Assembly: GCF_011059185.1 (NCBI RefSeq) | Contig: NZ_JAALFE010000006.1 | Location: 62,001 to 126,000, forward strand | Origin: Paragemmobacter kunshanensis | GTDB taxonomy: Bacteria > Pseudomonadota > Alphaproteobacteria > Rhodobacterales > Rhodobacteraceae | Length of the DNA: 64,000 bases | Direction of reading: 5' to 3' | Part shown: positions 1-64,000 of the stretch, piece after piece | How positions within the stretch are numbered: position 1 is the stretch's first letter | Layout of the letters: the number at the start of each line of letters is the position of its first letter | Position numbers and translations under genes: made by a program | Notes under the pieces: generated by a model | What the model was told of the DNA's origin: nothing | The model's database searches: none | What the model saw: only the letters and a program-made list of their open reading frames with translations

Positions 1-269
1 TAGGCCAGAACCACCGTCGCCAGCGTGACCGAGAAGGACACGGTCAGGGACCGCATGATCAAAAGCTGGTTGATCCGGTCCGACCAGGCGGTGGCGTAAT
101 TCTCCAGCCCGAAACCGCCATCGCGCAGCGAAAGCGAATAGAACAGGACCGTGGCCAGCGGTGCCGCCAGCAGCAGGACCGCGTAGATCAAGGTCGGGCT
201 GACAAGCAGCAAGCCGCTTCTCGCCTCGGAGCGGGTTTCCCCGCCCTTTCCGGTGCTGGTCGCCATCAT
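1..269 (-). CDS. ABC transporter permease, N-terminal part (cut by window edge)
   Basis: Only about 89 residues are visible. A polar N-terminus (roughly 18 residues) is followed by a first membrane helix (LLLVSPTLIYAVLLLAAPLA) and a short periplasmic stretch with the pattern SLSLRDGGFGLENY, then the start of the next helix. This helix-then-periplasmic-loop layout is typical of the inner-membrane permease of spermidine/putrescine-type (PotB-like) importers. Two adjacent ATG codons (266 and 269) could start it. The rest of the gene and the presumed ATPase and binding-protein partners lie outside the window, so the substrate is inference. Confidence 0.7.
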   Translation of the reverse strand, partial: MMATSTGKGGETRSEARSGLLLVSPTLIYAVLLLAAPLATVLFYSLSLRDGGFGLENYATAWSDRINQLLIMRSLTVSFSVTLATVVLA

Positions 270-289
270 GCCCCCTGTTGGCACGTTTA

Positions 290-304
290 TTGATCTTTGA
301 TCAA
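290..304. promoter_or_regulatory. Perfect 15-bp palindrome upstream of the ABC permease
   Basis: TTGATC, three bases TTT, then GATCAA form a perfect inverted repeat 20 bp upstream of the permease start. Placement and symmetry suggest an operator for a dimeric repressor of the transporter operon. The regulator is unknown. Confidence 0.35.
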
Positions 305-424
305 AACTAGACGCAATCCGATCCCTGACGCAAGGGACAGACGCGCAGACAAGGGGCCCGGGCGGCGAAATCTTCCGCAATCGCCCGAAGTTTCATCGCC
401 ACCCGACGCCAGGGGAAGATGCGG

Positions 425-694
425 TCAGCCCGCCACACGCTCGATCGAGATCGCGCGTTTCTTCAACTCGTCATAAAGTGTCGGCAGAACCCGCAGGCTG
501 CCCACGGCGACGCGCAGCGCATCGGAAAGCTTGCCTTCCGGGGCCTGCCCCTCGACGCGCCAGACCATGCGACGCGTCACACCGTCATCATAGACGATTT
601 CCATGCCGCCATTGCGGGCCTTGCGAATACCAAGAAAATCGGCGCCGCCATGCGGCGCGTGAAAGAATGCCTGCTGTCCCATTTTCGGGTCCAT
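425..694 (-). CDS. Small hypothetical protein
   Basis: A protein of about 89 residues starting MDPKMGQQAFFHAP and ending KKRAISIERVAG. I do not recognise the family. The composition is balanced for a soluble cytoplasmic protein, with no signal peptide or membrane helix. The frame stays open upstream to a TTG at 751; the ATG at 694 is preferred, but no convincing ribosome-binding site is visible for either, and ATG at 682 is also possible. It lies alone between the divergent-facing ABC permease and the MocR-type regulator. The reading frame is plausible but not proven. Confidence 0.5.
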   Translation of the reverse strand: MDPKMGQQAFFHAPHGGADFLGIRKARNGGMEIVYDDGVTRRMVWRVEGQAPEGKLSDALRVAVGSLRVLPTLYDELKKRAISIERVAG

Positions 695-876
695 ATGTTT
701 GCTGCTCGTGCCCCGAAAGGAAAACCGGCCGCGCGTGGTTGCGTCAATCAATCGTTAACGATTGCGATACAATTTCCCGAATCCGCGCCATCGCCGCCAC
801 AGATTGGCCCTTCCTGGCCGCGGATTGTGACAATCCGCCCCCGAATTGCCATGATTACGCCACAATTCAGGACGCG

Positions 877-2283
877 TCAGACAGCGGGCGGGTCATAGGG
901 CGGGCGCGACAGAAGCGTGGCCAGACGCTCCATCGACTGGGTGAAGCGCTCTTCGGGGATATGGCCCGCCAGCGCGATGCGCACCGCCTGCGGGGCGCGC
1001 CCATGGATCAGCGCATATTCATCGGCCGACCGCAGCAGCACGCCCTCGGCTTCGGCCATGCGGGTAAAGGTCGAGGCCCGCCACCCCTGCGGCAGGTTCA
1101 GAAAGGCAAAGCGCAGCCCCGGCTGCCAGCACAGATCGAAGCGTCCCAGATGATTGACCATGATCCGGATCCGGCTGGCCAGATCCTCGCCCACGCGGCG
1201 GCGGATCGCCTCGGCGGTGCCGCTCTGGAACAGATGCAGGCACAGATCACTCACGGCCTTGGGCAGCGCAAAGAAGGCGTGCTGTGCCGTCAGCCGCCCG
1301 GTTTCCCCCATGCCGGCGGGACAGACGACATAGCCGAACCGCAGCGCGGCCGAGATCGTCTTGGACAGGCTGCCGACATGCCAGACCCGTTCCGGCGCAA
1401 GCGCGCGCAGGGCGGGCCATTCGCTTTCGGACAGGGTATAGCAGTCGTCCTCGATCACCTGCAGGTCGAAATGCCGGGCGATGGCGGCGATGCGGGCGCG
1501 GCGATCCGGCGTCATCCGGGCGGTGGTGGGGTTCTGCGCCTCGGTCGTCAGGCACAGCACCTGCGCGCCATGGCGGCGGCAGGCGGCCTCCAGCGCTTCG
1601 GGGATCATGCCCTGATCATCGGTTTCCACGCCGATCACTTCGGCCCGGGCAAGGCGGGCGGCATGGCGAAAGCCGGGATAGGCCAGTTCCTCGGTCAGCA
1701 CGACGGGGCGATCCCCGCGCAGACAGCAGAGCAGGATCAGCGAAATCGCATTCTGCCCCCCCGCCGTCAGGGCGATGTCATCGGCCGAAACCGGCCCCAG
1801 ATCGCGGTCGCCCAGCCAATCGCACAGCGCCGCGCGCAAGGGCACCTCGCCGCGCTGGGTGGGATAGTCGATCCAGTCCTCGCCGATGCGGGGCAGGATG
1901 TCCTGAAGTGCTGCGCGGAAGGCATCCGCCTGGCCCACATCGGGCAGGCGCGGGGCGCGCAGGTCGATCCGGCCATGCAGTTGATCGGGTTCGCGTTCCA
2001 GCAGCAGGGGCTGGGTCGGCCCAAGGCGCGGCGCGCGGGCGGCAACGAATGTGCCGCGCCCGACCGTTGCCGCCAGAAGACCTTCCTGCGTCGCCAGCGC
2101 ATAGGCGCGCGACACGGTGCCCGGCGTCACCCCCAGCGCCCAGGCCAGATCGCGCACGGTCGGCAATTGGGCGGATTGCGGCAATTCCCCCGAACGGATC
2201 GCCTCGCGCAGGGCGCGCGACAGGGCCAGGTATTTGGGGCCGGGATAGGCGGAAAGGTCTGGCTTCCATATTGTGCTGATCAC
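877..2283 (-). CDS. MocR/PdxR-type transcriptional regulator (GntR HTH + aminotransferase fold)
   Basis: A 468-residue regulator. Residues about 10-80 form a GntR winged helix (LPTVRDLAWALGVTPGTVSRAY). Residues about 105-460 form a class I aminotransferase-like domain with the PLP lysine in the motif SLSK near residue 325. Length and order are typical of the MocR subfamily, which binds DNA through the N-domain and senses PLP or an amino-compound adduct through the C-domain. It is transcribed divergently from the DUF1127 gene at 2372. Repeated TTGTAT/ATACAA half-sites in the 88-bp gap fit control of both genes by this protein. The ligand cannot be read from sequence. Confidence 0.9.
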   Translation of the reverse strand: MISTIWKPDLSAYPGPKYLALSRALREAIRSGELPQSAQLPTVRDLAWALGVTPGTVSRAYALATQEGLLAATVGRGTFVAARAPRLGPTQPLLLEREPDQLHGRIDLRAPRLPDVGQADAFRAALQDILPRIGEDWIDYPTQRGEVPLRAALCDWLGDRDLGPVSADDIALTAGGQNAISLILLCCLRGDRPVVLTEELAYPGFRHAARLARAEVIGVETDDQGMIPEALEAACRRHGAQVLCLTTEAQNPTTARMTPDRRARIAAIARHFDLQVIEDDCYTLSESEWPALRALAPERVWHVGSLSKTISAALRFGYVVCPAGMGETGRLTAQHAFFALPKAVSDLCLHLFQSGTAEAIRRRVGEDLASRIRIMVNHLGRFDLCWQPGLRFAFLNLPQGWRASTFTRMAEAEGVLLRSADEYALIHGRAPQAVRIALAGHIPEERFTQSMERLATLLSRPPYDPPAV

Positions 2284-2313
2284 AATGTTCCTCTGGCCCC
2301 AGCTTTCAACTCA

Positions 2314-2358
2314 TTGTATCAATCTTCTTAACGTAACGCCTTTCTTGTATCAATACAA
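2314..2358. promoter_or_regulatory. Candidate MocR operator: repeated TTGTAT half-sites
   Basis: TTGTATCAAT occurs twice in direct orientation, at 2314-2323 and 2345-2354, 31 bp (about three helical turns) apart. The second copy runs directly into ACAA, so TTGTAT-CA-ATACAA is also a perfect palindrome at 2345-2358. MocR-type regulators are known to bind direct repeats spaced by whole helical turns. The site lies just upstream of the DUF1127 start and within the gap shared with the regulator gene. Confidence 0.6.
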
Positions 2359-2371
2359 AAGGAATGAGACG

Positions 2372-2584
2372 ATGGCCGCCCGTTCGATGCCCGCCGCGAT
2401 CCCTGCCAGCCTGCCGCCGCTGTCGCGCCTGCTGGTCACCGTCGGGCTGACCCTGGCCGCATGGGAAACCCGCCTGCGCGGGCGTCATGCGCTGGCGCGG
2501 CTGGACGATCACCTGTTGCGTGACATCGGCATGACCCATGACTGCCGGGCCGACGAATTGCGCAGGCACTTCTGGCAGGACTGA
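2372..2584 (+). CDS. DUF1127 small protein
   Basis: A 70-residue protein. The C-terminal half carries the DUF1127 signature (ARLDDHLLRDIGMT), typical of short Arg-rich proteins common in Rhodobacteraceae. Small DUF1127 proteins have been linked to RNA turnover and phosphate or stress responses in other alphaproteobacteria; the role here is unknown. The ATG at 2372 is chosen because AAAGGA lies just upstream and the DUF1127 part would otherwise carry an unrelated extension. It is divergent from the MocR-type regulator, which probably controls it through the TTGTAT repeats. Confidence 0.8.
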   Translation: MAARSMPAAIPASLPPLSRLLVTVGLTLAAWETRLRGRHALARLDDHLLRDIGMTHDCRADELRRHFWQD

Positions 2585-2622
2585 CCTTCCCAAGACAGAT
2601 CCCCGAGATTGATCCCCTGACT

Positions 2623-2651
2623 GGGCCGGTTCCATCCGGCCCTTCTTTTTT
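2623..2651 (+). terminator. Rho-independent terminator after the DUF1127 gene
   Basis: A 7-bp stem GGGCCGG/CCGGCCC with loop TTCCAT is followed by TTCTTTTTT, 39 bp after the stop codon. Confidence 0.8.
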
Positions 2652-2680
2652 GGCCGCCCCCGCCCGCAGAAATGCGAAAC

Positions 2681-2698
2681 GGCGGGCCGTGGCCCGCC
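2681..2698 (-). terminator. Hairpin downstream of the small secreted-protein gene
   Basis: GGCGGGCC and its complement form a tight stem 36 bp beyond the stop of the gene ending at 2734. The following tract on the minus strand is only weakly T-rich, so termination strength is uncertain. Confidence 0.45.
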
Positions 2699-2733
2699 GC
2701 TTCCCTCTCTGCAATCGCAGGCTTCCGCCCGGA

Positions 2734-2967
2734 TCAGCCGTTTGCCAGGATCGACCGGATCAGCGCGGCCGCGCCGCTTTCGTCGCTGTGGACGGCATTC
2801 GCGATGGCGCGGGCCTGGGCCGGGGTCAGGTTGTCCAGATCGGCATTCGGCACCAGCTGGCGCGCTTCCATCTTGGTGGCGGTGGTCAGCTCGCCATCCA
2901 CGTTCATGGCGAAGGAAGCGGTCGACGAAGCGGCGACAAGGGCGGTGACAGCAAGGATCTTTTTCAT
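2734..2967 (-). CDS. Small secreted/periplasmic protein of unknown function
   Basis: A 77-residue protein with a classical signal peptide: MKKILAVTALVAASSTASFA, then MNVDGEL. The predicted mature part is about 57 residues, lacks cysteine, and contains NLTPAQARAIANAVHSDES, an amphipathic helix. The family is not recognised. The ATG at 2967 has a strong ribosome-binding site (AAGGAAAG) 3-4 bp upstream. A long AT-richer leader precedes it. It is flanked by a terminator on each side and so is probably monocistronic. Confidence 0.75.
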   Translation of the reverse strand: MKKILAVTALVAASSTASFAMNVDGELTTATKMEARQLVPNADLDNLTPAQARAIANAVHSDESGAAALIRSILANG

Positions 2968-3307
2968 GATGCTTTCCTTATTGAAGTCGGTCGTTGGTTG
3001 AACCCGGTTCCGGGTCAGGCCGTCCGTGGCCTGGTGAGATGGATATGGCCCCTGCCCTTCCATTTGAAAAATCACAAGAAAATCGCACTCCCTCACGCAG
3101 ATGTGGCCGCTGTGAGGTGAAACTTTTTCCGCAGGTCCCTTCCGGCCCCTTCTGGCCGTCCAAACCGCCCTGAAAGGGCCAAGTCGGGGCTGCGGCCCGG
3201 AAAATCCCCTCACGCAGCGGTGATCTCTCTGGATGGAACCCGTGAAACGGGGGGCTTGCAAGTGACCTGTGCAAAAAGGCACAGAACCGCCCCGCCGCCC
3301 CGAATGC
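2968..3307. other. 340-bp intergenic region with repeats upstream of the secreted-protein gene
   Basis: No convincing gene is seen. The region holds CCTCACGCAG twice (3091-3100 and 3208-3217). The inverted pair CTCAC/GTGAG (3092-3096 and 3112-3116) surrounds a 15-bp centre. The AT-rich stretch around 3063-3085 may hold the promoter of the gene starting at 2967. The repeats look like regulator sites or a structured 5' leader, but neither is shown. Confidence 0.35.
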
Positions 3308-3335
3308 AAAAGGCCCGCCATGGGGCGGGCCTTTC
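3308..3335 (-). terminator. Terminator of the rplM-rpsI operon
   Basis: AAAGGCCCGCC and GGCGGGCCTTT form an 11-bp stem around a 5-base loop, 18 bp past the rpsI stop, with a T tract on the minus strand. Confidence 0.85.
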
Positions 3336-3352
3336 GAAGGATGTGACGCGGA

Positions 3353-3844
3353 TCAGCGCTTGGAGAACTGGAAGGACCGGCGGGCCTTTGCCTTGCCGTA
3401 TTTCTTCCGTTCCACCACGCGGCTGTCGCGGGTCAGGAAGCCTGCCGCCTTCAGCGCCGGGCGCAGCGAGGGTTCGTAAAGCTGCAGCGCCTTGGAGATG
3501 CCATGCTTCACCGCGCCCGCCTGGCCGGAAAGACCGCCGCCTGCCACGGTGGCATAGACGTCGAACTGGCCTTCCACATTGGCGATCTGGAAGGGCTGCT
3601 TCAGGATCATCTGCAGCACGGGACGGGCGAAGTAGACGGCCATTTCCTTGCCGTTCACCACAACCTTGCCGGAGCCGGGCTTCACCCAGACGCGGGCGAC
3701 CGCGTCCTTCCGCTTGCCGGTCGCATAGGAACGGCCAAGCGCATCACGCACGGGGGTCTTCGGGGCAGCAGCTTCCGCAGCGGCGGGAGCGGCCGAACCG
3801 GAGACGGCCGATTTCAGATCGTCGAGGGATTTGATGTCGGCCAT
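3353..3844 (-). CDS. rpsI: Small-subunit ribosomal protein S9
   Basis: 163 residues. The S9 core begins near residue 38 ([20 protein letters not shown]) and ends with the conserved basic tail [11 protein letters not shown] that reaches into the ribosomal P site. An acidic/Ala-rich N-terminal extension of about 35 residues precedes the core, as is usual in alphaproteobacteria. The start lies 2 bp after the rplM stop, the usual L13-S9 operon with translational coupling, and a strong terminator follows. Confidence 0.98.
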
Positions 3845-3846
3845 GA

Positions 3847-4311
3847 TCAGGCGCTCCGCGTGTTCTTCGGGTTCAGGACGCGCAGGTCCAGAACGGTGGG
3901 CTGCTGGGCTTCGTGCGGATGGGCGGCACCCGCATAGACGCGCAGGTTGGTCATCTGCTGGCGGCCCAGACGGTTGCGGGTGATCATCCGCTCGACGGCC
4001 TTGATCACCACACGCTCGGGGTGGTTGCCTTCCAGCACCTGGCGCGCGGTGCGGCTCTTGATGCCGCCCGGATGGCCGGTGTGCCAGTAATAGACCTTGT
4101 CGTCGCGCTTCTTGCCGGTCATCTGGATCTTGTCGGCGTTGATCACGATGACATTGTCACCCATGTCCATATGGGGGGTGAAGGTCGGCTTGTTCTTGCC
4201 GCGCAGGATGTTGGCGACGATCGTGGCGAGGCGGCCCAGAACGATGCCTTCGGCATCGATCAGGATCCACTTCTTCTCGATGTCCGCCGGCGTAGCCGTG
4301 AAGGTTTTCAT
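3847..4311 (-). CDS. rplM: Large-subunit ribosomal protein L13
   Basis: 154 residues. Recognisable L13 features are [24 protein letters not shown] in the first third, the central [13 protein letters not shown], and the C-terminal [14 protein letters not shown]13 is an early-assembling 50S protein that binds 23S rRNA. It is the first gene of the rplM-rpsI operon, with a near-consensus promoter 100 bp upstream and a 5' leader of about 90 nt. L13 represses its own operon in E. coli; whether that holds here is unknown. Confidence 0.98.
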
Positions 4312-4410
4312 CTCGAACCCTGTGAAGTTGAAGCGAGGGCGAACCCCCGGAATCTCGGATGGCGGCTTATCGCGCCTTGTCGCCTTGCGGTCAAGGGCGA
4401 CGGATCAGTT

Positions 4411-4439
4411 TTAATACAGGTATTTCAATGGTTTGTCAA
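4411..4439 (-). promoter_or_regulatory. Sigma-70-type promoter of rplM-rpsI
   Basis: Read on the minus strand: -35 TTGACA (4434-4439), 17-bp spacer, -10 TATTAA (4411-4416). This is close to consensus and unusually strong for such a GC-rich genome, as expected for a ribosomal protein operon. Confidence 0.8.
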
Positions 4440-4492
4440 AACGGTATCCGAATACCCCATCTCTTGGGGCGATTTTCGCCCGCGACCGGCCC

Positions 4493-5278
4493 CTATCGCA
4501 GCTTCGGCGGGCGGTCCGGGTCCATCCCGGGGGCAGAGGGCGCGGTCGGGGCCTTGGGCGCCGCGCGGGCCGGCAGGTCGATCCGCGTGGCAACGGCGGC
4601 GATCCTGCCCGCGGCCGGGTCCGGGCTGGCCAGAAAGGCCACGTCCAGCGCGCCAAGATCGACGCCGGAAAAGGCCACCGCCTCATGCGCGGCGCGGGCA
4701 AGGGCAGCCTCGGCCCCCGAGGCCGGGTCGAGGAACACCAGCATATGGCCATGGCGGCCATCGCGATAGGTGACGCCTGCCAGCAAGGCCGCCGTGGCCA
4801 GCCCCGCCGCCATGCCCAGCTTGCGCCGCAGCCTTTCTTCCACCGGCCCGATCAGGGCCACCGGCGGATGAAAGCGCTCGGGCACCGCCTCGATCTCTTC
4901 GGGGCCGTCCTCCAGCATGCCCGCCAGCCAATCCATCGCCTCGGGCGGCAGGATCATCTGCGACGGGGCCGATCCCAGATTGACCCCCAGCCCGATCCCC
5001 TGCCCCGCCAGTTGCTGGGCGATCACCCGCCCCGGCAGGGCGGCATAGGGGGCGATCCCGCCCGAAAACTCGGCCATCCGCTCTTCCAGATCGAAGATCA
5101 GCACGACAGGGCCGCTTTCCAGCGGAAAGACCCGGGGCTTCAGATCGGTGCCCTGCGCTTCCTCTTCCAGCAGCAGGAAGAATTCCCCATCGGCCAGGCA
5201 TTCGAAGAATCGCAGCCGGTCGGTCTCATCCGCGCCATCACGTTCCATCGCGGCATGGGCGGCATCCAGCGGTGTCAT
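4493..5278 (-). CDS. SseB-family protein
   Basis: A 261-residue soluble protein. Residues about 1-120 resemble the SseB N-terminal domain (opening TPLDAAHAAM, then FFECLADGEFFLLLEEE, and a segment ending VLIFDLEERMAEF). A second alpha/beta domain follows, and the tail is Pro/Ala-rich. The SseB family is named after a Salmonella secreted protein, but members in non-pathogens are of unknown function. The ATG at 5278 overlaps the stop of the upstream glycosylase-like gene (ATGA), so the two are probably translated together. Confidence 0.75.
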   Translation of the reverse strand: MTPLDAAHAAMERDGADETDRLRFFECLADGEFFLLLEEEAQGTDLKPRVFPLESGPVVLIFDLEERMAEFSGGIAPYAALPGRVIAQQLAGQGIGLGVNLGSAPSQMILPPEAMDWLAGMLEDGPEEIEAVPERFHPPVALIGPVEERLRRKLGMAAGLATAALLAGVTYRDGRHGHMLVFLDPASGAEAALARAAHEAVAFSGVDLGALDVAFLASPDPAAGRIAAVATRIDLPARAAPKAPTAPSAPGMDPDRPPKLR

Positions 5279-5943
5279 CGGTCTGTCTCCATCACGGTGC
5301 GGATCGCGCGGCGCAGTTCGGGCAGCAGCTCGGAGCCGAACCAGGGATTGCGGCGCAGCCATCCGGTATTGCGCCAGGACGGATGGGGCAAGGGCCAGAT
5401 GCCCCGCGCGGCATGGCTGCGCCAATCCGCCACCCTCGGGCTGACAGCCCCGGGGCCAAGATGCCAGCGCTGCGCGGCCCCGCCGATGGCCAGGATCAGC
5501 CGGATCTCCGGCAGGGCCTGCATCACCCTGCCCCTCCATTGCCGCGCGCAGATGGTGGGGGGCGGCAGGTCGCTTCCCTTGCCGTCCTGGCCCGGAAAGC
5601 AGAAGGCCATCGGGACGATGGCCACCCGGCCGCGATCATAGAAGTCCGGCTCGCTCAATCCCGTCCAGTCGCGCAGCCGGTCGCCCGAGGGATCGGTGAA
5701 GGGCCGGCCCGAGGCATGCACCCGCGTCCCCGGCGCCTGTCCCGCGATCAGCAGGCGCGCGCCGGGGGCGAACCAGGCGACGGGGCGGGGATCATGGCGG
5801 GTCGCGGTGGCCGCGAAGCGATCGGCACAGATCCTGCAAGCGCGGATCGACCCGATCAGGTCGGCGGCAGACTCCGGCAGGGGCGCAGGCGGGGACGCAG
5901 GCGGGGAAGCTTTCGGGGGCGTAGGGAGAGGGATGCGGGACAT
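5275..5943 (-). CDS. Uracil-DNA glycosylase superfamily protein
   Basis: 222 residues. Motif 1 is GQAPGTRVHASGRPFTDPSG (about 69-88), in the position of the water-activating motif of uracil-DNA glycosylases. The C-terminal LPHPSWRN (about residue 190) replaces the usual HPS/HPA uracil-binding motif. Cysteines in CRIC (about 36-39) and two later cysteines could form an iron-sulphur cluster as in family 4/5 enzymes. The role is probably excision or binding of damaged bases, but activity is not certain because motif 1 differs from the classical GEGPG-type sequence. It overlaps the SseB gene by 4 bp and is divergent from the NhaA-like gene. Confidence 0.8.
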   Translation of the reverse strand: MSRIPLPTPPKASPPASPPAPLPESAADLIGSIRACRICADRFAATATRHDPRPVAWFAPGARLLIAGQAPGTRVHASGRPFTDPSGDRLRDWTGLSEPDFYDRGRVAIVPMAFCFPGQDGKGSDLPPPTICARQWRGRVMQALPEIRLILAIGGAAQRWHLGPGAVSPRVADWRSHAARGIWPLPHPSWRNTGWLRRNPWFGSELLPELRRAIRTVMETDR

Positions 5944-6103
5944 GGCAAGGCTTCTTGGGGTATTCCGGATCGACAGGGGCGCAGGATGGGCGGTTCATGG
6001 CGTGCAGGCAACACCCGCCGCCACCCCGGCGCGATTCCCCTTGCAGAGTACGGGGCGCGCGCTTAGGCCGCCTGCAGACAGTCACGCCAGGGGCTATGCG
6101 CCG

Positions 6104-7315
6104 ATGTATCGCGTCTCTCCCTTCGTTCGCCGCTTTGCCTGGGCCCTTCTGGGCGGCGCGGGATTGGCGACGGCCTGGGTCAACCTGTCGCCCGGCAGCT
6201 ATTACGATGCGATGGAATACCGGCTGCTCGACCTGCACAAACCCGTCTGGATCGCGGGCGAGACGCTGGTGATCACGCCGATCACCGTGGTGTCGGATCT
6301 GCTGATGGCCTTCTTCATGTTCTTCGTGGGCAAGGAGCTGTGGGAGGCGCTGGTCCTGAAACGCGGGGCGCTGTCTGGGCGGCGCGCGCTTCTTCCCGCC
6401 GGGGCGGTGCTGGGCGGCTGCCTTGGGGCGGTGCTTGTCTGGCTTGGCCATGCCGCGCTCTTCAATGCCGAGGAATGGGTCTCCTGGTGGGCGGGCTGGC
6501 CCTTGCCCATCGGATCCGAGATCGTGCTGGGCTATGTCGCGGGGCGCATGGTCTTTGGCGCGGGGCATCCGGCGCTGCATCTGCTTTTGCTGATCAGCAT
6601 CGCGACGAATATCTTGGGGCTGCTGACGCTTGGCCTCGCCTTTCCGCCCGCCGATCTGCAGCCCCTCTGGCTTCTGTTGCCGCTGGCGGCGGCGATCGGG
6701 GTGAACCGCCTGTTCGGACGGGCCGTCGCGCCGACGGCCAGCGAAAGGGAACGGCGGCGCGGCATGGCGATCTGGCCCTATATGGTGGCGGGGGCGCTGT
6801 CCTGGTTCGGGATGGTGGCCGCGGGCCTGCCCGGCGCGCTTGGCCTTCTGCCGATCATCCCCGCCATTCCCCATGCCGACCGCGCCTTCGGCCTGTTCGC
6901 CGAGGCCGAGGAATACCTGCATGATCCGCTGAACCGGATGGCGCATCTTCTGGTCAAGCCGCTGTCGGTCGTCCTTTTCCTCTTCGGGATGGTGCAGGGC
7001 GGCGTCGATCTGGGGGCGTTTGCCCCGACGACGCTGACCGTGCTGGCCGCGCTCTGGCTGGGAAAGCCTGCGGGGCTGGTGCTGGGCGCGCTGGCCGCGG
7101 CGCGGCTTTTCCGCGTGCCGATGCCCGCCGGGATCCGCATCCGCGATCTGGTGCTTGTGGCGGTGATCTCGGGCATCGGCTTCACGGCCCCGGTCCTCGC
7201 CATCGACGGCGCCCTGCCCGGCGGCGCCATGGCCGAGGCCGCGCGCCTTGGCCTTGCGCTGTCGCTTCTTGCCTGGCCCGCCGCACTTCTGCTGAAACGC
7301 TTGCTCGCCCGCTAA
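6104..7315 (+). CDS. NhaA-family membrane protein lacking the catalytic Asp-Asp pair
   Basis: 403 residues with about 11-12 hydrophobic helices. Matches to NhaA Na+/H+ antiporters are clear: SDLLMAFFMFFVGKELWEAL (about 64-83) corresponds to NDALMAVFFLLVGLEVKREL of E. coli. LGKPAGLVLG contains the helix-X lysine (K321, equal to K300), and SGIGFTAPV matches CGIGFTMSI. The segment equal to the catalytic ALAIIDDLGA reads ISIATNILGL, so both catalytic aspartates (D163, D164) are Thr168 and Asn169. The T132-D133 pair is Ser138-Glu139. Ordinary Na+/H+ exchange is therefore doubtful. The ATG at 6104 gives the usual short cytoplasmic N-terminus. It is monocistronic and divergent from the glycosylase gene. 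Confidence 0.85.
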   Translation: MYRVSPFVRRFAWALLGGAGLATAWVNLSPGSYYDAMEYRLLDLHKPVWIAGETLVITPITVVSDLLMAFFMFFVGKELWEALVLKRGALSGRRALLPAGAVLGGCLGAVLVWLGHAALFNAEEWVSWWAGWPLPIGSEIVLGYVAGRMVFGAGHPALHLLLLISIATNILGLLTLGLAFPPADLQPLWLLLPLAAAIGVNRLFGRAVAPTASERERRRGMAIWPYMVAGALSWFGMVAAGLPGALGLLPIIPAIPHADRAFGLFAEAEEYLHDPLNRMAHLLVKPLSVVLFLFGMVQGGVDLGAFAPTTLTVLAALWLGKPAGLVLGALAAARLFRVPMPAGIRIRDLVLVAVISGIGFTAPVLAIDGALPGGAMAEAARLGLALSLLAWPAALLLKRLLAR

Positions 7316-7552
7316 AACCGGCGGCGGGTTTCACGTATCTGCAAGGAAACAGTGAGAGGCTTTCTTGCGCCATTGTCAGACATCGGTGAATTCCGACATA
7401 ATATCGCCAGAATGCGGGGCTAGCCGGGTGGCGAGGCAGAAATGCAGCAACAGGCAGGCGCCGCGCTTGCGGTTGTGGACGAAACCGGGCGATAAACCGG
7501 GGGTGCGTGTTACCGGGTGGCGATCAAGGGCCGCCTTGCGGAAAGGGCAGGT

Positions 7553-8212
7553 ATGATCGAGTTCGAGAACGTCTCAAAGTCCTTCTGGACGGGCAAGACG
7601 CGCAAGGTGATCCTCGATCAGGCCACGTTCCGCGTGGAAGTGGGCAATTCGCTGGGCATCCTCGCCCCGAACGGCACCGGCAAGACCACGATCATCAACA
7701 TGATGGCGGGCCTCGAACAGCCCGACGAAGGCTCCATCAAGCGCACATCGCGGATTTCCTTCCCGCTGGGCTTCATGGGTGGCGTCGTGAACCGCCACAG
7801 CGCGACCGAGAATTCGCGCTACATCGCGCGGCTCTACGGGCTCGATCCCGATTACGTGGAAAGCTTCTGCCGCTGGCTTTGCGGCATCGGCGAATATTTC
7901 GACATGCCGGTCGGCACCTATTCCTCGGGGATGCGGGGGCGGTTCTCCTTTGCGCTGCTCCTGGCGCTGGAATTCGACATCTACCTGATCGACGAAGGCA
8001 TGCCCGGCACCACGGATGCCGAATTCAACCGCAAGGCGGGCACGATCCTGCGTCAGCGCCTGCGCGATGCCACAGTGGTCGTGGTGTCGCACCAGGCCTC
8101 GACCCTTGAAAAATTCTGTCGTTCCGCTGCCGTCCTGAAGAACGGGCGGCTGCACATGTTCGACACCCTCGAAGAAGCGAAACGGCTGTATAACTATGAA
8201 ACTCAAGGTTAA
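7553..8212 (+). CDS. Capsule polysaccharide export ABC ATPase, KpsT-like
   Basis: 219 residues, the usual length for KpsT/CtrD/BexA ATPases. Walker A is APNGTGKTT (about 42-50), with Ala where most ABC ATPases have Gly at the first position. The signature YSSGMRGR lies near 123 and Walker B YLIDEG near 147. The His switch lies in VVVSHQAS near 176. It would energise export of a capsule or related polysaccharide across the inner membrane. The next gene (KpsE-like) overlaps it by 17 bp and kdsA follows. The permease subunit (KpsM-like) is not in the window. Confidence 0.9.
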   Translation: MIEFENVSKSFWTGKTRKVILDQATFRVEVGNSLGILAPNGTGKTTIINMMAGLEQPDEGSIKRTSRISFPLGFMGGVVNRHSATENSRYIARLYGLDPDYVESFCRWLCGIGEYFDMPVGTYSSGMRGRFSFALLLALEFDIYLIDEGMPGTTDAEFNRKAGTILRQRLRDATVVVVSHQASTLEKFCRSAAVLKNGRLHMFDTLEEAKRLYNYETQG

Positions 8213-9929
8213 GCGGTACAACACGCGCCGTCCCGAACCGATGCCGGAGCCTGCGGCCCCCCAGGCCGTGCCGTCGCGCCCGGCCCTGCGCAACGCGCCG
8301 CAGACCATCGCCCCTGCCCCTGCCGCCGCACCATCCGGCCCGGCCCGCACGTCGGATGAGGCGCTTTTCGCCCAGACCGAGGACGGCTTCGGCAGCCAGC
8401 CCTTCCCCACCGCCGGGGCCAGCGCCGTCGCCGCCACGGCAGAGGAGGCGGGCTCGCCCGTCGCCAAGGATCAGGCGACGGATATCGATTCCATCCGCCG
8501 CGAAGGGCTGACGGGGCGGCAACTGCGCCTCGCCCGGCGCATGGCGCAGAAATACGGCCTGCCCGCCACATCTGATTTCGATGCCGTCCGCCTTCTGCGC
8601 CAGGCCGGGCTGGATCCCTTCCGCCCCAACCCCGTGGTCGAGATCGTGGCCGAAGACGAGGTTGCCGCCACAGGCCCCGCCCAGGCCGGGCCGGGCAACA
8701 TGATGCCGGTGCCCGCTGGCGCGCGCCTTCCCCAGACGATCAAGCCGGTCAAGATGCCCGCCCCGGGCGAAGAGATGAACCCCGCGGCCGAGATCCTGCA
8801 GATGCAGCGCGATCTGGCGCGGCGGCGGCGGCGGCGTTCGATGCTGATGATGGCGCGGCTGGTCTTCTTCGTCATGCTGCCCACGCTTCTGGCGGGCTTC
8901 TACTATTACCGCATCGCCACCCCGCTCTATGCCACGAAGACCGAATTCGTCATCCAGCAGGCCATGCCGCAGCAGACCTCCAGTTCCTCGCTCGGGGGCC
9001 TGTCGAATACGCCGATGGCCAACATGCAGGATTCGATCACCGTGCAGGGCTATCTGCAATCGCGCGATGCGATGCTGCGGCTGGATCGCGACATCGGCTT
9101 TCGCGATGTCTTCTCCGCCCCGGGGATCGACCCGATCCAGCGGCTCGATCCGGCGGCGACGAATGAAGCCGCCTACAAGATCTATCAGCGCAATGTCCGC
9201 GTCTCCTATGACCCGACCGAGGGCATCATCCGGATGGAGGTGATCGCCCCCGATCCGCAGGTTTCCGTCCGCTTCTCCGAAGCGCTGATCGGCTATGCCG
9301 AGGAACAGGTCGATCAACTGACCCAGCGCCTGCGCGAAGACGCGATGAAGGGCGCCCGCGAAAGCTATACCGAGGCCGAGGCAGCCCTGCTGGACGCGCG
9401 CCAGCGCGCGGTGACGCTGCAGGAAACCTACAAGGTGCTGTCCTCCGAGGTGGAGGTTGGCCTGATCACCGGCCAGATCGGCCAGCTTGAAGGGCAGTTG
9501 ACCGCCGACAAGCTGTCGCTGGCGCAGATGGAATCGAACGCCACGCCAAACCCCGCAAGGATGGAGCCGTTGAAGCGGCGCATCGCCACGCTGGAAAACG
9601 AAATCGCCATCCTGCGCGCCAAGCTGGTGGAGGAAGACAGTTCCGGCCAGTCGCTGGCCCGCGTGCAATCCGAGCTTGCCGTGGCCGAGGCCGATGCCGA
9701 AACCCGGCAGATGATGCTGGCGCAATCGCTGCAGGCGATGGAAACCGCCCGGATCGAGGCGAACCGTCAGGCGCGCTACATCTCGCTCTCCGTGGCGCCC
9801 GTCGCACCGGACGAGGCGACCTATCCCCGCGCATTCGAGAATACGATGGTGGCGATGCTGATCTTTGCCGGTATATACCTCGTCCTGTCGATGACTGCCG
9901 CAATCCTGCGCGAACAGGTCACGGCCTGA
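8196..9929 (+). CDS. Capsule polysaccharide export inner-membrane protein, KpsE/CtrB/BexC-like
   Basis: 577 residues. A long Pro/Ala-rich cytoplasmic N-terminus (about 1-205) precedes the first membrane helix (about 217-235). A large periplasmic region follows, with coiled-coil segments at about 370-540. The second helix is at about 548-568, near the C-terminus. This two-helix plus periplasmic coiled-coil layout is that of polysaccharide co-polymerase/adaptor proteins that link the inner-membrane ABC exporter to the outer-membrane channel. The N-terminal extension of about 200 residues is longer than in KpsE of E. coli. It overlaps the ATPase gene by 17 bp. Confidence 0.85.
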   Translation: MKLKVKRYNTRRPEPMPEPAAPQAVPSRPALRNAPQTIAPAPAAAPSGPARTSDEALFAQTEDGFGSQPFPTAGASAVAATAEEAGSPVAKDQATDIDSIRREGLTGRQLRLARRMAQKYGLPATSDFDAVRLLRQAGLDPFRPNPVVEIVAEDEVAATGPAQAGPGNMMPVPAGARLPQTIKPVKMPAPGEEMNPAAEILQMQRDLARRRRRRSMLMMARLVFFVMLPTLLAGFYYYRIATPLYATKTEFVIQQAMPQQTSSSSLGGLSNTPMANMQDSITVQGYLQSRDAMLRLDRDIGFRDVFSAPGIDPIQRLDPAATNEAAYKIYQRNVRVSYDPTEGIIRMEVIAPDPQVSVRFSEALIGYAEEQVDQLTQRLREDAMKGARESYTEAEAALLDARQRAVTLQETYKVLSSEVEVGLITGQIGQLEGQLTADKLSLAQMESNATPNPARMEPLKRRIATLENEIAILRAKLVEEDSSGQSLARVQSELAVAEADAETRQMMLAQSLQAMETARIEANRQARYISLSVAPVAPDEATYPRAFENTMVAMLIFAGIYLVLSMTAAILREQVTA

Positions 9930-9936
9930 GGACAAG

Positions 9937-10767
9937 ATGAAGCAAGTTGAAATCGGCGGGCTGTCGGTCAGCAATGACAGCCCGCTTCTGGTGATCGCCG
10001 GTCCCTGCCAGCTGGAAAGCCTGGATCACGCCCAGATGATCGCGGGCACCATGGCCGAGGCCTGCGCCAGGGCGGGCGCGCAATATGTGTTCAAGGCCAG
10101 CTATGACAAGGCCAACCGCACCTCTCTCAAGGGCCGTCGCGGACTGGGGATCGAGGCGGGGCTCAAGGTGCTGGAAGCCGTGCGCGCCATGGGCATGCCT
10201 GTCCTGACGGATATCCACGATGCCGAACAGGCGCGGATGGCGGCGGCAGTGGTGGATGTGATCCAGATCCCCGCCTTCCTCTGCCGGCAGACGGATCTTC
10301 TGCTGGCGGCGGGGGAGACGGGCGCGGTGGTGAACATCAAGAAGGGCCAGTTCCTGGCGCCCTGGGACATGGACAATGTGGCCGAAAAGGTCGCCTCGAC
10401 CGGCAATCAGCGCATCCTGCTGACGGAACGTGGCACCAGCTTTGGCTACAACACGCTGGTGGCCGACATGCGCGGCCTGCCCCGCATGGCCAGGACGGGC
10501 TGGCCCGTCATCATGGATGCCACCCATTCCGTGCAGCAACCGGGCGGCCAGGGCGGATCCTCGGGCGGGCAGCGCGAATTCGCCCCGGTGATGGCGCGCT
10601 GCGCCGTGTCGCTGGGCATTGCGGGCGTCTTCATCGAAACGCATGAGGCACCGGATACAGCGCCCTCCGACGGGCCGAACATGATCCCGCTGGCCGCCAT
10701 GCCCGCGCTGGTGGAAAGCCTGATGCAGTTCGACCGTCTCGCCAAGGCCGACCCGATCCGCATCTGA
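9937..10767 (+). CDS. kdsA: 3-deoxy-8-phosphooctulonate (Kdo-8-P) synthase
   Basis: 276 residues. The enzyme condenses phosphoenolpyruvate with arabinose-5-phosphate to Kdo-8-phosphate in the cytoplasm. Motifs include VIAGPCQLES (about 19-28), KASYDKANRTS, LTDIHD, LTERGTSFGYN and MDATHSVQ. Cys24 in AGPC is the metal ligand of the metal-dependent class; E. coli KdsA has Asn there, so this enzyme is probably metal-dependent (inference). It lies 7 bp after the KpsE-like gene. Kdo is needed for lipopolysaccharide core and also for the poly-Kdo linker of ABC-exported capsules, which explains the grouping. Confidence 0.96.
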   Translation: MKQVEIGGLSVSNDSPLLVIAGPCQLESLDHAQMIAGTMAEACARAGAQYVFKASYDKANRTSLKGRRGLGIEAGLKVLEAVRAMGMPVLTDIHDAEQARMAAAVVDVIQIPAFLCRQTDLLLAAGETGAVVNIKKGQFLAPWDMDNVAEKVASTGNQRILLTERGTSFGYNTLVADMRGLPRMARTGWPVIMDATHSVQQPGGQGGSSGGQREFAPVMARCAVSLGIAGVFIETHEAPDTAPSDGPNMIPLAAMPALVESLMQFDRLAKADPIRI

Positions 10768-10774
10768 TCGCCCG

Positions 10775-10800
10775 GTAGGGCGGGGTTAACCCCGCCCTAC
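10775..10800. repeat. 26-bp perfect palindrome after kdsA (dispersed repeat)
   Basis: GTAGGGCGGGGTT and its exact complement form a 13+13 bp perfect palindrome centred on TTAA, 8 bp after the kdsA stop. No T tract follows. A copy with the same left half occurs inside the nnrD coding sequence at 50721-50743, so this is a dispersed element and not only a terminator. Confidence 0.75.
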
Positions 10801-10892
10801 GATTCCCGTCGCCCGGATGCACCTTCGTGCATACGCCCTGCTGCACCGCGCATCTGCACCGGCCGCTGCACGCCCTCTGGCGGGATTTCCGC

Positions 10893-12071
10893 TCAGGCCA
10901 CCTGCCCCGCTGCCCAGCCCGAAGACCAGGCCCATTGGAAATTGTAGCCGCCCAGCCAGCCGGTGACATCCACCACCTCGCCCACGAAATAAAGGCCGGG
11001 CACCGCGCGGGCCTGCATCGTGCGGCCATCCAGCGCATCGGTATCCACGCCGCCCAGCGTCACCTCGGCTGTCCGGTAACCCTCTGATCCGACAGGACGA
11101 AGTTGCCATGCCCCGATCCCGGCAGCGATGCTGTCGATCTTCTGGCGCGACATCTCGGCCAGGGGTCCATCCACCCCGGCCCGCTGTTCCAGCAGGCGCG
11201 CCAGCTTCTCGGGCAGAAGCTTTCCCAGCGCCGTGCGCAGCGCCGCGCGGCCTGCGGCCTGCTTCTCGGCCAGCAGGAACCCCGCCACATCCCGCCCGGG
11301 CACCAGATCCAGTGTGATCGCCTCACCTTCCCGCCAATAGCTTGATATCTGCAGGATCGCGGGCCCCGATAATCCCCGATGCGTGAACAGCACCGCCTCG
11401 TCGAACCCCACCCGCCCCAGGCTCACCCGCCCCGCCAGCGACACCCCCGCCAGCGGCTTCATCCAATCCAGTTCCTGTTCGGCAAAGGTCAGGGGCACCA
11501 GCGCGGGTCGCGTCTCCGTCACCGGAATATCAAAGGATTCCGCGACCTTGTAGCCATATCCCGTGGCGCCCATCTTGGGGATGGACTTCCCCCCCGTGGC
11601 CACGATCACCGCCTCCGCCCGCACCAGTCCGCGGCCTGTCTCGACCTCGAATCCCCCGGCCACCCGGCGCAAAGCGCCAAGGCTGGTGTCCAGCCAGAGC
11701 GTCACCCCGGCCTCGGCCATGTCGCGCAGCAGCATGGCCACGATCTGCGTGGCCAACCCGTCGCAGAACAACTGACCCAGCGCCTTTTCATGCCAGGCAA
11801 TCCCCGCCGCATCGACCCGGGCGATGAAATCCTGGGCCGTGTAGCGCCGCAGCGCCGACAGCGCAAAGCGCGGATTTCGCCCGAGAAAACGGTCCGCCGC
11901 CGTGTGTATGTTGGTAAAGTTGCACCGCCCCCCGCCCGAGATGCGGATCTTCTCGCCCGCCGCCTTGGCGTGGTCGATGACCAGCACCTTTCGGCCCCGA
12001 CGACCGGCCTCGATCGCGGCGAACATACCGGCCGCGCCGGCCCCAAGGACGATGACATCGGTCTTTTGCAT
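10893..12071 (-). CDS. HI0933/YhiN-family FAD-dependent oxidoreductase
   Basis: 392 residues. The N-terminal Rossmann motif is VIVLGAGAAGMFAAIEA (about 6-22), followed by the family hallmark ISGGGRCNFTN (about 45-55). The second dinucleotide motif (VATGGKSIPKMGATGYGY) is central, and GLYFVGEVVDVTGWLGGYNF lies near the C-terminus. The HI0933 family includes flavoproteins of poorly known function; some related members reduce cyclic dipeptides or tRNA-like substrates, but none can be assigned here. The ATG at 12071 is preferred over an upstream frame extension that would run into tRNA-Gln. Confidence 0.92.
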   Translation of the reverse strand: MQKTDVIVLGAGAAGMFAAIEAGRRGRKVLVIDHAKAAGEKIRISGGGRCNFTNIHTAADRFLGRNPRFALSALRRYTAQDFIARVDAAGIAWHEKALGQLFCDGLATQIVAMLLRDMAEAGVTLWLDTSLGALRRVAGGFEVETGRGLVRAEAVIVATGGKSIPKMGATGYGYKVAESFDIPVTETRPALVPLTFAEQELDWMKPLAGVSLAGRVSLGRVGFDEAVLFTHRGLSGPAILQISSYWREGEAITLDLVPGRDVAGFLLAEKQAAGRAALRTALGKLLPEKLARLLEQRAGVDGPLAEMSRQKIDSIAAGIGAWQLRPVGSEGYRTAEVTLGGVDTDALDGRTMQARAVPGLYFVGEVVDVTGWLGGYNFQWAWSSGWAAGQVA

Positions 12072-12173
12072 GGCTCTCCCTAACCGCTTGGAAGCAGCGG
12101 CACAATCATGCAGAAATTCCTGCGCATCCCTCTTGCACCCCCCCGAAGCCTTCGCTAAACACCCCGGCACGGT

Positions 12174-12248
<75 letters not shown>

Positions 12249-12451
12249 GCCACCCGCGATGCTCGTGGCGTCCATGGTTTCTACCGACATTGGTGATAGC
12301 GCACTGCTCCGGGTGCCCCACAGGTTGCTCCAACTTGTTCGTCACATATGGCAACTAGCTCAGTCGGCTCCCTTGACGGAATAGATTGAGATTCGAGTGC
12401 ATCCGAGCCAGAATTCAATTGCTGCGACGTGCTTCTGGCTAGGGGATTGTT

Positions 12452-12931
12452 ATGCCCAAACGACTGAAAATAGGGGATGTTTTCGCAGTGCCCCTTCCGA
12501 ACGGGACGGCTGGGTATGTCCAATACGTCGCCGATGACGCGTCAATGCTCGATAGCTATGTGATCAGGGTGTTCCGGGGAGTATACGACCTAGCCGGTCC
12601 TCTAGACATTGCCGAGGTAGTGTCACTGGAGGTTGCATTCTACGCGCATGTCTTTCTCAAGGTCTGCGTAATGCACGGATTCTGGAAGAACGTAGGCAAC
12701 GCCCCAGTACCCGACAGAATTGAAGTGCTCTTTCGTGGCTGCTGGGACGATGGAAACCCGGACGTAAAGGTTTCGCGGCGTTGGTATGTATGGCGGATTA
12801 ACGAGCCTTTTCAGGAGATTGGAACTTTGAGCCCCACGTATGAAAAGGCAGAGATCGGAAGTGTCTTGCCGCCGCAAAGCATTGTCGAGCGGATGGTCAC
12901 CGGAAGGTACACCTTGGGACAGCCATTATAG
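12452..12931 (+). CDS. Imm26-like immunity protein (orphan)
   Basis: 159 residues, soluble. The start KRLKIGDVFAVPLPNGTAGY and the following beta-rich stretch (VQYVADDASM, IRVFRGVYD) resemble the Imm26 immunity family, whose members protect against polymorphic-toxin effectors. No toxin or secretion gene lies beside it, so it would be an orphan immunity gene against toxins of competing strains (inference). Codon and base use is lower in G+C than the neighbours, consistent with transfer. It is the only gene in the mini-island at tRNA-Gln. Confidence 0.55.
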   Translation: MPKRLKIGDVFAVPLPNGTAGYVQYVADDASMLDSYVIRVFRGVYDLAGPLDIAEVVSLEVAFYAHVFLKVCVMHGFWKNVGNAPVPDRIEVLFRGCWDDGNPDVKVSRRWYVWRINEPFQEIGTLSPTYEKAEIGSVLPPQSIVERMVTGRYTLGQPL

Positions 12932-13046
12932 TGCTCCTTTGTTTATCGAGACTGCCTATAGCCCTACTTGCCGTTTCATTTGCCACACGGGATGCCCCAC
13001 CCGCCATCCGCTACCGCAGAGACCCCTTGGCGGCCTCCATAGGTCA

Positions 13047-13068
13047 TCGAGTCCTAGCGCCCCAGCCA
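13047..13068 (+). repeat. Duplicated tRNA-Gln 3' end (att site)
   Basis: TCGA, one variable base, then TCCTAGCGCCCCAGCCA matches tRNA-Gln positions 12227-12248 with one mismatch (G for A at 13051). It includes the CCA end. Upstream bases TAGGT are also shared, with a short indel. Confidence 0.85.
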
Positions 13069-13180
13069 AAACCTTGTTCCCATGACATTTCAATCCCCGC
13101 TCGGCTCAGCGTTGTCCTATGGCGCCAGCGGTGCTAGGCAATTCTTGCGGCGTGTGGGCCGCGGCTTGCCGGGTGCGACC

Positions 13181-13435
13181 ATGGGGATCGAAAGTCTGTT
13201 TGTCATGCTGTTGGTCGGCGCGGTGGCCGGCTGGATTGCGGGAAAGCTGGTTTCCGGCTCTGGCTTCGGGCTGCTGGGGAATATGGCGGTGGGCATCCTT
13301 GGCGCCCTGATCGCCAGCTTCCTGCTGCCCCGTCTGGGATTCGGCTTTGGGGGCGGCGTGCCTTCGGCCATCCTCCATTCCACCATCGGCGCGGTGATCC
13401 TGCTGATCGTCATCCGGCTTATCAAGCGGGCCTGA
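13181..13435 (+). CDS. GlsB/YeaQ/YmgE-family membrane protein
   Basis: 84 residues with three hydrophobic segments and the family pattern VGAVAGWIAGKLVSGSGFG followed by GNMAVGILGALIASFL. The family is small inner-membrane proteins associated with stress responses (also called transglycosylase-associated). Biochemical function is not known. The ATG at 13181 gives the family's usual N-terminus; upstream codons in frame do not match it and overlap the island boundary. It ends 32 bp before a bidirectional terminator. Confidence 0.85.
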   Translation: MGIESLFVMLLVGAVAGWIAGKLVSGSGFGLLGNMAVGILGALIASFLLPRLGFGFGGGVPSAILHSTIGAVILLIVIRLIKRA

Positions 13436-13467
13436 AGCGCCACGCTCGGCTCTGGCCCGGAATGGAA

Positions 13468-13492
13468 AAAGGCCCGCCTGTGGCGGGCCTTT
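13468..13492. terminator. Bidirectional terminator between the YeaQ-like gene and nrdJ
   Basis: AAAGGCCCGCC/GGCGGGCCTTT, an 11-bp stem with loop TGT, has A and T tracts on the two sides. It serves the rightward gene ending at 13435 and the leftward nrdJ ending at 13516. Confidence 0.85.
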
Positions 13493-13515
13493 CCTGTCTG
13501 GCGACAGCGCCGGGA

Positions 13516-16500
13516 TCAGCTGCACCCGCTCGTGCCGCCGCAGGTGTTGCACTTCATGCAGGTGCCGTTGCGCACCAGCGTGTAGTTGCCGCATTCCCCG
13601 CAGGGATCGCCCTCATAGCCCTGCATCTTGGCCTTGGTGCGCGCATCCATGCTGACCGTGCCCGAGGCAAGCGCCGTGGTTGCGCCACCGCCCATGGTTT
13701 CGGGGATCAGCGTGTTCAGCGCGGCCACCGGATCCGTGCCGGTGGAGAGCGCTGTCGCCCCCATCCCGCCCTGGAACACCACAAGCTCTTGCGGCAGCCG
13801 CTTGCGCAGATAGCCGGTCGAGGAGATGGAGCGCAGCAGTTCCACCGACTTCGACGCAGCCGACTCGCTCACTTCGCCGAAGTTGCGCTTGCCCTCGTCA
13901 TCGCCGCGGCCGAGATCGTCGAAGGCGGCGCCTTGCGGTTTGACATGTGCGAGGTCGGTGCGGTCGAGATACGAAATCGCCAGTTCGCGGAAGATATAGT
14001 CAAGGATCGAGGTCGCGTTCTTGATCGAGTCATTGCCCTGCACCATGCCCGCCGGTTCAAAGCGGGTGAAGGTGAAGGCCTCCACGAATTCCTCCAGCGG
14101 CACGCCATATTGCAGGCCGACAGAGACGGCGATGGCGAAGTTGTTCATCATCGCGCGGAAGCCGGCACCTTCCTTGTGCATGTCGATGAAGATTTCGCCC
14201 AGGCGCCCGTCGCCATATTCGCCGGTCCGCAGATAGACCTTGTGGCCGCCCACGATGGCCTTCTGGGTATAGCCCTTGCGACGTTCGGGCAGCTTTTCGC
14301 GGTTGGTGCGGATGATTTCCTTCACCACGATCTTTTCGACGATCTTCTCGGCCAGAACGGCGGCCTTTTCCTGCGCGGACCCGGTGGCGAGGATCTCTTC
14401 GGCCTCTTCGTCATCCTCGACCAGCGCCGAGGCGAGCGGTTGCGACAGCTTCGACCCATCGCGATAGAGCGCGTTGGCCTTGATGCCCAGCGAGTGCGAC
14501 AGTTCATAGGCCGCCAGCGTTTCGGCGATGCTGGCCGAGTTGGGCATGTTGATCGTCTTGGAAATCGCGCCCGAGATGAAGGACTGCGCCGCCGCCATCA
14601 TGTGGATGTGGCTGTCGACCGACAGGTAGCGCGTGCCCTTCTTGCCGCAGGGATTGGCGCAGTCGAAGACCACGTAATGTTCCGGCTTCAGGAAGGGCGC
14701 GCCTTCCAGTGTCATCGTTCCGCAGACGTGATCGTTGGCGGCGTCGATCTGGGCCTTGGTAAAGCCAAGGTGGCGCAGCAGATCGAAGGTGGGATCGGCC
14801 AGTTTCTCGGCCGGGATGCCCAGGGTGCCCTTGCAGAATTCCTCGCCCAGCGTCCACTGGTTGAAGACGAAGCGGATGTCAAAGGCCGAAGGCAGGGCCG
14901 CGTCGATCTTTTCCAGCTCGCGCGGGCCGAAGCCATGCCCGATCAGCGCGGTATGGTTGATGCCGGGGCAGTTGCCCAGGCTGCCGTGACCCACGGCATA
15001 GGCGACGATCTCAGCGATCTGCGACGAGGCATAGCCCAGCGTCTCAAGCGCGGCAGGCACCGACTGGTTGATGATCTTGAAATAGCCGCCCCCGGCCAGC
15101 TTCTTGAACTTCACCAGCGCGAAGTCGGGCTCGATCCCGGTCGTGTCGCAATCCATCACAAGGCCGATGGTGCCGGTGGGTGCGATCACCGTGGTCTGGG
15201 CGTTGCGATAGCCATGCGCCTCGCCCATCGAAAGCGCCTCATCCCAGGCGGATTTCGCAAGCGCGACAAGGTTTTGATCGGGGCAGTTCACCTGATCCAG
15301 CGCGACGGGGTTGACGTTCAGCGCCTCATATCCCGCGGTTTCGCCATAGGCGGCGCGGCGGTGGTTGCGGATCACGCGCAGCATATGCGCGGCGTTGCGG
15401 GCATGGCCCGGGAAGGGGCCAAGCTCCTTGGCCATCTCGGCCGAGGTGGCGTAGGTCACGCCCGTCATCAGCGCGGTCAGCGCCCCGCACAGCGCGCGGC
15501 CTTCCTTGCTGTCATAGCCAAGGCCCATGTTCATCAGCAGGCCGCCGATATTGGCATAGCCAAGGCCAAGCGTGCGGAAATCATAGGAAAGCTGCGCGAT
15601 CTCCTTCGAGGGGAACTGCGCCATGGTGACCGAGATTTCCAGCGTCACGGTCCAGAGCCGCGTCGCATGCATATAGGCGGCGGCGTCGAACTTGCCGTCC
15701 TTGTAGAAGGTCAGCAGGTTCATCGAGGCCAGGTTGCAGGCCGTATCATCCAGGAACATGTATTCCGAGCAGGGGTTCGATCCGCGGATCGGGCCGTCTT
15801 CGGGGCAGGTGTGCCAGGCGTTCACGGTATCATGGAACTGGATCCCTGGGTCGGCGCAGGCCCAGGCGGCGTGGCCCACCTGATCCCACAGATCGCGCGC
15901 CTTGATCGTCTTGGCGACCTTGCCATCGGTGCGGCGGATCAGCGCCCAATCCTCGTCGTTCTTGACCGCGTTCAGGAAGGCATCCGTCACGCGGACGGAG
16001 TTGTTGGAGTTCTGGCCGGAGACGGTGATGTAGGCCTCGGAATCCCAGTCGGTGTCATAGGTCGGGAATTCGATCGAGGTGAAACCCTGACGCGCATATT
16101 GCAGGATGCGGTTCGTATAGGTGTCGGGGATCATCGCCTTCTTGGCAGACCGGATCGCCGCCTTCAGCGAGGGGTTCTTCGACGGGTCGACCGCATCTTC
16201 GGACGATCCGTCCCATTCCCGGATCGCGGCGAAGATCTCGTTCAGCTTCTGCTCATGCGCCTTGGAGCCGGCGACGAGAGAGGCGACCTTCTGCTCTTCG
16301 ATCACCTTCCAGTTCACGAATTGCTCGATATCGGGGTGATCCATGTCGCAGATCACCATCTTGGCCGCGCGGCGCGTGGTGCCGCCCGACTTGATGGCGC
16401 CCGCCGCGCGGTCGCCGATCTTCAGAAAGCCCATCAGGCCCGAGGATTTGCCGCCGCCCGACAGTTTCTCGCCCTCGCCGCGGAGGGAAGAGAAGTTGGT

Positions 16501-17196
16501 GCCGGTGCCCGAGCCGTATTTGAACAGCCGCGCCTCACGGACCCAGAGGTCCATGATCCCGCCTTCGTTCACCAGATCGTCGCTGACGGACTGGATGAAG
16601 CAGGCATGGGGCTGCGGGTGTTCATAGGCCGAGTCGGACTTCGTCAGCTTGCCCGTCTGGAAATCGACGTAGAAATGGCCCTGCGACGGGCCGTCGATGC
16701 CATAGGCCCAGTGCAGGCCGGTATTGAACCACTGGGGGGAGTTCGGCGCGGCCATCTGGCGCGCGAGCATGAAGCGCATCTCGTCGTAATAGGCGCGGGC
16801 GTCGGATTCGGCGGTGAAATAGCCACCCTTCCAGCCCCAATAGGCCCAGGCGCCTGCCAGACGGTCAAACACCTGCTTGGCCGAGGTTTCGCCGGTGAAG
16901 CGTTCGGCCTGCGGAAGTTCGGCAAGTGCGGCCTCATCGGGGACAGAGCGCCACAGGAATTCGGGAACGCCCTTTTCCTTCACGCGCTTGAGCCGCGCGG
17001 GCACGCCGGCCTTGCGGAAATACTTCTGCGCGATGACATCCGAGGCGACCTGGCTCCAGCCTTCGGGGACTTCCACCGCATCGTTGCGGAAGACGACCTT
17101 GCCATCGGGATTGCGGATTTCCGAAGTCGTCGTCGCAAAGGACATGGCCCCATAGGCGCCGGTCGTCTCGGTGGTAAACTTGCGCTCGATCTTCAT
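13516..17196 (-). CDS. nrdJ: Adenosylcobalamin-dependent (class II) ribonucleotide reductase
   Basis: 1226 residues, normal for the long class II enzymes of alphaproteobacteria. It reduces ribonucleotides to deoxyribonucleotides using a thiyl radical formed from B12. Seen motifs: PHACF with the first redox cysteine (C199); the central NPCSEY with the radical cysteine and glutamate; and a C-terminal zinc-ribbon-like tail with CGECG and CMKCNTCGG carrying shuttle cysteines. The ATG at 17196 is chosen because homology starts at [16 protein letters not shown]; the frame continues upstream without family similarity. A NrdR-like site covers the likely -10 box, so repression by NrdR is expected. Confidence 0.97.
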
Positions 17197-17353
17197 CGCT
17201 GCCCCGTCTCCAGTTATGGCAGGGCCTGCGCCCCGTCCGATGTTTCTACCTGCCGCAAGACAAGGCTTCGCCACCCCCTGCCCCGTGGACAAAGGATCAA
17301 GGCAGCGCCAAGGCCGCCCCTTCTGCCGAGTTCTTTGCTTTGCCTCCCGGTAG

Positions 17354-17390
17354 CCACTACATCTTGTGGCCGTCCCGTCGGCTTCGTCAA
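17354..17390 (-). promoter_or_regulatory. nrdJ promoter with overlapping NrdR box
   Basis: On the minus strand TTGACG (17385-17390) and CAAGAT (17361-17366) are separated by 18 bp. CCACAAGATGTAGTGG (17354-17369) covers the -10 and fits the NrdR-box pattern (ACAC-w-A-t-A-T-a-T-w-GTGT), with mismatches at the two ends and at two central bases. Only one box is evident; a second at 21 or 31 bp was looked for and not seen. The rest of the 407-bp gap 17197-17603 shows no gene and no recognisable cobalamin riboswitch. Confidence 0.55.
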
Positions 17391-17603
17391 ACTGTCGTAA
17401 ACCGTGACTGCATTCAACGGGAATTTTGGGGTCCTGCGGGCGATTTTTCGCTTGACTGTTTTCCTGCAACAGGTCGGCGGAACGCCGCCATTCTGTGGAC
17501 AGCCCGGTGGAAAAACACCGGCGAAACTTTGGGACATCGGCGAATTCTGGCGCAATCGCGCGGGCTTGGATCAGGGATTTCACGGCAAGGTTGAATATGG
17601 CGA

Positions 17604-18524
17604 TCAGCGCCCTGCCCCGCCCCCCTGCGATTCCCTGCCGGGGACAGGCCTTCGGTTGATCAGCGCAATTCCCACCGCAACCAGCAGCGCCGCCCCCAGA
17701 AGCGCCGGAGAGACCGACTCACCCAGCAGCGACCAGCCCAGGAAGATCGTCAGGATCGGGGTAAGGAAAGAGAAACTGGCCACCGTCGAGGGCGGATAGA
17801 CCGACAGAAGCCAGAGCCATCCGATAAAGCCCCCCGCCACAACGATGGAGGATTGGAAGATGACACCCACTACATGTAGCGGTGTCACTTCGCGGATCAG
17901 GGGGCCGAAGGCGGGCGAGAGCAGAATCAGGATCGGCCCGGAAACCAGCACCATCCAGAAGAGCTGCATCTCGGGCCCCGCCGCCTTCAGCCGCGAGACA
18001 CGGGCGATCATCGCGGTGCCCGCCCAGCCAAGCGCGCCCCCCAGCGCCAGCAGATCCCCGGCAAGGCTGCCCGCCCTGTCGCCATCGCGCGACAGGATCG
18101 CCCAGGCGGTGCCCAGAAAGGCCAGCGCAAGCCCCAGCGCCCGCTGCGGCACCAGCCGTTCGCCGGGCAGCAGGAAATGCGCCATCAGCGCGAACCAGAC
18201 CGGCATCGAATAGAAGATGACAGAGGCGCGGCTGACGGCGGTCAGGTCAAGCGCCAGGAACAGGCACAGGAACTCCGCCGCAAAGACCGTGCCGATCAGC
18301 AGGCCCGGCAGCAGATCGCCCCTTGTCAGCCGCGGCGGCCGTCCCCGCCAGGCCATCCAGCCCGCCACGAAGACCACCGCCAGCACCGAACGCAGCCCGG
18401 CAAAGAATACCGGCTGCAGCCCGTCATTGATCCATTTCACCAGGATCTGGTTGAAGGCCAGCAGCAGCGTCACCGCCAGCAGCGCCCCGGCGCCAAAGGC
18501 GTCAAGCCTGTCCTTCCGCTGCAT
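17604..18524 (-). CDS. DMT-superfamily (EamA) transporter
   Basis: 306 residues with ten hydrophobic helices in two EamA repeats. The second repeat ends [20 protein letters not shown], the usual EamA signature. These inner-membrane carriers export or import small metabolites; the substrate cannot be told. The ATG at 18524 is preferred over an upstream TTG because GGGGAAG precedes it. It is divergent from fur with 134 bp between. It is one of five EamA-type carriers in this window. Confidence 0.88.
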
Positions 18525-18658
18525 CTTCCCCGCCCCTCCCGGCCGCAACGCCCGGCCTGTCCCGGCGGTGGCGTCGAATCGACATGCAAGACGTTAGCAC
18601 TGGTCCCGCGCGACCGGATCACGTAAATCCGGCGCAAGGGAAGAAGGAAGGGCACGGG

Positions 18659-19069
18659 ATGGCGGATATCATCGCCCGCTGCGAGGCCAGGGGTCTGCGC
18701 ATGACGGATCAGCGCCGGGTCGTGGCCCGCGTCATCGGCGATGCCGAAGACCACCCCGATGTCGAAGAGCTGTATGCGCGGGCCGCCCGCATTGATCCGC
18801 GCATTTCCATTGCCACGGTCTATCGCACGGTGAAGCTGTTCGAAGAGGCGGGCATCCTCGACAAGCTTGAGTTCGGCGATGGGCGCGCGCGCTATGAAGA
18901 TGCCGAACGCGACCACCACGATCACCTGATCGACGTCAATTCCGGCGACGTGATCGAATTCGTGGATCCCGAGATCGAGGAACTGCAGGAACGCATCGCT
19001 GCGCGCCTTGGCTACAGGCTTGTCGGGCACCGGCTGGAACTGCTGGGCGTGCCGATCAAGAAACCCTGA
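18659..19069 (+). CDS. fur: Fur/Mur-family metalloregulator
   Basis: 136 residues. The winged helix holds GLRMTDQRRVVARVI and ISIATVYRTVKLFEEAG. The metal/dimer domain holds RDHHDHLIDVNSGDVIEF and ends GYRLVGHRLELLGVPI. This is the alphaproteobacterial Fur/Mur type, which in relatives of the order often senses manganese (Mur) and not iron. Irr-type features are absent. No C-terminal CXXC zinc site is present. A DMT transporter follows after 2 bp, probably in the same transcript. Confidence 0.9.
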   Translation: MADIIARCEARGLRMTDQRRVVARVIGDAEDHPDVEELYARAARIDPRISIATVYRTVKLFEEAGILDKLEFGDGRARYEDAERDHHDHLIDVNSGDVIEFVDPEIEELQERIAARLGYRLVGHRLELLGVPIKKP

Positions 19070-19071
19070 CC

Positions 19072-19968
19072 TTGGACAATGCATCGCAGAACCTGCGCGG
19101 CATCGCGCTGATGGTCGCCTCCATGGCGTTCTTCGCTGTCGAGGACATGTTCCTGAAACTCGCGGCTGCCGAAATGCCCGTGGGCATGGTCATCTTTGCC
19201 GCCGGGGCCTTTGGCGCGCCGATCTTCATGCTCATGGCCCGGGCCGAAGGTGGCCGCACGCTGACCCGCGCCGCCCTGCATCCCGCCGTGCTGGCGCGCA
19301 ATCTGGGCGAGATGGTCGCCACCTTCGCCTATCTTACCGCCCTGGCCGTTGTGCCCCTGTCCACGGTTTCGGCCGTGCTTCAGGCCCTGCCCCTTGCCGT
19401 GACGCTGGGCGCCGCCGTGATTCTGCGCGAAAGCGTGGGATGGCGGCGCTGGTCGGCCATCGCGGTGGGCTTCACCGGCGTGCTGGTGGTGATCCGCCCG
19501 GGCCTTGACGGCTTTCGCCCCGAGGCGCTTTGGGTTCTCGTCTCGGTGGCGGGGCTTACGCTGCGCGATCTTGCCACCCGCGCGATCCCGCCCGATTGCA
19601 CATCGGCGCAGGTTTCGGCCTGGGGCCTGCTTTCCGTCGCCCTTCTGGGGGCGGGCCTGATGGTCGAGGGTGGCGCGATGCGGCCCGACGGGGTTCAGGC
19701 GGCGACGCTGCTGGGGGCGGTCGCCTTCGGCACGGTGGGCTATTGGCTGGTGGTATCGGCCTCGCGCACGGGGGAAGTGGCCGTCGTGGCCCCCTTCCGC
19801 TATACGCGGCTTGTCTTCGCCATCGCCATCGGCTGGGCGGTTTTCGCCGAAACGCCCGACCTGCCGATGCTCATCGGGGCCACGATGATCATCGGTTCGG
19901 GCCTTTACGCGCTGGCACGCGAACGTGCCCGCAAACGCGCCCTTTCCTTGCAGGGCCACAGCCGCTAA
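19072..19968 (+). CDS. DMT-superfamily (EamA) transporter
   Basis: 298 residues, about ten hydrophobic helices. The first repeat starts GIALMVASMAFFAVEDMFLK and the second ends ATMIIGSGLYALARERARK. A TTG at 19072, 2 bp after the fur stop, is the likely start because it matches the usual length; the first in-frame ATG lies 14 codons later. Closeness to fur suggests co-transcription, and possibly metal-responsive expression, but the substrate is unknown. Confidence 0.85.
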   Translation: MDNASQNLRGIALMVASMAFFAVEDMFLKLAAAEMPVGMVIFAAGAFGAPIFMLMARAEGGRTLTRAALHPAVLARNLGEMVATFAYLTALAVVPLSTVSAVLQALPLAVTLGAAVILRESVGWRRWSAIAVGFTGVLVVIRPGLDGFRPEALWVLVSVAGLTLRDLATRAIPPDCTSAQVSAWGLLSVALLGAGLMVEGGAMRPDGVQAATLLGAVAFGTVGYWLVVSASRTGEVAVVAPFRYTRLVFAIAIGWAVFAETPDLPMLIGATMIIGSGLYALARERARKRALSLQGHSR

Positions 19969-21293
<1,325 letters not shown>

Positions 21294-21294
<1 letters not shown>

Positions 21295-21521
21295 TGATGG
21301 CACGCAAGAGCCTGTTTTCCCGCGGCCCCTTCCTGATGGGTCTTACGCTTCTGGTCTTTGGCGGGCTGGCCTTTGCCCTGCCCGCCTTCCTGCCGCCCGC
21401 GCAATCCCCCGAGGCCGCGGCCGAGATCGGCCGGATCACCGGCATGATCGGCGGCGGGTTGATGGGCGTCGGACTTGTGGCCATGGTCTTCGGCCTGCTG
21501 CGGTGGATGCGGCAGGCATGA
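21294..21521 (+). CDS. Small two-helix membrane protein
   Basis: 75 residues. It has two hydrophobic segments (FLMGLTLLVFGGLAFALPAFL and MIGGGLMGVGLVAMVFGLL) separated by a short acidic loop. The family is not recognised. Two adjacent ATGs (21294 and 21297) overlap or abut the eno stop, and its own stop overlaps the next start (ATGA), so it is translationally coupled between eno and the cupin gene. Its function cannot be inferred from that order. Confidence 0.7.
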
Positions 21522-21943
21522 CCACGGCGCAGGCGGTGATCGCCGCGCTTGATCTGGCCCCCCATCCCGAGGGGGGCTGGTATCGCCAGACATGGGTGGC
21601 CGATGGGCCGGGCCGCCCCGTCGGCACCGCGATCTATTTCCTGCTGGAGGCGGGCAAGCCAAGCCATTGGCACAGGGTTGACGCGGTGGAGATCTGGCAC
21701 TTCCACGCGGGCGCCCCGCTGATCCTGTCGGTTGCCCCCGGCGATGCGGGGCCGGTGACGGATCTTCTGCTTGGCCCCGATCTGCTGGCAGGCCAGCGCC
21801 CGCAGGGCATCGTGCCCAAGGATCACTGGCAGGCCGCGCGCAGCACGGGCGACTGGTCGCTGGTGGGCTGCACCGTCAGCCCGGGCTTCCTGTTCGACGG
21901 CTTCACCCTCGCCCCGCCGGGGTTTGACATCCCACGCGGATAG
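21518..21943 (+). CDS. Cupin protein, DUF985 type
   Basis: 141 residues. The pattern LAPHPEGGWYRQTW near the N-terminus, then TAIYFLLEAGKPSHWHRVDAVEIWHFHAG, and GCTVSPGFLFDGFTLA near the end is that of DUF985 (cupin_5) proteins. The histidines in HWHRVDAVEIWHFH could bind a metal in the cupin barrel. No enzymatic activity is established for the family. The start overlaps the previous stop by 4 bp, which fixes it. Confidence 0.85.
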   Translation: MTTAQAVIAALDLAPHPEGGWYRQTWVADGPGRPVGTAIYFLLEAGKPSHWHRVDAVEIWHFHAGAPLILSVAPGDAGPVTDLLLGPDLLAGQRPQGIVPKDHWQAARSTGDWSLVGCTVSPGFLFDGFTLAPPGFDIPRG

Positions 21944-22022
21944 CGTCCCTCGCGCGGATGGCCGATTGTGACGGGCACAAGATAGCATTGGCACCCGTCC
22001 CGCCCTTGGGGTAACCGGGGCC

Positions 22023-22904
22023 ATGGACAGGGCAGAGAACAGGGACAGCGCGCGCGGCTTCGGCTTTGCCCTCGCGGCCTACATGCTCTGGGGGTTCCTG
22101 CCCGTCTACATGAAGGCGCTATCAGATGTGCCGGTGCTGGAGGTGCTGGCCCATCGGGTGATCTGGTCGGTCCCGGTGGCCGGGGCGATCCTGATCTGGC
22201 TGGGGCGCACCGCAGACCTGCGCGCGGCCCTGCGCAACCCGCGCATGATCGGGATGGCAGGGCTGACCGCTGCGCTGATCTCGGTCAACTGGGCGATCTA
22301 TGTCTGGTCGATCCAGTCTGGCCAGGCGCTCGAGGCGGCGCTGGGATATTACATCAACCCGCTGTTTTCCGTCTTTCTTGGCGCGGTCCTGCTGAAGGAG
22401 CGGCTCAGCCGCGCGCAATGGGCCGCCATCGCGCTGGCCGCGCTGGCCGTGCTGGTGCTGACTTATGAGGCGGGCCGCGTGCCGGTGGTGGCGCTGGGGC
22501 TGACCGTTTCCTGGGGCTTCTATGCCTATCTGAAGAAACGGCTGCCGCTTGGCCCCAATCAGGGCTTCATGCTCGAGGTGATGATCCTGATGCCCTTCGC
22601 CTTGGGGTGGATGGGCTGGATTGCGGCCCGGGGCGAGATGGTCTTCCTTGGCGATGGCCTGATCACGCTGCTGCTGCTGTCCGCAGGCGTCGTGACGGCG
22701 GTGCCGCTGATGCTTTATGCCAATGGGGCAAAGCTCTTGCGCCTGTCCACCATCGGCATCCTGCAATATGTGGCCCCGACGATGATCTTCCTGACGGCGG
22801 TCTTCCTGTTCGGCGAACCCTTCGGCATGGCCCGCGCGGTGGCCTTTCCGATGATCTGGGCGGCGCTGGTGATCTACACCGCCTCCATGCTGCGCCAGCG
22901 CTAG
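22023..22904 (+). CDS. rarD: RarD-type EamA transporter
   Basis: 293 residues, ten hydrophobic helices. The start GFGFALAAYMLWGFLPVYMKAL and the later SVNWAIYVWSIQSGQALEAALGYYINP are characteristic of RarD, named after a chloramphenicol-sensitivity locus; the true substrate is uncertain. It is convergent with anmK, with only 3 bp between the stops. Confidence 0.92.
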   Translation: MDRAENRDSARGFGFALAAYMLWGFLPVYMKALSDVPVLEVLAHRVIWSVPVAGAILIWLGRTADLRAALRNPRMIGMAGLTAALISVNWAIYVWSIQSGQALEAALGYYINPLFSVFLGAVLLKERLSRAQWAAIALAALAVLVLTYEAGRVPVVALGLTVSWGFYAYLKKRLPLGPNQGFMLEVMILMPFALGWMGWIAARGEMVFLGDGLITLLLLSAGVVTAVPLMLYANGAKLLRLSTIGILQYVAPTMIFLTAVFLFGEPFGMARAVAFPMIWAALVIYTASMLRQR

Positions 22905-22907
22905 GGA

Positions 22908-24002
22908 TCAGTCCGGCTGGCTGACCCGCCCCCCGCCAACCAGCGCGGCAACGCCCGTGGTCGCAGGCCCCGATGTGGCCATCCCCCGCGCCACCCGCAC
23001 CGCCAGAAAGGCGAAGGCCTGCGCCTCCAGCATGTCGCCATCCAGCCCGATGCTTTCGACCGGGGCGACATCCACCTTCATCCTTGCGGCAAGCTCTGCC
23101 ATCAGCGCCGCATTGTGCCGCCCGCCGCCACAGACAAGCACCCGTGTCACGGGGATCGGGAAATGCTCGGCCCCGCGTGCAACGGCAGCGGCGGCGGCGG
23201 CGGTCAGCGTGGCCGCCGCATCCTCGGTCGACAGGTTGCCGATGTCGAGAACCGCATGAAAGGCATTCCGGTCCAGCGATTTCGGCGGCATCCGATGGAA
23301 CCAGCCATGGGCGAGAAAGGCCTCCAGCCGCGCCTCATCCACCGCGCCCGCCAGCGCAAAACGCCCGCCCGGATCCTGCGCCAAACCCTCGCGCGCCTGC
23401 ATCAGATCGTTGATCGGCGCATTCGCCGGGCCGGTATCGAAGGCCAAGAGCGCGCCCGCGCTTTCCGGCGCGGGCTGGCGCGGGTCGATCCATGTCACAT
23501 TGCCCACCCCGCCAAGGTTCAGGAATGCCAAAGGCTGCGTCGCCCCGGCATGGCGGGCGCAGGCGAAGTGGAAGAACGGCGCAAGCGGCGCGCCCTGTCC
23601 GCCCAGGGCCACATCCGACGAACGGAAATCCCACACGACCGGGCAGCCCAGCATCCGCGCCAGCAGCGCGCCATCCCCCGCCTGATGCGTGCCCCGCCCG
23701 CGCGGATCATGCGCCAGCGTCTGGCCGTGAAAGCCGATGATCCCGGCCCCCGAAAAGCGCGACAGCAACTCGGCATGGGCGGCCTCCACCACGGCGGCGG
23801 CTTCCTCTACCCCCGGCTCGCCCGGCCAGCGGCCAAGGGCCGCCCGCAGCACCGCCTGTTCACTGGCGTCATAGGGGCGAAAGGCGGTCGGCCCGAACTC
23901 CAGGATCCGCTCGCCATCGGTCAGGAGCATGGCCGCATCCACCCCGTCGAGCGAGGTTCCCGACATGCATCCCAGGGCCCAGACTGCGCCGCCTTTCAGC
24001 AT
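22908..24002 (-). CDS. anmK: Anhydro-N-acetylmuramic acid kinase
   Basis: 364 residues. It phosphorylates 1,6-anhydro-N-acetylmuramic acid from cell-wall turnover, opening the anhydro ring. Motifs: [16 protein letters not shown] near the N-terminus (phosphate binding), [40 protein letters not shown] and [11 protein letters not shown]. It is divergent from tyrS (59 bp between starts), a pairing common in Rhodobacterales. Confidence 0.96.
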
Positions 24003-24061
24003 CTTCCCCTTGCCCCCTGCCCCGGCTATACCCCACCGGCATCATAAAGCACGGGTGACCC

Positions 24062-25312
24062 ATGACCTACCATCCGAAATCGGATTTCATGCGCGTGATG
24101 ATCGAGCGCGGCTATCTGGCCGACTGCACCGATTATCAGGCGCTGGACGAGGCATTGGTGAAGGGGATCGTCCCCGCCTATATCGGCTATGATGCCACGG
24201 CGGCCAGCCTGCATGTGGGGCATCTTCTGAACATCATGATGCTGCGCTGGCTGCAGAAGACCGGCCACAAGCCGATCACGCTGATGGGCGGGGGAACCAC
24301 CAAGGTGGGCGATCCCTCCTTCCGCGCCGAAGAGCGCCCGCTGCTGACACCCGCGCAGATCGACAGCAATATCGCGGGCATGCAGAAGGTCTTTGCCCGC
24401 TACCTCGCCTATGGCGCGGGCGCGACTGATGCGATCATGCTCAACAATGCCGAATGGCTCGACAGCCTGAACTACCTCGATTTCCTGCGCGACATCGGGC
24501 GGCATTTCAGCGTGAACCGCATGCTGTCCTTCGAATCCGTCAAATCGCGGCTTGATCGCGAGCAGTCGCTGTCCTTCCTCGAATTCAACTACATGATCCT
24601 TCAGGCCTATGACTTCCTCGAACTGAACCGCCGCTACGGCTGCCTTCTGCAGATGGGCGGATCGGATCAATGGGGCAACATCATCAACGGGATCGACCTG
24701 ACCCGCCGCGTGCTTGACCGCGAGATCTTCGGCCTCACCTCGCCGCTGCTCACCACCAGCGACGGGCGCAAGATGGGCAAGTCGGCCTCGGGCGCGGTCT
24801 GGCTGGATGGGGCGATGCTGTCGCCTTATGAATTCTGGCAGTTCTGGCGGAACACGACGGATGCCGATGTCGGGCGGTTCCTCAAGCTCTATACCGAATT
24901 GCCGGTCGAGGAATGCGACCGACTCGGCGCCTTGGCCGGGGCGGAAATCAACGCCGCGAAGATCATCCTCGCCAATGCCGTGACGGCGCTCCTGCACGGC
25001 CCCGAGGCAGCCGCCGCCGCCGAGGCGACCGCGCGCGAGGTGTTCGAGAAGGGCGGGATCGGCGAGGATCTTCCCGCCATCCAGCTGGCCGCCGAGGAGA
25101 TCGCCGATGGCGTGGGCATCGTGCAGCTTTTCGTGCGGGCGGGGCTTGCCGCCTCGGGCAAGGATGCCAAGCGGCTGATCGCCGAAGGCGGGGCGCGGGT
25201 GAATGACGAGATCGTCACCGATGTCGCCCTGCGGCTGGGCGCGGGGGATCTGGCCGAACCGCTGAAGCTGACCGCCGGGAAAAAGCGCCACGCGCTCGTG
25301 ACACTCGGCTAA
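24062..25312 (+). CDS. tyrS: Tyrosyl-tRNA synthetase
   Basis: 416 residues. Class I motifs are HVGH (HIGH) near residue 52 and KMGKS (KMSKS) near 239. [10 protein letters not shown] in the catalytic domain contacts tyrosine. The last 60 or so residues form an S4 RNA-binding domain ([20 protein letters not shown]...[10 protein letters not shown]). This is the TyrRS group with the KMGKS variant. A GC-rich hairpin follows the stop. Confidence 0.98.
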
Positions 25313-25324
25313 TGATGGAAAGGC

Positions 25325-25368
25325 GCCGGCCGCCAAAGCGGCCGGCCCCGAATTTTCGCAGAAAATTC
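25325..25368. terminator. Two hairpins between convergent tyrS and a cyclophilin gene
   Basis: Stem 1: GCCGGCCGC/GCGGCCGGC with loop CAAA (25325-25346). Stem 2: GAATTTTC/GAAAATTC with loop GCA (25350-25368). The second is identical, with flanking base, to one at 58536-58554. Position between convergent genes fits bidirectional termination. Confidence 0.65.
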
Positions 25369-25382
25369 GTTCTGCGGCAGGA

Positions 25383-25991
25383 TCACTCCTGCACGGTGAC
25401 CTTGGCCATGTAATCGGGGGCCTCGACGGCCCCATTTGCCGCCTCATCGCCCTTCTTGATGGCGTCGACGACCTCCATCCCCGAAATCACCTTGCCCACA
25501 ATGGTATATTGCCCATCCAGATGCGGGGCCGGGGCGAACATGATGAAGAACTGGCTATTGGCGCTGTTCGGGTCCATCGACCGCGCCATACCCACCACGC
25601 CACGATCAAAGGACAGGGACGAGAATTCCGCCGCCAGATCGGGCTTGGACGATCCGCCCATCCCGGCCATCGACAGATCGCCCCCGGTCTTGCCGAATTC
25701 CACATCGCCCGTCTGTGCCATGAACCCGTCGATCACGCGGTGGAACACCACCCCGTCATAGGCGCCTTCCTGCGCCAGCGCGGTGATCTGGGCCACATGG
25801 TTCGGGGCCACGTCCTGCGCCATGTCGATCACGATGGTCCCGGCGGTGCCGCCCGCCACCTCGATCACCAGATTCGGGCCCGGCCCATCGGTCGCATCCT
25901 GCGCCGTGGCCGACTGGCTGAGCGCAAAGCCACCCAGCGCGGCCAGACCAAGGGCGAAGATCCCCGCCGCGATGAACCGGTCACGCGACAT
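25383..25991 (-). CDS. Periplasmic cyclophilin-type peptidyl-prolyl isomerase
   Basis: 202 residues. The N-terminus (FIAAGIFALGLAALGGFALSQSATAQD) is a signal peptide or anchor. The cyclophilin fold follows with VVFHRVIDGFMAQTGD (catalytic Arg and Gln region) and SANSQFFIMFAPAPHLDG. It catalyses proline isomerisation during folding outside the cytoplasm. It overlaps the end of the cytoplasmic cyclophilin gene by 11 bp, so the two form an operon. Confidence 0.93.
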   Translation of the reverse strand: MSRDRFIAAGIFALGLAALGGFALSQSATAQDATDGPGPNLVIEVAGGTAGTIVIDMAQDVAPNHVAQITALAQEGAYDGVVFHRVIDGFMAQTGDVEFGKTGGDLSMAGMGGSSKPDLAAEFSSLSFDRGVVGMARSMDPNSANSQFFIMFAPAPHLDGQYTIVGKVISGMEVVDAIKKGDEAANGAVEAPDYMAKVTVQE

Positions 25992-26490
25992 CGGCGGCCA
26001 CCCGGACGGTGATCATGCGGTCAGGGCTGGCCGGCGGCTCGCCCCGGGTGATCTTGTCGACATGTTCCATGCCTTTGATCACGCGGCCATAGACGGTGTA
26101 TTGCCCGTTCAGGAAATGGTTGTCGGTGAAGTTGATGAAGAACTGGCTGTTGGCCGAGTTCGGATTGGCCGAACGCGCCGCGCCCAGCGTGCCGCGATCA
26201 TGCGGGATGCGGCTGAACTCGGCGGGAAGATCGTCATATTGCGATCCGCCCGTGCCCGCCCGGCGCAGGTTGAAGTTGTTCTCCATATTGCCGTTTTCCA
26301 CATCGCCGGTCTGGGCCATGAAGCCCTCGATCACACGATGGAAGGCCACATTGTCATAGGCCTTGTCGCGGGCAAGCTGCTTCATCCGCTCGGCATGTTT
26401 CGGGGCGATGTCGGTCAGCAGTTCGATGACCACTTCCCCATCCTTCAGCGTCAGGATGATGGTGTTTTCGGGGTCCTTGATATCGGCCAT
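25981..26490 (-). CDS. Cytoplasmic cyclophilin-type peptidyl-prolyl isomerase
   Basis: 169 residues without signal peptide. The cyclophilin core has VAFHRVIEGFMAQTGD and SANSQFFINFTDNHFLNGQ. Sequence is close to the next gene in the operon, suggesting duplication followed by addition of a signal peptide to one copy. Paired cytoplasmic and exported copies are usual in the group. Confidence 0.95.
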   Translation of the reverse strand: MADIKDPENTIILTLKDGEVVIELLTDIAPKHAERMKQLARDKAYDNVAFHRVIEGFMAQTGDVENGNMENNFNLRRAGTGGSQYDDLPAEFSRIPHDRGTLGAARSANPNSANSQFFINFTDNHFLNGQYTVYGRVIKGMEHVDKITRGEPPASPDRMITVRVAADVA

Positions 26491-26628
26491 GCGGGGAATC
26501 CTTCGGTTTCTTCGGGGGCGAACCTAATGGTGCGCCACTGTCATGGAAAGGGCGAAAGCCTGCGTCATGGTTGACGGGGGGCGGGAAGCGGCGGAAAGAG
26601 GGGGCACCATTCCGTGAAGGAGGCGATG

Positions 26629-27819
26629 ATGGGCTGGAAGACGCTCGACGATGTGGCGCTGGCGGGCAAGACCGTGCTGGTGCGGGTGGATATCAACGTG
26701 CCGATGGAGGCGGGCCGGGTGACCGATGCCACGCGGATCGAGAAGATCCGCCCCACGGTCGAGGATATCATCGCGCGCGGCGGCAAGGTGGTGCTGCTGG
26801 CGCATTTCGACCGGCCCAAGGGCAAGGTCGTGCCGGAGATGAGCCTGCGCCATGTCCTGCCCGCGCTTCAGGCGGCGCTGGACCGCAAGGTGATCTTTGC
26901 CGCCGATTGCATCGGCGCGCCCGCCAGCGCGGCGATTGCCGCAGCCACGGCGGGCGATGTCGTCCTGCTGGAGAATACCCGCTTTCACGCGGGCGAGGAA
27001 AAGAACGATCCCGCCCTTGCCCAGGGCATGGCGGCGCTGGGCGATGTCTATGTGAACGATGCCTTCTCGGCCGCCCATCGCGCCCATGCCTCCACCGCCG
27101 GGATCGCCAGCCTGCTGCCCGCAGCGGCGGGCCGCCTGATGGAGGCGGAACTGCGCGCGCTCGAGGCGGCGCTGGGAAATCCGGTGCGGCCTGTCGTGGC
27201 GGTGGTGGGCGGGGCCAAGGTTTCGACCAAGCTCGACCTCTTGGGAAATCTGGTGACCAAGGTCGATCATCTGGTGATCGGCGGGGGGATGGCGAATACC
27301 TTCCTCGTGGCGCAGGGGGTGGAAGTCGGCAAGTCGCTGGCCGAACGTGACATGGCCGATACCGCCCGCGCCATCCTGGCCAAGGCCAGGGCGGCGGGCT
27401 GCACCATCCATCTGCCCGTCGACGTTGTGGTGGCGCGCGAATTCAAGGCCGGGGCCGCGAACGAGACGGTCGCCGTCACCGCCTGCCCAGCGGATGCGAT
27501 GATCCTCGATGCCGGGCCTGCCACGGTGGCCGCCCTTCAGGCGGTGTTCGAATCGGCCCGGACGCTGATCTGGAACGGCCCGCTGGGCGCCTTCGAGATC
27601 AAGCCCTTCGATGCCGCCACCAATGCCGCCGCAAAGGCGGCGGCCCGGCTGACGCGGTCCGGAACGCTCGTCTCTGTTGCGGGCGGGGGGGATACGGTCG
27701 CCGCGCTGAACGCGGCCGGGGCGGCGGCGGATTTCACCTTCATCTCCACCGCGGGCGGGGCCTTCCTCGAATGGATGGAAGGCAAGGATCTGCCCGGCGT
27801 TTCCGCGCTGATGGCCTGA
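26629..27819 (+). CDS. pgk: Phosphoglycerate kinase
   Basis: 396 residues. It transfers phosphate from 1,3-bisphosphoglycerate to ADP. Motifs: [12 protein letters not shown] near the N-terminus, [33 protein letters not shown], the nucleotide-site WNGPLGAFE and the hinge [11 protein letters not shown]. An AAGGAGG site favours the second of two adjacent ATGs (26626, 26629). The class I aldolase gene follows after a short hairpin. Confidence 0.98.
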
Positions 27820-27823
27820 ACGG

Positions 27824-27848
27824 TCGGGCATCTGGAAAAGGTGCCCGA
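27824..27848 (+). terminator. Hairpin after pgk
   Basis: TCGGGCA/TGCCCGA with an 11-base loop, followed by ATTTCC, 5 bp past the pgk stop. It is a weak terminator or attenuator before the aldolase gene. Confidence 0.45.
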
Positions 27849-27938
27849 ATTTCCATCTGCGTTGGCGCTAACTGCATTGCCGGACGGGTTTTTCCCAGGC
27901 TATGTGCGCAGGCAGCATGTTCCACGGGGAGAGCAGAC

Positions 27939-28832
27939 ATGACCACCGCCGCAATGACCGCAAAAATGCGCGAGGGCCGGGGATTCATCGCCGCCCTCGA
28001 CCAGTCGGGTGGCTCCACGCCCAAGGCCCTGCGCCAATACGGCATCGCCGAAACGGCATGGTCCGATGAGGCGGGCATGTTCGACCTGATGCATGCCATG
28101 CGCGCCCGCATCATGACCTCGCCCGCCTTCACCGGCGAAAAGGTCATCGGGGCCATCCTGTTCGAACAGACCATGGACCGCACCGTCGACGGCACGCCGA
28201 CCGCCCGCTTCCTTTGGGAAAAGCGCGGCGTCGTCCCCTTCCTGAAGATCGACAAGGGGCTGGAGGCCGAAGCCGACGGCGTGCAGTTGATGAAGCCCAT
28301 CGCCGGGCTGGATGCCCTGCTGGCGCGCGCCGTTGCCGCCGGGATCTTTGGCACGAAGGAACGTTCGGTCATCAATGCCGCCAACGCCAGAGGGATCGAG
28401 GCCGCCGTTGCCCAGCAATTCGCGCTCGGCCGGCAGGTGATCGCGGCGGGGCTGATGCCCATCCTTGAACCCGAGGTGACGATCTCCATCCCCGACAAGG
28501 CCGCCGCGGAATCGCTGCTGCGCGATGCCATCCTCGCAGAGCTGGACAGGCTTCCGGCCGATCAGCAGGTCATGCTGAAGCTCAGCCTGCCCAGCGTGGA
28601 CAATTTCTACCTGCCGCTGGTGGATCATCCCCGCGTGCTGCGGGTGGTGGCCCTGTCGGGCGGCCATGCACGGGATGCGGCCAATGCCATCCTGGCGCGC
28701 AATCGCGGCGTGATCGCAAGTTTCAGCCGCGCGCTGACCGAAGGGCTGAATGCCCAGCAGTCCGATGCCGAATTCAACGCCATGCTGGGCCAGGCCATCG
28801 AAGGGATCTGGGCCGCCTCTGTGGCGGGCTGA
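27939..28832 (+). CDS. Fructose-bisphosphate aldolase, class I (short FdaB-like type)
   Basis: 297 residues. The opening GRGFIAALDQSGGSTPKAL, then ILFEQTMDR, VPFLKIDKGL, GVQLMKPI and RVVALSGGHARDAAN are those of the about-296-residue class I aldolases typified by Staphylococcus FdaB. The Schiff-base lysine is expected in the VPFLKIDKG or VMLKLSLPS strand. It cleaves fructose 1,6-bisphosphate without metal. The ATG at 27939 has GGGGAGAG upstream. It follows pgk directly. Confidence 0.94.
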   Translation: MTTAAMTAKMREGRGFIAALDQSGGSTPKALRQYGIAETAWSDEAGMFDLMHAMRARIMTSPAFTGEKVIGAILFEQTMDRTVDGTPTARFLWEKRGVVPFLKIDKGLEAEADGVQLMKPIAGLDALLARAVAAGIFGTKERSVINAANARGIEAAVAQQFALGRQVIAAGLMPILEPEVTISIPDKAAAESLLRDAILAELDRLPADQQVMLKLSLPSVDNFYLPLVDHPRVLRVVALSGGHARDAANAILARNRGVIASFSRALTEGLNAQQSDAEFNAMLGQAIEGIWAASVAG

Positions 28833-28861
28833 AGGGGCGGCCGGCCATCGGGCCGGCCCCT
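28833..28861 (+). terminator. GC-rich hairpin after the aldolase gene
   Basis: Immediately after the stop, AGGGGCGGCCGGCC pairs with GGCCGGCCCCT around a short loop. There is no T tract, so rho-independent function is uncertain. Confidence 0.45.
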
Positions 28862-28991
28862 CCGCCGGCGTTCCTGTGGCACGGATGCCCCATTCCTTGC
28901 CTTCCGGCCATGGGCAAGGCCGCAGGCCCTTGGTCCCGCCCGGGGAATATGGTGAACTCCTTTCAAACGCGCCCCCGGCAAGAGGGGCGGC

Positions 28992-29309
28992 ATGAGGCGG
29001 ACGCAGATGTCACAGAATTCCACCCGGCCCTCGCTTGGTGCCTTGGCCTATTTCCTTCTGGCCTTCACGCTGGGCAGCTATTTCACCTTTGCCGCGGTGC
29101 AGGGCGATTACGGCGTCTTCCGCCAGGTCGAGATCGCCGCCGAGGCCGAGGTGCTGATGGCAGAACGCGATCGTCTGGCCGCCGAACTGGCCGAAATGCA
29201 GAATCGCACGACGCGCCTGTCGGATGAATATCTCGATATCGACCTGCTGGACGAACAGGCGCGCAGCGTCCTGGGCTATGTCCGCGCCGATGAGGTCGTC
29301 ATTCACTGA
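28992..29309 (+). CDS. FtsB/DivIC-family septum formation initiator
   Basis: 105 residues. One N-terminal membrane helix (LGALAYFLLAFTLGSYFTFAA) is followed by a coiled coil (about 50-80: VEIAAEAEVLMAERDRLAAE) and a short C-terminal LDEQARSVLGYVRADEVV. This is the small bitopic divisome protein family that bridges FtsQ and FtsL. AGAGGGG lies before the ATG. The position between glycolytic genes and pdhA is the usual one in Rhodobacterales. Confidence 0.9.
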   Translation: MRRTQMSQNSTRPSLGALAYFLLAFTLGSYFTFAAVQGDYGVFRQVEIAAEAEVLMAERDRLAAELAEMQNRTTRLSDEYLDIDLLDEQARSVLGYVRADEVVIH

Positions 29310-29313
29310 CGCT

Positions 29314-29386
29314 GTCCCGGGCCCGACCCGGGACCTCCCCATAACCGCATCGCCAGAGGCCCCGGATCGCGTCCGGGCGGGGCCTC
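29314..29386. repeat. Two GC-rich hairpins between ftsB-like gene and pdhA
   Basis: GTCCCGGG/CCCGGGAC with loop CCCGA (29314-29334), and an imperfect stem with arms GAGGCCC/GGGCCTC enclosing CGGATCGCGTCCG (29356-29386). Both share a CCGG-rich core and may be REP-like repeats. The rest of the 231-bp gap holds a T-rich stretch and the pdhA promoter. Confidence 0.45.
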
Positions 29387-29460
29387 GCCACCCCCTGCCA
29401 GCCTTTCCCCTGCTGCATGGCAGCCATGCGCCCCCCCGGCCTTGCGCCGGATTTTTTGTT

Positions 29461-29490
29461 TTGACCCAAGAAACCCCGATACGGTATAGG
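29461..29490 (+). promoter_or_regulatory. pdhA promoter
   Basis: -35 TTGACC (29461-29466), 18-bp spacer, -10 TATAGG (29485-29490), 50 bp upstream of the pdhA start. A T-rich tract directly precedes it. Confidence 0.65.
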
Positions 29491-29540
29491 TCGTTTAACG
29501 TTGAACTACTTTATTGCCAGCCGAGGGGAGGACACCGCCG

Positions 29541-30530
29541 ATGGCCGCGAAGAAGCCAGCCGATCGACCGAACGTGTCGAAGGACGAGTTGCTGAAATAT
29601 TACCGCGAGATGCTGCTGATCCGCCGGTTCGAAGAGAAGGCGGGCCAGCTTTATGGCATGGGCCTGATCGGGGGGTTCTGCCACCTGTATATCGGGCAGG
29701 AAGCGGTGGTCGTGGGGCTTGAGGCCGCGGCCAAGGAAGGCGACAAGCGCATCACCTCCTACCGCGATCACGGGCATATGCTGGCCTGTGGCATGGATGC
29801 CAAGGGCGTGATGGCCGAACTGACGGGGCGCATCGGCGGCTATTCCAAGGGCAAGGGCGGGAGCATGCACATGTTCTCGAAAGAGCGGCACTTCTACGGC
29901 GGCCACGGCATCGTGGGCGCGCAGGTGCCGCTGGGCGCGGGGCTGGCCTTCGCCGACAAGTATCTGGGCAATGACAACGTGACCTTTGCCTATTTCGGCG
30001 ACGGGGCCGCGAACCAGGGCCAGGTCTATGAGACCTACAACATGGCGGAACTCTGGAACCTGCCCGTCGTCTTCGTGATCGAGAACAACCAATATGCGAT
30101 GGGGACAAGCGTGAAGCGGTCGACCAAGTCGCCCTCCCTTTGGGAACGCGGTGCCGCCTATGGCATCAAGGGCGAGGCGGTCGATGGCATGGACGTGCTG
30201 GCCGTGAAGGCGGCGGGTGAAAAGGCGGTTGCCGCCTGCCGCGCGGGCGAAGGCCCCTATATCCTTGAGATGATGACCTATCGCTATCGGGGCCATTCCA
30301 TGTCGGACCCGGCGAAATACCGGACCCGGGAAGAGGTGGAGAAGATGCGGTCGGAAAAGGACGCCATCGAACATGTGCGCGACCTGCTGTTGCAGGGCGG
30401 CCTTGCGTCCGATGACGACCTGAAGGCCATCGACAAGGAGATCAAGGCGCTGGTCAACGAAAGCGCCGAATTCGCCAAGGACAGCCCGGAGCCCCCGCTG
30501 GAGGAGCTCTGGACGGATATCTACGCGTAA
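29541..30530 (+). CDS. pdhA: Pyruvate dehydrogenase E1 component, alpha subunit
   Basis: 329 residues. The thiamine diphosphate/Mg motif is [20 protein letters not shown] with NN in [10 protein letters not shown]. The phosphorylation-loop-like region [20 protein letters not shown] is present, as in the alpha2beta2 E1 type. With PdhB it decarboxylates pyruvate and transfers the acetyl group to E2 lipoyl. The ATG at 29541 is preferred; GGGGAGGA lies about 10 bp upstream. It heads the pdhA-pdhB-pdhC operon, with 14 and 11 bp gaps. Confidence 0.97.
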
Positions 30531-30544
30531 GGGGGGAAAGACAG

Positions 30545-31921
30545 ATGGCAACGCAAGTTCTGATGCCCGCGCTTTCTCCGACGATGGAGGAAGGCACGCT
30601 GGCCAAGTGGCTGGTGAAAGAAGGCGACAAGGTCAAATCCGGCCAGATCATCGCCGAGATCGAAACCGACAAGGCCACGATGGAATTCGAGGCGGTCGAT
30701 GAAGGGATCGTTGGAAAGCTGCTGGTGGCCGAAGGCACCGCATCGGTGAAGGTGAACACGCCCATCGCCGTTCTGGTGGAAGAGGGCGAGTCGGCCGATG
30801 CCGCCCCTGCCCCGGCGGCTGCTGCGGCGGCTGCGGCCCCTGCCGCCTCGGCCCCCGCGCAAGTCGCGGCCCCGGCTGCGACGCCCGCCCCCGTGGCGGC
30901 GCAGGGCTGGCCCCATTCGGACCTGCCCGAAGGCGTGCCGACCAAGACCATGACAGTGCGCGAAGCGCTGCGCGAGGCGATGGCGGAAGAGATGCGCGCC
31001 GATCCGAACGTCTTCCTGATGGGGGAAGAGGTCGGCGAATATCAGGGGGCCTACAAGATTTCCCAAGGTCTGCTGGATGAATTCGGCGCCAAGCGCGTGG
31101 TGGATACGCCCATCACGGAACATGGCTTTGCAGGTATCGCCGTCGGCGCAAGCTGGGGCGGGCTGAAGCCGATCGTGGAATTCATGACCTTCAACTTCGC
31201 GATGCAGGCCATCGACCACATCATCAACTCGGCGGCCAAGACGCTGTACATGTCGGGGGGCCAGATGGGCAGCCCGATGGTCTTCCGCGGACCGAACGGC
31301 GCCGCCGCCCGCGTGGGCGCGCAGCACAGCCAGGATTACGCGGCATGGTATGCGGCCATTCCGGGCATCAAGGTGGCCATGCCCTATTCGGCGGCGGATG
31401 CGAAGGGCCTGCTGAAAACCGCGATCCGCGATCCGAACCCGGTGATCTTCCTTGAAAACGAAATCCTCTACGGGCGGTCCTTCGAGGTTCCGGCAGAGGG
31501 TGATTTCACCATTCCCTTCGGCAAGGCGTCGATCCTGCGGGCGGGGACGGATGTCACCATCGTCTCCTTCGGCATCGGCCTGACCTATGCGCTGCAGGCG
31601 GCAGAGGAACTGGCGAAAGAGGGGATCAGCGCCGAGGTGATCAACCTGCGCACCCTGCGCCCCATCGACTATGACACGGTTCTGGCCTCGGTGATGAAGA
31701 CCAACCGCTGCGTGACGGTCGAGGAAGGCTTCCCCGTGGGCTCCATCGGAAACCACATCGCCGCGACGATCATGCAGAAGGCCTTCGACCATCTGGATGC
31801 GCCGGTGGTGAACTGCACCGGGAAAGACGTGCCGATGCCCTATGCGGCGAACCTCGAAAAGCTCGCCCTGACGACGACCGCCGAAGTGGTCGCCGCCGTC
31901 AAATCCGTCTGCTACCGGTAA
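30545..31921 (+). CDS. pdhB: Pyruvate dehydrogenase E1 component, beta subunit, with N-terminal lipoyl domain
   Basis: 458 residues. A lipoyl domain occupies about 1-80 with the lipoyl lysine in [11 protein letters not shown] (K43). An Ala/Pro linker (about 82-125) and the E1-beta domain (about 130-458; [38 protein letters not shown]) follow. A lipoyl domain on E1-beta is found in alphaproteobacteria such as Zymomonas and Sinorhizobium, and is absent from most bacteria. Its lipoyl-coding DNA shares 56 identical bases with that of pdhC. Confidence 0.97.
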
Positions 31922-31932
31922 GGGAGGGGATC

Positions 31933-33225
31933 ATGGCAACCGAGATCCTGATGCCCGCCCTGTCCCCCACGATGGAGGAAGGGACGCTGGCGAAATGGCT
32001 GGTCAAGGAAGGCGATACCGTCAAGTCCGGCCAGATCATCGCCGAGATCGAAACCGACAAGGCCACGATGGAATTCGAGGCCGTGGATGAAGGCACCGTC
32101 GGCCGCATCCTGATCGCCGAAGGCACGGCGGGGGTGAAGGTCAACACGCCCATCGCCGTGCTGGTCGAGGAAGGCGAAAGCGCCGATGCCGCGCCTGCGC
32201 CGGTAAAGGCGTCGGCTCCGGCAGCGGCCCCTGCAGCAGCGGCCCCGGTCGCGGCGGCGGCCCCTGCCCCTGCTGCGCCGAAGGTCGGCGGGGCGCGCGT
32301 CTTCGCCTCGCCCCTCGCCCGTCGCATCGCTGCGGAAAAGGGGCTGGACCTGACGAAGGTGCAGGGTTCCGGCCCGCATGGCCGCATCGTGAAGGCGGAT
32401 GTGGAAGGGGCAAAGCCCGTGGCGGCGTCAGCGGCCCCGGCAGCAGCCCCGGTCGCGGCGGCAGCAGCCCCTGCGCCCGCGGCAATGCCCACGGGACCGG
32501 CTGCGGAAACGGTGCTGAAGATGTATCAGGGCCGGGCCTTCACCGAAGTGCCGCTTGATGGCATGCGCCGCACCATCGCGGCCCGCCTGACCGAGGCGAA
32601 GCAGACCATCCCGCATTTCTACCTGCGGCGCGAGGTGCGTCTGGATGCGCTGATGGCCTTCCGCGAACAGCTCAACAAGCAGTTGGAAACCCGCGGCGTG
32701 AAACTGTCGGTCAATGATTTCATCATCAAGGCCTGCGCGCTTGCGCTGCAGGCCGTGCCGGATGCCAATGCCGTCTGGGCGGGCGACCGGATGCTGAAGC
32801 TGAAACCGTCGGATGTGGCCGTGGCCGTCGCCGTGGAGGGGGGCCTTTTCACCCCCGTCCTGAGGGATGCCGATCAGAAATCCCTCTCCGCCCTCTCGGC
32901 CGAGATGAAGGATCTCGCCACCCGTGCCAAGACGAAGAAGCTGGCCCCCCACGAATATCAGGGCGGCAGCTTCGCGATCTCCAACCTCGGGATGATGGGG
33001 ATCGAGAATTTCGATGCCGTCATCAACCCGCCCCATGGCGCGATCCTTGCCGTGGGTGCCGGGATCAAGAAGCCGGTGGTGATGAAGGATGGCAGCATCG
33101 GCGTGGCCACGGTCATGTCCATGACGCTGTCCGTCGATCACCGCGTCATCGACGGTGCGCTGGGCGCGCAACTGATGCAGGCCATCGTGGACAATCTGGA
33201 AAACCCGATGGCCATGCTGGCCTGA
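31933..33225 (+). CDS. pdhC: Pyruvate dehydrogenase E2 (dihydrolipoamide acetyltransferase)
   Basis: 430 residues. Lipoyl domain about 1-80 (lysine in [11 protein letters not shown]), Ala/Pro linker, peripheral subunit-binding domain about 118-155 ([20 protein letters not shown]), second linker, catalytic core about 200-430. The core ends with the active-site [12 protein letters not shown] (His and Asp). It transfers acetyl groups to CoA and forms the complex core. A strong terminator follows. E3 is not in the window. Confidence 0.97.
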
Positions 33226-33243
33226 GCCAGACGCAGGAAACAG

Positions 33244-33280
33244 AAAAGCCCCCGGAAGCAACAGCTTCCGGGGGCTTTTT
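33244..33280. terminator. Bidirectional terminator between pdhC and cysE
   Basis: A 16-bp perfect stem (AAAAGCCCCCGGAAGC and complement) with loop AACA, flanked by A and T tracts, lies between convergent genes. Confidence 0.9.
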
Positions 33281-33291
33281 CATGTCTTGCA

Positions 33292-34110
33292 TCACTCGCA
33301 GTCGACGCAACCCGTCAGCTTGTGATCCATCGACACGGCCGGCTGCGAACAGCCCGCCTCGCCCACGATCTTGGCCGGAACGCCCGCAACCGTCTTCATC
33401 GGCGGGATATCCTGCAACACCACCGAACCGGCCGCGATGCGCGAGCAGTTGCCGATGGTGATATTGCCCAACACCTTCGCCCCCGCCCCGATCAGCACGC
33501 CATTGCCGATCTTCGGATGCCGGTCGCCATCCTCTTTCCCCGTGCCGCCCAGCGTCACGGAATGCAGCATGGAAACATTGTCGCCCACCACCGCCGTTTC
33601 GCCGATCACGATGGAATGGGCGTGGTCGATCATCAGCCCCTTGCCCACCCGCGCGGCGGGGTGAATATCCACCCCGAACACTTCGGACACCCGCATCTGG
33701 ACGAAATAGGCCAGATCCTTGCGCCCCTGCGTCCAAAGCCAATGTCCGATGCGATAGGCCTGCACCGCCTGATATCCCTTGAAGAAGAGAATGGGCTGGA
33801 TATAGCGATGGCAGGCCGGATCGCGGTCATAGACCGCCATCAGGTCCGCCCGCGCCGCCGCCCCCAGTTCCGGGTCGCTGTCATAGGCCTGATCGGCGAT
33901 TTCCCGAAGGATCTGCTCGCTCATCTCGCCACTCGCCAGCTTCAGCGAAAACCGATAGGCCAGCGCGCGTTCCATGCCGGAATGATGCAGCAGGCTGGAA
34001 TGGATCAACCCGCCCAGCAGGGGTTCCGTGGCGATGGCCTCGCGCGCCTCGTCACAGACGCGGGTCCAGACCGGATCGACGGTTGTCACTTTTGCTCTGG
34101 TCTCGGCCAT
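33292..34110 (-). CDS. cysE: Serine O-acetyltransferase
   Basis: 272 residues, usual length. The N-terminal helical domain (about 1-145) is followed by a left-handed beta-helix of hexapeptide repeats (GVDIHPAARVGKGLMIDHAHSIVIGE, then VTLGGTGKEDGDRHPKIGNG). The active-site His-Asp pair is in MIDHAHS. It makes O-acetylserine for cysteine synthesis. The ATG at 34110 fits family length. The same frame is open for a further 111 codons upstream into a GTA-associated small gene, with no stop between. Confidence 0.97.
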   Translation of the reverse strand: MAETRAKVTTVDPVWTRVCDEAREAIATEPLLGGLIHSSLLHHSGMERALAYRFSLKLASGEMSEQILREIADQAYDSDPELGAAARADLMAVYDRDPACHRYIQPILFFKGYQAVQAYRIGHWLWTQGRKDLAYFVQMRVSEVFGVDIHPAARVGKGLMIDHAHSIVIGETAVVGDNVSMLHSVTLGGTGKEDGDRHPKIGNGVLIGAGAKVLGNITIGNCSRIAAGSVVLQDIPPMKTVAGVPAKIVGEAGCSQPAVSMDHKLTGCVDCE

Positions 34111-34443
34111 GCTGCGCCCTCCGCTTTGGACTGAACGCATATCATATAGGCGCGGCGGAGGACAGGCCAACCATGGCCTCGCCCGCCATTCCTCCAGCGC
34201 AAGGCAGGCCCGCGCCAGCGCCAGCGGCGCGACCCCGCCGCCGCCCCGTGGCCCGGCAGCCGAAACCGGCCCCAGCCGCGACATCAGGCTGCCATTTCCC
34301 CAGCGCGGATGCGGGCGGCGAAAGCGGTCCATGTAGCGATGCGCGGCATGCACTTCGGCCAGCACCGCCTGCGCCCGCTCCTGCGGCGCGGCCTCCAGAT
34401 AGGCGGCCAGCGCCAGCAGATCCCCGATCAGGACGCGCCGCAT
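34111..34443 (-). CDS. GTA-associated small protein, open in frame into cysE
   Basis: 111 codons from ATG 34443, starting MRRVLIGDLLALAAYLEAAP and containing RRPHPRWGNGSLMS. This resembles a short helical protein encoded beside the GTA tail gene in Rhodobacteraceae (DUF7742 type, from memory). The start overlaps the stop of the upstream fusion gene (ATGA). No stop codon occurs before the cysE start, so either a 383-residue fusion with CysE is made, or cysE is translated from its own ATG and this part is decaying. The normal family stop should fall near codon 90. A +1 frame ends at 34142. Confidence 0.5.
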
Positions 34444-36872
34444 CAATCCACCGCGATGCCGCGATACGGCCCCGGCCCAAAGCGCTGGGACACCTGCGCC
34501 ACCTCGATCCGCACCGGCCCCGAACCATCGGCCAACCTCTCGGCATTGCCATAGGTCCAGTCCGGCGTGCCGACCTCCACCGTCCGAAGCACCAGCCCGT
34601 CCCGCATGACGCGCAGGGAATAGGCTTCCCGCTCCTCGCCCAGCGGCACTTCGACCGATTCCCAGCTGTCCCCGTCGATCCGGCTCCGCCGGACCCACGT
34701 CACCCGCAACCCTCCCGCAACGGCCCGCGCCCGCAGATGCGCCACCGCATAGGGCCGCAACCCGATCCCGGCAAAGGCCAGGCGGCGCTCCTCCACATCG
34801 GGATCGTCGAATCCCCGATCCGCCGCCCCGATCCGCCATGTCCGCTCCAGCCCGCGCAGCGACGCGGGCAGATCCACCTGCGTCACCGCCGGGTCGATCA
34901 GCACGATCCGGCTGCCCGCGGGCCAGAAGTCGGGCATCCCCGCCTCGGTCCCGCATTGCCCGCGCAGCCGCAGCGACAGCGCCCAGAGATCCGGCCCCTC
35001 CAGCACCGCCTCGGCGAACTGGAACAACTCCCAGCGATCCGCGCTGCCATCCCCGATCGCGGCCAGATTGGCCCCGTTCAGCACCGCCCCCCGCAGCGCC
35101 GCTGCAGGCGCGCCCCCCGCAAAGCGCACCCGCAGCGCGGGCCCGCGGTCCCACAGGCCCGGCCGCGCGGCGGGCAGGGCATTCTCCGTCTCGCCGATCA
35201 CCGCGGCCTCTGTCCGCACCCCGTTCAGCACGAAGCCATCCGCCCCATCCGCCGCCCACAGCGCCACCCGCCCGGGCCAGGGCCGCGCCGCCACCGCCAG
35301 ATGCGGCGCATGAGGCACTTCCTGCCCCGTCATCAGCGGCAGGTCCATGAAGACGGGATAGACCGGCACCGCCGGCAGAAAGGCCGGAATGCGGCTCTTC
35401 TCGCCCCGGTCCGGGCCGGGCAGGTAAACCCCCGGCTCCACCCGCGCGGCCTCGGCCATCAGGGCCTCGGCCTGTTCCAGCCGGTCGATCCGCCAGCGCT
35501 GCCCCTCCAGCGTCACCACATCGCCGATCCCCACCCCCATCGCCGAATAGGGCAGCGCAAAGCGCGCAACCTCCCGCGCCACCCGCGCCTCCGACAGCCA
35601 GCGCTCCGCCATCCGCCGCGCCTCTTCCGGCAGCAGCGCCAGCGGCACATCCTGATCCAGCGCCCCCGCCCCGGCATGATCCGGCCGCAGGACATCCGCC
35701 ACCAGACGGCGGAACTCCCCCTCGGCATCCAGATAGGACAGCCGCAGCCGCCCCGCCGCCTCGCCCTCGCCCGCGCGCTGGATCGACAGCGCGCCTTCGT
35801 CGCCGCCTTCCACCAGATCCCCCGTCCCGAACCCGGCCACGGGCCGCGCGCCCCGGCGCAGGAAGGCAAGCTTCCCACCGCGCTCCACCGCATCGAACCC
35901 GCAGGACAGCATCAAGGGCTGGATTGCCGCCCGCCCCGTCGAGAGGTTGTCCAGCGCATAGCCCCGCACAACCCCCTGCACCCGGTCCAGATCCGGCAGG
36001 TCCAGCCCCGCGCGCTCGGCAATCTCGGCCAGCACCGCCTCAACCGGCTGCGCCGTCGCCCGCCCGTTCAGCCAGTGCCCCCGCGCATGGTTCGGCCCGT
36101 CCGACCAGACATCCTCGCGCAGCGGAAAGGCCGGAAAGGGCCGCGCATCCCAGGCCCAGGCATGGGCATTCTCCAGATCGACCATCGGCCCGCCATAGAC
36201 AGGCGATACCGGATTGGCCTCTGCCTGCCCCCAGTAGCCCGTGACCGCCCGGTAGTATTGCATCTGGATCAGGTCATCCCGCATCCCCGCCGAAGCGCGC
36301 GGCAAGGCCCCCTCGGACGAGGCCGCATCCTGAAACAGGTTGGGCTGGTTCGTGCCCTTGTCCACCGCCGGGCAGCCATATTCATCCGCCCAGGCCGCGT
36401 CGAATTGCGGCCCGCGCAGGCTTTCGGGGTCATGGGCCGAAACCACCTGCGCCACCGCGCCATTGGGCCAGACCAGCCGCTTGCGCCCCCCCTCCCAGAC
36501 CGGGCGGCGATCCGGCGGCGCACAGGCCAGGATCCCGCTTTCGCCGAAGATCATCACCTCGCGCACCTGATCCACCGTCTCGCCCACCAGCGCCACCCGC
36601 CGCGCCCGGCCCGCATCCGCGGGCCCGGCCCCCTCGACCTGCCCGCGCACCCATTCCGCACCCGCCCGCGTCTTGCCCGCGCCGCGCCCGCCCATGATCA
36701 CCCATGTCCGCCAGGCGCCATCCGGCGCGATCTGATGCGGCAGCGCCCAGAACTCGAACAGCCAGGGCAGCGCCAGAAAGGCCCCCTCGCTCAGCCCGTG
36801 CAGGAACTCAGTCACCGCCTCCGGCGTCGCGGAGGCGAGCCAGACGGCGCCCGATCTCAGCCCGCGCAGCAT
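34443..36872 (-). pseudogene. GTA scar: terminase ATPase N-terminus fused to GTA host-specificity (gp15-like) C-terminus
   Basis: An 809-codon ORF made of two unrelated GTA proteins. Residues 1-164 match the large terminase of RcGTA-type clusters: LPWLFEFWALPHQ, Walker A GGRGAGKT (about 61-68), LVGETVDQVREVMIFG, and SLRGPQFDAAWADE, ending exactly at Walker B (D163-E164). From about 165 the sequence is the part of the tail/host-specificity protein after its TIM-barrel domain: YGCPAVDKGTNQPNLF, NPVSPVYGGPM, WAWDARPFPAFP, through to RFGPGPYRG. The terminase C-terminus and nuclease domain, portal, capsid, tail genes and the N-terminal half of the tail protein are missing. The join is in frame. 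A TTG at 36929 is an alternative start. No packaging function is expected; a decayed, still-open relic is likely. Confidence 0.85.
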
Positions 36873-37137
36873 CGAGGTCGAGAGCGCGCTCTCCGACGAC
36901 GCCGGCCACTTGGTTGCGAAGCCTGTCAACTTTCACCCTCTCGTCCATAAGCACGGCCAAGGCCGCCTGCAGATCGCGCACGGCCAGCAAGGTCCGCCCC
37001 GATCCTTCCGCGCCCTGTCCGCGCATCGCCTCCAGGGCCGCCGCCACATCGGCTGCGGCGGCATCGAAAACCTGCAACGCATGATCCAGCAGCTCCGCCC
37101 CCATAAGGGGCGGCCTGCCCGTGCTACCATCCTGCAT
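36808..37137 (-). CDS. GTA gene-1-like protein (small terminase type)
   Basis: 109 residues, largely helical (LLAVRDLQAALAVLMDERVKVD, ALDLDAARAEIGRRLARLRDA). Size, helical content and position directly ahead of the terminase, overlapping it by 65 bp, match gene 1 of RcGTA-type clusters, whose product acts as a small terminase. It seems intact although its partner is truncated. The start could also be the ATG at 37104. A sigma-70 promoter lies about 100 bp upstream. Confidence 0.65.
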   Translation of the reverse strand: MQDGSTGRPPLMGAELLDHALQVFDAAAADVAAALEAMRGQGAEGSGRTLLAVRDLQAALAVLMDERVKVDRLRNQVAGVVGERALDLDAARAEIGRRLARLRDAGGGD

Positions 37138-37236
37138 ATGTCACTCCGCCCTCTGCCGATCCGAACGGCGGAAAAGGAAAAGCGGCCCCGGGGTCATCCC
37201 CCGTGCCGCTTGCCCAACTGTCCCATCATGCACAAA

Positions 37237-37265
37237 GCTATAGACCAGGCCGCGCGCCGAGTCAA
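37237..37265 (-). promoter_or_regulatory. Promoter of the GTA remnant
   Basis: On the minus strand -35 TTGACT (37260-37265), 17-bp spacer, -10 TATAGC (37237-37242), giving a leader of about 93 nt before the gene-1-like ORF. It lies in the 182-bp gap after mltG, where the GTA promoter is expected. Confidence 0.65.
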
Positions 37266-37319
37266 GCTTTTCCGTTTCGGATCAAAGGCTTGCCGGACGC
37301 AGCCTTAACCCTTTCTTCA

Positions 37320-38495
37320 TCAGTCCTGCACGCCCCCCGCCTCGGCCTCGCCGCGTTCCGCCTCGATCGCGCGCCAGCGGGCGACATTCTCGTTATGCTC
37401 GGCCAGGGTGCGGGCAAAGGCATGCCCCCCCGTGCCATCGGCCACGAAATACAGCAGATCCGTCTCCTCCGGGTTCAGCGCCGCCTCGATGGACAGCCGC
37501 CCCGGATTGGCGATGGGCGTCGGCGGCAGCCCGTCGATCACATAGGTATTCCACGGCGTCTCGCGGCGCAGCTCGCTCTGCCGCAGCCCGCGCCCCAGCA
37601 CACCCTCGCCCCGCGTCACGCCATAGATCACCGTCGGGTCGGTCTGCAGCCGCATCCCCTGCTCCAGCCGGTTCACGAAGACACTGGCCACCCGGCGGCG
37701 CTCCTCGGCGATGCCGGTCTCCTTTTCAACGATCGAGGCCATGATCAGCGCCTCTTCCGGCGTGTCATAGGGCAGCCCCTCGGCCCGCGCGGCCCAAAGC
37801 TCGGCCAGCGCCGCGCTCTGCCGCGCCGCCATCTCAGCGAGCAGCGCCGCGCGATCCGCGCCCCGCGCCACCTCATAGCTGTCAGGCGCCAGCGTCCCCT
37901 CGGGCGGCACCTCGGCAATCTCGCCGGTCAGGAACTCCGCCCGCTTCAGCGCATCCACCACCTGCCAGCTTGTCACGCCCTCGGCCAGCGTCACCCGCCA
38001 GCGGATATCATCCGCCTCTGCCACATCCACATAATCCGCAGGCGCCGCCTCGGCCGCCGGATCGAATTTCACCACCTCGACATAGCGGTTCGTCGCCGGG
38101 TCAAGCTCGCGCAGCACCACCTCGCTCGTCGCGACCGAGATGCGGAAATTCACCTCGCGCCCGCAGGTCGATTGCCCCCCCGCCGTCAGCGATTCGAGGA
38201 TCTGGGTCATGCTGCTGCCCGGTACCACCAGGTAGGACCCGAATTTCAGCGCATCCGCCCGGCCGGAATAATCCGCCCCGATGCGGAAGATCCGCGCATC
38301 CGATACCGCCCCCTGCTCCTCCAGCGCGCGGCTCACCGCCGAAAGCGACGCCCCCCGCTCCACCCGGAAGCAGATGGATTGCTCCAGCGGCCCCGGCCCG
38401 GTGAACTGCTCGCGCCCCCAGGCCAGCAGCCCCGCCGCCGCCACCATCACCACGACGAAAAGCGTCAGCGCATTCGAGGCGATGGACCGCCACAT
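37320..38495 (-). CDS. mltG: Endolytic transglycosylase MltG
   Basis: 391 residues. One N-terminal membrane helix (NALTLFVVVMVAAAGLLAW) is followed by a LysM-like region and the YceG catalytic domain. The catalytic Glu is in IMASIVEKETG; LQTDPTVIYG and NTYVIDGLPPTPIANPG are typical. It cleaves nascent peptidoglycan strands in the periplasm and sets chain ends. Start and fabF stop overlap by 1 bp (TGATG). The pair fabF-mltG before the GTA locus is a conserved Rhodobacterales arrangement. Confidence 0.95.
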   Translation of the reverse strand: MWRSIASNALTLFVVVMVAAAGLLAWGREQFTGPGPLEQSICFRVERGASLSAVSRALEEQGAVSDARIFRIGADYSGRADALKFGSYLVVPGSSMTQILESLTAGGQSTCGREVNFRISVATSEVVLRELDPATNRYVEVVKFDPAAEAAPADYVDVAEADDIRWRVTLAEGVTSWQVVDALKRAEFLTGEIAEVPPEGTLAPDSYEVARGADRAALLAEMAARQSAALAELWAARAEGLPYDTPEEALIMASIVEKETGIAEERRRVASVFVNRLEQGMRLQTDPTVIYGVTRGEGVLGRGLRQSELRRETPWNTYVIDGLPPTPIANPGRLSIEAALNPEETDLLYFVADGTGGHAFARTLAEHNENVARWRAIEAERGEAEAGGVQD

Positions 38496-39757
38496 CAGCC
38501 GGTCACCTTGCCCAGGACAAGGCTCGCATTCGTGCCGCCAAAGCCGAAGGAATTCGAAAGCGCCACGTCGATCCTGCGCTTCACCGCCCTGTTGGGCGCC
38601 AGGTCCAGCTTCGGCTGCACCGCCGGATTGTCCAGGTTGATCGTCGGCGGCGCCACCTGATCGCGGATCGCCAGCACGCAGAAGATCGCCTCCACCGCGC
38701 CCGCCGCCCCCAGAAGATGCCCGATGCTGGATTTGGTCGAAGACATCGTGGCCTTGGCCGCCGCATCGCCCATCAACCGCTCCACCGCGCCCAGTTCGAT
38801 GGTATCCGCCATCGTGCTGGTGCCATGGGCATTGATGTAATCCACCTGATCCGGCCCGATCCCCGCCCGCTTCAGCGCGGCCGACATCGACCGGAAGCCC
38901 CCGTCGCCATCCTCGCTCGGCGCGGTGATGTGATAGGCATCCCCCGAAAGGCCATAGCCCAGAACTTCGGCATAGATCTTCGCGCCGCGCGCCCTGGCAT
39001 GCTCGTATTCCTCAAGCACCACCACACCCGCACCCTCGCCCATCACGAATCCATCGCGATCCGCGTCATAGGGGCGGGATGCCTTGGCCGGATCATCGGC
39101 CCGCTTGGTGGACAGCGCCTTGCAGGCGTTGAACCCGGCAATCCCGATCTCGCTGATGGGGCTTTCCGCCCCGCCCGCCAGCATCACATCGGCATCCCCC
39201 CACTGGATCAACCGCGCCGCATCGCCAATGGCATGGGCGCCGGTGGAACAGGCCGTGACGACGGCATGGTTCGGCCCCTTGAAGCCGAAGCGGATGGAGA
39301 CCTGCCCCGAAATCAGGTTGATCAGCGCGCCGGGAATGAAGAAGGGCGAAACGCGCTTCGGCCCCTTCTCCTTGATCAGCACGGCGGTTTCGGCGATCGA
39401 GGTCAGCCCCCCGATCCCCGAGCCGATCATCACGCCCGTCCGAAGACGGCCTTCCTCGTCTTCCGGCATCCACCCCGAATCCCGCACCGCCTGCTCGGCC
39501 GCGGCCATGCCGTAGAGGATGAAATCATCCACCTTGCGGCGATCCTTGGGTTCCATCCAGTCATCGGGATTGAAGGTGCCGTCGCTGCCATCGCCGAAAG
39601 GGATCTCGCAGGCATATTGCGTGACGACGTTCGACGCATCGAAACGCGTGATCGGCCCCGCGCCCGACTGCCCGGCCAGCAGCCGCTCCCAGGTCTCTTC
39701 CACCCCGCAGGCCAGCGGCGTGACCAGACCCAGACCCGTGATGACAACCCGACGCAT
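38495..39757 (-). CDS. fabF: 3-oxoacyl-[acyl-carrier-protein] synthase II
   Basis: 420 residues. It elongates fatty acids by condensing malonyl-ACP with acyl-ACP. The active-site Cys170 lies in VVTACSTGAHAIGDA; the two His are in NAHGTSTMADTIE and SSIGHLLGAAGA. The C-terminal NSFGFGGTNASLVLG completes the thiolase fold. The ATG at 39757 opens with RRVVITGLGLVTPLA as in all FabF. Confidence 0.97.
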   Translation of the reverse strand: MRRVVITGLGLVTPLACGVEETWERLLAGQSGAGPITRFDASNVVTQYACEIPFGDGSDGTFNPDDWMEPKDRRKVDDFILYGMAAAEQAVRDSGWMPEDEEGRLRTGVMIGSGIGGLTSIAETAVLIKEKGPKRVSPFFIPGALINLISGQVSIRFGFKGPNHAVVTACSTGAHAIGDAARLIQWGDADVMLAGGAESPISEIGIAGFNACKALSTKRADDPAKASRPYDADRDGFVMGEGAGVVVLEEYEHARARGAKIYAEVLGYGLSGDAYHITAPSEDGDGGFRSMSAALKRAGIGPDQVDYINAHGTSTMADTIELGAVERLMGDAAAKATMSSTKSSIGHLLGAAGAVEAIFCVLAIRDQVAPPTINLDNPAVQPKLDLAPNRAVKRRIDVALSNSFGFGGTNASLVLGKVTG

Positions 39758-40070
39758 TCGGCCCCTCCATGAACGCCTGTCCTGCCGGGTGATACACGGG
39801 GGGGCGGGGCCGTGCAACACGGCCCCGCCGCCAGCCCCCCGCGCCCGCCACTCCCCGCCGGTCCGCCCGGGCCTGCCAGGGCAGACGGGGGGGCAACCGC
39901 CCCCCCGCACCCCCCCGGCACCCCTGCTCCGGACGCCCCGCACCCCGCGCCCTTCTCCCTCCCCCGTTTCGGGGGAGCGTCGGGGAGGGGGTCCCCCACC
40001 CCAAAACCACGCAAAGGAAAACGGGCGCCCCTTTCGGGACGCCCGCCAAACCCTGCCGATCCGGAAGGGA
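39758..40070. other. 313-bp GC-rich intergenic region between fabF and acpP
   Basis: No gene is supported. It holds strong hairpins: GGCGGGGCCGTG with its complement around CAA (39804-39830), and CTCCCCCG/CGGGGGAG near 39957. The acpP terminator lies at 40023-40044. Cytosine-run sequence fills most of the rest. Confidence 0.5.
40023..40044 (-). terminator. acpP terminator
   Basis: Read on the minus strand, GGGCG-T-CCC pairs with GGG-C-CGCCC around GAAAG, followed by GTTTTCC, 26 bp after the acpP stop. Confidence 0.65.
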
Positions 40071-40304
40071 TCAGGCGGCTTCCGAGATGAACTTCACCGC
40101 ATCGCCGAAGGTCTGGATGGTCTCGGCCGCATCATCCGGGATCTCGATCCCGAACTCTTCCTCAAAGGCCATGACCAGTTCCACGGTGTCGAGCGAATCC
40201 GCGCCCAGATCGTCGATGAACGAGGCGTTCTCGGTCACCTTGTCTTCCTCGACGCCCAGATGCTCGACGACGATCTTCTTCACGCGTGCAGCGATGTCGC
40301 TCAT
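40071..40304 (-). CDS. acpP: Acyl carrier protein
   Basis: 77 residues, acidic. The 4'-phosphopantetheine serine is S37 in [19 protein letters not shown]. It carries growing acyl chains for FabD, FabF and FabG, all encoded nearby. GAGGAAGAG precedes the ATG. It has its own promoter and terminator, as expected for a very highly expressed protein. Confidence 0.99.
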
Positions 40305-40421
40305 GTCTCTTCCTCTTTTCCGTTGCGGGATCGCATCCCGTTCCTTGTCCCTGCCCCAGGGGGGCACCGTCCCCGCAAACCATACGGGAAGGCCGGGTTA
40401 ACTCCCGGCCCTTTCGCCGCG

Positions 40422-40450
40422 CCTATAGCAAGGGCGTTCCCGCAAGGCAA
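40422..40450 (-). promoter_or_regulatory. acpP promoter with hairpin at the transcript start
   Basis: -35 TTGCCT (40445-40450), 17-bp spacer, -10 TATAGG (40422-40427) on the minus strand. A stem GGCCGGG/CCCGGCC (40391-40410) lies just downstream of the expected start point; it is either the fabG terminator or a 5' mRNA hairpin. Confidence 0.6.
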
Positions 40451-40481
40451 ACGCTTTCCATGCCACAGGCCCGACGCTGCG

Positions 40482-41219
40482 CTATACCATGTCCATCCCG
40501 CCGTTCACATGCAAGGTGGCACCGGTCACATAACCCGCCTCGGCCGAGGAAAGATACAGCACCGCCGCCGCGATCTCGGCCGGATCACCCATCCGTCCGG
40601 CGGGCACCGCCGTCAGGATGCGCGCCTTCTGCTCCTCGTTCAGCTTGTCCGTCATCGCCGTGGCGATGAAGCCCGGCGCCACCACATTCACCGTGATCCC
40701 CCGGCTTGCCACTTCCGCCGCCAGCGATTTCGACAGGCCCAGGAGCCCCGCCTTCGCCGCGGAATAGTTCACCTGCCCGCCATTCCCCGTGGTCCCCACG
40801 ACCGAGCCGATATTCACGATCCGCCCCCAGCGCGCCTTCATCATGCCGCGCACGGCGGCCCGGCACAGCCGGAAGGTCGCGGTCAGGTTCACGTCCAGCA
40901 CGCTCGCCCAGTCGTCATCCGACATCCGCATCACCAGCCCGTCGCGCGTGATGCCCGCATTGTTCACCAGGATGTCGACCGATCCCATCGCCTCGGCCGC
41001 CCGCTTCACCAGCGCCTCGACCTCTTCCGCCACCGACAGGTTGCAGGGCAGCACATGCGCGCGCCCCCCCAGTTCCGCCGCCAGCGCCTCCAGCGGTTCC
41101 ACCCGCGTGCCCGAAAGCCCGACCGTCGCCCCCGCGCCATGCAGCGCCCGCGCGATATCGGCCCCGATCCCGCCCGAGGCCCCCGTCACCAGCGCCGCCT
41201 TACCCGTCAGATCGAACAT
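40482..41219 (-). CDS. fabG: 3-oxoacyl-[acyl-carrier-protein] reductase
   Basis: 245 residues, short-chain dehydrogenase. NADPH site TGASGGIGADIA (about 12-23), NNAG near 86, catalytic Ser in NIGSVVG, Tyr and Lys in YSAAKAG (about 151-155). It reduces the 3-oxoacyl-ACP made by FabF. The ATG at 41219 has GGGAGCAGG upstream. fabD lies 1.5 kb away, separated by two unrelated genes. Confidence 0.96.
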   Translation of the reverse strand: MFDLTGKAALVTGASGGIGADIARALHGAGATVGLSGTRVEPLEALAAELGGRAHVLPCNLSVAEEVEALVKRAAEAMGSVDILVNNAGITRDGLVMRMSDDDWASVLDVNLTATFRLCRAAVRGMMKARWGRIVNIGSVVGTTGNGGQVNYSAAKAGLLGLSKSLAAEVASRGITVNVVAPGFIATAMTDKLNEEQKARILTAVPAGRMGDPAEIAAAVLYLSSAEAGYVTGATLHVNGGMDMV

Positions 41220-41346
41220 CGCCTGCTCCCTTCGCTCAGAAACTGACGGTTTCCCTAGCAGCATCAATTCCGCCATACCAGCCATTGCGCGGCCCCGCCG
41301 CTTCCGGCAAGCTTCCATCGGGGGCTTTCTGCCAGCAGGCAAAGCC

Positions 41347-42069
41347 ATGTCGAACAGCCTTTTTCCCGAAGCGGTGCTTGTCGCCCTTCTGCTTCTCCCC
41401 CTCGCCGCGCTGATCCTGCGCCGCCTCGCGCGGCCCCATCGTCGCCGCCACCGCCGCCGCGCGCGCCATGGCACGGAGTTCAGCAGATGGTCCGGCCCCG
41501 CCGCGATCCATCCCCTTCCCCCGCCCGCAGCGCCCCCCGTCGCCAGCGCTGAAGCGCCCGTCGCGCCCGCCTCCCCCGACCTGCGCGATCCCGCCCAGCA
41601 ACTGCATGCCATCGCGCGGGTGGAATTCGAATGCACGCCCCTCCTGAACCGCAAGGAAGCCCGCCTTCTCCCGCTGCTCGAATCCGCCACCCGCGATCTC
41701 TGCGCCGGTCACCGCGTCATGGCCCAGACCAGCCTGGGCGAGCTGATCCGCCCCCGCCCCGACAGCGCAGGCCCCGATGACCGCAACGCCGCCTTCGCCT
41801 CGATCAATTCCAAACGCCTCGATTTCGCGATCATCGACAGGGCCGGCCGGCTGGCCCTTGCCGTGGAATATCAGGGCGAAGGCCATCACCAGGGCACCGC
41901 CTTCATGCGCGACGCCGTCAAGCGCGAGGCGATCCGCCGCGCCGGGGTCCCCCTGATCGAGGTCGAGCCCGACTTCGACCCCGGCCTTCTGCGCCAGCGC
42001 GTCCAGGGCCATCTGGCCCCCGTGGCGGGCAGCGCCAGCATCACCGCCCTCGGCAGCCGCCGCCCCTAG
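41347..42069 (+). CDS. DUF2726-domain membrane-anchored protein
   Basis: 240 residues. An N-terminal hydrophobic helix (AVLVALLLLPLAALILRRLA) is followed by an Arg-rich patch, a Pro/Ala linker, and a C-terminal domain with FASINSKRLDFAIIDRAGRLALAVEYQGEGHH (about 150-185). That fits DUF2726, a nuclease-like fold related to very-short-patch repair enzymes (Asp and Glu-x-Gln positions D-F and EYQG). Activity is not known. It is divergent from fabG and convergent with the ASCH gene. Confidence 0.8.
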   Translation: MSNSLFPEAVLVALLLLPLAALILRRLARPHRRRHRRRARHGTEFSRWSGPAAIHPLPPPAAPPVASAEAPVAPASPDLRDPAQQLHAIARVEFECTPLLNRKEARLLPLLESATRDLCAGHRVMAQTSLGELIRPRPDSAGPDDRNAAFASINSKRLDFAIIDRAGRLALAVEYQGEGHHQGTAFMRDAVKREAIRRAGVPLIEVEPDFDPGLLRQRVQGHLAPVAGSASITALGSRRP

Positions 42070-42078
42070 ACGCGGCCC

Positions 42079-42120
42079 AAATTTCTTCGAAGAAATTTGC
42101 AAAAATCTTCGAAGATTTTT
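42079..42120. terminator. Two adjacent 20-bp perfect palindromes between convergent genes
   Basis: AAATTTCTTC plus complement (42079-42098) and AAAAATCTTC plus complement (42101-42120), both centred on TTCGAA. They begin 9 bp after one stop codon and end 2 bp before the other. AT content and symmetry fit a bidirectional terminator. Confidence 0.7.
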
Positions 42121-42122
42121 GA

Positions 42123-42590
42123 TCAGAGCAGGGACTTCGCCACCGCCTCGGCCTCTTCCGCGGCCACATGGCCCGGCGCGGCGGCGGCCAGGTCGGCATC
42201 AAGCACGGCAAGCAGGCGGAACTCCTCCCACCACAGCCACATGTCCGGCCGATAGTATCCCTCGGCGCGGAAATACGCCTCATGCGCCAGCCGCCAGAAG
42301 GCCAGCGATCCATCGCCCTCACCCTCCAGCGCAGCAAATTCCGCGTCAATCTCGTCCAGCCGCCGCCGCCCGACGGCGACCGTCTCGATCACCGCCACCG
42401 CGCGGCCTGCGGCCATCACCGCCCAGGCCATGCCCGGAACCGTCGGGTTCGCCTCCCGCCCATCCCAGACCGTCGCGCGCTTGCGCCCCGCAATCACCAG
42501 CGCGGCCAGCCTTTCCTGCGCTCCCGCCGATCCGAAGGCGAGACAGGGCAGAGGCCCGAATCCCGCAATCTCGACGCTCTCCTCCGACAT
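42123..42590 (-). CDS. ASCH-domain protein
   Basis: 155 residues. The ASCH RNA-binding-like fold is shown by LVIAGRKRATVWD, the following AVAVIETVAVGRRRLDEI, and WRLAHEAYFRAEGYYRPDMWLWWEEFRLL near the end. The family is a PUA-like beta-barrel; some members hydrolyse N4-acetylcytidine. No catalytic set can be assigned with confidence. The start is the ATG at 42590; neighbours give no clue to its role. Confidence 0.85.
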   Translation of the reverse strand: MSEESVEIAGFGPLPCLAFGSAGAQERLAALVIAGRKRATVWDGREANPTVPGMAWAVMAAGRAVAVIETVAVGRRRLDEIDAEFAALEGEGDGSLAFWRLAHEAYFRAEGYYRPDMWLWWEEFRLLAVLDADLAAAAPGHVAAEEAEAVAKSLL

Positions 42591-42706
42591 CCCGCTTCCC
42601 CCTTGCGCCGGTTACCTGCGACGGTCGCCAACCCGGGCCAGAAGGGGGCAAGGTGCCCCCGGCCCGGTCCGGGCCGACAGCGAGATCACACGCCGCCGCC
42701 CCGGGA

Positions 42707-43642
42707 TCAGCCCTTCGCCCCCAGCACATCCTCGGGCGTGCCGATGGCGCGCAGGGACATCTCGCCTGACACGATCCGCTTGATCATCCCCGACAGCGCC
42801 TTTCCGGCGCCGATCTCCCAGAACTCGGTCACGCCCGCGCCTTCCATCCACAAGACGGATTCGCGCCAGCGCACCGATCCCGTCACCTGCGCCACCAGCA
42901 GATCACGGATGCGGTCCGGCTCGGTCACCGCCTCGGCGCGGACATTCACCACCACCGGCACAACCGGCCTGTCCACCACCACGGCGGCCAGCGCCTCGGC
43001 CATGACCCGCGCGGCGGGCTGCATCAGCGCGCAGTGGAAGGGCGCGCTGACCGGCAACAGCAGCGCCCGCTTGGCGCCCCTGGCCTTGGCGATCTCCACC
43101 GCCCGCTCCACCGCCGCCTTGTGGCCCGATACCACCACCTGCGCGGGATCGTTGTCATTGGCGGCCTGGCAGACCTCGCCCTGCGCGGCCTCGGCCGCCA
43201 CCGCCACCGCCGCCTCGAAATCCAGGCCCAGAAGGGCTGCCATCGCCCCCACGCCCACCGGCACCGCCTCCTGCATCGCACGCCCCCGGATCCGCAGCAG
43301 CCGCGCCGTATCCGACAGGCTCAGCGCCCCCGCCGCGCAAAGCGCGGAATATTCCCCAAGGCTGTGCCCCGCCACGAAACCGGCATGCGAGGAAACTGTG
43401 ATCCCCTCCGCCTCCAGCGCCCGCAGCGCCGCGATCGAGGTGGCCATCAGCGCGGGCTGGGCATTCTGCGTCAGCGTCAGTTCCGCGATGTCGCCCTCCC
43501 AGATCAACGCCGAAAGCTTCTCCCCCAGCGCCGCATCCACCTCGTCGAAGACGGCCTTCGCCGCCGGATAGGCCTCGGCCAGCGCGCGCCCCATCCCGAT
43601 GGTCTGCGCCCCCTGTCCCGGAAACACGAATGCTCGGCTCAT
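42707..43642 (-). CDS. fabD: Malonyl-CoA:ACP transacylase
   Basis: 311 residues. The nucleophile is S94 in VAGHSLGEYSA; the catalytic His is in SAPFHCALM. The oxyanion region FPGQGAQTIGMG opens the protein. It loads malonate onto AcpP for FabF. The 5' gap to the chemoreceptor gene is 220 bp with no further gene. Confidence 0.97.
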   Translation of the reverse strand: MSRAFVFPGQGAQTIGMGRALAEAYPAAKAVFDEVDAALGEKLSALIWEGDIAELTLTQNAQPALMATSIAALRALEAEGITVSSHAGFVAGHSLGEYSALCAAGALSLSDTARLLRIRGRAMQEAVPVGVGAMAALLGLDFEAAVAVAAEAAQGEVCQAANDNDPAQVVVSGHKAAVERAVEIAKARGAKRALLLPVSAPFHCALMQPAARVMAEALAAVVVDRPVVPVVVNVRAEAVTEPDRIRDLLVAQVTGSVRWRESVLWMEGAGVTEFWEIGAGKALSGMIKRIVSGEMSLRAIGTPEDVLGAKG

Positions 43643-43862
43643 CGCCCGTCCCTCCCTGGCTCCGGGCCCTCTGCGGCCCGCCTCCCCTTCCGCTTACCCA
43701 ATGCCCCCTCCGCGCGCAATCACCCAGCGCCCCGCCCCATCCCGCCCGGCCCCGCGCCCGATCCGATCCGCCCGGCGGTTAAACCCGGCTTCATATCCGT
43801 CGTTCAAGATGCCTGAGACCCGGTGACACCCGCCGCCCCCCACATCCTTCCGCAAGGTGACC

Positions 43863-45317
43863 ATGAAAGACATTTCCCACGAAGAAATGCCGATGATCGC
43901 GGATCATGGCACCGGCCATCCCGTCGGCCATCCCACGGATCGCAACGCCGGGGTGATCCGCGACATCGCGGCCGAGGTGGGCACCCTCTCGGTCTCGCTC
44001 GCCGATGTCTCCGGCGCGGTCGAGGATGTGGACAAGCTCATGCACGCCCAGGTGGAAACCCTGCGCGGCCTGCACGGCCTGTCCGAATCCCTCGCCCGCG
44101 GGAATGAGGCCATCCGCGACGCCGCCCGCGCCGCCCGCGGCGCCACGGTCGAGGCGCGCGAAACCGTCGCCTCCGGCCAGACCCGGATCGGCGCCGCCCT
44201 GTCCGATGTCACCGCCCTTGCCAATCAGGTGGCGCTCTTCGGCGACCGGATCGAGTCGCTCACCCAGGCCCTGACCCGCGTCGCCCGCGCCGCAGGCGAT
44301 ATCGACGCCATCGCCCGCACCACCAACCTCCTCGCCCTCAACGCCTCGATCGAGGCCGCCCGCGCCGGTGCCGCCGGGCGCGGCTTCATGGTCGTCGCGC
44401 AAGAGGTCAAGCAGCTCTCCGGCCGCACGCAAGAGGCGACCCAGCTCATCGACGCCAATCTCGCCAATCTCACCCGCGAAATCACCGCCCTGGCCGAGGC
44501 GGGCCGCTCCGCCGCCGAAAGCGCGGGCAAGGTCCGGCGCGAGGCCGATCACGTCTCCCGCGTGATGACGGAGATCGACGGCGCGGTCCTCGCCATCGCC
44601 GACCGGCAGGATCAGATCACCGCCTGCACCGACGCCGCCGCCACCCAGGTGGCCGCCACCGAACAGGGCTGTCAGGGCATCGGCGTCGGGGTGACGCAGG
44701 CCGCGGGGCGGCTCTCGGCCGCGAAAGGCAGCCTCTCCGATCTCGTCGATGCCAGCGAACGCCTCGTCGCCTCCACCGCCCGCCTTGGCGTCGATACCGT
44801 CGACACCCCCTATATCAATGCCGTGCAAGAGGCCGCCGCCCGCATCTCCGCCCTTTTCGAGGCCGAGGTTGCGGCAGGCCGGATCTCGCTGCATGACCTC
44901 TTCGATCAGACCTACCGCCCGATCCCGGGCAGCGATCCCCAGCAGGTGATGACCGCCTTCACCGCGCTGACCGACCGCCTCCTTCCCGCCGTGCAGGAAC
45001 CGCTTCTCGATCTTTCGCCCGATGTGGTCTTCTGTGCCGCGGTGGATGTGAACGGCTATCTGCCCACCCATAACCGCAAGTTCTCGCAACCCCAGCGTCC
45101 GGGCGATCCCACATGGAACACGGCGAACTGCCGCAACCGCCGCATCTTCGCCGATCGCGTGGGCCTCGGCGCCGGGCGCAGCACCCGGCCCTTCTACCTG
45201 CAATCCTACCGGCGCGACATGGGCGGCGGCACCTTCGCCCTGATGAAGGACGTCTCGGCCCCGATCTTTGTCCAGGGCCGCCACTGGGGCGGCCTGCGGC
45301 TGGCCTATCGCGCCTGA
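43863..45317 (+). CDS. Soluble methyl-accepting chemotaxis-type receptor with C-terminal sensor domain
   Basis: 484 residues without any membrane helix. The coiled-coil signalling domain (about 20-300) has the receptor hairpin tip [20 protein letters not shown] and [18 protein letters not shown]. The sensor-like domain is C-terminal (about 330-484), with [31 protein letters not shown] and a conserved end [18 protein letters not shown]. The reversed order, signalling first and sensor last, is known from a group of proteobacterial receptors with Cache/PAS-like tails. It may feed cytoplasmic chemosensory arrays. AAGGTGA supports the ATG at 43863 over a GTG two codons earlier. Confidence 0.88.
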
Positions 45318-45377
45318 TATCGCCCCCCCTTCCGCCCGGCCCTTGCCGCCCCCGGGCGGCCATGGCACATCCCCGCC

Positions 45378-45809
45378 ATGGCCCTCCATCAGCACCCCCG
45401 CCTGCGCCGCGTGATCTATGCCACCTCATTCGAGGCGGGCGGCATCCTGCTCTCCACCCTGCTCCTTCTCGCCATGGCCGAAACCACGGCGGGCAGCTCG
45501 CTCGTCTTCTCCATCCTCGCCTCGACCGTGGCCATGCTCTGGAACCTCGCCTTCAACGCGGCCTTCGAAAGATGGGAATCCCGCCAGCCCATCCGCGGCC
45601 GCAGCCTTGCCCGCCGCAGCGCCCATGCCCTGCTCTTCGAAGGCGGGCTCGTCCTCTTCCTCTTGCCCCTCACCGCCTGGTGGTTCTCGGTCCCGCTCCT
45701 CCAGGCGCTGGCCTATGAATCCGCGCTGATCCTCGCCTTCCTGATCTACACCTGGATCTTCACCTTCGCCTTCGACCGCCTCTTCGGCCTGCCCGCCTCG
45801 GCGCGCTGA
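45378..45809 (+). CDS. PACE-family efflux transporter
   Basis: 143 residues, four hydrophobic helices in two bacterial transmembrane pair repeats. The signature SFEAGGILLSTLLLLAMA (Glu19 probably in proton coupling), WNLAFNAAFERWE and the second-repeat LLFEGGLVLFLLPLTAWW match AceI-type PACE proteins, which export chlorhexidine or other biocides and probably natural diamines. It lies alone, 60 bp after the chemoreceptor gene. Confidence 0.88.
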   Translation: MALHQHPRLRRVIYATSFEAGGILLSTLLLLAMAETTAGSSLVFSILASTVAMLWNLAFNAAFERWESRQPIRGRSLARRSAHALLFEGGLVLFLLPLTAWWFSVPLLQALAYESALILAFLIYTWIFTFAFDRLFGLPASAR

Positions 45810-45853
45810 CGCCCTCCCCCGCCCGCCCATCCGCGCGGCGGGCCCCGCCCGCC

Positions 45854-45899
45854 AAAATCCTGCCTCAGGATTTTCCGCGATTTCTGCGTCAGAAATCGC
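45854..45899. repeat. Two trinucleotide-loop hairpins before rpsF
   Basis: AAAATCCTG/CAGGATTTT with loop CCT (45854-45874), and GCGATTTCTG/CAGAAATCGC with loop CGT (45877-45899). They share the TG-NNN-CA apex with the array at 50103-50217 while the outer arms differ. Confidence 0.7.
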
Positions 45900-46073
45900 C
45901 TCCCCGGCATCCCCGCAGCGCCACGGCGCAAAGCCTTGCCTTCCTGCCGCCTTTCTGTATAAGGCCCCATCCTTTCCGCATTCACGTGAACCGGCGCAGC
46001 CTCTCGTGGACGGGCCGCGGAAAGGCCGAACGCCCGCCCTATGAAATGCGCCATGACAAGAACTGGAGTGAAC

Positions 46074-46532
46074 ATGGCTCTTTACGAGCATGTCTTCATT
46101 GCGCGTCAGGATCTGTCCAACGCGCAGGCCGAAGGTCTGATCGAACATTTCTCGACCGTCCTTTCGGACAACGGCGGCAAGGTCGTCGAATCCGAATACT
46201 GGGGCGTCAAGACGATGGCCTACAAGATCAACAAGAACCGCAAGGGCCACTATGCCTTCCTGAAATCGGATGCCCCCTCGGCCGCCGTGCAGGAAATGGA
46301 ACGCCTGATGCGCCTGCATGACGACGTGATGCGCGTCCTGACGATCAAGGTCGATGCCCATGGCGAAGGCCCCTCCGTCCAGATGCAAAAGCGCGACGAG
46401 CGTGAGCGTGGCGATCGTGGCGACCGTCCCGAAGGCGGCTTCGGCGGTGGCGAACGTCGTGAGCGCAGCTTCGGCGACCGTCCCGATCGTGGTGGCGACC
46501 GCGGCGGCGACCGCGGCGGCTTCCGTCGTTGA
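46074..46532 (+). CDS. rpsF: Small-subunit ribosomal protein S6
   Basis: 152 residues. The S6 domain occupies 1-98 (YEHVFIARQDLSNAQ, YWGVKTMAYKINKNRKGHYAF). The tail from about 103 is a low-complexity Arg/Gly/Asp sequence (GDRGDR-type repeats), longer than the E. coli glutamate tail. S6 binds S18 and 16S rRNA in the platform. The ATG at 46074 has CTGGAG before it. It is the first gene of the rpsF-rpsR-rplI operon. Confidence 0.98.
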   Translation: MALYEHVFIARQDLSNAQAEGLIEHFSTVLSDNGGKVVESEYWGVKTMAYKINKNRKGHYAFLKSDAPSAAVQEMERLMRLHDDVMRVLTIKVDAHGEGPSVQMQKRDERERGDRGDRPEGGFGGGERRERSFGDRPDRGGDRGGDRGGFRR

Positions 46533-46558
46533 TCAGGCCCAGGAAAGGACCATAAACC

Positions 46559-46786
46559 ATGGCGAACAAACCGTTTTTCCGCCGCCGCAAGGTTTGCCCC
46601 TTCTCGGGCGACAATGCTCCGGCCATCGACTACAAGGACGTCCGTCTCCTGCAGCGCTACATCTCCGAGCGTGGCAAGATCGTCCCCTCGCGCATCACCG
46701 CGGTCTCGGCGAAAAAGCAGCGTGAACTGGCGCAAGCCATCAAGCGCGCCCGCTTCCTCGCCCTGCTGCCCTACGCCGTGAAATAA
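46559..46786 (+). CDS. rpsR: Small-subunit ribosomal protein S18
   Basis: 75 residues: [31 protein letters not shown] and the C-terminal [15 protein letters not shown]18 pairs with S6 in the 30S platform. AGGAAAGGA lies 9 bp upstream of the ATG. It lies between rpsF (26 bp) and rplI (12 bp). Confidence 0.98.
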
Positions 46787-46798
46787 GGAGAGACCCAG

Positions 46799-47371
46799 AT
46801 GCAAGTCATCCTCCTTCAGCGCGTGGCCAAGCTTGGCCAGATGGGCGAAGTCGTCAACGTCAAGGACGGCTATGCCCGCAACTTCCTCCTGCCGCAGGGC
46901 AAGGCGCTCCGCGCCAACGAGGCCAACATCAAGTCGTTCGAGGCCAAGAAGGCCCAGCTGGAACTCCAGAACCTCGAAACGAAGAAAGAGGCCGAAGTCG
47001 TCGGCGCGAAACTCGATGGCCAGACCTTCGTGGTGATTCGCTCCGCCTCCGACGCGGGCGCGCTCTACGGCTCCGTCACCACCCGTGACGCCGCCGAAGC
47101 CGCGACCGAGGCCGGCTTCACCGTGAACCGTGCCCAGGTCGTGCTGGATCGCCCGATCAAGGATCTCGGCCTGCACGCCGTCTCGGTGGTGCTGCATCCC
47201 GAAGTCTCGGTCCGCATCACGCTGAACGTCGCCCGCTCGCCCGAAGAGGCCGAACTGCAGGCCTCCGGCAAGTCCATCCAGGACCTCGCCGCCGAAGCCG
47301 AAGCCGCAGCCGATTTCGAAATCGCCGAACTCTTCGACGATCTCGGCGGGGCTGCGTCGGAAGACGCCTAA
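46799..47371 (+). CDS. rplI: Large-subunit ribosomal protein L9
   Basis: 190 residues. N-domain: [20 protein letters not shown] and [16 protein letters not shown]; the long connecting helix runs through about 45-75; the C-domain follows. A C-terminal acidic extension ([21 protein letters not shown]) is typical of alphaproteobacteria. L9 lies at the base of L1 and affects frame maintenance. A strong terminator ends the operon. Confidence 0.98.
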
Positions 47372-47397
47372 GCGACGGGCCGTCAGGCAAGTCAAAG

Positions 47398-47425
47398 GGG
47401 CCGCGCGGTGCCAACCGCGCGGCCC
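47398..47425 (+). terminator. Terminator of rpsF-rpsR-rplI
   Basis: GGGCCGCGCGG/CCGCGCGGCCC, an 11-bp stem with loop TGCCAA, is followed by TTTCCTTT, 27 bp after the rplI stop. Confidence 0.85.
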
Positions 47426-47536
47426 TTTCCTTTCCGCCCTCGGGGATTGCTCCCTTCCCCAGCCGCGACATGCCGATGTCGCCGCCGCCCAAGCCATCCT
47501 CCCCGCCGCCCCCTAGCGTGGCGGACGGAGGAGCCC

Positions 47537-48478
47537 ATGACCCCCACGATCCAGCCCCTGCCCGGCCAGACGGCAAAAGGCATCGCCCTGCTTGTCGCGG
47601 GCGTCGCGGTGTTTTCCGTGCAGGACATGATCCTGAAACTGCTCTCCGGGGCCTATCCGCTGCATCAGGCCATGGTCCTGCGCTCGCTCACCGCGATTCC
47701 CTTCCTGCTGCTGCTCGTGCATCGCGACGGCGGCCTGAACCGCCTCTTCACCCCCGGCACGCGGGCCATGATCGGGCGCGGGCTGGTGATGTTTGCCGCC
47801 TATACCGCCTATTACCTCGCCCTCGCGGCCCTGCCGATGGCCACGACCGTGGCGCTCTATTTCTCTGCCCCTCTCTTCATCACCATCCTCTCGGTCTTCT
47901 TCCTGTCCGAAAAGGTCGGCCCCCGGCGCTGGCTGGCGCTTCTGGCAGGATTTGCGGGCGTGCTGATCATGGTCCGCCCCGGCGGCGATCTCTTCGACTG
48001 GGCGGCCCTGCTGCCCGTCCTCTCGGGGCTCGCCTATGCCATCTCGATGATCTCCGCCCGCCGCCTCGGCCAGACGGAAACCGCCGCCGCCCTCGCCTTC
48101 TGGGGCAATGCCGTCTTCCTCGCCGCGGCGCTTGCGCTCTCGGCCCTGCTCGGCACCGGCCATTACGCGGACGAGGCGCATCCCTCGCTCGCCTTCCTGC
48201 TGCGCGGCTGGGTCATGCCCACGCCCTTCGACCTGATGCTGATGATGTCCTGCGGCGTCATCGCGGCCCTCGGGCTCACGCTGCTGACGCAGGCCTACCG
48301 CATCTCCGAAGCCTCGGTCGTGACGCCCTTCGAATATACCGGGCTCCTGTGGTCGGTGATCTATGGCTGGATCTTCTGGCGCCAGTGGCCCGGCCCGCTC
48401 GACTGGCTCGGCATCGCGGTCATTGTCGGGGCCGGGCTCTTCATCCTCTGGCGCGAGGCAGCCACCACCCGGCAATAA
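47537..48478 (+). CDS. DMT-superfamily (EamA) transporter
   Basis: 313 residues, ten hydrophobic helices. The first repeat opens GIALLVAGVAVFSVQDMILKLL and the second has ISEASVVTPFEYTGLLWSVIYG. These features resemble S-adenosylmethionine-uptake-like EamA members, but the substrate cannot be decided. GGAGGAG precedes the ATG at 47537. It stands alone between the ribosomal operon terminator and a convergent tig. Confidence 0.87.
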   Translation: MTPTIQPLPGQTAKGIALLVAGVAVFSVQDMILKLLSGAYPLHQAMVLRSLTAIPFLLLLVHRDGGLNRLFTPGTRAMIGRGLVMFAAYTAYYLALAALPMATTVALYFSAPLFITILSVFFLSEKVGPRRWLALLAGFAGVLIMVRPGGDLFDWAALLPVLSGLAYAISMISARRLGQTETAAALAFWGNAVFLAAALALSALLGTGHYADEAHPSLAFLLRGWVMPTPFDLMLMMSCGVIAALGLTLLTQAYRISEASVVTPFEYTGLLWSVIYGWIFWRQWPGPLDWLGIAVIVGAGLFILWREAATTRQ

Positions 48479-48482
48479 AGAA

Positions 48483-48541
48483 GGCCGGGGACATCGCCCC
48501 CGGCCCGGAAGTTCCGGCATGCCCCCCAAATTCCGGGGGGC
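48483..48541. terminator. Two hairpins between convergent DMT gene and tig
   Basis: GGCCGGGG/CCCCGGCC (48483-48505) and GCCCCCC/GGGGGGC (48521-48541) lie 5 and 7 bp from the two stops. There are no long T tracts. Confidence 0.6.
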
Positions 48542-48547
48542 CGCCCC

Positions 48548-49882
48548 TCACATCTCGTCCAGCGCCTCGATGGCCTTCTGAAGATCGTCCTTGCTGACGT
48601 CCTTCTCGATCACCTTGGCCCCGGCCACGATGTGATCCACGACCTTGTCCTCGAAGATCGGCGCACGCAGCTGCTGCTGCACCTGCTGGTTCTTCTGGAC
48701 GAACTCGAAATAGGCGCGCTCCTGGCCCGGATAGTTGCGGGCCTGCGCCAGCACGGCCTGCGTCATCTCTGCATCGGTCACGGTGACCTCGGCCTTGCGG
48801 CCGACTTCGGCCAGCAGCAGACCAAGGCGCACCCGGCGCTCGGCCAGGGTCTTGTGCTCATCCGTCGGCTCGATGGAGCCGTGGTTGTGCCCATGCTCCT
48901 CGGGATGCTCCTCGTGCCACAGCTGATGCGCGATCTGGGCAGCTTCCGCCTCCACCAGACGCGCGGGCAGGTCGAACTTCACCAGCCCGTCCAGCTGATC
49001 CAGCAGCGCCCGCTTCAGCACGGCGCGCGAGGCGCCCTTGTATTCGGCCTCCAGACGCTCCGCGATCTGGCCCTTCAGCGCGGCCAGATCCTCGGCCCCG
49101 TATTTCTTCGCCAGCTCATCGTCGATCTCGGCGGGCTTGGCTTCCTTCACCGCCTTGATGGTGCAGGCAAAGACCGCGGCCTTCCCGGCCAGATGCTTGG
49201 CGCCATATTCCTCGGGGAAGGTGACATTGACGGAAACCTCGTCACCGACCTTGGCACCGACGAGCTGATCCTCGAACCCCGGGATAAAGGATTTCGACCC
49301 CAGCACCAGCGCATAATCCTCGGCCGAGCCGCCATCGAACAGCTCGCCATCGACCGAGCCCTTGAAGTCGATCACGACCTGATCGCCATCCTTGGCCTTG
49401 GCGCCCTTCTTGCGGTCCTCGAAGTTCTGCGCATTGCTGGCCAGATTCTTCAGCGCCTCTTCCACATCGGCGTCCGAGGCCTTCACGACCAGCTTCTCCA
49501 GCTTGATCTTGCCCGCATCGACATCCGGGATCGGCGGCAGTGCCTCATAGCTCATCTCGACGACGACATCCTTGCCTTCCGACCAGGTCTCGCCATCCAC
49601 CATCTTCACTTCCGGCTGCAGCGCGGGGCGGTCGCCGGTCTTGTCGAAATGGTCCTTCATCGCGCCGTCGATGGCATCCTGCATCGCATCGCCCAGCAGG
49701 CGCTGGCCGAACTGCTTCTTCAGGATCGCCAGCGGCACCTTGCCCTTGCGAAAGCCCTTCATCTCGATCTCGGGCTGCGCCTCGACCAGCTTTTCCTGCA
49801 CCTTGGCGTCCAGCTCGGCCGCCGTCACCGTGATGGTGTAGGCGCGCTTCAGACCTTCGTTCAGGGTCTCGGTGACCTGCAT
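48548..49882 (-). CDS. tig: Trigger factor
   Basis: 444 residues. The ribosome-binding signature lies in [17 protein letters not shown] (about 44-60), the FKBP-like isomerase domain at about 150-245 ([20 protein letters not shown]), and helical arms to the C-terminus. It binds nascent chains at the ribosome exit. Residues 300-318 contain a His-rich loop ([13 protein letters not shown]) that may bind metal. tRNA-Leu lies 25 bp upstream on the same strand. Confidence 0.97.
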
Positions 49883-49907
49883 GTTTCCGTCCTTCTCATC
49901 TCATCCC

Positions 49908-49992
49908 TGGTGCGGGTGGAGGGACTTGAACCCCCACGCCTCACGGCGCCAGAACCTAAATCTGGTGCGTCTACCAGTTTCGCCACACCCGC
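49908..49992 (-). tRNA. tRNA-Leu (UAG anticodon)
   Basis: An 85-nt class II tRNA with encoded CCA. Acceptor GCGGGTG pairs with CACCCGC. Anticodon stem CCAGA/TCTGG holds loop TTTAGGT, giving TAG. The long variable arm (CGCCGTGAGGCG) and T arm with TTCAAGT follow. Confidence 0.95.
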
Positions 49993-50102
49993 AAATTGCC
50001 CAAAACGCGCCCGCCCGTCCCCTCAGGTCCGGCCCGCACGCGCCCTGAAAATTCCGCGCCGTTCTAGCAAAGCCCCACGGGGGATGCGAGAGGAAAATCA
50101 GG

Positions 50103-50217
50103 GCGAAATCTGACACAGATTTCGCGCCGTTTCCTGACGCAGGAAACGTGGCGGGCATCCTGCCCGCAAACCGGAATTTGCGTCAAATTCCGCCGCGATT
50201 TTTGCGTCAAAAATCGC
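50103..50217. repeat. Array of five adjacent small hairpins
   Basis: Five perfect stems in 115 bp, each with a 3-base loop: GCGAAATCTG-ACA (50103-50125), CGTTTCCTG-ACG (50128-50148), GCGGGCA-TCC (50151-50167), CGGAATTTG-CGT (50172-50192) and GCGATTTTTG-CGT (50195-50217). Four share the apex TG-NNN-CA; outer arms differ but stay complementary. It fills the space between tRNA-Leu and the nnrD stop. Confidence 0.9.
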
Positions 50218-50219
50218 CC

Positions 50220-51761
50220 TCACACCCCCAACCGCCGAAACACCGCAGGCAGCATCTCGGGAAGATCCTCCGCAATCAGCCCCGGCCCGAACTCCCGCGC
50301 GCAGTCCACATGCAGCCAGGCCCCCGTGCAGGCCGCATCGAAAGGCGAAAACCCCCGCGCCATCAACCCCGCGATGAACCCCGCCAGCACATCCCCCGAC
50401 CCGGCTGTCGCCAACCACGGCGCCGCCCGCTCATACTGCGCCGAATTCACCGCACAGCGCCCATCGGGTGCCGCAATCACCGTATCCGCCCCCTTGAACA
50501 GCACCACACAGCCCGCCCGAACTGCGGCCTCCCGCGTCGCATCCACCTTGGAATAGGCAGGCCCCGTCACCGCCGGTGCCAGCAGCCGTTCCGCAATATC
50601 CGGAAACAGCCGCGCAAACTCGCCGCCATGCGGCGTCAGCACGCAAGCCCCATGCAGCGCCCCGAACAGCCCCGCCTCCCGCGACAGGATCGTCAGCGCA
50701 TCCGCATCCAGCACGACTCCCGTAGGGCGGGGTTCACCCCGCCGCTGAAGGGGTTCACCCCGCCCCCCCAAAGCCGCCGCCACCAACCCCACCTCCCGCG
50801 CCCCGGTCCCCAGCCCCGGCCCCAGACAGACCACCCCGATCCGCCCATCCTCCAGCACGGCTTCCAAGGCCCCCCCGTCCTCCACCACCCGCAACATCAC
50901 CGCATCCAGCCGCGCCGCATTTTCGACCAAGGCCGCCGAAGGACACCCCACCGTCACCACCCCCGCCCCGATCCGCAGCGCCCCCCGCGCCGCCAGCCGC
51001 GCCGCGCCCCCGCGTCCGGCAGGCCCGCCAAGAACGAGAACCGCACCATTCGAATATTTGTTCGTCCAGAACGTCCGTTTCAGACGGTCCGTCGAAGGCG
51101 GATCGACCAGAGGCACGCCACCGCCCCCGCTCAGTCCGATCTCCTTCACCACCAACTTGCCACAGCATCCCGGCCCAACCCCGAGGAAATGCCCAAGCTT
51201 CGGTGCATGAAAGGTTACCGTAAGCGCAGCCACCAACTTCGGCTCCACGCTCCTCCCATCATCCGCGATCAACCCCGACGGCACGTCCACCGCCACCATG
51301 CGCTCCGTGCAGGACAGAAACTCCTCAAGACTTGCGTCGACGCCATGTCCGTCGCGCATGCCGATCCCGTACAGCGCATCCACCGCGACGTCGAACCAGT
51401 CCCGGGCAACATGGAACTCGCGGAAGGGAACAGTCTCACCCCCCGCCGCCTCCCACCGCGCCCGCATCGCCCGCGCATCCGGCCCCTGTCGCGCCAGATC
51501 GTCCCACGCGTAGCAGGTCACCTCCCACCCCCGCTCCCGCAGCAACCTCGCCACGACAAACCCGTCGCCGCCATTGTTCCCCGGCCCGCACAGCACCACC
51601 GCCCGGAACGACCCCGCCACCAACTCCGGCCATTCCGCAAGGATCGCCTCCACCACCCCCCGCCCGGCCCGCTCCATCAGCTCCAGCCCGGTCACCGCGC
51701 CGCTTTCAATCGCCGCCGCCTCGATGGCGCGCATTTGTGCAGAAGTCAGAAGCTCAGCCAT
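50220..51761 (-). CDS. nnrD: Bifunctional NAD(P)HX epimerase / ADP-dependent NAD(P)HX dehydratase
   Basis: 513 residues. The N-terminal YjeF_N epimerase domain (about 1-215) has LMERAGRGVVEAI, CGPGNNGGDGFVVAR and AVDVPSGL. The C-terminal dehydratase domain (about 225-513) has GALRIGAGVVTV, LGPGLGTG, LTPHGGEFARL and the nucleotide site TAGSGDVLAG. It repairs hydrated NAD(P)H. An unusual segment GGRGEPLQRRGEPRPTG ahead of VVLDADALT is encoded by a palindromic repeat copy that seems to have inserted in frame. The ATG at 51761 gives the usual MAELLTSAQMRAIE start. Confidence 0.95.
   Translation of the reverse strand: MAELLTSAQMRAIEAAAIESGAVTGLELMERAGRGVVEAILAEWPELVAGSFRAVVLCGPGNNGGDGFVVARLLRERGWEVTCYAWDDLARQGPDARAMRARWEAAGGETVPFREFHVARDWFDVAVDALYGIGMRDGHGVDASLEEFLSCTERMVAVDVPSGLIADDGRSVEPKLVAALTVTFHAPKLGHFLGVGPGCCGKLVVKEIGLSGGGGVPLVDPPSTDRLKRTFWTNKYSNGAVLVLGGPAGRGGAARLAARGALRIGAGVVTVGCPSAALVENAARLDAVMLRVVEDGGALEAVLEDGRIGVVCLGPGLGTGAREVGLVAAALGGRGEPLQRRGEPRPTGVVLDADALTILSREAGLFGALHGACVLTPHGGEFARLFPDIAERLLAPAVTGPAYSKVDATREAAVRAGCVVLFKGADTVIAAPDGRCAVNSAQYERAAPWLATAGSGDVLAGFIAGLMARGFSPFDAACTGAWLHVDCAREFGPGLIAEDLPEMLPAVFRRLGV
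50721..50767. repeat. Palindromic repeat copy inside nnrD
   Basis: CGTAGGGCGGGGTTCACCCC (50721-50740) matches the left part of the palindrome at 10775-10800 with one base change at the centre. It is followed by a second GGGGTTCACCCC unit (50750-50761). The repeat adds about 15 codons in frame. Confidence 0.65.
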
Positions 51762-51894
51762 CCCGCCGCCCAATCCGTTCGCAAACCGCCCACCAAACAG
51801 CCGCTTTGCACAAATTTTAATCACACCACCCCGAAACGGCCCCTTAACCTTTCGCCGTGTCGGAACTGCGATTGTCCCTCCCCAGCAGAAATGA

Positions 51895-52275
<381 letters not shown>

Positions 52276-52337
52276 TGAACACCGCGCGCCCGCAAGGGCA
52301 ACGCGGAAACTGAAACACCAAACCGAAAGGCATCATG

Positions 52338-53747
52338 ATGAGCGCAGTAAAGAATGCTCTGAAGCTGATGAAGGACGAGGAAGTCGAATATGTCGACATC
52401 CGCTTCACCGACCCGAAGGGCAAGCTTCAGCACGTCACCCTCGTGGCCGACCTCGTGGATGAGGACTTCTTCGAAGAAGGCTTCATGTTCGATGGCTCCT
52501 CCATCGCCGGCTGGAAGTCGATCGACCAGTCCGACATGAAGCTCATCCCCGATGCGTCTTCGGTCTATATCGACCCGTTCTATGCCGAAAAGACGATGTG
52601 CGTGCATTGCAACGTGGTCGAGCCCGACACGGGCGAGGCCTATAGCCGCGATCCGCGCGGCACGGCGATGAAGGCCGAAGCCTATCTGAAATCCTCGGGC
52701 ATCGGCGACGCCTTCTATTGCGGGCCCGAAGCCGAATTCTTCATCTTCGACGATGTCCGCTATGCGGTCTCGCCCAACAAGGTCTCCTACCAGATCGACG
52801 CCGAAGCGGCGGCCTGGAACATGGACACCGTCATGGAAGGCGGCAACCTCGCCCACCGCGCCAATTACAAGGGCGGCTACTTCCCGGTGAACCCGATCGA
52901 CGAAGCGCAGGACCTGCGCGGCGAGATGCTCTCCACCATGAAGCGGATGGGCATCAAGGTCGACAAGCACCACCACGAAGTGGCGACCTGCCAGCACGAA
53001 CTGGGCATGATCTTCGGCGGCCTCACCGAACAGGCCGACAACATCCAGAAGTACAAATACGTCATCCACAACGTCGCGGCAGCCTATGGCAAGACCGTGA
53101 CCTTCATGCCCAAGCCCATGAAGGGCGACAACGGCTCCGGCATGCACGTCAACATGTCGATCTGGAAGGACGGCAAGCCGCTCTTCGCGGGCGACAAATA
53201 CGCCGACCTCAGCCAGGAGGCGCTCTACTTCATCGGCGGCATCCTGAAGCATGCCAAGGCGCTGAACGCGATCACCAACCCCTCGACCAACAGCTACAAG
53301 CGCCTGATCCCGGGCTTCGAGGCCCCGGTTCTGCGCGCCTATTCCGCCCGCAACCGCTCGGGCTGCGTCCGTATTCCGTGGACGGAATCGCCCAAGGCCA
53401 AGCGCGTCGAGGCCCGCTTCCCCGATCCCTCGGCCAACCCCTATCTGGCCTTCGCGGCGCTGCTGATGGCCGGCCTCGACGGCATCAAGAACAAGATCGA
53501 CCCGGGCCCCGCCTCGGACAAGGACCTCTACGATCTGCCGCCCGAAGAACTGGCTGCCATCCCCACCGTCTGCGGCTCGCTCCGCGAGGCGCTGGAGGAA
53601 CTGGAAAAGGACCACGACTTCCTGCTCGCAGGCGACGTCTTCACCAAGGATCAGCTCGAAGGCTACATCGCGCTGAAATGGGAAGAGGTCTACGCCTTCG
53701 AACACACGCCGCATCCGGTGGAATACCTGATGTACTATTCCTGCTGA
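52338..53747 (+). CDS. glnA: Glutamine synthetase, type I
   Basis: 469 residues, class I-beta length. [11 protein letters not shown] (about 52-62), [10 protein letters not shown] metal site, [10 protein letters not shown], and [16 protein letters not shown] are family motifs. The adenylylation tyrosine is Y398 in DLYDLPPEE. It makes glutamine from glutamate and ammonia and is the main assimilation enzyme with GlnB control through GlnE. The second of two adjacent ATGs is chosen for ribosome-binding-site spacing. Confidence 0.98.
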
Positions 53748-53773
53748 TCTTCCGGGATCATCGCAGCACTGCC

Positions 53774-53801
53774 GAAAGGGCCGCCCTCGGGTGGCCCTTT
53801 C
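53774..53801 (+). terminator. glnA terminator
   Basis: GAAAGGGCC/GGCCCTTTC, a 9-bp stem with a 10-base loop, 26 bp after the glnA stop, followed by TCATT. Confidence 0.75.
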
Positions 53802-53963
53802 TCATTCCCGCCACAGCTTTCAGGCAACCTTTTGTCGGCGGATACAACCTTAGGAATGGAATACGCCAATAATTGCAGGCAATCCCCCTGCGCCCTCCTC
53901 AGAAAGGACAAAATCTCGTCACGATTGGATGGTTCGTTTAAAAAAACTTAAGGAGCCGCCGCC

Positions 53964-54914
53964 ATGCTGGACAGTGACGCATCCTTCTCCCTTGTGCCCG
54001 AGTTTCACACCATCCGTCGCGCGCCGACCAAGGGCCTGGCGCGGTCTTCCGATCTCCCCTTCTGCGCCGAGTCCTTCGCCGCCTGCACCGATGCTGCAAG
54101 CTTCGTGCCAGTCCCGCGCGATCCGGCCCCCGGGCATCCGACAGCAGAGGAACCGGCCGCCCTCGCGCCGACACCCGCCGAAACCCCGCTCACCGGGCAG
54201 GCCCCCGAGGATACCGACACCACCACCCCCGACGCGCGCGCCATCACGCCGCGCCGCCCGCTGCGCTTCACCCCCGCCCGCGACGGCGGCGACCACGCGC
54301 CCGTCACGCTGCCCGTCCTCAACCTCTTCGCCAATGTCTTCGACGATGACAGCCTGCACGGCCCCGGGATCGACCCCCGCCTGCAACGCGGCCGGGATCG
54401 CGCCCGCGCCTGCCTCGCCGCGCATCAGGCCGATCTGCCGCCCGAGGCGCGCAATCTCTGGCACGACATGGATATCGACGACGCGGCAGAACCCGCCGCC
54501 CCCGAGACAGGCTTCACCGTGACCGAGACGGAATGCCCCGCGACCGCCTCCCATCCCCGCCGCCGCATCGTCCGTCACCTGACCCCGCGCAGCGTCCGGT
54601 CCACCCCGCCCCAGGCCCCGGCCGAGCTGGACCCGCTGCAGGAACAGCTGCACCTGATCCGCGACGCGCTCTATGCCGAAGATCCCGCCGGGGCAGAGGC
54701 ACCACCGCAACCCCACCGCGCCGCCGCGCTCTGGCAGGCCCTTGTCGCGGTCTTCCTGCCGTTCTTCACCCTGCTCGCGCCCCGGGCCGCCGCGCTGCGC
54801 GACCGGCTCGCCCCGCCGCGCGCCCTCCTGCTGCCGCCCCTCGCACCGCGCGCCGTCGCGGGCTGCGCCATGCTGGCCATGATCGGCCTGTCGCTCTCCT
54901 CCGCCATCCTCTGA
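53964..54914 (+). CDS. Unknown protein with C-terminal membrane segment (paralogue 1)
   Basis: 316 residues, family not recognised. About 1-215 is hydrophilic, Pro/Ala/Thr-rich and low-complexity in parts. A helix LDPLQEQLHLIRDALYAEDP (about 219-238) precedes a hydrophobic stretch (LWQALVAVFLPFFTLLA, then VAGCAMLAMIGLSLSSAIL) that ends the protein. The C-terminal plan matches the next gene: LxxIRxALY helix, two membrane segments, end in S-x-IL. AAGGAG 9 bp before the ATG supports the start. The AT-rich upstream stretch (GTTTAAAAAAACTTAAG) is unusual here and may hold the promoter. Confidence 0.7.
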   Translation: MLDSDASFSLVPEFHTIRRAPTKGLARSSDLPFCAESFAACTDAASFVPVPRDPAPGHPTAEEPAALAPTPAETPLTGQAPEDTDTTTPDARAITPRRPLRFTPARDGGDHAPVTLPVLNLFANVFDDDSLHGPGIDPRLQRGRDRARACLAAHQADLPPEARNLWHDMDIDDAAEPAAPETGFTVTETECPATASHPRRRIVRHLTPRSVRSTPPQAPAELDPLQEQLHLIRDALYAEDPAGAEAPPQPHRAAALWQALVAVFLPFFTLLAPRAAALRDRLAPPRALLLPPLAPRAVAGCAMLAMIGLSLSSAIL

Positions 54915-55143
54915 CGCAAGGCGATCAACCCGGGGTTAGCCGCGCACCCTGCCCGGTGCCGTTCACGTTCCGGCGACAACCCCGGGCCTTTCGGCGGTTT
55001 CCCGCCCATTCAGCGCCAATTCAGGCAACAATCGGGCAGAAACACGGTCGATTCCGCACAACTTCCCCAAACCCACCCGAAATTCGGCGCATTTGTTCAT
55101 CAACCTTAACGCGTGGCCATGCGAAAGACAGGAGGGCACGCCG

Positions 55144-56067
55144 TTGGCATTCGATGACAGCACCATCGCCCAGTTCGTCTTCGACCGCGATCCCGCGCTG
55201 AACCTGCCGCTTCTGGTGCGCGAACTCGATGCCGCACTCGGGCGTTCCGGCGCGGGCCAGCGCCGCATCACCTGGGATTGCGAAGACCTCGTCTTCGTCG
55301 ATCTCGACGGCGTCCGCTTCACCCTTTCCTATACCGGCGAAGCTGCCCCCGGCCTGCCCAGCAGCCTGATGATCTCGGTCGGCCCCGGCGCGGTCAGCCG
55401 CGTCGATGGCAAGGACCGCCAGCGGTACGAGGATCTCTGCCACCTCATCGCCGATCGCCTGCGCCACCGCTTCGCCCCACGCGAAACGCTCTGGCATCAG
55501 GTCGCAGGCCCCGTCACCGCCGATCTGGTGGATGATCTCTTCGACCGCCTGCCCGATTTCGGCTCCGTCTCCGCCGCCCGCCCCCTGACCCGCCGCTCCG
55601 CCCCGGCCGAGGCGATCCGCGCCTTCCCCGAGGCCGAGGATGACACCCCCGTCTCCTTCGTGGAAAAGGCCATGGCCATCAAGGCCGCCAAGGCCGAACG
55701 CGCCCGCGCCACCCTGGCCCGCTTCGCGCCCGGCCCGATCACCGCCCCGCCCGCGGCCAATGCCGCCCCCGATCCGGCCCCGCCTTCCGCCTCACGCCCC
55801 GTCGCGGCCGATCTCGGCCAGATCCGCGAGGCCCTCTACCCGCCCGAGGCCGAAACCCAGGGCCAGAATGTCCGCATGCGGCTGGCCGCCTCGACGCTCG
55901 ATGTCACGCTGATGATGGTCTACCTGCCCATGGGCGCGGCCATGCTCACCTGCTCGCTTCTGCGCGGCGGCGATGTCAATGCCTCGGGCCGGGTCATGGC
56001 GCTTACCTGCACGCTGATGGCGCTCAGCCATATCGCGGGCCTGACGCCCACGCTGTCGATCCTCTGA
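55144..56067 (+). CDS. Unknown protein with C-terminal membrane segments (paralogue 2)
   Basis: 307 residues from a TTG at 55144, preceded by AGGAGG about 10 bp upstream; the frame is open to another TTG at 55093. N-terminal about 130 residues form a compact alpha/beta domain (FVFVDLDGVRFTLSY-like segment FVDLDGVRFTLSYTGEA). A Pro/Ala linker and the helix ADLGQIREALYPPEA follow, then two hydrophobic segments (VTLMMVYLPMGAAMLTCSLL and VMALTCTLMALSHIAGL), ending LTPTLSIL. The family is not recognised. The shared C-terminal plan with the upstream gene suggests that both are anchored in the inner membrane in the same way. Confidence 0.7.
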   Translation: MAFDDSTIAQFVFDRDPALNLPLLVRELDAALGRSGAGQRRITWDCEDLVFVDLDGVRFTLSYTGEAAPGLPSSLMISVGPGAVSRVDGKDRQRYEDLCHLIADRLRHRFAPRETLWHQVAGPVTADLVDDLFDRLPDFGSVSAARPLTRRSAPAEAIRAFPEAEDDTPVSFVEKAMAIKAAKAERARATLARFAPGPITAPPAANAAPDPAPPSASRPVAADLGQIREALYPPEAETQGQNVRMRLAASTLDVTLMMVYLPMGAAMLTCSLLRGGDVNASGRVMALTCTLMALSHIAGLTPTLSIL

Positions 56068-56083
56068 CGCCCCCTTCGCGCCG

Positions 56084-56866
56084 CTACAGCCCCGCCTCGG
56101 CCATGGCCGCCCGCTCCGCCTCGGTGAAGCGTGCCAAGGGCACGATATGGGTGTGGATGGAGAACACCACCGCCTCCGTCACGGGCAGCCGCAGGATGCA
56201 TTGCCGCTCGGACCGCAGGTAAAGCCGCTCCACCGCATAGGGCCGCCTGTCGAATTCCAGCCTCGGCTGGAACAGCGTCGGATCGTCATAGACCAGCGCA
56301 TTATAGCGCTCCAGCGGCTGGCCCAGCCGCACCATGTCGAACAGCCGCTGCACCCGGCGCGCGATCTCTTCGTCATAATGATGCACCGGGCGATGGATGC
56401 CCGTCATCGGCTTGCCGATCTTCTGCGCCAACGTCCAGCTGGCCGGAAAGCACAGGATCGCCCCCGTCAGCACCGATTCCGCGCCCTGCCGCTGCATCAG
56501 GCACAGATCCTCCTGCACCAGCCGCCCCAGCGTCACCAGGGGATAGGCCCGGTCCACCCGCACCTCCACCCCATCCGGCCGCGTCACCCGCGCCGGATCA
56601 ACCCCATAGCCCGGCCGCCGCGACAGGATCTCCAGCACCGTCTCCAGCAATTCCTCCGCCGCCGCCCGCCCCTCGGGCAGCAGCGCATGCACCAGTGGCT
56701 GGCGCGTGGCGATCAGCCAGTCGCGCTCGGCCATCTGCCCGGCAAAGGCCTCATCCGCGCGGATCCAGTCCTCCGCCCCGCAGGGCAGCATCCCGGGCAG
56801 CCGCCAGGTCCGCGGATCCATCCACGGCACATGGGGCAATCTGTCCTGAAGAACCGGCGCGCGCAT
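56084..56866 (-). CDS. DUF3445-family protein (heme-dependent oxidative N-demethylase-like)
   Basis: 260 residues. The opening LQDRLPHVPWMDPRTWRLPG, then LVQEDLCLMQRQG, LTGAILCFPASWTLAQKIGKPM, IHRPVHHYDEEIARRV and LYLRSERQCILRLP are hallmarks of DUF3445. Some members, such as subunits of bacterial dimethylamine-type demethylases, use heme to oxidise N-methyl groups; the substrate here is unknown. The ATG at 56866 matches the family start. It is divergent from dddP with 129 bp between. Confidence 0.87.
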   Translation of the reverse strand: MRAPVLQDRLPHVPWMDPRTWRLPGMLPCGAEDWIRADEAFAGQMAERDWLIATRQPLVHALLPEGRAAAEELLETVLEILSRRPGYGVDPARVTRPDGVEVRVDRAYPLVTLGRLVQEDLCLMQRQGAESVLTGAILCFPASWTLAQKIGKPMTGIHRPVHHYDEEIARRVQRLFDMVRLGQPLERYNALVYDDPTLFQPRLEFDRRPYAVERLYLRSERQCILRLPVTEAVVFSIHTHIVPLARFTEAERAAMAEAGL

Positions 56867-56995
56867 GCCCCTTGCTAGCCGCCGCGCGAAACCCGTGCAA
56901 GCCGGTCTGAATCCGACGCGCCCCGTCGCCCCCCGGCAATCCTGCACCCCCGCCCCCCGCCACCATCGGGAAAACCGACAGGGGGATGATGCCGC

Positions 56996-58342
56996 ATGAC
57001 CGCCCAATACCATGCCGACCGCCGCAAGATCGACCCGACGCGCGGCCCCCGCCTCGCCGATGGCACCCCGAACGAGAATGACCGGGTAGAGATCGGCCCC
57101 ACCCAGCTTGCCTTCACCGAGTGGGAGGCCGCAGGCCTCACCCCCCCGAACCTCGCCCGGATGCGCGAATACCGCTGGGACAGGCTGGTCAAGGCGCTCC
57201 ACGCCCGCGATTGCGGGGGCCTGCTGATGTTCGATCCGCTGAACATCCGCTACGCCACCGACACCACCAACATGCAGATCTGGAACACCCACAACCCCTT
57301 CCGCGCCTGCCTCCTCTGCGCCGACGGGCATATGGTGATGTGGGAATACAAGAACTCCCCCTTCCTCGTGACCTTCAACCCGCTGGTGAAGGAACTCCGC
57401 TCCGGCGCCACCTTCTTCTACAATTCCACCGGCGACCGGGGCGAGGCCGCCGCCCGCGCCTTCGCCGCCCAGGTGGACGAGGTGATGCGCGACCATGCCG
57501 GCACCAATCGCCGCCTTGCAGTGGACAAGATCATGGTCCACGGCCTGCGCGCGCTGGAAGCCATCGGGTTTGAGGTGACAGAGGGCGAAGAACTTACCGA
57601 ACGCACCCGCGCCATCAAGGGCCCCGACGATATGCTCGCCATGCGCTGCGCCGCGCATGCCTGCGAAAGCGCGGTGGCCGCGATGGAGGCCTTCACCCGC
57701 GAGAACGTGCCCAAGGGCGGCATCTCCGAGGATGACATCTGGTCGGTCCTGCATGCCGAAAACATCCGCCGCGGCGGCGAATGGATCGAAACCCGCCTCC
57801 TCGCCTCCGGCCCCCGCACCAATCCCTGGTTTCAGGAATGTGGGCCAAGGATCGTGCAGAACAATGAGATCGTGGCCTTCGACACCGACCTGATCGGCGC
57901 CTACGGCTTCTGCATCGACATCTCGCGCACATGGTGGGTGGGCGACGAACGCCCGACCAATGCGATGATCGCGGCCCATGCCCATGCGCTGGACCATATC
58001 CGCGACCATCAGGCGCGGCTGAAACCCGGCGTGTCGATCCGCGAGCTAACCTTCGGCGGCCATCAGCTGGAAGACCGCTACTGGAAGCAGAAATACTCCT
58101 GCAAGATGCACGGGGTGGGGCTTTGCGATGAATGGCCCTATGTCACCTATCCCGACGGCTGGATGGAGGGCGCCTTCGACGCCGTCCTGGAACCCGGCAT
58201 GACGATCTGCGTCGAGGCTCTGGTCAGCCCGGAGGGCGGCGATTTCTCGATCAAGCTGGAAGATCAGGTGCTGATCACGGAAACCGGCTGCGAGAACCTG
58301 ACCCGCTACCCCTTTGACCGCGCCCTGATGGGCCAGCCGTGA
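56996..58342 (+). CDS. dddP: Dimethylsulfoniopropionate lyase DddP (M24 peptidase fold)
   Basis: 448 residues, equal to characterised DddP. It cleaves DMSP to dimethyl sulfide and acrylate. Metal ligands expected from roseobacter DddP (D295, D297, D307, H371, E406, E421) all appear one position later: D296, D298, D308, H372, E407 and E422. Family blocks: RKIDPTRGPRLADGTPN, NIRYATDTTNMQIWNTHNPF, ETRLLASGPRTNPWFQECGP, CKMHGVGLCDEWP. The extended N-terminus distinguishes it from ordinary M24 peptidases. No acrylate-use or transporter gene adjoins it. Confidence 0.93.
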   Translation: MTAQYHADRRKIDPTRGPRLADGTPNENDRVEIGPTQLAFTEWEAAGLTPPNLARMREYRWDRLVKALHARDCGGLLMFDPLNIRYATDTTNMQIWNTHNPFRACLLCADGHMVMWEYKNSPFLVTFNPLVKELRSGATFFYNSTGDRGEAAARAFAAQVDEVMRDHAGTNRRLAVDKIMVHGLRALEAIGFEVTEGEELTERTRAIKGPDDMLAMRCAAHACESAVAAMEAFTRENVPKGGISEDDIWSVLHAENIRRGGEWIETRLLASGPRTNPWFQECGPRIVQNNEIVAFDTDLIGAYGFCIDISRTWWVGDERPTNAMIAAHAHALDHIRDHQARLKPGVSIRELTFGGHQLEDRYWKQKYSCKMHGVGLCDEWPYVTYPDGWMEGAFDAVLEPGMTICVEALVSPEGGDFSIKLEDQVLITETGCENLTRYPFDRALMGQP

Positions 58343-58347
58343 TTTGC

Positions 58348-58388
58348 GATTTTTCTGCGAAGAATCAGGGGGCTTTCCGCCCCCTCTT
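58348..58388 (+). terminator. Hairpins after dddP
   Basis: GATTTTTC/GAAGAATC with loop TGC and one wobble pair (58348-58366), then AGGGGGC/GCCCCCT with loop TTTCC followed by CTT (58367-58388). Confidence 0.65.
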
Positions 58389-58506
58389 GGCGCGTGCCGC
58401 GCCAATTCACCCCCGAGGATATTTGAAAACAGATGAAGCAGCAGGCCCGCCTTTCCCTTCATCTGTTCTGAAAACATCCTGCAGGGGGTGAGGCGCGGCA
58501 CGCGCC
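58389..58506. repeat. Two inverted copies of a 49-bp dispersed repeat
   Basis: Left arm 58389-58437 and right arm 58458-58506, inverted around a 20-bp centre. Each has GGCGCGTGCCGCGCC, then TCACCCCC, then GATATTTG or GATGTTTTC, and AACAGATGAA. A third copy in the right-arm orientation lies at 62248-62299. The whole 297-bp gap to purB is filled by this repeat and adjoining hairpins. Confidence 0.8.
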
Positions 58507-58507
58507 G

Positions 58508-58554
58508 AGGGGGACGCAAAGTCCCCCTTCCTTCAGAATTTTCGCAGAAAATTC
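58508..58554. repeat. Hairpin pair beside the repeat, upstream of purB
   Basis: AGGGGGAC/GTCCCCCT with loop GCAAA (58508-58528) and GAATTTTC/GAAAATTC with loop GCA (58536-58554). The second is identical to that at 25350-25368. A similar GGGGCG-GCA-CGCCCC stem follows the repeat copy near 62306. Confidence 0.75.
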
Positions 58555-58639
58555 GTGCCCTCCGACCCCGCCCTGCGCCTTGCCTCGCCTGCCGTCCCGG
58601 CGTAAGGCCTGCGCGACCCCGTCCTGACATGAGGCCCCC

Positions 58640-59941
58640 ATGATCCCCCGCTATTCCCGCCCCGACATGGTCGCCATCTGGGAACCCCAGACCCGCTTCC
58701 GCATCTGGTTCGAGATCGAGGCCCATGCCTGCGACGCGCAAGCCGCCCTCGGCGTCATCCCCAAGGCCAATGCCGAAGCCGTCTGGAAGGCACGCGACGT
58801 CACCTTCGACGTCGCCCGCATCGACGAGATCGAGGCCGTCACCAAGCATGACGTCATCGCCTTCCTCACCCATCTGGCCGAAATCATCGGCAATGACGAG
58901 GCGCGCTTCGTCCATCAGGGGATGACCTCGTCGGATGTGCTGGACACCACGCTGAACATCCAGCTTGCCCGCGCCGCCGACCTCCTGCTGGCCGGCCTCG
59001 ACCGGGTGCTTGCCGCGCTGAAGGCCCGCGCCTTCGAACACAAGGACACCGTCCGCATCGGCCGCAGCCACGGCATCCATGCCGAACCCACCACCATGGG
59101 CCTGACCTTCGCGCGCTTCTATGCCGAAATGGCCCGCAACCGCGCCCGCCTCGTGAATGCCCGCGCCGAAATCGCGACCGGCGCCATCTCCGGCGCCGTC
59201 GGCACCTTCGCCAATATCGACCCCCGCGTCGAGGAACATGTCTGCGCGCAACTGGGCCTCATCCCCGAACCCATCTCCACGCAAGTGATCCCCCGCGACC
59301 GCCACGCCATGTTCTTCGCCACGCTGGGCGTCATCGCCTCCAGCATCGAGAACATCGCCATCGAGATCCGCCACATGCAGCGCACCGAGGTGCTGGAGGC
59401 CGAGGAATTCTTCTCTCCCGGCCAGAAGGGCAGCTCCGCCATGCCGCACAAGAGGAACCCGGTCCTGACCGAAAACCTCACCGGCCTTGCCCGGCTTGTG
59501 CGCATGTCCGTGACGCCCGCGCTGGAAAACGTGGCGCTCTGGCATGAACGCGACATCTCCCATTCCTCGGTCGAGCGCGCCATCGGCCCGGATACCACCA
59601 TCACGCTCGACTTCGCGCTGCACCGCCTGGCGGGCGTGGTGGAAAAGCTGGTGATCTATCCCGAGAACATGCTGAAGAACATGAACAAGTTCAAGGGTCT
59701 GGTCATGTCGCAGCGGGTTCTCCTCGCGCTCACCCAGGCCGGTGTCAGCCGCGAGGACAGCTACCGCCTCGTCCAGCGCAACGCGATGAAGGTCTGGGAG
59801 AAGGGCGCCGATTTCAAGACCGAACTCCTCGCCGATCCCGAGGTGACCGCCGCCCTCTCGCCCGCCGAAATCGAAGAGAAATTCGACCTTGGCTATCACA
59901 CCAAACATGTCGACACGATCTTCGCCCGCGTCTTCGGCTGA
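58640..59941 (+). CDS. purB: Adenylosuccinate lyase
   Basis: 433 residues. It acts twice in purine synthesis, releasing fumarate from SAICAR and adenylosuccinate. Motifs: YSRPDMVAIWEPQ at the start, EAVTKHDVIAFL, HQGMTSSDVLDT, GRSHGIHAEPTTMG with catalytic His, and the signature GSSAMPHKRNPVL. The ATG at 58640 has a poor ribosome-binding site; the amino-terminal sequence matches the family. Confidence 0.97.
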   Translation: MIPRYSRPDMVAIWEPQTRFRIWFEIEAHACDAQAALGVIPKANAEAVWKARDVTFDVARIDEIEAVTKHDVIAFLTHLAEIIGNDEARFVHQGMTSSDVLDTTLNIQLARAADLLLAGLDRVLAALKARAFEHKDTVRIGRSHGIHAEPTTMGLTFARFYAEMARNRARLVNARAEIATGAISGAVGTFANIDPRVEEHVCAQLGLIPEPISTQVIPRDRHAMFFATLGVIASSIENIAIEIRHMQRTEVLEAEEFFSPGQKGSSAMPHKRNPVLTENLTGLARLVRMSVTPALENVALWHERDISHSSVERAIGPDTTITLDFALHRLAGVVEKLVIYPENMLKNMNKFKGLVMSQRVLLALTQAGVSREDSYRLVQRNAMKVWEKGADFKTELLADPEVTAALSPAEIEEKFDLGYHTKHVDTIFARVFG

Positions 59942-60096
59942 TCTCACGAAAGCGTGAAAACGACCTGCGGCAGGGACGGAAAAAACCATCCTTGCCTTTG
60001 TCGATTCCATGTTACCTTCAAAGATACGTACCGGATGCGGATTTTCCGACGGCCGGTCGCCCTGCCCATAGCAACACGCGCATGAAAGGACGACCC

Positions 60097-60267
60097 GTGA
60101 AGATCAAGACCACCCTCATTGCCCTGACCCTCGGCCTCGCGCCGACCTTCGCCCTCGCCGGCGGCGGCTGCAACTGGGAGAAAACCCAGCAATCCGCCTC
60201 GTCCTGTGCCGAAGGCACCGTCTACGATGCGAAATCGGGCACCTGCGTGCCGCAGACCACCTCCTGA
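60097..60267 (+). CDS. Small secreted Cys-containing protein
   Basis: 56 residues from GTG 60097. Signal peptide TTLIALTLGLAPTFALA is followed by a mature part of about 35 residues with three cysteines (GGGCNWEKTQQSASSCAEGTV, SGTCVPQT). AAAGGA 7 bp upstream favours the GTG; an ATG at 60082 is in frame but lacks a ribosome-binding site. No family recognised; it resembles small chitin-binding-like periplasmic peptides only in its cysteine spacing. Confidence 0.6.
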   Translation: MKIKTTLIALTLGLAPTFALAGGGCNWEKTQQSASSCAEGTVYDAKSGTCVPQTTS

Positions 60268-60339
60268 TCGGGGGCCCGGTAAGGGCCGGTTAACCCGGCC
60301 CCGCTACCCTTTCCGAAAGTCGCATCGGGAAGGATCACC

Positions 60340-61398
60340 ATGCAGGACGAAAGCCCTGTCGCATTCGCGCGCAACGCCCCGGTCGCGGGGCTTCTGCCGC
60401 GCAGCACCACCCCCACGGAAAAGGCCGCGATCATCGTGAGGCTGATGCTGGCCGAAGGCGCGCCGCTGCCGCTGTCGGGCCTGCCTGAACATCACCAGAC
60501 CCGCCTCGCCGAACAGATGGCCCGCATGGGCCTTGTGGATCGTGCCACGCTTGCCGCCGTGGTCGATGACTTCCTCACCGCGCTCGATGCCGCCGGCCTC
60601 ACCTTTCCCGACGGGCTGGATGATGCGCTGGCCCTGGTCGATGGCCATATCTCGCCCAATGCCGCCAGCCGCCTGCGCCGCATGGCCGCCAGCACCGCCC
60701 GCACCGATCCCTGGGAACGCATCGCCACCCTCCCGCCCGAAGACCTGCTTCCCCTCATCGCGGAAGAGGCGGCCGAAACCGCCGCCGTCACCCTGTCGAA
60801 ACTGCCCGTCGCCCGGGCCGCCGATCTTCTGTCGCGCATGCCGGGCGACCGCGCGCGCCGGGTTGCCCTTGCCATGTCGCGCACCGCCGCCATCGCGCCG
60901 GAAACCCTACGCCGAATCGGCCTGTCGCTCTTGGCGCAACTGGATCAGCGCCCGCCCCGCGCCTTTTCCACCGGCCCGGTCGACCGGATCGGTGCCATCC
61001 TCAACGTCTCGCCCGCCACCACGCGCGACGATGTCCTCGCCGGGCTGGATGAGGCCGATGCCAGCTTCGCCGAACAGGTCCGCCGCGCGATCTTCACCTT
61101 CGCCCATATCCCCGCCCGCATCGCCCCGCGCGACCTGCCGCGCATCCTGCGCGCCGTCGATGCGCCCACCCTGACCACGGCCTTCGCCGCCGCCGCCGCC
61201 GATCCTGCCCTGTCTCCCGTCCTGGAACAGATCCTCGCCGCGCTCTCCCCCCGCATGGTGCAGCAATTGCGCGAAGACATGGCCGCCCGGGGCAGCGTCA
61301 CGCCCCGCGACGCCGATGCCGCCTTCACCGCGATCACCACCGCCATCCGCAACCTCGAAGCCTCGGGCGAACTCACTCTGAAACAGGAAGGGGAGTGA
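60340..61398 (+). CDS. FliG-like protein, orphan
   Basis: 352 residues. The middle domain PPEDLLPLIAEEAAETAAVTLSKLP (near 130-155) matches the EHPQT-type FliG middle region, and VRRAIFTFAHIPARIAPRDLPRILRAVD followed by LSPRMVQQLREDMAARGSV matches FliG-C. Of the charged E. coli torque residues, R281 and D289 are kept, D288 is Glu, and K264 and R297 are replaced (Ala and Thr). No flagellar gene adjoins it. It may be a rotor-like adaptor or a divergent motor-switch protein. Start by the ATG at 60340. Confidence 0.7.
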   Translation: MQDESPVAFARNAPVAGLLPRSTTPTEKAAIIVRLMLAEGAPLPLSGLPEHHQTRLAEQMARMGLVDRATLAAVVDDFLTALDAAGLTFPDGLDDALALVDGHISPNAASRLRRMAASTARTDPWERIATLPPEDLLPLIAEEAAETAAVTLSKLPVARAADLLSRMPGDRARRVALAMSRTAAIAPETLRRIGLSLLAQLDQRPPRAFSTGPVDRIGAILNVSPATTRDDVLAGLDEADASFAEQVRRAIFTFAHIPARIAPRDLPRILRAVDAPTLTTAFAAAAADPALSPVLEQILAALSPRMVQQLREDMAARGSVTPRDADAAFTAITTAIRNLEASGELTLKQEGE

Positions 61399-62200
61399 CC
61401 GGGGCCCCTTCCCCTTCCCCTTCCCCTTCCCCTTCCCTTTCGCCTTCCACTTCTCTGTCGCCTTCCGCTTCCCTTTCGCCTTCGCCTTCGCTCTCCCCTT
61501 CCGCTTCGCCCTCCCCTTCCCTTTCGCCTCCGCCTTCGCCTCCCCTTTCGCCTTCCGCTTCCCTTTCACCTTCCACATCCCCTTCGGCTTCCGCTTCCGC
61601 TTCCCCTTCGCCTTCGCTTTCCCCTTCCGCCTCGCCGTCCCCGTCTCCCTTCACCGCCCGCTCACAGTCCCTCTCCTCCTTCGCCTCTCCCTCCCCCTTG
61701 ACCTCCCTCTCACCGTCCCTCCCTCCCTTTGCCTTTGCCTTCCCTTTCGCCTTCCACTTCCCTGTCGTCTTCCGCTTCCGCTTCGCCTTCGCCCTCGCTT
61801 TCCCTTCGCCTTCGCTTTCCCCTTCCGCTTCACCGTCCCCCTCTCCCTTCACCGCCCGCTCACAGTCTCTCTCCTCCTTCGCCTGTCCCTCCCCCGTGAC
61901 CTCCCTCTCACCGTCCCTCTCTCCCTTTGCCACCCCCTTCCCCCCTCACCTCCTTCTCACCTTCCCTCACCACCTACCCCCCTCCCCCTCTCCTGCCCCT
62001 TCCCGTTCACCTCCTGCTCCCGCTCCCTCACACCGTCCCTCCCTGCCCTTGTTTCCTCCGTCCCCTCTCCAACCTCACACCGTCCCCCTTTCCCCGTCCC
62101 TACTCCCGCCCCTGCCTGTCCACCTCCTGCTCTCCCTCCCGCTCATCTCCCCCTCGGACCGGGGCCGCAGGGGCCACGCCGCCCGCATGGCCAGCCCCTC
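61399..62200. repeat. 0.8-kb pyrimidine-rich tract with an in-frame internal duplication
   Basis: The plus strand is almost wholly C and T (CCTTCC/CCTTCG-type hexamers), degenerating downstream. A block of about 123 bp is repeated 198 bp apart (61611-61733 and 61809-61931; CACCGCCCGCTCACAGT in both). Both strands are free of stops over long distances. A GTG at 61395 overlapping the FliG-like stop could open a Ser/Pro-rich ORF, but composition alone explains it. From about 62200 to the DMT start there is only repeat and spacer. Confidence 0.8.
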
Positions 62201-62247
62201 GGCCTTGCCTCCCCTCCCGGAACACCCCCGCACCGGCGGCCCGCCCC

Positions 62248-62299
62248 TTCATCTTGGCCCAAATACCCGCAGGGGGTGAATGACGGCGCGGCACGCGCC
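62248..62299 (-). repeat. Third copy of the 49-bp dispersed repeat
   Basis: TTCATCTTGG, CCCAAATACCCGCAGGGGGTGA and GGCGCGGCACGCGCC in order, the same as the right arm at 58458-58506 with 3 extra bases and several changes. A short GGGGCG/CGCCCC hairpin follows, as in the other copy. Confidence 0.75.
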
Positions 62300-62393
62300 G
62301 GCAGAGGGGGCGGCACGCCCCTTGCCTCCTCCACGCGCCGCCTTGCACCCGGCCCGCCGCCCGCCTAGGGTCCGCCCCAGCAAGGAATCCGCG

Positions 62394-63269
62394 ATGCAGC
62401 ACCCGACCGAAGCCTCCACCCGCCAGGGCATCGTCCTCATGCTGCTGTCGCTTCTGATGTTCACCGCGATGGATGCGCTGGCCAAGGGGCTGGTCCAGAC
62501 CTATCCCACCGCCCAGGTCATCTGGGCGCGCTTCGCGGGGCAGCTTTTCCTTGTGGTGCTGATCCTGAACATCCGGCTCGGCCCGGCCCTGCGCACCCGC
62601 CATCCCGGGCTGCATGCGCTGCGCTCGCTGGCCCAGCTCGGGGCGACCGGCTTCTTCTTCGCCTCGCTCGGCCATATCGGCCTGGCCGAGGCGACGGCCC
62701 TCGCCGATCTGAACCCTGTCCTCATCACCCTTGGCGCCGCGCTCTTCCTTGGCGAAAGACTGGGTCCGCGCCGGATCGCGGGCGTCTTTGCCGCGATGAT
62801 CGGCGCGCTGATCATCATCCGGCCCGGCGCCGATGTCTTCACCCCCGCCGCCCTGCTGCCCCTGGCCTGCGCCCTGTCCTATGCCACCGCCGCCCTGCTC
62901 ACCCGCAAGGTCGGCATGACCGAAAGCCCCTGGACCGCCATGTTCTACGGCGCCTTCCTCGGCACGATCGTCATGTCGGCCGTGATGCCCATGGTCTGGC
63001 AGCCCATCGCGGCGGCCGACCTCTGGCGCTTCGCGCTCATCTGCGCGCTTGGCACCGCGGCCCAGATCTGCCTGATCCGCGCCTTCTCGATGGCCGAGGC
63101 CGGGGCCATCGCCCCCTTCGGCTATGCGGGCATCATCCTCGCCACGGGCTGGGGGATCATCCTTTATGACGAATGGCCCGACGCGCTTACCCTGCTGGGG
63201 GCCGCGATCATCGTGATCGCGGGGCTCTATGTCTGGCACCGCGAAACCCGCGCGCGCCGCGCGGGCTGA
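62394..63269 (+). CDS. DMT-superfamily (EamA) transporter
   Basis: 291 residues, ten hydrophobic helices. It opens GIVLMLLSLLMFTAMDALAKGL and the second repeat has AEAGAIAPFGYAGIILATGWG. Substrate unknown. AAGGA lies 8 bp before the ATG at 62394; the frame continues upstream through the repeat but that part has no membrane pattern. It is convergent with the DUF1223 gene (8 bp between stops). Confidence 0.87.
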   Translation: MQHPTEASTRQGIVLMLLSLLMFTAMDALAKGLVQTYPTAQVIWARFAGQLFLVVLILNIRLGPALRTRHPGLHALRSLAQLGATGFFFASLGHIGLAEATALADLNPVLITLGAALFLGERLGPRRIAGVFAAMIGALIIIRPGADVFTPAALLPLACALSYATAALLTRKVGMTESPWTAMFYGAFLGTIVMSAVMPMVWQPIAAADLWRFALICALGTAAQICLIRAFSMAEAGAIAPFGYAGIILATGWGIILYDEWPDALTLLGAAIIVIAGLYVWHRETRARRAG

Positions 63270-63277
63270 TCAGGGCC

Positions 63278-63979
63278 TCACTCCAGCCGCGCCGCCGCCA
63301 GAACCGAGGCCGGCCCCGGCTCCTGCACGATCACCACCACCGGCTCCGCCCCCGGCGCATCCGCCATCATCTCCAGAGGGGCCTGCCCCGGCCAATCCGC
63401 CAGCGTCTTCCATTCCGTCACGATGTTGCGATAGGTCACCACGCGGCCCGCATTCTCGCCCCGCTCGATGGCCACTTCCGCCGCGGGCAGATAGCGCACC
63501 ATCTGCACCACCGCTCCGCCCGGCAGGGGCCGATCCGCCACCGCGCCGATGCGCACCTGATCGCCCATCCGCTCCAGCGTCACCCGCACCGTCGGAACCG
63601 CCGCCAGATGCTTGCCGATCAGCTTCACCACCGATTCCGGCTCATTGCCCTCGACCCGCTCCACCCCGCCGATGATCATCTGCGGCGTATAGATCATCCG
63701 GCTCTTCGCCGCCCGGGCATAGCTCTTCTGCCGCTCGGTGAACTGGGCCTTGGCAAAGCTGTCTTCCCAGCCGATGTAATCCCAGTAATCCACATGCAGC
63801 GCCAGCGCGATCACCTCTTCATGGGTGGCAAGCTCGGCCATGAATTCATCCGCGGGCGGGCATGAGGAACAGCCCTGGCTCGTGTAAAGCTCCACCACCA
63901 CGCCTTCGGTCGATTGCGCCGCCACCGGCGCGGCAAGGCACAGAAGCAGCCCGCAGGCCCCGCTGACGATATGTCGCAT
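63278..63979 (-). CDS. DUF1223 secreted thioredoxin-like protein
   Basis: 233 residues. A signal peptide (IVSGACGLLLCLAAPVAAQ) precedes VVVELYTSQGCSSCPPADEF, where CSSC is the thioredoxin-like redox pair. ALHVDYWDYIGWEDSFA and YTPQMIIGG are DUF1223 hallmarks. It probably acts in the periplasm on thiols or copper-related proteins, but no substrate is known. The window ends 21 bp upstream of its start. Confidence 0.9.
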   Translation of the reverse strand: MRHIVSGACGLLLCLAAPVAAQSTEGVVVELYTSQGCSSCPPADEFMAELATHEEVIALALHVDYWDYIGWEDSFAKAQFTERQKSYARAAKSRMIYTPQMIIGGVERVEGNEPESVVKLIGKHLAAVPTVRVTLERMGDQVRIGAVADRPLPGGAVVQMVRYLPAAEVAIERGENAGRVVTYRNIVTEWKTLADWPGQAPLEMMADAPGAEPVVVIVQEPGPASVLAAARLE

Positions 63980-64000
63980 CTGTTCCTTCCCGATCTTCCA

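Follow-up and report, generated by a model that had tools for sequence, protein, structure and literature searches.

A terminase-megatron fusion recurs with an identical codon join at the GTA site of Rhodobacteraceae

The mltG-cysE interval of Paragemmobacter kunshanensis carries a single open frame in which the front of an RcGTA-type large terminase (terL) continues, in frame, as the back of the megatron (gp15), and we find the same codon join, W-x-D-E followed by the x-G-C of the megatron, in all 37 fused loci recovered. The original prediction, drawn from the window alone (the whole stretch of 64,000 nucleotides that was analysed), held that GTA loss had left an open chimeric gene here, and in this it was correct; what it took for a clean single scar is a recurring allele present in 37 distinct genomes, no two of which are at least 93% identical over 1 kb. 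A bolder reading, which we think less likely than not, is that a codon-exact deletion allele is maintained family-wide, by trans-species polymorphism or by directed recombination, and that its terL::megatron protein has been co-opted for a new role under purifying selection.

GTA release lyses the producing cell, which raises the question of how the trait survives against non-producers. A recognisable non-producer allele provides a sequence marker with which producer/non-producer dynamics can be traced in strain collections of any kind. A directed deletion would represent a new kind of programmed change in bacterial genomes, and the chimera, if it is truly maintained, a new gene assembled from two unrelated phage genes.

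RESULTS

The chimeric gene and its locus

The features of the locus, all on the reverse strand, are as follows.

33292..34110 (-), cysE, the downstream flank of the GTA site
34276..34446 (-), DUF7742 region, at the end of the chimera
34443..36929 (-), chimeric ORF terL(N)::megatron(C), 828 codons from TTG, one open frame
34446..36380 (-), megatron (gp15) C-terminal part: end of the TIM domain, central and fibre-binding regions
36381..36386 (-), junction: terminase Asp GAT and Glu GAA (the Glu common to both parents), then megatron Tyr
36381..36926 (-), large-terminase part with P-loop GGRGAGKT and Walker B WADE; the terminase C-terminal part is missing
36808..37137 (-), g1-like ORF, intact, in the small-terminase position, preceding the chimera
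37320..38495 (-), mltG, the upstream flank of the GTA site

The chimera joins 182 N-terminal residues of the terminase to 645 C-terminal residues of the megatron, and homologous full-length fused frames occur in genomes G007, G017 and G002 (G000 is the source genome of the window; other G numbers are genomes compared). The predicted pairing of a terminase front with a gp15-like back is borne out by profile searches: Pfam Terminase_6N matches chimera residues 77-183, GTA_TIM (profile positions 204-299 of 299) matches residues 173-268, Phage-tail_3 and Rcc01698_C also match, and PHROGs and NCBIfam NF048004 are in agreement. The join had been placed just after the TIM barrel, but it sits inside the GTA_TIM domain, of which that final stretch is kept. 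Against the megatron equivalog NF048004 the chimera scores 710.1 bits over profile positions 640-1295 of 1299, below the curated cut-off of 800, and its residues 169-822 match residues 640-1298 of the chain in PDB 6tba. From residue 183 onward, alignment gives a megatron (77% identity to that of relative G018) and not a normal terminase tail. The terminase part is 90-93% identical to the intact terminases of the source genus in six of ten cases and 75-78% identical in the other four. Both the P-loop and the Walker B motif of the ATPase are present; the Walker B Asp-Glu pair exists as described, though at D181-E182 when counted from the codon after TTG and not at D163-E164.

The location between mltG and cysE, an interval that we take to be the RcGTA site and that the ten intact clusters of the source genus fit as such, was rightly called, and the g1-like ORF (g1 being presumably the small terminase) and the chimera frame are indeed intact. 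Judged as a functional RcGTA, the source locus has the mltG-cysE site with g1, while a complete terminase and megatron with structural genes between them are absent. The lost stretch amounts to about 11 kb (it measures 10,997 bp in the intact relative G018), less than the roughly 14 kb first estimated. We detected g1 in 33 of the 37 fused loci; the g1 of G007 equals that of G018 across the 115 residues compared. The g1 frame of fused locus G701 (L368) is shortened to 55 codons.

As to a second GTA cluster in the source genome, the terminase C-terminal part, which holds the nuclease, has no match anywhere in G000. Three more megatron-like genes lie elsewhere in this genome at 37% identity (C36:15671-17665, C59:2250-4172 and C48:8667-10676) and are perhaps of prophages. 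An assembly error at the join is unlikely, since the same join is present in other genomes, including the single-contig G007 and Defluviimonas aestuarii JCM 18630.

What the product could do

A terminase needs its nuclease and a whole ATPase fold to package DNA; the chimeric protein has lost the nuclease and the second half of the ATPase, and it probably does not package DNA. If the product acts, the part left intact is the hub/fibre-binding C-terminal half, and the protein may have a role in tail-fibre binding or exert a dominant effect on how particles assemble. The corresponding region of the RcGTA megatron contains, according to PMC7296036, a central domain attached to the tail and a fibre-binding domain. 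In two AlphaFold runs, made without an intact-terminase control, pLDDT stayed below 50 over most of residues 1-290 and was mostly high from about residue 290 onward.

The regulator offered no means of dating the loss: all 34 fused genomes tested have a match to PF20057, which we take to be linked to GafA; in G715 the match is in two pieces.

One join across the family

Searches were run with the whole chimera or with a 221-residue junction query. Within the source genus the fusion is present in 4 of 19 genomes: comparison with intact G018 reveals the deletion, and the same fusion recurs among sister genomes. Genus g68 has it in 10 of 54 genomes and genus g402 in 3 of 13. Broader samples returned 17 of 394 genomes for the family (about one genome per genus), 19 of 390 for the order (a sample that overlaps the family sample and contains only the source's family) and 2 of 385 for the class, both again within the family; among named genomes, 3 of the 80 loci returned are fused, namely Defluviimonas aestuarii and two MAGs, one of which is G017. 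The fused share amounts to 4% in the family-wide sample and 19-23% among the species sampled from the three genera. Outside the source's family none of the 106 matched genomes of the class sample is fused; this absence is weak evidence, as only about 30 of these genomes had at least two matches and about one fusion would be expected among them at the family rate.

No near-miss join occurs among the matches listed. Nine other damaged GTA loci that we examined, G036 and eight in g68, have different breakpoints. The eight g68 loci (L389-L396, in G702, G700, G679, G475, G713, G517, G690 and G624) vary among themselves. Like the source locus, the remnants in G036 (inferred to be Pseudoroseicyclus tamaricis), G700 and G702 place a terminase N-terminal part near a megatron C-terminal part; unlike it, they break at about T66|M330 (G036) or T141|M742 (G700), and the G702 terminase runs past the junction codon.

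Little DNA is shared at the two sites. In the ten intact clusters of the source genus they have 2-4 bp in common in register (GA, GAA, CGA or GAAT), with GA common to both sites in all ten; in g68, judged by eye, up to about 7 bp are shared. The W-x-x-E pattern earlier ascribed to both parents holds only in part: its W is not constant in megatrons (relatives have IRFTE and IVFTE), and the DNA actually shared in the source genus is the 2-4 bp just given. Across the same ten clusters, the in-frame repeats between terminase and megatron number 12,697-19,098 at 4 bp or more, 171-480 at 8 bp or more and 16-67 at 10 bp or more. With so many in-frame repeats available, random microhomology deletion at 2-4 bp cannot yield the same codon join so often, and the proposal of chance recombination at a W-x-x-E microhomology is not supported, given the identical join of 37 genomes. 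The wobble bases around the join differ between lineages, however, so that an ordinary sequence-specific recombinase is not obvious either.

Scatter of the fusion and typical flanks

On a tree of the megatron part with 128 rows, 21 of them fused, the fused label needs 17 changes, 12 of which are forced by well-supported branches; label shuffles gave a mean of 19.6 changes, with 15-21 of 500 shuffles as low as 17, and the 107 non-fused rows, not all individually confirmed intact, include the damaged G021 and G031. The label is slightly clustered across this tree, its distribution nearly but not fully random. A tree of two genera (43 rows, 13 fused) requires 10 changes, 8 of them forced, against a shuffled mean of 11.3, and the N-part tree exhibits no clustering of fused rows (9 changes against a shuffled mean of 8.6). 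A single vertical event is not supported by this scatter, as sampled.

Where the comparison can be resolved, the closest relative of a fused locus is an intact genome on either side of the join (G007 with G018, G002 with G009-G011, G689 with G688 and G701 with G699), and no foreign tract is seen at the join in G007, G002, G689 or G701; G000, G017 and several g68 genomes have no relative near enough for flank windows to decide. Fused G007 and intact G018 share 97.4-97.9% DNA identity on both sides right up to the join, where their blocks overlap by 2 bp; the first mismatch lies 15 bp away on the left and 50 bp away on the right. Contig L265 of the viral set, whose interior is intact, is as close to G007 as G018 is (99.0% over 479 bp shared). 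The mltG+fabF tree likewise places G007 with G018 and G002 with G009/G011. We found no shared tract near the join that would mark common descent of the fused alleles. The g1/terminase N-part seems to recombine between species in g68 (L348-L367 and L368-L376): G709 and G712 differ by a pS of.07 in the N-part and.59 in the C-part, and the N-part tree is star-like.

Constraint on the fused frame

Of the 36 fused frames that can be evaluated, 31 are open throughout. The other five (Bin31, G097, G354, G707 and G564) are broken, and the frame of G180 ends at a contig end. The Walker B Asp-Glu is kept in 37 of 37 fused loci, and G584 has a Gly-to-Glu change in the P-loop.

Four fused g68 species (G646, G584, G715 and G085) form a 100/100 clade in a megatron tree of 30 g68 rows. 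The mltG+fabF tree, in which all g68 rows are fused, joins the same four (99/95); in a cysE tree that includes 20 intact rows the clade is not recovered, but it is not rejected either (p-AU 0.446). Within this group, simple Nei-Gojobori estimates put dN/dS at 0.045-0.156 in the terminase part and at 0.037-0.084 in the megatron part, where dS is near saturation. In the C-part, pN is.066-.119 at a pS of.62-.74, against a median of.162 (range.077-.233) in 160 intact pairs with a pS of.60-.75, a comparison into which saturation brings older pairs and in which several of the closest pairs lie at about.08-.09; in the N-part, pN is.017-.092 against an intact median of.043 (range.016-.089). From these substitution patterns, both halves of the chimera look about as constrained in the four species as in intact clusters. 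If the four had fused separately and recently, the low dN/dS would predate fusion, and recombination with intact relatives could refresh the fused sequence and hence produce an apparent constraint. Pairwise dN/dS ratios in the source genus are low too and do not separate fused from intact loci. Several fused rows have longer end branches than nearby intact rows (G000, G017 and G002 in the family tree, G707 in the two-genus tree), and this may reflect some relaxation.

DISCUSSION

Known systems

Like the head-tail cluster of RcGTA (Rhodobacter capsulatus), the source locus has the mltG-cysE position, g1, the N part of the terminase and the C part of the megatron; it differs in lacking the terminase C part, the megatron N part and all that lies between them, with the remaining ends fused. 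The megatron Rcc01698 (PDB 6tba/6teh) has in its residues 640-1298 the counterpart of the chimera's megatron half, but its iris/penetration domain, its adhesin-like domain and most of its peripheral domain, going by the residue ranges in PMC7296036, are replaced in the chimera by the terminase N part. Pseudogenised or lost alphaproteobacterial GTA clusters (PMC10883770) resemble the source locus in being non-producers by loss of cluster genes, and differ from what we report, namely one codon-exact in-frame join that recurs in 37 genomes, most of them with an open frame. The word "fused" does not turn up in a search of that paper. We found no published report of a terL::megatron fusion in the literature searched, which lay mostly outside subscription journals.

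Origin of the fused allele

The locus is a GTA-null allele: a deletion of about 11 kb, running from the Glu of the terminase Walker B to a Glu near the end of the megatron TIM domain, has left g1 and the in-frame terL(N)::megatron(C) gene. The explanation that we rank highest, at somewhat under an even chance, is that a single old non-producer allele has been kept in populations while recombination homogenised its flanks. The join would have arisen once in the family Rhodobacteraceae and would persist beside the intact cluster. Recombination with intact relatives would keep the flanks of the fused allele typical of each species as far as the join, and short transferred pieces would hardly restore the 11-kb interior. 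Common descent of one allele explains both the identical join and its scatter, and recombination explains why each fused locus has the flanks of its own lineage; the low dN/dS of the four-species group also counts in its favour, and non-producer GTA lineages have been proposed in PMC10883770. Against this reading stand the lack of a shared tract near the join, the strong demand that both states persist family-wide, the five broken frames and the longer end branches of several fused rows. It predicts both states inside single species; no polymorphism within a species was seen in our genome sets, which contain a single genome for each species, or in the viral contigs scanned, which gave no clear same-species pair.

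The main rival to a single old allele is a directed, recurrent deletion, in which a recombination process repeatedly joins both sites in the manner of a programmed excision of the GTA interior. We consider it unlikely. In its favour are the exactness of the join in the G007/G018 pair, where the two sites share only GA and no foreign tract is seen, the GA found at both sites in every intact cluster measured and at least 12 forced state changes in the megatron tree. The lineage-dependent wobble bases are not what an ordinary recombinase site would have, however, and the terminase C-part was not relocated in any of 19 fused genomes tested. That search, which covered the terminase C-part of the interior, also speaks against a relocated interior: the C-part is present in 7 of 8 other genomes tested, G036 being the exception. 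A plasmid or phage donor of the fused allele was likewise rejected, as none of 14 plasmid and 154 phage records with a match covers 80% of the junction query.

Chance deletions followed by selection for one in-frame chimera, the sole join with a useful or harmless product, would fit the predominance of open frames, the invariant Walker B pair, the low dN/dS of the four-species group and the longer shared DNA seen by eye in g68. We regard this account as improbable, and weaker because neighbouring joins are not seen among the matches listed. The ten clusters of the source genus offer hundreds of in-frame repeats of at least 8 bp, and the structure predictions, run without an intact-terminase control, do not show a well-folded chimera, given their low confidence over residues 1-290. 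Least probable of all, in our estimation, is a plain pseudogene scar, a one-off deletion left open by chance and without function. The loss of the GTA interior, the decay of some copies (the five broken frames), the shortened g1 of G701 and the altered P-loop of G584 are in keeping with such a scar, but 37 identical joins refute a one-off origin, and the four-species group retains a low dN/dS, with synonymous sites in its C-part near saturation.

Two further matches were noted in the searches. In G750, a 32,612-codon open frame around a megatron-like match (C1:1672699-1673097) is probably an artefact. The viral contig L434 (IMGVR_UViG_3300037857_000061), which has no exact junction motif, matches residues 55-813 of a fused query at 50% identity.
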